This document shows, piece by piece, positions 1-41,110 of a DNA stretch of 41,110 nucleotides; the first letter of the stretch is position 1, and each line of letters opens with the position of its first letter. This DNA comes from Acidocella sp. GTDB taxonomy: Bacteria; Pseudomonadota; Alphaproteobacteria; Acetobacterales; Acetobacteraceae. The DNA lies in NCBI GenBank assembly GCA_027451225.1, contig DAIDJU010000025.1:1-41110 (forward strand), written 5' to 3'. The position numbers were made by a program, and so were the translations under genes. Under the pieces are notes generated by a model. It ran no database searches. It was given only the letters and a program-made list of their open reading frames with translations, and was not told the DNA's origin.

Positions 1-152
1 TGCTCTTCGTGCCCGCCGGGGTGGGCATCATCGCCGAGGCCGGGCTGCTGCGGCAGGATTGGCTGCCGATCATCGCCGGGCTGGTCGGCTCCACCGTGCT
101 GGGCCTCGCCGTCACCGGGCTGGTGATGCACTGGACGATAAGGAATCGCTAA
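1..152 (+). CDS. CidA/LrgA family holin-like membrane protein, C-terminal fragment (5' truncated by window edge)
   Basis: Open frame from the window edge: LFVPAGVGIIAEAGLLRQDWLPIIAGLVGSTVLGLAVTGLVMHWTIRNR*; directly precedes an lrgB-like gene. Confidence 0.8.
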   Translation, partial: LFVPAGVGIIAEAGLLRQDWLPIIAGLVGSTVLGLAVTGLVMHWTIRNR

Positions 153-153
153 A

Positions 154-873
154 ATGCTGCATGCCCTCGGTCATCTCTGGACACCTCTGGCCGCCACGCC
201 GCTGGTCTGGCTGGCCCTCACTTTGGCGGCGTTCTGCCTGGGGCGGCTGGTGCAGCGCGCCTGCAAGGGCGCGCCCGTGGCCAATCCGGTGCTGATCGCC
301 ATCGCCCTGGTCGCGGCGGTGGTGCTGGCCACCCATACCTCTTACGCCAGCTATTTCTCCGGCGCGCAGTTCATCAACTTCCTGCTCGGGCCCGCGACCA
401 TCGCGCTCGCCGTGCCGCTGGCGCGGAATCTGGATCTCGTCCGGCGCAATCTCTACAGCGTCGGCACCGCGCTGCTGGCTGGGTCCGTTACCTCCATCGT
501 CAGCGGCGTGGCCATTGTCTGGGCGCTGGGCGGGGCAAAAAGCGTCGCGCTCTCCATGGCCCCCAAGGCCGTGACCACGCCTATCGCCATCGCCGTCTCA
601 CGGCAGATCGGCGGCGTACCCGCTCTTACGGCAGCGCTGGCCATTCTGGGCGGCATCGTCGCGGCCATTATCGGGCAGACGATGCTGCGCCGCCTGAAGG
701 TGAGCGACTGGCGCGCCCACGGCTTGGCCGCCGGGGTGGCGGGCAGCGGCATCGCGGCGGCGCAGGTGGCCAGCCTCAACGAGCTGGGGGCGGCCTTTGC
801 GGCGCTCGGCATCGGGCTGAACGGCGTGCTCACCGCCATCGTGGTGCCGGTGCTGGCGATGCTTTGGGGTTAG
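154..873 (+). CDS. lrgB: LrgB family protein (CidB/LrgB)
   Basis: 239 aa multi-TM protein with SVALSMAPKAVTTPIAIAVSRQIGG, typical of LrgB; adjacent to the LrgA-like frame. Confidence 0.9.
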   Translation: MLHALGHLWTPLAATPLVWLALTLAAFCLGRLVQRACKGAPVANPVLIAIALVAAVVLATHTSYASYFSGAQFINFLLGPATIALAVPLARNLDLVRRNLYSVGTALLAGSVTSIVSGVAIVWALGGAKSVALSMAPKAVTTPIAIAVSRQIGGVPALTAALAILGGIVAAIIGQTMLRRLKVSDWRAHGLAAGVAGSGIAAAQVASLNELGAAFAALGIGLNGVLTAIVVPVLAMLWG

Positions 874-1412
874 TTTACCCCCGGCTGTTTCTGCGTCTGC
901 GCCGCGGTCTGCGCTTTATGGATGGCAAGCTTCGCATCCTGCTCGCGGATCAGCCAGTAGATGCCGCCCAAGGCTAGGGCCGAGGCCGCCAGGGCCATCA
1001 GCTCGACCGGCGAGACCTCGTGCAGGTCCAGGATGATGAATTTGCGGGCCACGGCGAGCAGCGCGATCAGCATGATCGTGCGCCCGCGCACCACCTCCTT
1101 GCGCTCGTAAAACGAGGCGCGAAGCGAGCTTTTGAACTCCAGTGCGATGATAACGGTGAAGATGTTGCCGAACACGTCTTGGAAGTTGGAGATGTTCGCC
1201 AGATCCAGCGGGTTGCGCACCACCAGATTCCAGACATCCAGCACCAGCCCCACCGTGGCCACCGCCGTGATGATCATGATCAGCGTGGTCAGGATCTGAA
1301 TGACCACGTACTCGAAGCTCTCATAGGGCGTGGCTTCGCGGAAGACGTGCAGCAGCCGCGACAGCTCGCGCCCGGCCGGATTGCCGCCCGTGTGGTTGGG
1401 TTGTTCAGGCAT
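870..1412 (-). CDS. PsiE-like phosphate-starvation-inducible membrane protein
   Basis: 180 aa with several TM segments and ALEFKSSLRASFYERKEVVRGRTIMLIALLAVARKFIILDLHEVSP, PsiE-family pattern. Confidence 0.75.
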   Translation of the reverse strand: MPEQPNHTGGNPAGRELSRLLHVFREATPYESFEYVVIQILTTLIMIITAVATVGLVLDVWNLVVRNPLDLANISNFQDVFGNIFTVIIALEFKSSLRASFYERKEVVRGRTIMLIALLAVARKFIILDLHEVSPVELMALAASALALGGIYWLIREQDAKLAIHKAQTAAQTQKQPGVN

Positions 1413-1542
1413 ATGTTTCTTCCTTTGCCGCGTGGCTCTCTTTTTGAGCCGGTTTCAGCCGGTGGGGCAAGCATGCGGGAAGATGTCCCATTGCTGCGCA
1501 GAAAACACTTGTCGCGGCGAGTGAACGTGGTTTCATGCCGGT

Positions 1543-4323
<2,781 letters not shown>

Positions 4324-4376
4324 GAGCCAGGGGGCGCTTGACTTGCCCCGCCACAGCCCTTACGTGGCGAACAATT

Positions 4377-4395
4377 GCGAATGATTTGCATTTGC
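4377..4395. promoter_or_regulatory. Fur-box-like 19-bp dyad GCGAATG-ATTTG-CATTTGC
   Basis: Near-perfect 7-5-7 dyad 37 bp upstream of the probable porin ATG; 12/19 identical to GATAATGATAATCATTATC by hand alignment. Confidence 0.45.
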
Positions 4396-4431
4396 ATAAA
4401 TGGCTCGGCGGTATTGACTAAGGACGCAATC

Positions 4432-5796
4432 ATGGGGAATTCCGGCAATAACCGGATGCGGGGTGGCTTGTCGCTTTTTGTGGCGGGGGCAACGTTTGGG
4501 GTTGTGGGGGCGCATCCCGCGCTCGCGCAAAACACATCGCCCGACGACATCTGGTCGCGCAGCAATTTGTTGGGGGATATGGGCGGGCTGCGCAGCACGC
4601 TTGCCGATCACGGCGTTACCTTCGAGCTGAACGACAGCGAAAACCTGCTTGGCAATGTCATGGGCGGGGTGAAGAGCGGGGCGACGCTGCAAGGCGTGAC
4701 CAACGGCACGGTGGAGGTGGATACCGGCAAGGCGTTTGGCCTGCCCGGAGGCACTTTCCATGTCAGCGCCTTGCAGATCCACGGCCAGCCGCTCAGCGCG
4801 TCGTATCTCGACACGCTCCAGACAGCCAACGGCAACGAGGCCGAGGACGGCACGCGGCTTTGGGAGCTGTGGTATGATCAGGCCTTTTTTAACGGCAAAG
4901 CGGATATCAAGATCGGCGAGCAGAGCCTCGATAACGAGTTCATCGTCAGCGCCAACTCCAATCTGTTCGTCAACACCATGGCGGGCTGGCCGATGATCCC
5001 CTCGGCCGATCTGTATGGCGGCGCGCCGGCCTATCCGCTGTCCTCGCTGGGCGTGCGCTTGCAGGTGAAGCCGGCCGACAACCAGGCATTCCTGGTCGGT
5101 GTATTCGACGACAATCCCGGCGGCGGCAGCTTCTCCGGCGACGCTCAGAGGCTCGACAATCACGGCACCAATTTCAACATGAATACCGGCGCGCTGTGGA
5201 TCGCTGAGTACCAGTACAGCCTGCCCGGCAACTTCCTGCCCGGCACCTACAAGCTTGGTGGTTGGTATGATTCCGGCCATTACCCCGACCAGCGCTACGG
5301 CGCGGACGGGCTTTCCCTCGCCAACGCCAACAGCAATGGCAACCCGCTGATGCATCGCGGCAATTACGGTATCTATATCGTCGTTGACCAGACTGTGTGG
5401 AAATCCAGCGCCGATAGCGCGCGCACGGTCAATCTGTTCGGACGGGCGATGGGCGCGCCGGACAGCCAGAACGAGATCGACTTCTCCTTCAACGGTGGCG
5501 TCACCATGACCGCGCCGCTGCCAGGGCGCGACAACGATCAGGCGGGCATCGATTTCGGGCTGGCGCGGATAAGCAGCCGCGCGGCGGCGCTGGACCGCGA
5601 TTCCGGCCTGCCCGCGCGCGGGACGGAAGAATTGCTGGAATTCACCTATGACGCCCAGGTTACGCCCTGGCTGGCGGTGCAGCCGGACATCCAGTACATC
5701 GTCAGCCCCGGCGGCGGCATTCTGGACCCGAACAACCCGACGCATAAGCTGGACAACGAGTTGGTCGTTGGCCTGCGCGAGGTGACGACGTTCTGA
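4432..5796 (+). CDS. Carbohydrate porin, OprB family
   Basis: Signal peptide then DDIWSRSNLLGDMGGLRSTLADHGVTFELNDSENLLGNVMGGVKSGATLQGVTNGTVEVD, OprB pattern; C-terminal F. ATG at 4432 with AAGGA upstream preferred over the upstream start at 4375. Confidence 0.88.
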   Translation: MGNSGNNRMRGGLSLFVAGATFGVVGAHPALAQNTSPDDIWSRSNLLGDMGGLRSTLADHGVTFELNDSENLLGNVMGGVKSGATLQGVTNGTVEVDTGKAFGLPGGTFHVSALQIHGQPLSASYLDTLQTANGNEAEDGTRLWELWYDQAFFNGKADIKIGEQSLDNEFIVSANSNLFVNTMAGWPMIPSADLYGGAPAYPLSSLGVRLQVKPADNQAFLVGVFDDNPGGGSFSGDAQRLDNHGTNFNMNTGALWIAEYQYSLPGNFLPGTYKLGGWYDSGHYPDQRYGADGLSLANANSNGNPLMHRGNYGIYIVVDQTVWKSSADSARTVNLFGRAMGAPDSQNEIDFSFNGGVTMTAPLPGRDNDQAGIDFGLARISSRAAALDRDSGLPARGTEELLEFTYDAQVTPWLAVQPDIQYIVSPGGGILDPNNPTHKLDNELVVGLREVTTF

Positions 5797-5806
5797 GGCG
5801 GCCGGA

Positions 5807-6838
<1,032 letters not shown>

Positions 6839-6857
6839 GGTCTCTCTCGGGGGCAAT

Positions 6858-6886
6858 AAAAAACGGCGGCCCGTTGCGGGGCCGCC
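6858..6886 (-). terminator. Rho-independent terminator-like hairpin (minus strand)
   Basis: GGCGGCCC-GTTGCG-GGGCCGCC stem adjacent to an AAAAAA tract (U-tract on minus strand), downstream of the substrate-binding protein gene. Confidence 0.6.
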
Positions 6887-6902
6887 ACGATGGGGCCGCG
6901 TG

Positions 6903-7955
6903 TTACTGGCGGATCAGGGTCCAGACGCGGTCGTAATCCTTGGTCGCCTTGGCCGGGCAGGAGGTGGCGAACACCATCTTCAGATCCTTGGGCGGATTGA
7001 ACTCCGGCGCGCTGGCCAGGGCCGGGGTGACGTAAGCCGAGGAGCCGGGCACCGCGTTCGCATAGCCCGCGAAATTGGTCTCGAGCGCGGCGTTCTGCGG
7101 GTCCATCATGAAGTTGAGGAATTTCTTCGCGTTCTCGGCATCCGGCGCGCCGACCGGCACGGCGAGATTGTCCATCCACGCGATCGCGCCTTCCTTGGCA
7201 TAGACATATTTCAGCGAGGGATGCTGCGAGCGCGCGCGGAAGGCGTCGCCCGACCAGATTTCGCTGATCGTCGTCTCGCCGGAGATCAGCCGGTCTGAAT
7301 CAGCGTCGGAATTATACACTTTCACATGCGGCTTCTGCGCCTGGAGCAGCGCCACCAGCGCCTTGAGGTCCGCCGGGTTGGTGTTGCATTGCGGCTTGCC
7401 CATGTAGAGCAGGGCCAGGGAGATTACCTCGCTCGGCGAGCCGAACATGCCGACATTATTGCCGAATTCGGCGGGCGGCTTGAACAAGGTGGCAAGGCTG
7501 TCCACCGGGCCGGGATACACTTTGGTGTCGTACGCGAAGGAGGTGGTGCCCCACTGCCAGGGCACGGTGTACTCGGCCTTCGGGTCCCAGTCGCGGGCCT
7601 GCCATTTCGGGTCGAGATTCTTGAAGTTGGGCAGAGACGCGGCATCGACCGGCTGGATCAATTTCTGGCTGATGAAGATGGGCACGAAATCGTTGGAGAC
7701 GATGACGATGTCGTAGCCCGAGCCGCCGGCCTTCAGCTTGGCCAGCAGCGTCTCGTTGGAATCATAGGTGTCGATGGTGACCTTGATGCCGGTTTCCTTG
7801 GTGAACTTGGCGATCAGATCGGGGGAGGTGTAGTCCGTCCAGTTATAGATATGCAGCACGCCGGGATCGGCCGCCTGGGCCGGCTTGGCGGCGAGCGGGG
7901 TGAGCAGGGCCGTCGCGGCGAGGAGGGCGGCGGCAAGACGCTTTTTCACAGACAC
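6903..7955 (-). CDS. Spermidine/putrescine-type ABC transporter substrate-binding protein (PotD/PotF family)
   Basis: Signal peptide, DPGVLHIYNWTDYTSPDLIAKFTKETGIKVTIDTYDSNETLLAKLKAGGSGYDIVIVSNDFVP. Confidence 0.92.
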   Translation of the reverse strand: MSVKKRLAAALLAATALLTPLAAKPAQAADPGVLHIYNWTDYTSPDLIAKFTKETGIKVTIDTYDSNETLLAKLKAGGSGYDIVIVSNDFVPIFISQKLIQPVDAASLPNFKNLDPKWQARDWDPKAEYTVPWQWGTTSFAYDTKVYPGPVDSLATLFKPPAEFGNNVGMFGSPSEVISLALLYMGKPQCNTNPADLKALVALLQAQKPHVKVYNSDADSDRLISGETTISEIWSGDAFRARSQHPSLKYVYAKEGAIAWMDNLAVPVGAPDAENAKKFLNFMMDPQNAALETNFAGYANAVPGSSAYVTPALASAPEFNPPKDLKMVFATSCPAKATKDYDRVWTLIRQ

Positions 7956-7967
7956 GGGAAGGCTCCT

Positions 7968-8789
7968 TCAGTTTGTGGTTTTGGCCGGGGCTTCGCTCCC
8001 CGGCGGACGGGTGAACACAAAGGCCAGTGCCGCCAGGGCGGCGGAGGCCACAAGCAGAATGGTGGAGATGGCGTTCACCTCCGGCGTCACGCCCAGGCGC
8101 ATCATGCCGTAGACGTAAACGGGCAAAGTGGTGCTGCCGGAGGAAGAGACCATGAAGCTGATGAGGAAGTCATCGAGCGAGATGACGAAGGCCAGCACCG
8201 CGCCGGAGATGATGCCTGGCATGAGCAGCGGCACGGTGATGCGGCGGAAGATGCGCCATTCCGTGCCGTAGAGGTCGCGGGCCGCGTCCTCGAACCCGCC
8301 GCCCAGCGCCTGTAGCCGCGCCTGGATGGGTAGCAGCGCGAAGGGGATGCAGAATACGGTATGCGCGATGATGAGGTTGAGCAGGCCGTTCGCCATGCCG
8401 ATGGTGGAGAAGAAAATCAGCGTGGCGATGGCGGTGACGATCTCGGGCACCACCAGCGGCATGGTGATGAGCCCCACACTCAAGGCCCGGCCCTTGAAGC
8501 CCGGCCCGCGCTCCAGCGCCAAGGCGGCGGGAATGGCGATGGCCACGGAAATGGCCGTGGCCGCCACGGCGACGATGATGCTGTTATAGGCGCAGAGCCG
8601 GATATTCGCATCCTGCGCCACCACGGCGAACCATTTGAAGCTGAAATGGCTCCACACCGTGACCTGCCGGTTGGCGTTGAACGAGTACACGAACAGCACG
8701 GCAAGCGGGATGTAGAGAAACGCCATCACCGCCCAGGTGAAGGTACCGAAGCCGGGGTTGTGTTGCCAGGCGAAGGGCTTTTTCTTCAT
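7968..8789 (-). CDS. Polyamine-type ABC transporter permease (PotC/PotI family)
   Basis: Start at MKKKPFAWQHNPGFGTFTW; binding-protein-dependent permease with ALPIQARLQALGGGFEDAARDLYGTEWRIFRRITVPLLMPGIISGAVLAFVISLDDFLISFMVSS. Confidence 0.9.
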   Translation of the reverse strand: MKKKPFAWQHNPGFGTFTWAVMAFLYIPLAVLFVYSFNANRQVTVWSHFSFKWFAVVAQDANIRLCAYNSIIVAVAATAISVAIAIPAALALERGPGFKGRALSVGLITMPLVVPEIVTAIATLIFFSTIGMANGLLNLIIAHTVFCIPFALLPIQARLQALGGGFEDAARDLYGTEWRIFRRITVPLLMPGIISGAVLAFVISLDDFLISFMVSSSGSTTLPVYVYGMMRLGVTPEVNAISTILLVASAALAALAFVFTRPPGSEAPAKTTN

Positions 8790-9655
8790 CGGGCCGGCGC
8801 CTCCTTGCGCCCGCGCGCGGCGATAAGGGCGATGACCACCGCCAGCGTGACCAGCACCGCCAGCGCCGAGCCGAATGGCCAATTGCGCGAGGAGGTGAAC
8901 TGCATCTCGATGAGGCTGCCCAGCAGAAGCTGCTTGCCGCCGCCCAGCATGTCCGGCTGCAAAAACGCGCCGAGGGCGGGCGCGAACACCAGCACCAGCC
9001 CCGCCGCCACGCCGGGGCGCGCCAGTGGCCACACCACCCGGCGCAGCACCCGGTAACGCGAGGCGTAGAGGTCGAACGCCGCCTCGATCAAACGCGGGTC
9101 CACCCGCTCCAGCGTGGCGTAGATGGGCAGCACCATGAAGGGCAGGAAGGTATAGACGAGGCCGAGCAGAATAGCGCCCTGGTTATACATCAGCGGCAGC
9201 GGTTGGCTGATGGCCCCGAGCCAGGAGAGAAACTTGTTGATCAGCCCTTCATCGCGCAGGATGAGGATCCAGCAATAGGTGCGGATGAGCGTGTTGATCC
9301 AGAATGGCAGCGTGACCAGTGTGAGCAGCAGGCGCCGCCTGCTGGGCGGCTGGCACACGATATACCACGCCACCGGAAAGCCCACGGCCAAAGCCAACCC
9401 CGTGGCCAAAGCGGCGAGATACACCGAGCGCCAGATGATCAGCAGATAGCTGGTGGTGAAGATCAGGCTGCCGTCGAAATCCTGGGTGAAGAGCATCTGC
9501 ACATAGGCGCTGATGCTCGGCGGCATGGTCACGCCGCCATAGGCGTCGGCGGTGGCGAAGGAGTAGGCGAGGGCGATCAGCATCGGGATCGCCATGAAGA
9601 TGAAAATGACGATGATGGCGGGCGAGAGAAGCCCCAGGGCCGGCTTAATGCGCAT
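8786..9655 (-). CDS. Polyamine-type ABC transporter permease (PotB/PotH family)
   Basis: Start at MRIKPALGLLSPAIIVIF; RVDPRLIEAAFDLYASRYRVLRRVVWPLARPGVAAGLVLVFAPALGAFLQPDMLGG. Overlaps the next permease start by 4 bp. Confidence 0.9.
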   Translation of the reverse strand: MRIKPALGLLSPAIIVIFIFMAIPMLIALAYSFATADAYGGVTMPPSISAYVQMLFTQDFDGSLIFTTSYLLIIWRSVYLAALATGLALAVGFPVAWYIVCQPPSRRRLLLTLVTLPFWINTLIRTYCWILILRDEGLINKFLSWLGAISQPLPLMYNQGAILLGLVYTFLPFMVLPIYATLERVDPRLIEAAFDLYASRYRVLRRVVWPLARPGVAAGLVLVFAPALGAFLQPDMLGGGKQLLLGSLIEMQFTSSRNWPFGSALAVLVTLAVVIALIAARGRKEAPAR

Positions 9656-9663
9656 GGTCCGCC

Positions 9664-10695
9664 TTAGCCATCCACCCCCCATTCCACCTCGTCCGGCCAG
9701 TGCAGCCAGACGTGGCCGTCCACCTCCACATCGGGGGCGCGGCCACGCAGCCGGGCGCGGATTTTCAGGATTTCCGTGCCATGCGGCACCGCGATCTCGA
9801 ACAGCGTATCCGCGCCGAGGAAGGTGATCTCCCGCACCGCGCCGCGCAGCCGGGCGGGTGTGCCCGCCCCCAGCGTGATATGCTCGGGCCGGATGGCCAG
9901 CGTGCCGCTGCGGCCCAGCGCCTCACCGGGGATGATGTTGGCCTCGCCGATGAAATCCGCCACGAAGCGCGAGGCCGGACGGGAATAGATCTCTTCCGGC
10001 GTGCCCGCCTGCAATACGCGCCCGCCGCTCATCACCGCCAGACGGTCGGACATCGCCAGCGCTTCCTCTTGGTCGTGGGTGACGAGGATGAAGGTGATGC
10101 CGGTCTCGCGTTGCAGGCGCTTCAGCTCGCTCTGCATCTCCTTGCGCAGCTTCAGGTCCAGGGCGGAGAGGGGTTCGTCGAGCAGCAGCACCTCGGGCTG
10201 TGGGGCCAGGGCGCGGGCCAGCGCCACGCGCTGCTGCTGCCCGCCGGAAAGTTGCGCGGGTTTACGCGCGCTGAACTCCTCCAGCCGCACCAGCGAGAGC
10301 ATCTTGGCCACGCGCTCCCCGATCTGCGGTTTTTTCCAGTCCAGCATCTCCAGCCCGAAGGCGATGTTCTGCGCCACGGTGAGATGGGGAAACAGCGCGT
10401 AGTTCTGGAACACCATGTTCACGCGCCTCGCGCGCGGCGGCAGTTCCACCACGTTGCGCCCATGCAGGTAGATGTCGCCGCGCGTCGGTGTCTCGAACCC
10501 AGCCAGCATGCGCAGCAGCGTGGTCTTGCCGCAGCCCGAGGGACCGAGAAGGGTGAAAAATTCTTTATCTTTGATAGTCAGGCTAACATTGTCCAGCGCC
10601 CTGTAGCCGCTGGCCTCTGAGCCGAAAATCTTGTCGACGGCATGGATCTCGATGCAGGGGCTTGGTTTGCTGTCACTCACGCGATAATCCTGCAT
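9664..10695 (-). CDS. Polyamine-type ABC transporter ATP-binding protein (PotA/PotG family)
   Basis: Walker [37 protein letters not shown]-terminal TOBE-like domain. Start MQDYRVSD has AAGGA upstream; the ORF track extends to 10758. Confidence 0.93.
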
Positions 10696-10704
10696 AATTC
10701 CTTG

Positions 10705-10715
10705 GCATAAAATGC
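10705..10715. promoter_or_regulatory. GCATAAAATGC motif upstream of the ABC ATPase gene
   Basis: Differs by one base from GCATAAAACGC in the dyad at 13286-13320. Confidence 0.3.
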
Positions 10716-10829
10716 TTTTTTGCTGATTTGTTTTGCGATGCAGCATAAGCATGGTCAAGCCTTAACCAGAACCGTGCAGGTGTCAACGGAAACTGTCATG
10801 GGGAGGAGGCAGTCCCCCTCCCCAGTGTT

Positions 10830-11705
10830 TCAGGCGGCGTTGGCCAGCGGCCCGTGCGCGACATACGCATCCAGCCCCGGGGTGCGGTAGCCGTCTTCCC
10901 GCCAGGTGATCGGGAAGTAGCTTTCGTCGAGCTCGTTGGAGCCGAATTTCATGTACTTGCCGTAGATCGGCCCGTTGCCCACGCTCATGCGGTTCGGCGC
11001 GTACTCCACGTCCGACTGCATCATATGCACGGCGATGGCGCGGCGCGGGTTGGGCATCTTGTTGAGGCGCGAGCCATGCCAGGTCCAGCCGTCATGGAAC
11101 GCGCCACCGCCCGGCGGCACCACGATGGGCACCATCTCCAGCTCGTAACCATTGGCCTCGGCCCAGTCGCGGGCTTCCTTCAGGTCGTCCTCGGGGCCGT
11201 GGAATTTGAGGATCGGTTGCGCCTCGCCCCATTTATGCGAGCCGCGCAGATACATCAGCGTGCCGCCCTCGGCCGTGGTTTCATCCAGCGCAATCCAGCA
11301 ACTCGTCAAAGCAGGCTTGTTGAACCAGAGTGAGTACATGCTGTCCTGATGAAAGCCGATCGGCCGGCCGGCGGGCGGCTTCCAGAGCAGGTTATCCACC
11401 ATGATCCGCGAGCCGCTCCAGCCGCCGAGCTTGGCGCAGGCTTCGCCGAGCCAGGAGGACATCACATGTTTGGCGACGGTGCGGTCCCCGCGCCAGCCAT
11501 TGCAGATCTGCATCGTATAGGGCGGGTTGCCCTCGGGCAGGTTCACCTCGTCCGGGCGGATGCCGGTTTCGAATTCCTTGTTCATGAACATCGGCTCATA
11601 ACGCGCGAGGATGGCGGCGGCCTCCTCGCGCTCGATGATCTTGTCCACGATGAGAAACCCGTCGCAGCGATACTGCTCGACCTGGGCGTCGGTAATCTTG
11701 ATCAT
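10830..11705 (-). CDS. Phytanoyl-CoA dioxygenase (PhyH) family Fe(II)/2-oxoglutarate oxygenase
   Basis: 291 aa; GFHQDSMYSLWFNKP (HxD) and AFHDGWTWHGSRLNKMPNPRRAIAVHMM (distal His and Arg) with double-stranded beta-helix spacing. Confidence 0.88.
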   Translation of the reverse strand: MIKITDAQVEQYRCDGFLIVDKIIEREEAAAILARYEPMFMNKEFETGIRPDEVNLPEGNPPYTMQICNGWRGDRTVAKHVMSSWLGEACAKLGGWSGSRIMVDNLLWKPPAGRPIGFHQDSMYSLWFNKPALTSCWIALDETTAEGGTLMYLRGSHKWGEAQPILKFHGPEDDLKEARDWAEANGYELEMVPIVVPPGGGAFHDGWTWHGSRLNKMPNPRRAIAVHMMQSDVEYAPNRMSVGNGPIYGKYMKFGSNELDESYFPITWREDGYRTPGLDAYVAHGPLANAA

Positions 11706-11738
11706 GTTGGCTTCCTTTTTTCGCTGTTGCCGTATGGA

Positions 11739-13139
11739 TCAGAAGAAGGTGAGGTAACGCTTGAGCTCCCATTCGGAGACGCTCAGGTGGTAGTCGCGCC
11801 ATTCCTGCCGCTTGACCTTGATGAAGGCGTTGACGAGCCGCTCGCCCAGCGCGCTGGCCAGCACCTTGTCGGCCTCCAGGCAGTCGATCGCCTGGTCGAG
11901 ATTCTGCGGCAGCGTTTCCACGCCGAGTGCCGCGACATCCGCGGGCGGCAGGGTGAAGAAATTGACGTTATGAGGTTCGCCGGCATCGAGATCATTCTCG
12001 ACGCCATCGAGCCCCGCGGCGATGATGGCGGCGAGGGCGAGATAGGTGTTCATGCCGCCATCGCCGGTGCGGATCTCGATGCGCCCATAGGGGATACGCA
12101 CCATGGCGGAACGGTTATTGTCGCCATAGGCGATATAGACCGGCGCCCAGTACGGCGAATCCGGCGTGCCGACCACAAGGCGCTTATACGAATTCACCGA
12201 CGGGGCGAGCAGCGCGGTGAGCGCCTTGGCGTGCTTCAGCACACCGGCCATGAACTTATAGGCCAGAGGCGAGAGCCCCATGCCGCGCGGATCGGTATCG
12301 TCGTGGAACAGATCCTTGCCGTTGGCGTCGGCGATGGAGAGATGCACATGCATGCCATTGCCGGTGGTGGTGGCGCTGAGCTTGGGCATGAAGCTACAAA
12401 TGCCGCCCAGGCTGTGCGCGATCTCGCTTGCCGCCATCTTGAAGAGCTGAATGTTATCCGCGCTGGTCAAGGCGTCAGCGTATTTGAAGTTCACCTCATA
12501 CTGGCCGTTCGCGTCCTCATGGTCGATCTGGTACACGCCGATGCCCAGCGCCTGCAGCGAGCCGACGATCTGCTCCACGAAGGGGCGTATATTGGCGAGG
12601 CTGCGATAATCATAAGCGGGTTTGGCCAGCGTGTCGGCGGGGTCGAACGGCAGCAGCGCGCCGGTTTCATCGCGGCGCAGCAGGTAGAATTCCGGTTCCA
12701 GCCCGGCATTGGCCACCCAGCCCCGCGCGGCGAGGCGCGCGCATTGCGCCTTCAGCACATTGCGCGGGTCGAGCGCATAGGCTTCGCCGCCGACCTTGCC
12801 GGTGCCGAGAATGCGCGCATAGCCCGGCGCCCATGGCAGCAGGGCCAGCGTCTCCAGATCGCCGACCATCATGTATTCCGGGTCGAACACCGTCATGTCG
12901 AACCCCGCGATGGCGGCGCCCGCGAAGCCAGCACCTTCCGTCATCAGGTTTTCCAGGCAGCGCGCCGGCACGGATTTGCTCTTGAGCCCGCCATGCACAT
13001 CGGTGAATTGCGCGAGCAGGAAGCGCACGCCCTGCGCCTCCAGAAAGGCGGCGGCGGCTTTTGCGTCTTTGGCCTCGGAGCGCAACGCGCCGAACGGCAG
13101 GTCCAACAGCCCATGTGGATATTTTTGCATATTACTCAT
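11739..13139 (-). CDS. Glutamine synthetase-like ligase (type III / GlnT / gamma-glutamylmethylamide- or gamma-glutamylpolyamine-synthetase-like)
   Basis: FLLAQFTDVHGGLKSKSVPA, GAGFAGAAIAGFDMT, NGMHVHLSIAD, SVNSYKRLVVG, RIPYGRIEIRTGDGGMNTYLALAAIIAAGLDG. Confidence 0.9.
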   Translation of the reverse strand: MSNMQKYPHGLLDLPFGALRSEAKDAKAAAAFLEAQGVRFLLAQFTDVHGGLKSKSVPARCLENLMTEGAGFAGAAIAGFDMTVFDPEYMMVGDLETLALLPWAPGYARILGTGKVGGEAYALDPRNVLKAQCARLAARGWVANAGLEPEFYLLRRDETGALLPFDPADTLAKPAYDYRSLANIRPFVEQIVGSLQALGIGVYQIDHEDANGQYEVNFKYADALTSADNIQLFKMAASEIAHSLGGICSFMPKLSATTTGNGMHVHLSIADANGKDLFHDDTDPRGMGLSPLAYKFMAGVLKHAKALTALLAPSVNSYKRLVVGTPDSPYWAPVYIAYGDNNRSAMVRIPYGRIEIRTGDGGMNTYLALAAIIAAGLDGVENDLDAGEPHNVNFFTLPPADVAALGVETLPQNLDQAIDCLEADKVLASALGERLVNAFIKVKRQEWRDYHLSVSEWELKRYLTFF

Positions 13140-13285
13140 AAAGATTGCTCCCCGTGCAATTTCATGCCCGCCCTCAATGCAGATTACGTGCCAAGGGCGT
13201 GATGCTGCTCAATGCTGGGTTTGCGCTGAAGACTTTGAGCGCCGCGCTTAAAAACTGGGCGATTTGCCGCCGGGATGAGCATGAA

Positions 13286-13320
13286 TTGCATAAAACGCAC
13301 TAATATTGCGTGATATGCAA
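13286..13320. promoter_or_regulatory. Imperfect dyad TTGCATAAAACGCA-N7-TGCGTGATATGCAA, candidate operator
   Basis: 14-bp arms, 12/14 complementary, in the divergent interval between the GS-like gene and the amidotransferase gene. Confidence 0.5.
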
Positions 13321-13369
13321 ATATACCCTAACTGCGTCTCATAATATTCAGCAAGCGGGAGCTTATGGG

Positions 13370-14119
13370 ATGAAGATTCTCGGTATTGCCGGCGGTGGAG
13401 TCCGGTCGAACGAGGAGGCCGGTATTCTGGCCGATGAAATCGCGGCGCGCGGGCACGAGCTGTGCTGGGCCTCGCGTCTGGCGGGGGATGAACTGCCTGC
13501 CGATGACGGGCCGTATGACGGGCTGATCCTGTTCGGCGGCGAGATCTCGGTGGCCGACCCGGAACACGCGCCGTATTTCGATGCGGTGGCGGCGCTGATC
13601 CATAAGTTCGATAATCACGGCAAGCCGGTGCTCGGTTCCTGCCTTGGCGCGCAGACGGTGGCCTACGCCTTCGGCGGCGAGGTCAGCCCACTCGGCTTCC
13701 TGGAGTTCGGCTTCACCACGCTCTCCCCCGCGGCCGGGGCGGCGGATGACCCACTGCTGGGCGATGTGGCGGGGCCTGTCCAACTCTTCGAACTGCACAG
13801 CGACACGTTCAGCCTTCCCCCCACGGCCACGCTGCTGATGCAGGGCAGCGCGGTGACGAACCAAGCCTTCCGGGTGGGCAAGAATTGCTACGGCTTCCAG
13901 TGCCATTTCGAGGCCACGCCGAAAATCGCCGAGGCCTGGATCGGCCGCGAACTCCGCCCGAGCCCGCGCTTCGCCCCTGGAGAGCTGGAGGCGCTGGAGC
14001 GCAAGCTGGCAGGCGATTTCAAGACCCATGGCGCGGCGCAGACCAGCTTTGCCAATGCCGTCGTGGACCGTTGGCTGGAGCTCTGCACCCAGGCCAAGGC
14101 CCGGCGCATGACAGCCTAG
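13370..14119 (+). CDS. Class I glutamine amidotransferase-like protein (GuaA-type GATase domain)
   Basis: GSCLGAQTVAYAFGG nucleophile elbow and GFQCHFEAT (His/Glu); start at MKILGIAGGGVRSNEEAG. Confidence 0.85.
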   Translation: MKILGIAGGGVRSNEEAGILADEIAARGHELCWASRLAGDELPADDGPYDGLILFGGEISVADPEHAPYFDAVAALIHKFDNHGKPVLGSCLGAQTVAYAFGGEVSPLGFLEFGFTTLSPAAGAADDPLLGDVAGPVQLFELHSDTFSLPPTATLLMQGSAVTNQAFRVGKNCYGFQCHFEATPKIAEAWIGRELRPSPRFAPGELEALERKLAGDFKTHGAAQTSFANAVVDRWLELCTQAKARRMTA

Positions 14120-14814
14120 GTGTCGTAGATCATCACGCAGACGAAGTGGATTTCGTCGCTGAACAACCGCTCCGGCCCGTGTTCGACATGGGCGGAGAAG
14201 GTGAAGGTGTCGCCAGGGCGGATGGTGTAAAGCTCGTCGCCATAGCGGTACTCCATGCTCCCGCGCAGCATGTAGAGCAGCTCGGTGCCGGGGTGGCGGA
14301 ATCGGGGATAGACCTCGCTGTCCTTGTCCATGGTGATGTAGAAGCCCTCGAAGGCCCGGCCCGGCCCGCGATGATACGAGATCAGCTTGTAGGTATGGCC
14401 GTGGCTGGTGCCGGAGCGGATGACCTCCATCTGCTCCTCGGCGCGCACCAGCCGTGCCTGCCCCTTGGGCTCCGAGACCTCGGCGAACAGATCCGCGAGG
14501 GACAGCCCCACGGCTTGGCAGATGCGCTCCAGGCTCTCGAAGCTGGAGGTGACGCTGCCATTCTCGATGCGGCTGAGATTGGCGGGCGACAGCCCGGCCC
14601 CGGAGGCAAGCTGGGAGAGGGTGAGCCCATGCGCCTTGCGGTGACGGCGGATGACATCGCCGATGCGTTGGGCGATGGGCGCGTCGGCCTGTTTCCGCGA
14701 CCCAACTTCCTCTTCCGCCTCGATGGCGGCCTTGGGCTTTCTCTTCGTCGTCAAGACATGCGCCTCTACTGCGTTCGTCCCGCCAGTGTATCCCAGGGCG
14801 AACGCGGCGGGCAA
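14116..14814 (-). CDS. XRE-family regulator with C-terminal cupin sensor domain
   Basis: HTH IAQRIGDVIRRHRKAHGLTLSQLASGAGLSPANLSRIENGSVTSSFESLERICQAVGLSLADLF; cupin RHPGTELLYMLRGSMEYRYGDELYTIRPGDTFTFSAHVEHGP. N-terminus uncertain. Confidence 0.9.
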   Translation of the reverse strand: MPAAFALGYTGGTNAVEAHVLTTKRKPKAAIEAEEEVGSRKQADAPIAQRIGDVIRRHRKAHGLTLSQLASGAGLSPANLSRIENGSVTSSFESLERICQAVGLSLADLFAEVSEPKGQARLVRAEEQMEVIRSGTSHGHTYKLISYHRGPGRAFEGFYITMDKDSEVYPRFRHPGTELLYMLRGSMEYRYGDELYTIRPGDTFTFSAHVEHGPERLFSDEIHFVCVMIYDT

Positions 14815-14815
14815 A

Positions 14816-15904
14816 CTATTCCCCCAGCCAGTCCCGCAGCGCCGCTTCGCCGCCCTCGTTGGGTGCCGGGCGGGGGGCGGGCGCTGGCGGTACGGAGCGT
14901 GAGAAACGTGGGGCAGGGGCGGGCTGGATCACGCCGTCGATTTCCACGAACGCCGCACGGGCCTGGTTGTGCGGGTGGTGGGGCGCTTCGTCGAGCGAGA
15001 GTACCGGGGCGACGCAGGCATCCGAGCCCGCGAACAGCGCGCACCATTCGTCGCGCGGGCGGGTGAGGAACAGGGCCGCCAGCTTGGCATGCAGGGCGGG
15101 CCACACGGCCGGGTCGGCGTGGTTGGGCCAGTCGGCCGCGTTCAGCCCAGCGCGGGCGGCGAAAATCTCGAAGAATTTGCGCTCCATCGGGGCGATGGCG
15201 ACATGGCGGCCATCGGCGCAGACGTAAGTGCGGTAGATGGCGGCGGCACCGTCCAGCAGATTGGCGGCGCGCTTGTCCTCCCACAGCCCTTCGGCGCGCA
15301 TGGCGTAGATCATCGCCATCAGCACCGCCGCGCCATCGGTAATCGCAGCGTCGATCACCTGACCCTGGCCGGAGCGCTGGCGCTCATACAGGGCCGAGAG
15401 GATGCCGGTGATGAGGAACATCGAGCCGCCGCCGAAATCGCCGGGCAGGTTGAGCGGGGGCAGCGGGTCCTCGGCGGTGCCGATGGCGTGCAGCGCGCCG
15501 GAGAGCGCCAGATAGGTGATGTCATGCCCCGCCGTGGGGGCAAGCGGGCCGGTCTGGCCCCAGCCGGTCATGCGCGCATAAATCAGCCCCGGATTGGCAG
15601 CACATAAAGGCTCTGGCCCCAGGCCGAGGCGCTCCATCACGCCAGGACGAAACCCCTCCACCAGCACATCCGCCGCTCCGGCGAGGCGCTTGGCCGTCTC
15701 CAGCCCTTCAGTGCTTTTCAAATCCAGCACCAGCGAGCGCCGGCCGCGCTCCATGATGTCCTTCTTCAGCCCGAGCAGATTGTCCGCCCCAGCGCGGTCG
15801 ATGCGCAGCACATCCGCGCCGAGATCGGCCAGCACCATGCAGGCGAACGGGGCGGGGCCGAGCCCGTTGAACTCCAGTACCTTCAGTCCGGCGAGCGGTC
15901 CCAT
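14816..15904 (-). CDS. CaiB/BaiF family CoA-transferase, alpha-methylacyl-CoA racemase-like
   Basis: [39 protein letters not shown]...[39 protein letters not shown]. Confidence 0.88.
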
Positions 15905-15916
15905 GGCGTTTCTCCT

Positions 15917-17047
15917 TCAGGCGATGGCGCGGGCGATGACCAGACGCTGGATATCGCTGGTGCCTTCGTAAATCTGGCACACCCGCACGTCCCGATAAAT
16001 CCGCTCCACCGGGTAGTCGGCGATATAGCCATTGCCGCCATGGATTTGCAGCGCGGCGGAGACCACGCGTTCGGCCATCTCGGAGGCGAAGAGCTTGGCC
16101 ATGCAGGCTTCCGTCAGGCAGGGCTCGCCCGCCTCGCGCAACGCCGCCGCATGCAGCACGAGCTGGCGCGCCGCCTCGATCTCGGTGGCCATGCTGGCGA
16201 GGCGGAAGGCGACGGCCTGATGCTCGGCGATGGGCTTGCCGAAGGTCTTGCGCTCGCGGGCGTAATCCCGCGCCGCCTCGAACGCCGCACGGGCCATGCC
16301 CACAGCTTGCGAGGCGATGCCGATGCGCCCGCCTTCAAGGTTCGCCAGCGCGATCTTGTAGCCCTCGCCCTCTTCACCCAGGCGCAGATCGGCGGGGAGG
16401 ACCATGTCATCGAAGGCGAGCTGGCAGGTGTCGGAAGAATGCTGGCCGAGTTTGTGTTCCACCCGCACCACGCGGTAGCCGGGGGTGCCGGTGGGCACGA
16501 TGAAGGCGGAGATGCCCTTCTTGCCCGCCGCCGGGTCGGTAACGGCGAAGAGGATGACGACATCGCCATTCTGGCCGGAGGTGATGAACTGCTTGGCCCC
16601 GTTGATGATGTAGTTATCACCATCGCGCCTTGCACGGGTACGCAGGTCCGAGGCGTCCGACCCCGCCTGCGGCTCGGTAAGGGCAAAGCCGCCGATCCAT
16701 TCGCCCGAGGCCAGCTTGGGCAGGAAGCGGCGTTTTTGCTCCTCGGTGCCGAATTTCACGATCGGCCCGCAGCCCACCGAGTTGTGCACCGAGAGGATGG
16801 TGGAACACGCGCCGTCCCCGGCGGCGATCTCCTCCAGCACCGTGGCGTAGGCGATGGCCCCGACATCCGAGCCGCCGTATTCCTCCGGCACGGTCATGCC
16901 CAGCAGGCCGAGCTGGCCCATTTCGCGCAACTCCTCGCGTGGGAATTGGTGGGCGGAATCCCGCACGGCGGCGGTGGGGGCGAGGCGCTCGCGGGCGAAG
17001 TCGCGGGCCATGTCGCGCAGGGCGGCGCGGGTTTCATCCAGCAGCAT
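15917..17047 (-). CDS. Acyl-CoA dehydrogenase (short/branched-chain type)
   Basis: [62 protein letters not shown]; start at [17 protein letters not shown]. Confidence 0.93.
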
Positions 17048-17048
17048 C

Positions 17049-18224
17049 TTAATGCACCAGCTCGACGGCCATGGCGGTCGCCTCGCCGCCGCCGATGCAG
17101 AGCGAGGCGATGCCCCGCTTGCCCCCGTGCTCGGCCAGGGCGGCCAGCAGCGTAACGAGGATGCGCGCGCCGGATGCGCCGATGGGGTGGCCCAGCGCGC
17201 AGGCCCCGCCATTCACGTTCACCTTGTCATGCGGCAAATCGAGGTCGCGCATCGCAGCCATCGCCACCACGGCGAAGGCCTCGTTGATCTCGAACAGATC
17301 GACATCCTTCAGCGCCCAGCTGGTTTTTGCCGAGAGTTTGTTGATGGCCCCGATGGGCGCGGTGGCGAACTTGCTGGGCTCCTGCGCCTGGGTGGCGTGG
17401 CCCACGATGCGCGCCAGCGGCGTCAGCCCGCGCTTTTCGGCTTCCGAGGCGCGCATCAGCACCAAAGCCGCAGCACCATCCGAGATCGAGGAGGAGTTCG
17501 CCGCCGTGACCGTGCCGCCCTGGCGGAAGGCGGGTTTCAGGCTGGGGATCTTGTCCAGCTTCGCCTTGCCGGGCTGCTCGTCGATGCTCACCACGCTCTT
17601 GCCCGTGTTTACCGGCACGATCTCTCGGGCAAAGCGCCCCTGGGTGATGGCCTCCTGCGCGCGGGTGAGCGAGGCAATGGCGTAATTGTCCTGCTCCTGG
17701 CGGGTGAACTGATAGGCCTCGGCGCAATCCTCGGCGAAGGTGCCCATCAGGCGGCCTTTGTCATAGGCGTCCTCCAGCCCGTCCAGGAACATGTGGTCCA
17801 GCACCTTGCCGTGGCCCAGGCGGTAACCGGCGCGGGCTTTCTCCAGCAGATAGGGCGCGTTGGTCATGCTCTCCATGCCGCCCGCCACCGCGATATTCGC
17901 GCTCCCGGCCAGGATCAGGTCATGCGCCAGCATGGCGGCCTTCATGCCCGAGCCGCACATCTTGTTCACAGTGGTCGCCCCGGCGGCCAGAGGCAGCCCG
18001 GCCTTCAGCGCGGCCTGGCGGGCGGGGGCCTGGCCCAGCCCGGCGGGCAGCACGCAGCCGAACACGATTTCCTCCACGGTCTCCGGCGCGAGCTTGGCCC
18101 GCTCCAGCGCCGCACTTATGGCCGCGGCGCCCAGCTCGGGCGCGGCGACGCTGGCGAAATCGCCCTGAAACCCGCCCATCGGGGTGCGGGCGGCGCTGAC
18201 GATGACGATGGGATCAACGGACAT
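17049..18224 (-). CDS. Acetyl-CoA C-acyltransferase (thiolase)
   Basis: [18 protein letters not shown] active Cys, [40 protein letters not shown]. Confidence 0.95.
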
Positions 18225-18236
18225 GGGACACTCCTG

Positions 18237-19004
18237 TTATTTCGGGGCCATGCGCAGCGCGCCATCCAGCCGGATGACCTCGCCATTGAGCATGATGTTC
18301 TCGACGATATGCGCGACAAGTGCCGCGAACTCAGGCGGGCGGCCAAGGCGCGAGGGGAACGGCACGGTAGCGCCCAGAGAGTCCTGCACGGCCTGGGGCA
18401 TGGCCTCCATCATCGGCGTGGCGAAGATGCCGGGCGCGATGGTGACGCAGCGAATGCCGGACCGCGCCAGCTCCCGCGCCACCGGCAGGGTCAGCCCCAC
18501 CACGCCAGCCTTGGAGGCGGCATAGGCGGCTTGGCCGATCTGCCCGTCATAGGCGGCGATGGAGGCGGTGTTGATCAGCACGCCGCGCTCGCCCTCGGCG
18601 CCGGGCTCTTGCTTGGCCATGGCGTCGGCGGCGAGGCGCAGCATGTTGAATGTGCCGATCAGGTTGATGTTCACGGCGCGGGCGAAGCTCTCCAGCCGGT
18701 GCGGGCCATCGCGCCCCACCACCTTCTCGCCGGGGGCGATGCCGGCGCAGTTCACCAGCCCGTCCAGCCGTCCGAAGGCGCTGAGGGCCTTGGCAACCGC
18801 CGCCTGACCATCGGCTTCTGAAGTCACGTCGGTACGGACGAACACCGCCGCGGCGCCCAACTCCGCCGCCAGGGCCTCGCCGGTGGCAGCGTTGATATCG
18901 GCCAGCACCACGCGCCCGCCACGGGATACCAGATGCCGCGCCGTGGCCGCGCCCAGCCCGGAACCGCCGCCGGTGATGAGGAAAACATGGGTCTCGATCT
19001 GCAT
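18237..19004 (-). CDS. SDR 3-hydroxyacyl-CoA dehydrogenase (HSD17B10 / 2-methyl-3-hydroxybutyryl-CoA dehydrogenase-like)
   Basis: [74 protein letters not shown]. Confidence 0.9.
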
Positions 19005-19016
19005 GACGGCGCTTCC

Positions 19017-20681
19017 TTAGTGATGCTGTTTTTCCCGGGCGCGCAGCATGAAGCGTTGCAGCTTGCCGCTGGGCGTCTTGGGTAGTTGCTCGACGAACTC
19101 GATCTCGCGCGGATAGGCATGGGCGGAGAGCCGCTTGCGCACATGCAGGCGCAGCTCCTCGGCCAGCGCGTCGCTGGGGGTGTATTCGGGCTTGAGCACG
19201 ACGAAGGCCTTTACGATCTCGGTGCGTTCCGGGTCGGGTTTGCCGATCACCCCCACCTCCACCACCGCCGGATGCTCGATCAGCGCGCTCTCCACGTCGA
19301 ACGGCCCGATGCGATAGCCGGACGAGGTGATGACATCGTCATTCCGGCCGACGAAGGCGATCAGCCCGTCGGGCCCCAGCTCGGCGATGTCGCCGGTGCG
19401 GTAGTATTTCGGCCCGAGGGACGGGGTTTCCTTGTTGTAATAGCCGCTGAACCAGAACAGCGGCGAGGCGGCGAGGTCCACGGCAAGGTCGCCGGGGGTC
19501 TCGGGGCCAAGCTCGGCATCGTCCGGCCCGATGACCACGACGTGGAAGCCGGGCATGGAAAGCCCCGCCGCCCCGGCGCGCTGAGGGTGGTCGAGGCCGT
19601 GATGGTTGTTCACCATCATGCCTGTCTCGGTCTGGCCGTAATGGTCGCAGATCGGCGCGTCGAGCGCCGCGCGGAACCAGCGGATGACCTCGGGGTTGAG
19701 CGGCTCCCCGGCGCTGGAGACGGCGCGAAGCTGGCCCTTCACTGGTGCGGCAGCCTCCAGCCCCGCGGCCATGAGCAGCCGGTAGGCCGTGGGCGCGCCC
19801 GCGAGATTGGTGATGCCGTGGCTGGCGATGATCCGGTAGGTGCTCTCGGCGGTGAAGGGGCCTTCATAGAAGGTGGTGGTGTGGCCGAGCAGCAGCGGGC
19901 CGGTGACGGCGTAGTACAGCCCATAGGCCCAGCCGGGATCGGCGATGTTCCAGTATTTGTCCTCGGGACGCAGATCGATCGCGTACTGCATGTACACGCG
20001 GAAGGACAGCAGCGTGCGAATGGGCACGGGCACGCCCTTGGGCAGCCCAGTGGTGCCGGAGGTGGACATCATCAGGAACAAATCGCTGCCCTTGCGCATG
20101 ACCGGCGCAAATTCCGGGTTGGCGTCCTTAAGCGCGGCAATGAAGTCGACATCCCCCGCCGCCACGCTCCCGCCGCGTGCGACGACGGCCACTTGCGGGC
20201 GGTTGAGCACGTCATCCAGCTTGGGGCGGTTGGTTGGGTCGGTAACCACCAGCTTGGCGCTGGAGGTTTGCAGGCGCTGCTCGATGGCCTTGGGCCCGAA
20301 GGCGGTGAAGAGCGGCTGATACACCGCGCCCGCGCGCCAGGTGCCGAGGATGGTGATGAGCAGCTCCGGCGTGCGTGGCAGCATGCCCGCCACCACATCG
20401 CCCGGTTTTACCCCCAGCGCGGTGATGACATTGGCGAAGCGCGCCGCCTGCTCGCGCAGTTCGGCGAAGCTCAACGAGACGCGCTGGCCGTTGATCCCCT
20501 CCCATTCCAGGGCGATGCCGCCTTTGGCCACATGGGCGTCGCAACACTCCACGCAGACATTGATGCCGGTTTCCAGATCGCCGCTGAGTTGCGCCGCCAC
20601 ATCCATGGGGTTGAAGGCGGCGTAGAAGGCGGCATAGTCGGGGCGCACGGCGGCTTCCGGCTGCGGACCAGTGGCGGGCAT
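19017..20681 (-). CDS. AMP-binding acyl-CoA synthetase
   Basis: MSTSGTTGLPKGVPVP, YYRTGDIAELGPDGLIAFVGRNDDVITSSGYRIGPFDVESALIEHPAVVEVGVIG, LPKTPSGKLQRFMLR; start at MPATGPQPEAAVRPDYA. Confidence 0.92.
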   Translation of the reverse strand: MPATGPQPEAAVRPDYAAFYAAFNPMDVAAQLSGDLETGINVCVECCDAHVAKGGIALEWEGINGQRVSLSFAELREQAARFANVITALGVKPGDVVAGMLPRTPELLITILGTWRAGAVYQPLFTAFGPKAIEQRLQTSSAKLVVTDPTNRPKLDDVLNRPQVAVVARGGSVAAGDVDFIAALKDANPEFAPVMRKGSDLFLMMSTSGTTGLPKGVPVPIRTLLSFRVYMQYAIDLRPEDKYWNIADPGWAYGLYYAVTGPLLLGHTTTFYEGPFTAESTYRIIASHGITNLAGAPTAYRLLMAAGLEAAAPVKGQLRAVSSAGEPLNPEVIRWFRAALDAPICDHYGQTETGMMVNNHHGLDHPQRAGAAGLSMPGFHVVVIGPDDAELGPETPGDLAVDLAASPLFWFSGYYNKETPSLGPKYYRTGDIAELGPDGLIAFVGRNDDVITSSGYRIGPFDVESALIEHPAVVEVGVIGKPDPERTEIVKAFVVLKPEYTPSDALAEELRLHVRKRLSAHAYPREIEFVEQLPKTPSGKLQRFMLRAREKQHH

Positions 20682-20729
20682 GGCGTTTCCTCTGCGGTGT
20701 TTTATTTGTGGGAGGTACCTTGCGCTTGC

Positions 20730-20751
20730 CGGACATGGCCGTCGATGTCCG
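20730..20751. promoter_or_regulatory. Perfect 7-8-7 dyad CGGACAT-N8-ATGTCCG in the divergent promoter region
   Basis: Read directly between the AMP-ligase start (20681) and AraC-type regulator start (20782). Confidence 0.45.
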
Positions 20752-20781
20752 CTCTGGCATAATTTTCTTGACGATTTTACC

Positions 20782-21819
20782 ATGTTTGCCATGTCGGAGA
20801 GCAATGCCGAGCGGCGGATGATCCGCCCCAGCTTCGTGGATGAGGCGCTGGACTGCCTGCGCCGCAAGGGCCTGCCCGTGGCCCCGGTGCTGGAAGCCGC
20901 CGGGCTGGCGGAGCCGGTGAGCGAGGCTGTCTCCGCCGAGGCTTATGGCCGCCTATGGCTGGCGGTGGCCGAGGCCGTGCAGGACGAATATTTCGGCCTG
21001 GGTGGGCGGGCCATGCGGCCGGGCAGCTTTGTGCTGCTCTGCCGGGCCGTGCTGCATTCGGCCAATCTGGAGCAGGCGTTGCGCCGGGCCTTGCGCTTTC
21101 TGGCGGTATTGCTGGACGACCCGCGTGGCGAGCTGGTGCTGGCCGAGGGGCTGGCTCAGGTGGTGCTGCACGATGATGGCGCGGCTCGCTCGGCCTTCGC
21201 CTACCGCACATTCTGGATCATCCTGCACGGCATCATCTGCTGGCTGGCGGGGCAGCGGGTGCCGCTGCGCCTCGTTGATTTCCGCTGCGCCGAGCCGCCG
21301 GGGGTGGCCGATTACCGGCTGTTCTTCGGCGCGCCGGTGCGCTTTGCCCAGCCGCATAGCCGTATCGCCTTCGATGCCCGTTATCTCGCCTTGCCGGTGA
21401 TCCGCGATGAGGCGGCGCTGAAAACCTTCCTGCGCGGTGCGCCGGCCAATCTGCTGGTGCGCTACCGCTACGATGCCGGGTTGACCGCCAATATCCGCGC
21501 CCGGCTGCGCGAGCTGCCGGTTGGCGACTGGCCGGATTTCGACGCCATGGCGGGGCTGCTGCGGCTCTCGCCCTCCACGCTGCGCCACCGGCTGCGGCAG
21601 GAGGGGCAGAGCTGGAACGGCTTGCGCGATGAGATCCGGCGCGATCTGGCGATCTCGGCGCTTACCGGCACCAGCCGGGGCGTGGCGGAGATCGCCGCCG
21701 CCCTGGGCTTTGCCGAACCCAGCGCCTTCCATCGCGCCTTCCGCAAATGGACATCGAAAAGCCCCGGCGCATACCGCCGGGATTTTTTAGCGCTCGGGCC
21801 GGGCCAGCTCGCGCCGTAG
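20782..21819 (+). CDS. AraC family transcriptional regulator
   Basis: C-terminal AraC HTH pair: MAGLLRLSPSTLRHRLRQEGQSWNGLRDEIRRDLAISALTGTSRGVAEIAAALGFAEPSAFHRAFRKWTSKSPGAYRRDF. Confidence 0.92.
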   Translation: MFAMSESNAERRMIRPSFVDEALDCLRRKGLPVAPVLEAAGLAEPVSEAVSAEAYGRLWLAVAEAVQDEYFGLGGRAMRPGSFVLLCRAVLHSANLEQALRRALRFLAVLLDDPRGELVLAEGLAQVVLHDDGAARSAFAYRTFWIILHGIICWLAGQRVPLRLVDFRCAEPPGVADYRLFFGAPVRFAQPHSRIAFDARYLALPVIRDEAALKTFLRGAPANLLVRYRYDAGLTANIRARLRELPVGDWPDFDAMAGLLRLSPSTLRHRLRQEGQSWNGLRDEIRRDLAISALTGTSRGVAEIAAALGFAEPSAFHRAFRKWTSKSPGAYRRDFLALGPGQLAP

Positions 21820-22662
21820 TGTCTCCACGAAGCAGCACCCGCTATTGGCCAGCCCCCGGCCCTTGGCGGAATAGACGATGCCGACCTCGCGGCTGAAATC
21901 GAAATCCAGCAGCCGCACCGGCACGATGCCATTGCCCGCGAAGCTCTCGGGCATCACCGTCACCCCCAGCCCGGCGCGGACCAGGGCCAGGGCCTTGTCG
22001 TCGTTGAAGGTTTTCAGGGGGAAGCTCGGGCGCACCCCGCGCTGGGTGAAATACTGGCTGGTGGCGGCCAGAACCTCGCAATGGCGGCGGATGATCATCG
22101 CATCCTGGGCCAGTTCCTCGCCCTTTACCGCCTGCATTTGGGCCAGGCGGTGGCTGGTGGAGGTCACCAGCACGTAATCCTCGCGGTACAGGCTCTCCTG
22201 TGCCGGGGCGGGGGAGCCTGGGCGCAACAGCGTCAGGGCCAGTTCGATCCGCTCGTCGTCCAACCAGGTTTTCAGCTCGCGCTCGCTGCCGTCCAGCAAT
22301 TCCAGGGTCTCGGCGTTTTCCTGCGCCACATGGCTGCGCACCAGGGCCTCCAGCATGAAGGAGGGGAAGGTGGAGAGGATGCCAGCGCGCAGCGTGCGCC
22401 GGGGCGCGGCCTGGGAGATGTCGCGCAGGGCGATCTCGTAATCGCGCGCGATACGCTGGGCATGGGCAAGAAAGCGGCTGCCCGCCTCGGTGAGGGAGAC
22501 GCGCCGCCGGTCGCGTTCGAATAGTTTTTGCCCGAGCTGGGCCTCCAGCTTGGCGATGCCCGCCGAGAGTGTGGGCTGGGTCACGTTCATCCGCCCCGCG
22601 GCGCGGGAGAAATTGCCCAGTTCCGCCACGGCCAGGAAATAACGCAGGAGATACCAGTCCAT
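21787..22662 (-). CDS. LysR family transcriptional regulator
   Basis: MDWYLLRYFLAVAELGNFSRAAGRMNVTQPTLSAGIAKLEAQLGQKLFERDRRRVSLTEAG; upstream ATG at 22674 is an alternative start. Confidence 0.93.
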   Translation of the reverse strand: MDWYLLRYFLAVAELGNFSRAAGRMNVTQPTLSAGIAKLEAQLGQKLFERDRRRVSLTEAGSRFLAHAQRIARDYEIALRDISQAAPRRTLRAGILSTFPSFMLEALVRSHVAQENAETLELLDGSERELKTWLDDERIELALTLLRPGSPAPAQESLYREDYVLVTSTSHRLAQMQAVKGEELAQDAMIIRRHCEVLAATSQYFTQRGVRPSFPLKTFNDDKALALVRAGLGVTVMPESFAGNGIVPVRLLDFDFSREVGIVYSAKGRGLANSGCCFVETLRRELARPER

Positions 22663-22680
22663 GATAGATATCATCTATCA
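22662..22680. promoter_or_regulatory. Perfect 19-bp dyad TGATAGAT-ATC-ATCTATCA containing T-N11-A, candidate LysR box
   Basis: Perfect 8-3-8 palindrome at the LysR start, in the divergent interval with the IVD gene. Confidence 0.6.
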
Positions 22681-22763
22681 AAGCGGCAAAAAACTTTCAA
22701 TTTCATCTGTAAGCGGGAAGGGGCTAAGGTTCCTCCAACAGATAATTAGGGAGGAAACGCGCC

Positions 22764-23924
22764 ATGAGTTTCAGCGCGCAGATGGATTTCGGCTTGAGCG
22801 AAACCGCCGCGGCGATCCGTGACACCACCGCCCGTTTCGCGCAGGAGCGCATCGCGCCCATCGCGGCGAAGATCGACGCGGAGAACCAGTTCGACCGTTC
22901 ACTGTGGACGGAGATGGGCGCGCTCGGCCTGCACGGCATCACCGTGGAGGAGGAGTTCGGCGGGCTCGGGCTTGGGTATCTGGAGCATGTGCTGGCGGTT
23001 GAGGAACTCTCCCGCGCTTCCGCCTCGGTTGGGCTTTCCTATGGCGCGCACTCGAATCTTTGCATCAATCAGCTTCGCCGCTGGGGTAGCGAGGCGCAGA
23101 AGCGGCGCTATCTGCCCAAGCTGATCTCGGGCGAGCATGTCGGCTCGCTGGCGATGTCCGAGGTTGGCGCCGGTTCCGATGTGGTCTCGATGAAGCTGCG
23201 GGCCGAGAAGAAGGGCGACCGCTATATCCTCAACGGTAACAAGTTCTGGATTACCAACGCGCCGGTTGCCGACACGCTGGTGGTGTACGCCAAGACCGAG
23301 CCGCAGGCCGGGCCGAAGGGGATTTCTGTGTTCATCATCGAGCGCGGGTTCAAGGGGTTTTCCACCGGCCAGAAGCTGGACAAGATGGGCATGCGCGGGT
23401 CGGACACCAGCGAGCTGATCTTCGAGGATTGCGAGGTGCCCGAGGAAAACCTGATGGGCCCGCTGAATGGCGGCGTGAAGGTGCTGATGTCGGGCCTCGA
23501 CTACGAGCGCGCCGTGCTGGCCGCCGGGCCGCTCGGCATCATGCAGGCGGCGCTGGACGCGGTGCTGCCTTATGCCAAGGAGCGCACGCAGTTCGGCCAG
23601 CCGATCGGCAATTTCCAGCTCATGCAGGGCAAACTCGCCGACATGTACGTGGCCCTGAACTCCGCCCGCGCCTATGTGTACGCCGTGGCCCGCGCCTGCG
23701 ATGCCGGGCATACCACGCGCTTTGACGCCGCCGGGGCGATCCTGCTCGCCAGCGAGAATGCGGTGCGCGTGTCGCTGGAGGCGATCCAGGCTTTTGGCGG
23801 GGCGGGATATTTGAGGGAGACGGGCATCGAGCGGCTGGTGCGCGATGCCAAGCTTTACGACATTGGTGCTGGCACCAATGAGATCCGCCGTTACCTGATC
23901 GGCCGCGAGTTGATGAGCGCATGA
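22764..23924 (+). CDS. ivd: Isovaleryl-CoA dehydrogenase
   Basis: [87 protein letters not shown]; next to MCC subunits. Confidence 0.93.
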
Positions 23925-25546
23925 CCCACCTCACCAGCGCCATAGATGCCGGAGCGGAAACGTTCCAGCGTAATGCGGAGATCAACCGCGCCCTGGCCGA
24001 CGAGCTGCGCGGGAAGGTGGCCGCCACGGCGCTCGGCGGGCCGGAGGCCGTGCGCCAACGCCATGTGGCGCGCGGCAAGCTGCTGCCGCGCGAGCGTGTG
24101 GAGCGGCTGCTCGACCCCGGTGCGCCGTTTCTGGAAATCGGCCAGCTTGCGGCGGGCGGGATGTATGAGGGCGAGGCGCCGGGGGCGGGGCTGATCTGCG
24201 GCATCGGCACGGTGAGCGGACGGGAGGTGATGATCGTCGCCAACGACGCCACGGTGAAGGGCGGGGTGTATTTTCCGCTGACCGTGAAGAAGCATCTGCG
24301 CGCGCAGGAGATCGCGCTGGAGAACCAGCTTCCTTGCGTCTATCTGGTGGATTCGGGTGGCGCCAACCTGCCGCATCAGGCCGAGGTGTTTCCGGACAAG
24401 GAACATTTCGGGCGGATTTTCTTCAACCAGGCGAATATGAGCGCGCGGGGGATCGCGCAGATCGCCTGCGTGATGGGCCTTTCCACTGCCGGCGGGGCTT
24501 ATGTGCCTGCGATGTCCGACGAAACGGTGATCGTGCGCGGGCGCGGGGCGGAGAGCCAGGGGGCAATCTTCCTGGCAGGGCCGCCGCTGGTGAAGGCCGC
24601 CACGGGCGAGGTGATCTCGGCCACCGAACTCGGCGGAGCGGACACGCATGGGCGTAAATCCGGTGTGGCCGACCATATCGCGGTGGATGACGAACACGCC
24701 CTCTCCATCGTGCGGGACATCGTGGCCCGGCTGAACGGGCGCAAGACCGTGGATTTGGATGTGACCGCGCCTAAGCCGCCGCGCTACGCGCCGGAGGAGT
24801 TGTACGGCATCATCCCCGCCGATGTCCGCGCGCCTTACGATGTGCGCGAGGTGATTGCGCGCATCGTCGATGACAGCGCCATGCACGAGTTCAAGCCGCT
24901 TTATGGCAGCAGCATCGTCACCGGCTTCGCGCGCATCTGGGGCTACCCGGTGGCGATCCTCGCCAATAACGGCGTGCTGTTTTCCGAGAGCGCACAGAAG
25001 GCGGCGCATTTCATCGAGCTTGCCTGCCAGCGCCGCACGCCCTTGGTGTTTTTGCAGAATATCTCGGGCTTCATGGTCGGCGGCAAGTATGAGGCCGGGG
25101 GCATCGCCAAGGATGGCGCGAAAATGGTGACCGCCGTGGCCACCGCCAGCGTGCCGAAATTCACCGTGCTCATCGGCGGCAGTTTCGGGGCGGGCAATTA
25201 CGGTATGTGCGGCCGCGCCTATGGCCCGCGCTTTCTCTTCACCTGGCCCAATAGCCGTATTTCGGTGATGGGCGGGGAGCAGGCGGCCAGCGTGCTCGCC
25301 ACCGTGCGGCGCGATGGCATCGAGGCCAAAGGCGGCGCTTGGCCCGCCGAGGAGGAGGCCGCATTCAAGGCGCCGATCCGCGCCCGGTATGAGGAGGAGG
25401 GCAGCCCGTATTTTGCCACGGCGCGGATGTGGGATGACGGCGTCATCGACCCCGCCCAGACGCGCGACGTGCTCGGCCTCGCCATCTCGGCGTCGCTGAA
25501 CGCGCCTATTCCCGCCAGCCCGCGCTTCGGCGTGTTCCGGATGTGA
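23921..25546 (+). CDS. Methylcrotonyl-CoA carboxylase beta (carboxyltransferase) subunit
   Basis: [104 protein letters not shown] overlap with ivd. Confidence 0.95.
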
Positions 25547-25551
25547 TGCCC

Positions 25552-27420
25552 ATGTTTTCCTCATTGCTCATCGCCAATCGCGGCGAGATTGCCCGCCGCG
25601 TCATCCGCACCGCCAGCCGCCTCGGCATCCGCACTATCGCGGTCTATTCCGATGCCGATGCCGATGCTCCCTTTGTGGCCGAGGCGGATGAGGCCATCCT
25701 CATCGGCCCCGCCCCGGCGCGGGAGAGTTATCTGCGCCCCGGGAAGCTGCTGGAGGCGGCAAGGCAAAGCGGGGCCGAGGCCATTCATCCCGGCTATGGC
25801 TTTCTCTCGGAGAATGCCAAGTTCGCCCAGGCGGTGCTCGATGCCGGGTTGATCTGGGTCGGGCCGAAACCGTCCTCCATCCGCGCCATGGGGCTGAAGG
25901 ACGCCGCCAAGGCGCTGATGCAGCAGGCGGGCGTGCCGGTGACGCCGGGTTATCTGGGCGAGGACCAGTCCGAGGACCGGCTGGCCGCCGAGGCGGCACG
26001 CATCGGCTTCCCGCTGCTCATCAAGGCCGTGGCGGGCGGCGGCGGCAAGGGCATGCGCAAGGTGGAGCGGCTGGAGGATTTCGCCGCAGCCCTCGCCTCC
26101 TGCAAGCGCGAGGCCGCGTCCTCCTTCGGCGATGACCGCGTGCTACTGGAAATCTACGTCACCCGTCCGCGCCATATCGAGGTGCAGGTGTTTGGCGATG
26201 CCCATGGCAATGTGGTGCATCTGTATGAGCGCGATTGCTCGCTCCAGCGCCGCCACCAGAAGGTGATCGAGGAAGCTCCCGCGCCGGGGATGAGCCCCGA
26301 GGTGCGCGAGGCCGTGTGCGCCGCCGCCGTGCAGGCCGCACGCGCGGTGGATTACCAGGGGGCGGGGACGATCGAGTTCATCGCCGATGCCTCCGAGGGG
26401 CTGCGCGCCGAGCGCATCTGGTTCATGGAGATGAACACCCGCTTGCAGGTGGAGCATCCGGTGACGGAGGCCATCACCGGGCAGGATCTGGTGGAGTGGC
26501 AGTTGCGTGTGGCGGCGGGGGAGCCTTTGCCGCTGTGCCAGGAGCAGATCCCGCTCAACGGCCATGCCATCGAGGCGCGGCTTTATGCCGAGAACCCGGA
26601 GACCGGCTTTTTGCCGTCCACCGGCCCGCTCACTCATTTCGTGCTGCCCGGGGCGGGCGTGCGGGTGGATAGCGCCGTGGCGCAGGGCGGGGAGGTGACG
26701 GCCTTCTACGACCCGATGATCGCCAAGCTGATTACCCACGGCCCCACCCGCGCGGCGGCGGCCAAGCGGCTGGAGGCAGCCTGTGCGGGCGTGCAGGTCT
26801 GGCCGGTAAAGACCAATGCGGCCTTTCTGGCGCGCACGCTGCGGCATCCCGCCTTCCTCGGCGCGGCGTTGGATACCGGGTTTATCGAGGCGCATCTGCC
26901 GGAGCTGCTGGGCAGCGCCGAACCCGATGACAAGGTGCTGCGCGCCGCCGCCCTGGCGTACCTTGCCGCCCATGCCACGCCGCCAGCGCTGCTCGGCTTT
27001 CGCCTCAACGCCCCGCCGCGCATCGAGGTGCGGTTGCAGCATGGCGGTGAGACGCATGTGGTGGCGCTGCCGCCGGGAGCTGGTTCGCCCCTGCCCGTCG
27101 CTATGCTGGGGGATGAGACGGTGGTGTTCGAGCAGGGGCGGGCCTTCGCCTTTACCGAGGTCTCGGCCGACGATACCGGCCATGGCGGCGGGGAAAGCGG
27201 CGGCGCGGTGCTCTCGCCCATGCCCGGCCATATCCTCTCCGTGGCCGTGGCCAAGGGCGATACCGTGAAGAAGGGCGCGCCGCTGCTGGTGATGGAGGCG
27301 ATGAAGATGGAGATGACGCTCTCCGCCCCCTGCGATGGCGTGGTGGCTGAACTGAACGCCGCCACCGGCGCGCGCGTGGCCGAGGGCGTACTGCTCCTGC
27401 GCCTGGAAACGGGAGAGTAA
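25552..27420 (+). CDS. Methylcrotonyl-CoA carboxylase alpha subunit (biotin carboxylase + BCCP)
   Basis: MFSSLLIANRGEIARRVIRTASRLGIRTIAVYSDADADAPFV, VAGGGGKGMRKV, biotinyl motif VMEAMKMEMTLSAP. Confidence 0.95.
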   Translation: MFSSLLIANRGEIARRVIRTASRLGIRTIAVYSDADADAPFVAEADEAILIGPAPARESYLRPGKLLEAARQSGAEAIHPGYGFLSENAKFAQAVLDAGLIWVGPKPSSIRAMGLKDAAKALMQQAGVPVTPGYLGEDQSEDRLAAEAARIGFPLLIKAVAGGGGKGMRKVERLEDFAAALASCKREAASSFGDDRVLLEIYVTRPRHIEVQVFGDAHGNVVHLYERDCSLQRRHQKVIEEAPAPGMSPEVREAVCAAAVQAARAVDYQGAGTIEFIADASEGLRAERIWFMEMNTRLQVEHPVTEAITGQDLVEWQLRVAAGEPLPLCQEQIPLNGHAIEARLYAENPETGFLPSTGPLTHFVLPGAGVRVDSAVAQGGEVTAFYDPMIAKLITHGPTRAAAAKRLEAACAGVQVWPVKTNAAFLARTLRHPAFLGAALDTGFIEAHLPELLGSAEPDDKVLRAAALAYLAAHATPPALLGFRLNAPPRIEVRLQHGGETHVVALPPGAGSPLPVAMLGDETVVFEQGRAFAFTEVSADDTGHGGGESGGAVLSPMPGHILSVAVAKGDTVKKGAPLLVMEAMKMEMTLSAPCDGVVAELNAATGARVAEGVLLLRLETGE

Positions 27421-27423
27421 ACC

Positions 27424-27876
27424 ATGGCTGGACGTTATTTCGAGCAATTCGCGGTGGGAGACAAAATTACCCACGACCTGCACCGCACGGTAACGGAGAC
27501 GGATAACCTCCTCATCACCACGCTCACCCACAACCCGCAGCCACTGCATCTGGACGCCGAATATGCCGCCCAGACCGAGTTCGGGCGGATCGTGGTGAAT
27601 GGGCTGTTCACGTTTTCTCTTATGGTTGGTCTCTCTGTTGGCGACACCACGCTCGGCACTCTGGTCGCCAATCTTGGTTACGACGAGGTGGTGATGCCCA
27701 AGCCGGTGTTTGTCGGCGATACGCTGCGCGCCGAGACCGAGGTGGCGGAGAAACGCGAGAGCAAGTCCCGCCCCAATGCCGGAATCGTGGTGTTCACCCA
27801 CCGCATGTTCAACCAGCGCGGCGAGATGGTGTGCCAGTGCAAGCGCACCGCCCTGCTGCAAAGACAGCCGCAATGA
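27424..27876 (+). CDS. MaoC family dehydratase/hydratase
   Basis: [70 protein letters not shown], hotdog hydratase motif. Confidence 0.92.
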
Positions 27877-28754
27877 GCGCGCGCTCTTGGCTGTTCGTAC
27901 CTGCTGACGCGCCGGGCAAGATCGCCAAGGCGATGGGCTCGGGCGCGGATGCGCTGATCCTGGACCTTGAGGATTCCGTGGCTCTGCCCGCCAAGGAGCA
28001 GGCGCGGCGGATTGCGGCGGAGACTCTGGCTGCGCCGCGCGGCGGCGTGGCGCTGTGGGTGCGGGTCAACCCGCTGGCCTCGGGGCTGACGCTGGCGGAC
28101 CTTGCCGCCGTGATGCCCGCCGCCCCTGCGGGCATCGTGCTGCCCAAGCCGGATTCGGCGGCGGATGTGGTGACGCTCTCGCATTATCTCGACGCCTTCG
28201 AGGCTGCCGCCGGGTTGCCCGCCGGGCGGACGCGCATCCTGCCCATCGCCACCGAGACCCCGGCCTCGGTGTTCAATCTGGGCTCCTACGCCCAGGCCGG
28301 GCCGCGCCTTGCCGGGCTCACCTGGGGGGCGGAGGATCTTCCTGCCGCCATCGGGGCCACCGCCAGCCGCAACCCGGATGGCTCGCTGAACGATCTCTGC
28401 CGCATGGTCCGCTCGCTCTGCCTGGCCGGGGCGGCAAGCGCCGGGGTTCCGGCCATCGACACGGTGTATCCCGATTTCCGCGACGAGGCGGGCTTGCGCG
28501 CCTGGGCCGAGGCCGGGCGGCGCGAGGGCTTTACCGGCATGATGGCGATCCACCCGGGGCAAGTGCCGGTGATCAACGCGGTGATGACGCCTTCCTCCGC
28601 CGAGCTGGCTCACGCCCGCGCGGTGGTGGCGCTGTTCGCCGCCAATCCGGGGGCGGGGGTGGTGGCGTTGGATGGAAAGATGCTCGACCTGCCCCATTTG
28701 AAACAAGCACGGAAGATTTTGGCGATGGCCCAGGAGGAGAGCGCAGCCTCCTGA
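27873..28754 (+). CDS. HpcH/HpaI aldolase / citrate lyase beta-like CoA-ester lyase
   Basis: [82 protein letters not shown] overlap with the MaoC gene. Confidence 0.93.
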
Positions 28755-28813
28755 ACCATCGCGCCGGCCTATCCTTCCAAAACGACGACATAAAAGCCCC
28801 TAGGGAGAGACGG

Positions 28814-30505
28814 ATGAAGGACAGCCATGTGCGGGGCGGTAACGAGCCGCCGCTTTTGGAGATGACCATAGGCCAGGCGCTGGACGCCGCCGCCCTAACC
28901 TGGCCGGATAACGAAGCCTTGGTTTGCCCGGCCCAGGCGGTGCGGCTGACATGGCGGGCCCTGCGCGACCGCGTGGAGCATGTGGCCGCCGGGCTGCTGG
29001 CGCAGGGGCTGGAGCCGGGCGATCGCGTGGGCATCTGGTCGCTCAACCGGGCGGAATGGACGCTCACCCAGTTCGCCGCCGCCAAGGCGGGGCTGATTTT
29101 GGTGACGGTGAACCCCGCCTACCGGCTGGCCGAGCTGGAATACGCGCTGAACAAGGCGGGCATCAAAGCCCTCGTCATCTCGCCGCCGTTCAAGAGCAGC
29201 GATTATCCCGGCATGGTCTCGGCCCTGGCGCCGGAGCTGGCGGATTGCGCGCCGGGCAGGCTGGACGCCGCGAGGCTGCCGCATCTGCGCCTCGTGGTGC
29301 AGATGGGCGAGGAGATTCTGCCCGGTGCGATGTCCTTCGCCGCGTTGGAGACTGCGGGGCGCGAGGCGGGGAACGGGCGGCTCATGGCCATCGCTCCCAC
29401 GCTTAAGCCGCGTGACGCCATCAACATCCAGTTCACCTCCGGCACCACGGGCGCGCCCAAGGGGGTGACGCTCAGCCACCATAATATCCTTAATAACGGC
29501 TATCTGGTCGGGCATGGCATGGCGCTCACGCCCAAGGACCGCATTTGCATTCCCGTGCCGCTCTATCATTGCTTCGGCATGGTCATGGGCAATCTCGCCT
29601 GCATTACCCATGGCTCGGCCATGGTGTTCCCGGGCGAGGGGTTCGACCCGCTGGCCACGCTGCAAGCCTGCGCCGATGAGCGCTGCACCGCGCTTTACGG
29701 CGTGCCGACCATGTTTATCGCCGAGCTGGACCATCCGCGTTTCGCCGAGTTTGATCTCAGCCATATGCGCACTGGCATCATGGCGGGCAGCCCGTGTCCC
29801 ATCGAGGTGATGCGCAAGGTCATCAGCCAGATGCACGCGCGGGACATGACCATCTGCTACGGCATGACCGAGACCAGCCCGGTGAGCTTCCAGACCGGGC
29901 TCGATGACTCGTTGGAGCGGCGTGTCTCCACCGTCGGGCGGGTGCATCCGCATCTGGAGGTGAAAATCGTGGATACCGAAGGGAGGACCGTGCCTTGCGG
30001 GAGCTCCGGCGAGCTATGCACGCGCGGCTATTCCGTGATGATCGGCTATTGGGACGACCAGGAGCAGACCGCCAAGGCGGTGGATGTGGAAGGCTGGATG
30101 CATACCGGCGACCTCGCCACGCTGGACGAGGAGGGATTCTGCCAGATCGTCGGGCGGATCAAGGACATGGTCATCCGCGGCGGCGAAAATCTCTACCCGC
30201 GCGAGATCGAGGAATATCTCTACCGCCATCCCAAGATCCTGGATGTGCAGGTGTTCGGTGTGCCGGACGAGCTGTATGGCGAGGAGCTCTGCGCCTGGAT
30301 CATCCTGCGCGAGGGCATGGTTATGGACGATGAGGAGTTGCGTGCCTTTTGCCGCGGGCAGATCGCACATCACAAAATCCCCCGCTATGTCCGCTTCGTG
30401 GAGGAAATGCCCAAGACCGTGACGGGCAAGATCCAGAAATTCAAGATGCGCCAGGCCATGCTGCGGGAGATGCGCCTGCTGGAAGACGGCGAGGACGCTC
30501 CGTAA
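28814..30505 (+). CDS. AMP-binding acyl-CoA synthetase (FadD-like)
   Basis: [96 protein letters not shown]; start at 28814 after GGGAGAGA. Confidence 0.93.
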
Positions 30506-30601
30506 TTCCCCCTCCGCAGCGGGCGGGGTAGTGTTGCCTAAATATGATTCATAAAAAGGAGGTATTGTGTCGATTGTCGCCTAAAGCAGATTAAAAATTA
30601 T

Positions 30602-30633
30602 GCGTTAAATTTGTTTTTGAGCAAATTTAGCGC
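30602..30633. repeat. Inverted repeat GCGTTAAATTTG-N8-CAAATTTAGCGC (11/12 bp)
   Basis: Read directly in the AT-rich interval upstream of the APC permease. Confidence 0.6.
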
Positions 30634-30696
30634 CTGTTTTTGGCATTTTGGCTGGATTTTGTACCCCTCAGGGGCGGATTTATTCAGTTTAGTGTG

Positions 30697-30712
30697 TGGC
30701 ATATTTTTTGCT
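30697..30712 (+). promoter_or_regulatory. Candidate sigma-54 (-24/-12) promoter TGGCATATTTTTTGCT
   Basis: Correct 10-nt spacing between GG and GC, matching TGGCAC-N5-TTGCW except C->T; 69 bp upstream of the permease GTG. Confidence 0.55.
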
Positions 30713-30780
30713 CACCAGTAAACCGGACTGACTGACCGATCCGCTTGATATCCGCCAACTATAAGCACTGAGGGGTTACT

Positions 30781-32502
30781 GTGAGCGACATCATATTTCC
30801 CGTGGGGCGCAAGACGACCGAATCCGGTTCCTTGCTCCGCACCATCGACTGGCGTGGCGCCTTCTGGGTGGCCAGCGGCGTTCCTGCCCTGGTTCTGTTC
30901 TCCATCGGCGGTATTGCCGACATGGTGGGCAATCTGTCCTTCATCATCTGGACCCTGTCGATGCTGATGGGCTTCGTGCAGTCCTTCACCTATGCCGAGA
31001 TCGCCGGGCTGTTCCCCAACAAATCGGGCGGTGCTTCGGTCTATGGCGCGGCGGCCTGGGTGCGCTACTCCAAGTTCATCGCCCCGCTCTCGGTGTGGTG
31101 CAACTGGTTCGCCTGGTCGCCGGTGCTCTCGCTGGGCTGTTCCATTGCGGCGGCTTACATTCTCAACGCGGTTGCGCCGATCCCGGCCGCCAATTCGCCG
31201 GAGGTCCTGCAGTGGATCGTGGCGCATGGCGCGTCCATCGCCGGTGGCCAGCAGGCGCAGGTGAATGCCGCCATCGCCGCTCTTACCCCGGATATCCGTA
31301 ACTGGACGTTGTTCAGTCACAGCCTCGGGCCGGTCGGCATTTCGCTGAACGCCACCTTCTTCATCGGCGCGATCATCATGCTGGTGACCTTCGCCATTCA
31401 GCATCGTGGTATTCTCGGCACCGCCAATGTGCAGAAATACATGGGCCTCGCGGTCATTATCCCGATGCTCATCGTCGGCATCGTGCCGCTGTTCAACGGC
31501 TCCGTGCATGCCTCCAACTATTCGCCGCTGGTGCCGCTGGCCAATTATGGCGCGCCGCAGCCCGGTAGCTGGAATCTGACCAACTGGACGATGATCCTGG
31601 GCTCCATGTTCATTGCAGCCTGGTCCACTTACGGGTTTGAAACAGCCGTGTGCTACACGTCGGAATTCCGTAATCCTGGTAGAGACACATTCAAGGCCAT
31701 CTTCTATTCCGGCCTGCTTTGCCTTGCGCTTTACATCCTGGTGCCGTTCACCTTCCAGGGCGCGCTTGGTCTTACCGGGCTGCTCGATCCTTCCATCGCC
31801 GCCGGTTCCGGCGTGGCCGCGGCCATGGCTGGCATGGTCGGCGGCGGGCCGATCATCCAGAACATCATGGTCATGCTGATGATCATGGCGCTGATGCTTT
31901 CGATCATGACTGCGATGGCCGGTTCCTCGCGCACGCTGTATCAGGGCTCGGTCGATGGTTGGCTGCCGCGCTACCTCACCTGGGTGAACGAACATGGCGC
32001 GCCGACCCGCGCGATGTGGACTGATCTGGTCTCCAACCTGCTGCTGCTGGCGGTGGCCTCCACCGATGCCACGAGCTTCTTCTTCGTGCTTGCGGTCTCA
32101 AACGTTGGTTATATCATCTTCAACTTCCTGAACCTGAATGCCGGTTGGATTCATCGTATCGACTCCGGCGCCACCAAGCGTCCCTACAAGGCGCCGACTT
32201 GGCTGCTGGGGCTTGGCACCTTGTTTGCTTTCGTCAATGCGATGTTCCTTGGCGCCGGCGCCAAGACCTGGAACGCTTCGGCACTGTGGGCAGGTTTCAT
32301 CTTCGCCGCGATGATCATTCCGGTGTTCTGCTTCCGTCACTTCATTCAGGACAAAGGAAAGTTCCCTGAGCAGATGCTGGAAGACCTGCATGTGGGCGGC
32401 TCCGGCGATACGACGACCAAACGCGCCGGTATCCTGCCTTACGTGGCGCTGGTGGCGGGTGTTGGTGTGGTGTTGCTCTCCAACTGGTTCTTCCACCTGT
32501 AG
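30781..32502 (+). CDS. APC superfamily amino acid/amine permease
   Basis: 573 aa, many TM segments; IDWRGAFWVASGVPALVLFSIGGIADMVGNLSFIIWTLSMLMGFVQSFTYAEIAGLFPNKSGGASVYGAAAW. GTG start with TGAGGGG upstream. Confidence 0.9.
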   Translation: MSDIIFPVGRKTTESGSLLRTIDWRGAFWVASGVPALVLFSIGGIADMVGNLSFIIWTLSMLMGFVQSFTYAEIAGLFPNKSGGASVYGAAAWVRYSKFIAPLSVWCNWFAWSPVLSLGCSIAAAYILNAVAPIPAANSPEVLQWIVAHGASIAGGQQAQVNAAIAALTPDIRNWTLFSHSLGPVGISLNATFFIGAIIMLVTFAIQHRGILGTANVQKYMGLAVIIPMLIVGIVPLFNGSVHASNYSPLVPLANYGAPQPGSWNLTNWTMILGSMFIAAWSTYGFETAVCYTSEFRNPGRDTFKAIFYSGLLCLALYILVPFTFQGALGLTGLLDPSIAAGSGVAAAMAGMVGGGPIIQNIMVMLMIMALMLSIMTAMAGSSRTLYQGSVDGWLPRYLTWVNEHGAPTRAMWTDLVSNLLLLAVASTDATSFFFVLAVSNVGYIIFNFLNLNAGWIHRIDSGATKRPYKAPTWLLGLGTLFAFVNAMFLGAGAKTWNASALWAGFIFAAMIIPVFCFRHFIQDKGKFPEQMLEDLHVGGSGDTTTKRAGILPYVALVAGVGVVLLSNWFFHL

Positions 32503-32525
32503 CGCGTAGCATTGTTCGCGACACG

Positions 32526-32553
32526 AAGCCGGAGCGTCAGCTCCGGCTTTTTT
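32526..32553 (+). terminator. Rho-independent terminator after the permease gene
   Basis: Perfect 10-bp stem AAGCCGGAGC-GTCA-GCTCCGGCTT followed by TTTT. Confidence 0.88.
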
Positions 32554-32589
32554 GTTGCCATTTTAGTGCTCTTTTCCCTGAGTCATGGT

Positions 32590-32618
32590 TTGACAAACAA
32601 TATATTCCTGGTCATAAC
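32590..32618 (+). promoter_or_regulatory. Candidate sigma-70 promoter TTGACA-N17-CATAAC upstream of tdm
   Basis: Perfect -35 hexamer, 17-nt spacer, 4/6 -10; after the permease terminator. Confidence 0.45.
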
Positions 32619-32668
32619 TCTTATTAACTGGCAAGAAACTCTTGCGAAGCCTGGTGGTGCAAACACTC

Positions 32669-34792
32669 ATGGACAATTTCTCCCTTTCCGGCCCGGCCGA
32701 TTACGTGGAAACTCTGTATGTGCGGGGTGGCGGCTCGGTCTCTTTGGGGCTTCTCAAAGGTGAGTCGATTGAGGTGCTGGACGAGCAGGGAGCGCAGCCT
32801 TGCGAACTTGGTATCGGCGGCGAAACGCCAAGGCTGATGCTGGATGAAACCTCTCTCCCCGGTGCCAGCTTTGGCTTCATCGCTGAAGATGACTGCGAGA
32901 TTTCCATTGCAGCGCTGGGTGTCCCGATGCTGCCGCATGAGCAAGCGGCGCCGACCGATCTGCGTGTGACGATTGCGCGCAAGAAGAAAACTTATCCGCC
33001 GCCGCTGGGGAAGGTGAAGGCGGAAATTCTTGTCAAAGCCGCGACAGCCGAGTCCTATAAGGTCGAGGAGGGTGATTACATCCAGATCATTGATGTCGAT
33101 GGCCAGCAATGTTCTGATTTCCTGGCCTTTGATGCGCAGGCTCTGGAATACGGCCTGGACGCCACAACCACGCGTACGCTGGGCGGGCATATTTATCCTG
33201 GTCCTGGTTTGTACTCGAAGTTCTTCGACGAGCGGATGCTGCCACTGGTCGAAGTGATTCGCGACACATGCGGCCGGCATGATACCTTCGCCCTGGCCTG
33301 CAGTGCGAAATCCTATGACGATGCGGGTTATCCTGGCCACGCCAATTGCTCGGATAATTTCAACACGGCACTGGCTGAACACGGCATCGCGCCGCGTCTG
33401 GGCTGGCCCGCGATCAATTTCTTCTTCAACACGCAAGTCGGCGCCGATGGTTCGATCGTGGCGGATGAGGCATGGTCGCGCCCCGGCGATTACGTGCTGA
33501 TGCGCGCGATGCGTGATCTGGTCTGTGCCAACTCCTCATGCGCGGACGATGTGTTCACCACCAATGGTTACAACCCGACGGATATTCTCGTCAGGATCTA
33601 TGATAAATCAGAGAATTTCTCAAAAGGGATTGCGCATCGCATGACACCGAATGCCGAGCCGCGGCTGACGCGGGAAAGTGGTTTTCATCCGGCCACATCC
33701 AAGCTGACGCGGAACTATGTCGAGAGCAACGGCTTCTGGTTGCCGGGCTGCTTTACCGAAAGCGGGCCCGTGGACGAATATGTCGCCTGCCGCGAAAATG
33801 TGGTGGTGACGGATCTCTCGACGCTACGGAAATTTGAAGTCACAGGGCCGGATGCCGAGAATCTGCTGGCGCTTGCGCTGACGCGCAATATCCGCAAACT
33901 CAGCATCGGACAAGTGGTGTACACCGCGATGTGCTACGAGCATGGCGGCATGATCGATGATGGTACCGTCATGCGTCTGGGACCCAATAATTTCCGTTTC
34001 ATCTGTGGTTCCGACTATTCCGGCGTGTGGCTGCGCGAACTGGCGGCCAAGCGCGGCCTGCGCGCTTTTATTCGCAACTCCACGGACCAGCTCAACAATC
34101 TCTCTCTGCAAGGTCCGCGTTCGCGCGAGCTACTGGCACCGTTGATCTTCACACCGCTGACGCAGCCTTCCATAAATGAGTTGAAGTGGTTCCGCTTCAC
34201 CATCGGGCGTCTCGGTGGGCCGCAGGGCATTCCGCTGGTGATCTCGCGTACCGGCTATACCGGTGAGCTGGGGTATGAGCTGTGGGTGCATCCGAGCAAC
34301 GCGGTTGCATTGTGGGATGCATTGGTCGGGGCTGGCGCGCAGCCGATGGGCTTTACCGCGCTGGACATGTTGCGTATCGAGGCCGGGCTGATCCTGGCCG
34401 GGCATGAATTCTCCGATGAGACGGATCCGTATGAGGCGGGCATCGGCTTTGCCGTGGCGGATCGCGATGAGGAGTTCATCGGCCGCGATGCACTGCGCCG
34501 CAGGGCGGCGAATCCGTTGCGTAAACTCGTTGGCCTGGTCATCGAAGGTGGCGAGCCCGTGCATCATGGCGATTGCGTGCATGTCGGCCGCGCCCAGGTG
34601 GGGGTGGTCACCAGCGCAATACGCTCGCCGGTGCTGCATCAGTCGATCGCCCTGGCACGCATCGACACCTATCATGCCGAGTTGGGCACGGCGGTGGAGA
34701 TCGGCAAGCTGGATGGCCAGCAGAAGCGCCTCTCCGCCAAGATCGTCCGGTTTCCGCATTACGATCCGGAAAAGACCAGGGTTCGCGCCTGA
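32669..34792 (+). CDS. tdm: Trimethylamine N-oxide demethylase (Tdm)-like DUF1989-GcvT fusion protein
   Basis: 707 aa: N-terminal DUF1989 region with several Cys (DGQQCSDF, RDTCGRHDTFALACSAKSYDDAGYPGHANCSDNF, VCANSSCADDVFTTNGYNPTDI) fused to a GcvT region (VVTDLSTLRKFEVTGPDAENLL, SRTGYTGELGYELWV, ALDMLRIEAGLILAGHEF). In a cluster with dmm-like genes and tmm. Confidence 0.85.
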   Translation: MDNFSLSGPADYVETLYVRGGGSVSLGLLKGESIEVLDEQGAQPCELGIGGETPRLMLDETSLPGASFGFIAEDDCEISIAALGVPMLPHEQAAPTDLRVTIARKKKTYPPPLGKVKAEILVKAATAESYKVEEGDYIQIIDVDGQQCSDFLAFDAQALEYGLDATTTRTLGGHIYPGPGLYSKFFDERMLPLVEVIRDTCGRHDTFALACSAKSYDDAGYPGHANCSDNFNTALAEHGIAPRLGWPAINFFFNTQVGADGSIVADEAWSRPGDYVLMRAMRDLVCANSSCADDVFTTNGYNPTDILVRIYDKSENFSKGIAHRMTPNAEPRLTRESGFHPATSKLTRNYVESNGFWLPGCFTESGPVDEYVACRENVVVTDLSTLRKFEVTGPDAENLLALALTRNIRKLSIGQVVYTAMCYEHGGMIDDGTVMRLGPNNFRFICGSDYSGVWLRELAAKRGLRAFIRNSTDQLNNLSLQGPRSRELLAPLIFTPLTQPSINELKWFRFTIGRLGGPQGIPLVISRTGYTGELGYELWVHPSNAVALWDALVGAGAQPMGFTALDMLRIEAGLILAGHEFSDETDPYEAGIGFAVADRDEEFIGRDALRRRAANPLRKLVGLVIEGGEPVHHGDCVHVGRAQVGVVTSAIRSPVLHQSIALARIDTYHAELGTAVEIGKLDGQQKRLSAKIVRFPHYDPEKTRVRA

Positions 34793-34831
34793 AGTCGTCC
34801 TGCTTATCAATGTTCATTTATGGGAAGTCTC

Positions 34832-35692
34832 ATGCCTAACGCGCAATATGTTCTCACGCTCTCTTGCCAGAACCGTCCTGGCATCGTTGCCGCTGTTACC
34901 ACCTATCTGTTTGAGTGCGGCGCCGATATCCGTGAGGCACAGCAATTCGACGATACCGAGAGCGGCAAATTCTTCGCCCGCATAGCTTTTGATCTTGCCG
35001 CAGGCTCCAGCATTGCCGCGCTGCGTGAAGGTTTTGTCGGCATCGCCGAGCAGTACAAGATGAATTACGCCATCAACGACCATGCCACGCCGCGCCGGGT
35101 TCTTTTGCTGGTCTCCAAGTTCGACCACTGTCTGGCCGATCTACTGTACCGCTGGCGCATTGGCGAGTTGAACGTGACGCCGACTGCCATCGTCTCCAAT
35201 CATAGCATCGAGAATTATGATGGCCTCGATTTGGGCGGGTTGCCTTTCTATCATTTCCCAATCAGCAAGGCCACCAAGATGGAGCAGGAGGCGCAAATCT
35301 GGGATTTGGTGAAGGAAACCAAGTCCGATTTGGTGGTGCTGGCGCGCTATATGCAAATCCTCTCCGACGCTCTGGCGCAGAAACTCTCTGGCCGCTGCAT
35401 CAATATTCACCACTCCTTCCTGCCGGGCTTCAAGGGGGCGAAGCCTTATCACCAGGCGCATGGCCGCGGCGTGAAGCTGATCGGCGCGACGGCGCATTAC
35501 GTCACCTCGGATCTCGATGAAGGCCCGATCATCGAGCAAGACGTGGAGCGCATCTCCCATGCCGACACGCCAGATGATCTGGTCCGCAAGGGGCGCGATA
35601 TCGAGCGCCGCGTGCTCGCCCGCGCCGTGCATTACCACCTGGAAGATCGTGTCATTCTGAATGGCACCAAGACAGTGGTGTTCGCGAGCTGA
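34832..35692 (+). CDS. purU: Formyltetrahydrofolate deformylase
   Basis: N-terminal ACT region ([33 protein letters not shown]) plus formyltransferase core ([70 protein letters not shown]). Confidence 0.96.
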
Positions 35693-35859
35693 ATCAGATT
35701 GACAAGGGTAATTCTCTATAATTATCGTTTGTACTTGGAGAGAAAGTTTTTCGGAGCGTTTGGTTGGGCCGGAATGTCGTAAGGCAAGGTTTTTACCATC
35801 AAACATGGCGCCGCTCCGGTGGCGGTGCCGGCTCCATGATCGTTGCCTGTCTGTTGTAT

Positions 35860-35880
35860 GCCTCTGGCGCTGCCAGGGGC
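35860..35880 (+). repeat. Strong hairpin GCCTCTGGC-GCT-GCCAGGGGC in the dmmD leader
   Basis: 9-bp stem (one G-U), 3-nt loop, 32 nt before the start codon, no U-tract. Confidence 0.5.
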
Positions 35881-35911
35881 AACTCTTCACCCTAACCACG
35901 AAGGCCATCTC

Positions 35912-37045
35912 ATGACTCGCTCCTGGCGTTACGCCGCTCTTGCTTCCCGCCACCGCGCTCTTGGTTCCAAGCTCGAAGACTGGAACGGCATGCCAACGGC
36001 CTGGACATACGCTTCCGACGTGCAGGATCATCATGTGGCGATCCGCACCAAGGCGGGGCTCATGGATGTTTCGGGGCTGAAGAAGGTGCATCTGCACGGG
36101 CCCCACGCCTCGGCGGTGCTGGATTATCTGACCACCCGCGATGTTTCCAAGATCACGCCGGGCAAGTCGGCCTATTGCTGCTTCCTCAACGAGGCTGGAA
36201 AATTCATCGACGATGGCATTCTCTACCGCACCGGTCCGAACTCCTGGTTCGTGGTGCACGGCTCTGGTGCGGGGCATCAGGCGCTGACACAAGCGGTGGT
36301 GGGGCGCAATGTCACCATGCTATTCGATGACGATTTGCTCGATCTGTCGCTGCAGGGGCCTTTGGCAGTGGATTTCCTGGCCAAGCATGTGCCGGGCATC
36401 CGCGATCTCAAATATTTCGCCCATATGGGCGCCACTTTGTTCGGCAAGCCGGTGATGATCTCGCGCACCGGCTATACCGGTGAGCGTGGTTACGAAATCT
36501 TCTGCAAGGCCGAGGATGCCGAGCTGATATGGGATACCATCCTGGAGGACGGCAAGGAGATGGGCATCATTCCCTGCTGCTTTACCGCACTCGACCTGCT
36601 GCGCACCGAGAGCTATCTGCTGTTCTACCCCTACGACAATTCCGAGATGTACCCGTTCGTTGACGAACCTTGCGGCGATACGCTGTGGGAGCTGGGGCTG
36701 GACTTCACCGTATCCCCGGGCAAGACCGGCTTTCGCGGCGCGGAAGAGCATTACCGCCTGAAGGGTAAGGAGCGTTTCAAGATCTTCGGCGTGCTGGTGG
36801 AGAGCGACAAATCCGCCGCCCCTGGCGACAAGTTGATGGCCGACGGCAAGGAAGTTGGCGTCATCACCTGCCCGATGGTCTCCACGCTCACCGGCAAGTC
36901 CATAGCCATCGCCCGTATGAACGTGCCTTACGCCGTGCATGGCGCAAAGCTGACGGTCGAAGGCTCGCTGGGCGGCGTTCCGGCCATCGCGCATACGCTG
37001 CCCTTCGATGACCCGAAGAAAGCCAAACGCACGGCGGTGGGCTGA
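35912..37045 (+). CDS. dmmD: GcvT-like aminomethyltransferase; DMA monooxygenase-associated THF-binding protein (DmmD-like)
   Basis: TKAGLMDVSGLKKVHLHGPHASAVLDYLTTRDV, SRTGYTGERGYEIFCKAEDAELIWDTIL, ALDLLRTESYLLFYPYD; first of four genes matching the described dmmDABC order. Confidence 0.8.
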   Translation: MTRSWRYAALASRHRALGSKLEDWNGMPTAWTYASDVQDHHVAIRTKAGLMDVSGLKKVHLHGPHASAVLDYLTTRDVSKITPGKSAYCCFLNEAGKFIDDGILYRTGPNSWFVVHGSGAGHQALTQAVVGRNVTMLFDDDLLDLSLQGPLAVDFLAKHVPGIRDLKYFAHMGATLFGKPVMISRTGYTGERGYEIFCKAEDAELIWDTILEDGKEMGIIPCCFTALDLLRTESYLLFYPYDNSEMYPFVDEPCGDTLWELGLDFTVSPGKTGFRGAEEHYRLKGKERFKIFGVLVESDKSAAPGDKLMADGKEVGVITCPMVSTLTGKSIAIARMNVPYAVHGAKLTVEGSLGGVPAIAHTLPFDDPKKAKRTAVG

Positions 37046-37048
37046 GCC

Positions 37049-37603
37049 ATGAACACCAGCCGTCCGCTCTACAAACCCTTCGCGCTGGACCCGTCCGGTC
37101 TCGCGCACCTGATTGTCACCAGCCTCGATACCCCGCCCGAGGGTATCGAGGACAGCTTCGATAATATCGAGGTCTGGACGGTGAAACATGCTGGTCCGGG
37201 TGTGCCGGTCCTGGCTGCGGGAGGGATTCGTCCCTTCCGTTCCACCACCGAGCAGTTGGCGCAGCTTGGGCATCGGCTGGGGCGCATGACGGCGGGGTTG
37301 AGGTTTTACGCTATCGGTTCCGAGGCCTTCATCTGGGATGCGTATAACATCGCCATTGCCGCGGGCATGCATCCGTCCGAGATTTTCCTGCACCGCGCTG
37401 GACCATTCGTCCGGCGCGTTTATTGTTCGCATTGCCGCACCATGGTCGAGGATGTTCCGGCGAACATCGTCACCTGCCCGTCCTGTGAGGCATCCTTGTT
37501 CGTGCGCGATCATTTCTCCCGTCGTCTTGCCGCCTTCATGGGCGTGAAGGTGGATGCGGAAGTGCCGGGTGAAGTTCCGGCGGCGGAGGTGTTTACGTCA
37601 TGA
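37049..37603 (+). CDS. dmmA: Dimethylamine monooxygenase subunit DmmA-like protein with C-terminal zinc-ribbon-like CxxC pair
   Basis: YCSHCRTMVEDVPANIVTCPSCEASLFVRDHFSRRLAAFMGVKVDAE; position in a dmmDABC-like operon. Confidence 0.75.
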   Translation: MNTSRPLYKPFALDPSGLAHLIVTSLDTPPEGIEDSFDNIEVWTVKHAGPGVPVLAAGGIRPFRSTTEQLAQLGHRLGRMTAGLRFYAIGSEAFIWDAYNIAIAAGMHPSEIFLHRAGPFVRRVYCSHCRTMVEDVPANIVTCPSCEASLFVRDHFSRRLAAFMGVKVDAEVPGEVPAAEVFTS

Positions 37604-38514
37604 AGCTGAAGATCGAAGCCATTGCCACGCTGACGCCCGGCATCCGTAAGTTCACCCTCGCGCCGGTTGATGGTTCCCCCTTGCCGCATGCCGGTGCGGG
37701 CTCGCATGTGGTGCTGGAAATTCCTGGGCCGAGCCGTATTTGGAAAAACGCCTATTCCATCACCTCCGCCGCCGATGCCCCGGCCTATGAGATCATGGTT
37801 CGGCGCGTGGAGAAATCCCGCGGCGGTTCCGCCTGGCTGCACGACCATGCCAAACTTGGCGATGTGCTGGAGGTATATCCGCCACAGAACCTGTTTGCGC
37901 CGCAGCGTTTGGCCAAGCGGCATTTGCTGCTTTCGGCGGGTATCGGCATTACGCCGTTTCTCTCCTATGTTCGGCTGGCCGGGCTGGCCTATGAGTTCCA
38001 CCATTGCTGCAAGCCCGAGGACGAAGCCGCATTCCGCGCGCTGCTGCCCTCTGGCCCGCAGATGACGCTGCACACCAGCCGCCATACGCTGAACCTCGAG
38101 GCATTGCTCAAGAGCCAGCCTCTGGGCACGCATCTTTCCGTTTGCGGGCCTGAGAGCTTCATGGACATGGTGCTGGCCACGGCCGCGCATGCGGGCTGGC
38201 CGGCGGCCAAGGTGCATAAGGAGAGCTTCGGCGGCGCCACGGGCGGGGAACCATTCGTCGCGCATATGAAGCGTTCTGGTGTGACCGTGACGGTCGGGCG
38301 CGAGGAATCGTTGCTCGACGCGATGGAAGCCGCTGGCCTTGCTCCGCCCTGCCTGTGCCGTGGCGGCGCTTGCGGGGAATGCAAACTCACGGTGCTGGAG
38401 GGCGTACCCGACCATCACGACCATTATCTATCTGAGATCGAGCACGCTGCCAACGATGCGGTCATGACCTGCGTCTCACGCGCGAAAACCCCCGAACTGG
38501 TATTGGATTTCTAA
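37600..38514 (+). CDS. dmmB: Ferredoxin-NAD(P)H reductase-type subunit with C-terminal 2Fe-2S domain (DmmB-like)
   Basis: FAD/NAD-binding reductase (AGAGSHVVLEIPGPSRIWKNAYSITSA, HLLLSAGIGITPFLSYVRLAG) and 2Fe-2S APPCLCRGGACGECKLTVLEG...MTCVSRA. Confidence 0.82.
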   Translation: MKLKIEAIATLTPGIRKFTLAPVDGSPLPHAGAGSHVVLEIPGPSRIWKNAYSITSAADAPAYEIMVRRVEKSRGGSAWLHDHAKLGDVLEVYPPQNLFAPQRLAKRHLLLSAGIGITPFLSYVRLAGLAYEFHHCCKPEDEAAFRALLPSGPQMTLHTSRHTLNLEALLKSQPLGTHLSVCGPESFMDMVLATAAHAGWPAAKVHKESFGGATGGEPFVAHMKRSGVTVTVGREESLLDAMEAAGLAPPCLCRGGACGECKLTVLEGVPDHHDHYLSEIEHAANDAVMTCVSRAKTPELVLDF

Positions 38515-38516
38515 CC

Positions 38517-39572
38517 ATGAAACTGAGCCTGAAACCGCAAGAAACCTACCGGGACGATTATACGTTCAGCAACTCGGACGAAGCGATCTTGCGCTTCCCG
38601 TTCCCGTTCCCGGAAGATGGCTACATGTACTCCGTGAACATGGAGCCGCATGTGCGCGGTGGTGCGACGCCGGTTTACGATAAGGTGTTCGACGTTGACG
38701 AGCACTATATCGGCGATATGGCCGATCGCGCCATCACGCTGGACCAGGATCCGCTGCGCTGCCAAGTGCTGCCGCATATGGAAACCGCCGAGTGGGACAC
38801 GCTCGAACTGCTTATGGAGAGTTTGGCGAACGATTATCCCGAGCATTTCTCCCTGACCAAGAATGGCGACAAGTGGCACTGGATTAACCGCCCGTTGGAG
38901 ATCGATCAGACGTTCACCTTCGGCCGGAAGGAGACACTGCCCTACGATCCGTTCGAGTACATTACTCGCCAGATGCAAGGTGATTTTTCGTTGCAGGACC
39001 AGCGCGACAACAACCTGTACATGGATGGCGGCATGGTCACCTCGCAGGCTGACTGGTCGCTGAATTTCGATGTCGGCATGTCCTTCCATGAATGGCATGG
39101 CCCGGTGCCGCTGGCGCATCAGGCCGGTGTGTTCGATCGTGCGTTGCAGTACCTGCTGCGCCTGCAATACGGCAAGCCGGTGCGCCGCCTGAACTGGACG
39201 ATGACGGCCAATCCGCGCCTCGACACATCGCCGGAGAATTATCCGCTGTGGGGGCCTGAGAAGGCGGCGATCACGCCGGAGAATGTTGGCCACCGCATGT
39301 GCCTGCGCGTGGAGTTGCAGACCCTCCACCGCCTGCCGCGTTCCAACGCCATTTTGTTCTCTATCCGTGGTTATCTCATTCGACTGGAAGAGTTGGTCAA
39401 GGTGAAGAAATGGGCGGTCCGCATGCATCGCGTGATCCGTGACCTGCATCCGCAGATCGCCGAGTACAAAGGTTTGCCGCGCTACCGCCAATACGTGGTG
39501 GATTACTTCGCGCCCTTCGACGATGGCCGCACGCTGAACTCCGGCATCGCCGCCGAACAAGACAGTATCTGA
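38517..39572 (+). CDS. dmmC: DUF3445 / heme-dependent oxidative N-demethylase family protein (DmmC-like)
   Basis: Conserved WHWINRPLEIDQTFTFGRKETLPYDPFEYITRQMQGDFSLQ, NLYMDGGMVTSQADWSLNFDVGMSFHEWHGPVP, RLNWTMTANPRLDTSPENYPLWG. Confidence 0.82.
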   Translation: MKLSLKPQETYRDDYTFSNSDEAILRFPFPFPEDGYMYSVNMEPHVRGGATPVYDKVFDVDEHYIGDMADRAITLDQDPLRCQVLPHMETAEWDTLELLMESLANDYPEHFSLTKNGDKWHWINRPLEIDQTFTFGRKETLPYDPFEYITRQMQGDFSLQDQRDNNLYMDGGMVTSQADWSLNFDVGMSFHEWHGPVPLAHQAGVFDRALQYLLRLQYGKPVRRLNWTMTANPRLDTSPENYPLWGPEKAAITPENVGHRMCLRVELQTLHRLPRSNAILFSIRGYLIRLEELVKVKKWAVRMHRVIRDLHPQIAEYKGLPRYRQYVVDYFAPFDDGRTLNSGIAAEQDSI

Positions 39573-39594
39573 GCCTAATTTACAAAAGTCTTTG

Positions 39595-39626
39595 AATGCC
39601 GCCTTTTTCAAGAAGGCGGCATTTTT
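39595..39626 (+). terminator. Rho-independent terminator of the dmm operon
   Basis: 11-bp stem AATGCCGCCTT-TTTCAAG-AAGGCGGCATT followed by T-tract. Confidence 0.88.
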
Positions 39627-39655
39627 ATTTGTCTGTTTTCCGGCGGTGTGTAGAC

Positions 39656-39689
39656 ATAAAAAACGCCTCCGGTTTTTCCCGGAGGCGTT
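39656..39689 (-). terminator. Rho-independent terminator of tmm (minus strand)
   Basis: 11-bp stem AACGCCTCCGG-N6-CCGGAGGCGTT with A-tract on the plus strand (U-tract for the minus-strand transcript). Confidence 0.88.
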
Positions 39690-39708
39690 GCGATTGCAAG
39701 GAGCGGCC

Positions 39709-41052
39709 TTAGTTGTTGGCCAGGAAGGCCTCCAGGCTGTCGTCTGTCTGCTGCATCCAAGGCGTCTTCAGCGGCGGTGCCATGGTGCCGGTGATGGCGG
39801 AGCGGAAGCTGTGATGGCGGTAGGTCAGCACGTCCTCTTCCTTGTGGTGCTTCCATTCCTTGAACTGCTCGGCCATGATTTCCGGCTTGAAGTCCGGGTA
39901 ATCGGTCAGGTCCAGCAGATCGCGGATATAGCCGCACTGGAAGTCGATGTCGTCGGAAGCGGTTTCGCTGGCTTCTTCCTTTTCGCGGTAAGCCATGTTG
40001 TCGGCCTGCATCTCCTCAGCGGAGGGCAGGTTGATCTTGCCGAGGATGACATCGCGTGCGAACCAGGCCTGGGCGTCGAACATGTTGAAGGTGTAGTACT
40101 GGTCCTGCATGCCCAGATACAGCAGCTTGTGGTTCTTCTCGAACACCACGCCCTTATAAAGGCTCAGCGGCCACAGACGGTTTTTGGTCTTCAGGCGCAG
40201 CGCGTCCGGCAGGAAGGGGAAGTGGTGCTGGTAGCCAGTGCAGATCACGATCGCATCGACTTCGCGGCTGGTGCCGTCTTTGAAGTGAGCGGTATTGCCT
40301 TCAACGCGCACCAGCAGTGGAACTTCAGTGAAGGCTTCGGGGAAGGCGAAGCCCATCGGCGCGGTGCGGTAGGAGAAGATGATCTCCTTGGCGCCGTATT
40401 TGTAGCACTGGGTGCCAATATCCTCGGAGGAGTAGGAACTGCCGATGCACAGCACCCGCTTGCCTTTGAACTCGGCAGCATCGCGGAAGTCGTGGGCGTG
40501 AAGCACGCGGCCATGGAACTGGGAGAGGCCGGGGAAGTCCGGCACGTTCGGGGTCGAGAAGTGGCCTGATGCCACCACGATGTAATCGAAGACCTCGGAA
40601 TAGACGTGATCGTTTGCCAGATCATGCACCGTGACGGTGAATTTCCCGCTGGACTCGTCATAAGTCACTTCGCGTGCCGGCGTGCGGAAACGGATGAAGC
40701 GGCGGAAATTGCCTTTGCGCAGGCGCCCGACCATGTAGTCATGCACCACGGCGCGGGGCGGGTAAGAGGGGATGGGGCGGCCGAAATGTTCTTCGAAGGA
40801 ATAATCGGCAAACTCCAGCGCTTCCTTGGGGCCGTTGGTCCACAGATAACGATACATGGAGGCATGCACAGGTTCGCCATATTCATCGAGTCCCGTGCGC
40901 CAAGTGTAGTTCCACATGCCGCCCCAGTCTTCCTGCTTTTCAAAGCAGACGATTTCAGGGATCTTTATACCGTTCTTCTCAGCAGCCTCGAAGGCGCGGA
41001 GCTGCGCAAGCCCGCTGGGGCCGGCACCGATAATGGCAACACGAAAACTCAT
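39709..41052 (-). CDS. tmm: Trimethylamine monooxygenase (FMO family)
   Basis: [150 protein letters not shown]. Strong resemblance to recalled Roseobacter-clade Tmm. Confidence 0.93.
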
Positions 41053-41110
41053 GTAGGTACCTTCATGCATTGCGACGGTGCCGTTTTGCCGGTTGAACGC
41101 AAAAGCGGAC

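Follow-up and report, generated by a model that had tools for sequence, protein, structure and literature searches.

The question of what controls trimethylamine and TMAO breakdown was only recently answered, for a marine Roseobacter, in which the regulator is TmaR (PMC13390433). In Ruegeria pomeroyi, TMA catabolism is controlled by the AraC-type activator TmaR and by TmoR, a repressor of tmm, and in Ruegeria and its relatives tmaR lies beside the methylamine genes (PMC13390433). The terms sigma, RpoN and NtrC are absent from that paper. A cluster encoding a TMAO permease and demethylase is also on record for Methylocella silvestris (Zhu et al. 2014, as cited in PMC5520151 and PMC13390433). 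A literature search for sigma-54 together with TMAO demethylase, or for Acidocella together with trimethylamine, returned nothing relevant.

We analyzed a stretch of 41,110 nucleotides from an Acidocella MAG (the window), in which genes in the order tmoP-tdm-purU-dmmDABC follow a candidate sigma-54 promoter core at 30697-30712 on the plus strand. We put at about three in four the probability that this core is an NtrC-activated sigma-54 promoter placing TMAO and dimethylamine catabolism under nitrogen control. The tmoP, tdm and tmm families were called by NCBIfam scores above cut-off (Table 1). The leading gene had been described in the original prediction as an amine permease; it is indeed a permease, of the APC superfamily, and "amine" can be refined to the TMAO permease family. 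Several Acidocella relatives repeat the order tmoP-tdm-dmmDABC with a convergent tmm, and in the window tmm is likewise convergent to the tmoP cluster and outside the reach of the tmoP promoter. Transcription of tmoP probably depends on a promoter of its own, since fadD, the gene upstream, is followed by a terminator-like hairpin. This inverted repeat was considered as an activator site and dropped, as it is terminator-like, has a T run and lies 3' of fadD in both genomes that have it. In G012 and G014 (L028/L044 and L029/L045) the TMAO permease is shorter than that of the window by ~35 residues, around query residues 133-171, and occupies a single open frame. At locus L052, tdm is found on the opposite strand ~7 kb from tmoP and is 51% identical to the tdm of the window, which points to rearrangement of the island or replacement of tdm there.

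Table 1. Positions of genes and candidate regulatory features within the 41,110-nt window
Feature	Position	Strand	Details
Second sigma-54 core, TGGCACGTAATCTGCA	13178..13193	-	11/12 consensus; 38 nt 5' of gene 13139-11739 (glutamine-synthetase-like, ATG start)
NtrC-type site, CGCCCAGTTTTTAAGCG	13245..13261	-	upstream of second core; 11.4 bits, 9.3 in orthologue
Second NtrC-type site, TGCCTAAATATGATTCA	30535..30551	.	14.5 bits; 53 bp from first
NtrC-type site, AGATTAAAAATTATGCG	30588..30604	.	12.6 bits, weak; 109 bp before the -24 element
Terminator-like hairpin	30602..30633	+	14 pairs, 4-nt loop, T run, z -3.75
Dyad GTTTA-N7-GCA-N7-TGC-N7-TAAAC	30687..30723	.	37 bp, containing the core; candidate operator of a second regulator
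Predicted transcription start	30722..30724	+	inferred from the -12 position
tmoP, TMAO permease family (APC superfamily)	30781..32502	+	NF053774, 871.6 bits vs cut-off 690
tdm, TMAO demethylase	32642..34792	+	NF053776, 1109.5 bits vs cut-off 1100
purU, formyltetrahydrofolate deformylase	34820..35692	+	family assignment
dmmD-like GcvT protein	35843..37045	+	family assignment and comparison of neighborhoods
Dimethylamine monooxygenase genes (DmmA-like, reductase-like, HODM-like subunits)	37049..39572	+	
tmm, trimethylamine monooxygenase	39709..41070	-	NF058570, 799.7 bits vs cut-off 675

The candidate core, TGGCATATTTTTTGCT, has the -24/-12 layout T-GG-CATATTTTTT-GC-T, and rereading the sequence confirmed the letters, the coordinates and the 10-nt spacing of GG and GC that had been reported for it. 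It thus has the form GG-N10-GC and is near TGGCAC-N5-TTGCW; it agrees with TGGCACG-N4-TTGCW in 10 of the 12 positions, and its end is separated by 68 nt from the tmoP GTG at 30781. Taken alone the element is a reasonable candidate, nothing exceptional and only suggestive, because, when the 275-bp intergenic region was shuffled (first order), 1.1% of trials gave a match as good, and seven further 10-11/12 consensus matches lie inside the window. In the 2.6-Mb genome the pattern TGGCAN6TTGCW occurs nine times, compared with two occurrences of a backwards control; about five of the nine sites are intergenic by ORF reading, and two of them precede APC-type permeases. The tmoP core scores low with a matrix made from glnB cores (9.4 vs 19-24 bits), and with this glnB-only sigma-54 matrix it ranks eighth within the window. 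Two other matches were rejected as chance: TGGCACCTTGTTTGCT at 32214 is internal to the tmoP reading frame, and TGGCATGGCTCTTGCT overlaps the start codon of rpoN.

Conservation was judged against the upstream regions of 11 other Acidocella tmoP genes, of a distant paralogue (L043) and of 72 tmoP homologues at greater distance (68-75% identical; from Methylocella, Mesorhizobium, Xanthobacter and others). Within the genus, A. aquatica (L051) carries the core in its tmoP promoter; its locus matches that of the same-genus genome G009, which places the genome of the window in Acidocella. Seven of the 11 have the exact TGGCA/TGC core (L019, L021, L023, L024, L025, L044 and L045). The exceptions are two in which the -24 GG is broken by a one-base variant (L020, TTGCA; L022, TAGCA) and two that have no core (L026 and L042, second copy in G015). 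The genus-limited conservation lifts the putative core above chance, because it keeps the same position in orthologous Acidocella promoters whose surroundings, in the more distant orthologues, are 38-43% identical to the window over 250 bp, and because it is present in none of the 72 distant homologues. The paralogue L043 has a perfect sigma-54 consensus. This gene (G036, contig C58) is 47% identical to tmoP, its core reads TGGCACGAAGTTTGCT, and a palindrome, GCACAAAATGTGC, stands ~75 bp 5' of the core.

RpoN is encoded once in the genome from which the window comes (PF04552, E 5e-65), as are five true sigma-54 activators. NtrC carries GAFTGA, NtrX does not, and three more activators besides NtrC do. 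The motif in this NtrC is informative, because the NtrC proteins of Caulobacter and the Rhodobacterales are without GAFTGA and act with sigma-70 (PMC10274813). In other genomes NtrC and NtrX were called by score, length and tandem position. An NtrC-type protein is the sole activator present in all 13 genomes checked, a provisional count as some genomes are incomplete, and two genomes (G012, 94% complete; G008, 80%) have NtrC and NtrX only.

Nearly all Acidocella glnB promoters have a sigma-54 core of the form TGGCAY-N6-TGCW, which illustrates the appearance of such cores in the genus. From 26 glnB promoters of the genus we learned a 17-bp NtrC-type matrix (consensus TGCCTAAAATTTAGGCA), and the corresponding dyad stands 99-102 bp 5' of the core in 25 of them. 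The E. coli NtrC site has the same TGC-N11-GCA frame. Upstream of amtB in the genome of the window the same motif was found (19.8 bits) along with a sigma-54-like core; at the sigma-54 sites of three other genes of this genome there was no NtrC-type motif (at most 8.1 bits). We infer that the motif binds NtrC because its targets are glnB and amtB. A scan with E. coli-type NtrC patterns (TGCAC...GTGCA) gave nothing useful, whereas the genus's own glnB motif gave useful sites, and this motif could be used for reading the nitrogen regulon of uncultured Acidocella.

Two NtrC-type sites precede the tmoP core in the window (Table 1). Both are degenerate and individually weak, with 3-4 mismatches to the consensus pattern and a shuffle P of 0.01. 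The site aligned to the one nearer the core scores 15.8 bits in a 95%-identical orthologue, and only two positions reach at least 14 bits in 127 kb of sequence from the genome of the window, one of them that at 30535. Elsewhere in the main clade the scores upstream of tmoP are 15.8 (L019), 16.8 (L021), 23.0 (L022), 22.5 (L045) and 12.5 bits (L044), and just 6.5 bits in L020, so that six of the seven main-clade promoters, the window included, have sites of 12.5-23.0 bits. The seven promoters total 111.5, against 16.8 +/- 13.3 for column-permuted matrices, none of 200 of which reached the total; the promoters are related, and this is not a formal probability. For the second tmoP group (L023-L025 and L043) the sites are NtrC-like and individually weak (P 0.06-0.10), and the total is 37.7 against 9.2 +/- 8.6 (again 0 of 200, again from related promoters and not a formal probability). 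NtrC-type dyad sites are thus present upstream of tmoP, strongly so in the main clade as a set.

The core in the window also lies inside a 37-bp dyad, which is perfect at four tmoP promoters (G000, G034, G026 and G001) and at no other site in the 38 Acidocella genomes; it is found with 1-2 mismatches at tmoP of G008, G012 and G014. The dyad is kept in L020 and L022 though one G of the -24 GG has changed, and L023-L025 and L043 have the core but no dyad. The arrangement suggests a sigma-54 promoter that is overlapped, in one clade, by a candidate operator of another regulator. An AraC (HTH_18) gene directly beside tmoP was found in none of the eight Acidocella genomes examined, and the AraC gene of the window (20671-21819) is ~9 kb from tmoP, beside acyl-CoA genes.

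Such a dyad raises the question of whether it, and not the core, is the conserved object: an operator at a sigma-70-type promoter, with the -24/-12 resemblance as a by-product. The restriction of its perfect form to tmoP promoters and its retention where the GG is broken would fit, but the asymmetry of the core (TGGCA vs TTGCT) is itself conserved, the second group retains a core with no dyad around it, a simple scan found no plus-strand sigma-70 site, and this reading gives no account of the NtrC-type sites, which were derived independently; we regard it as rather unlikely. Still less probable is a sigma-54 promoter driven by a different enhancer-binding protein, of the AcoR or PAS type, responding to the substrate and not to nitrogen status. 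NtrC alone is common to all the tmoP genomes, two of which have it with NtrX and nothing else, and NtrC-type sites are enriched 5' of tmoP, although the three additional GAFTGA activators in the genome of the window and the lack of strong NtrC-type sites in the second group could be cited in favor of another activator. That the consensus was matched by chance in AT-rich intergenic DNA seems highly improbable: the shuffle P of ~0.01 and the several other sites in the window that match as well or better would allow it, but the core is retained at the corresponding position in Acidocella promoters that have otherwise diverged.

A further reading, compatible with the NtrC/sigma-54 explanation, is a sub-case of it, in which a repressor or co-regulator specific to the pathway has its operator over the promoter, giving an AND gate for nitrogen starvation and substrate. 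The core, the upstream sites and the dyad do occur together in the same main-clade promoters, but no regulator gene was found, and none of the eight genomes examined has an AraC gene beside tmoP; we advance the AND gate only tentatively.

A second promoter of the same kind may be present in the window on the minus strand, before a glutamine-synthetase-like gene whose neighbors encode a PhyH protein, a deacetylase-family protein and a polyamine-type ABC transporter. In a 92%-identical orthologue (G034), TGGCACGCAATGTGCA occupies the same place as TGGCACGTAATCTGCA and is accompanied by a matching NtrC-type site. The window may therefore hold two nitrogen-controlled amine operons. Additionally, at another locus of the same genome (L163, contig C12, minus strand, 2884) a perfect sigma-54 consensus, TGGCACGGTGGTTGCT, stands before a gene for an APC-type permease, after which comes a glutamine-synthetase-like gene; no NtrC-type site accompanies it.

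Under the NtrC/sigma-54 explanation, RpoN-RNA polymerase would bind the -24/-12 core as a closed complex. Upon nitrogen limitation, phosphorylated NtrC would occupy the dyad sites ~110-160 bp upstream, reach the polymerase by DNA looping and remodel the closed complex. Transcription would then start near 30723 and read tmoP-tdm-purU-dmmDABC as a single message. The cell would import TMAO and demethylate it via dimethylamine to methylamine, mainly for nitrogen, and TMAO is probably a reserve nitrogen source for Acidocella. The original prediction had tied the island to RpoN and nitrogen control, a tie that is supported by the genus-limited conservation of the core, by RpoN, by an NtrC with GAFTGA, by NtrC as the sole activator common to the 13 genomes checked and by the NtrC-type upstream sites, which were defined independently on glnB. 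There is nothing unusual in the NtrC/sigma-54 mechanism itself; its apparent use to control TMAO catabolism seems new. If these acidophiles do have a nitrogen-starvation promoter here, the pathway known from the Roseobacter would supply them with nitrogen under global control, and the case would be a simple one for comparing how promoters are rewired.

The tmoP promoter resembles the NtrC-dependent sigma-54 promoters of the glnAp2 type, including those of Acidocella glnB and amtB, in its -24/-12 core, in the nitrogen-acquisition genes downstream and in the TGC-N11-GCA dyad sites ~100 bp upstream. It differs in driving TMAO and dimethylamine catabolism, in the degenerate sites of the window species, paired 53 bp apart, and in the 37-bp dyad over the core. 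The Methylocella silvestris cluster has the same permease, Tdm and Dmm families, and its permease (L056) is 75% identical, yet no sigma-54 core lies upstream of the permease there. With the TmaR/TmoR system of Ruegeria the locus shares the pathway genes that are regulated (tdm, dmm and tmm), although in the eight Acidocella genomes examined tmoP has no adjacent AraC gene that would correspond to tmaR. It is possible, if doubtful, that control of TMAO and methylamine use was rewired from a pathway-specific regulator to global NtrC/sigma-54, with the 37-bp dyad as a substrate checkpoint. Such a two-signal promoter, if true, is not described for methylated-amine use.
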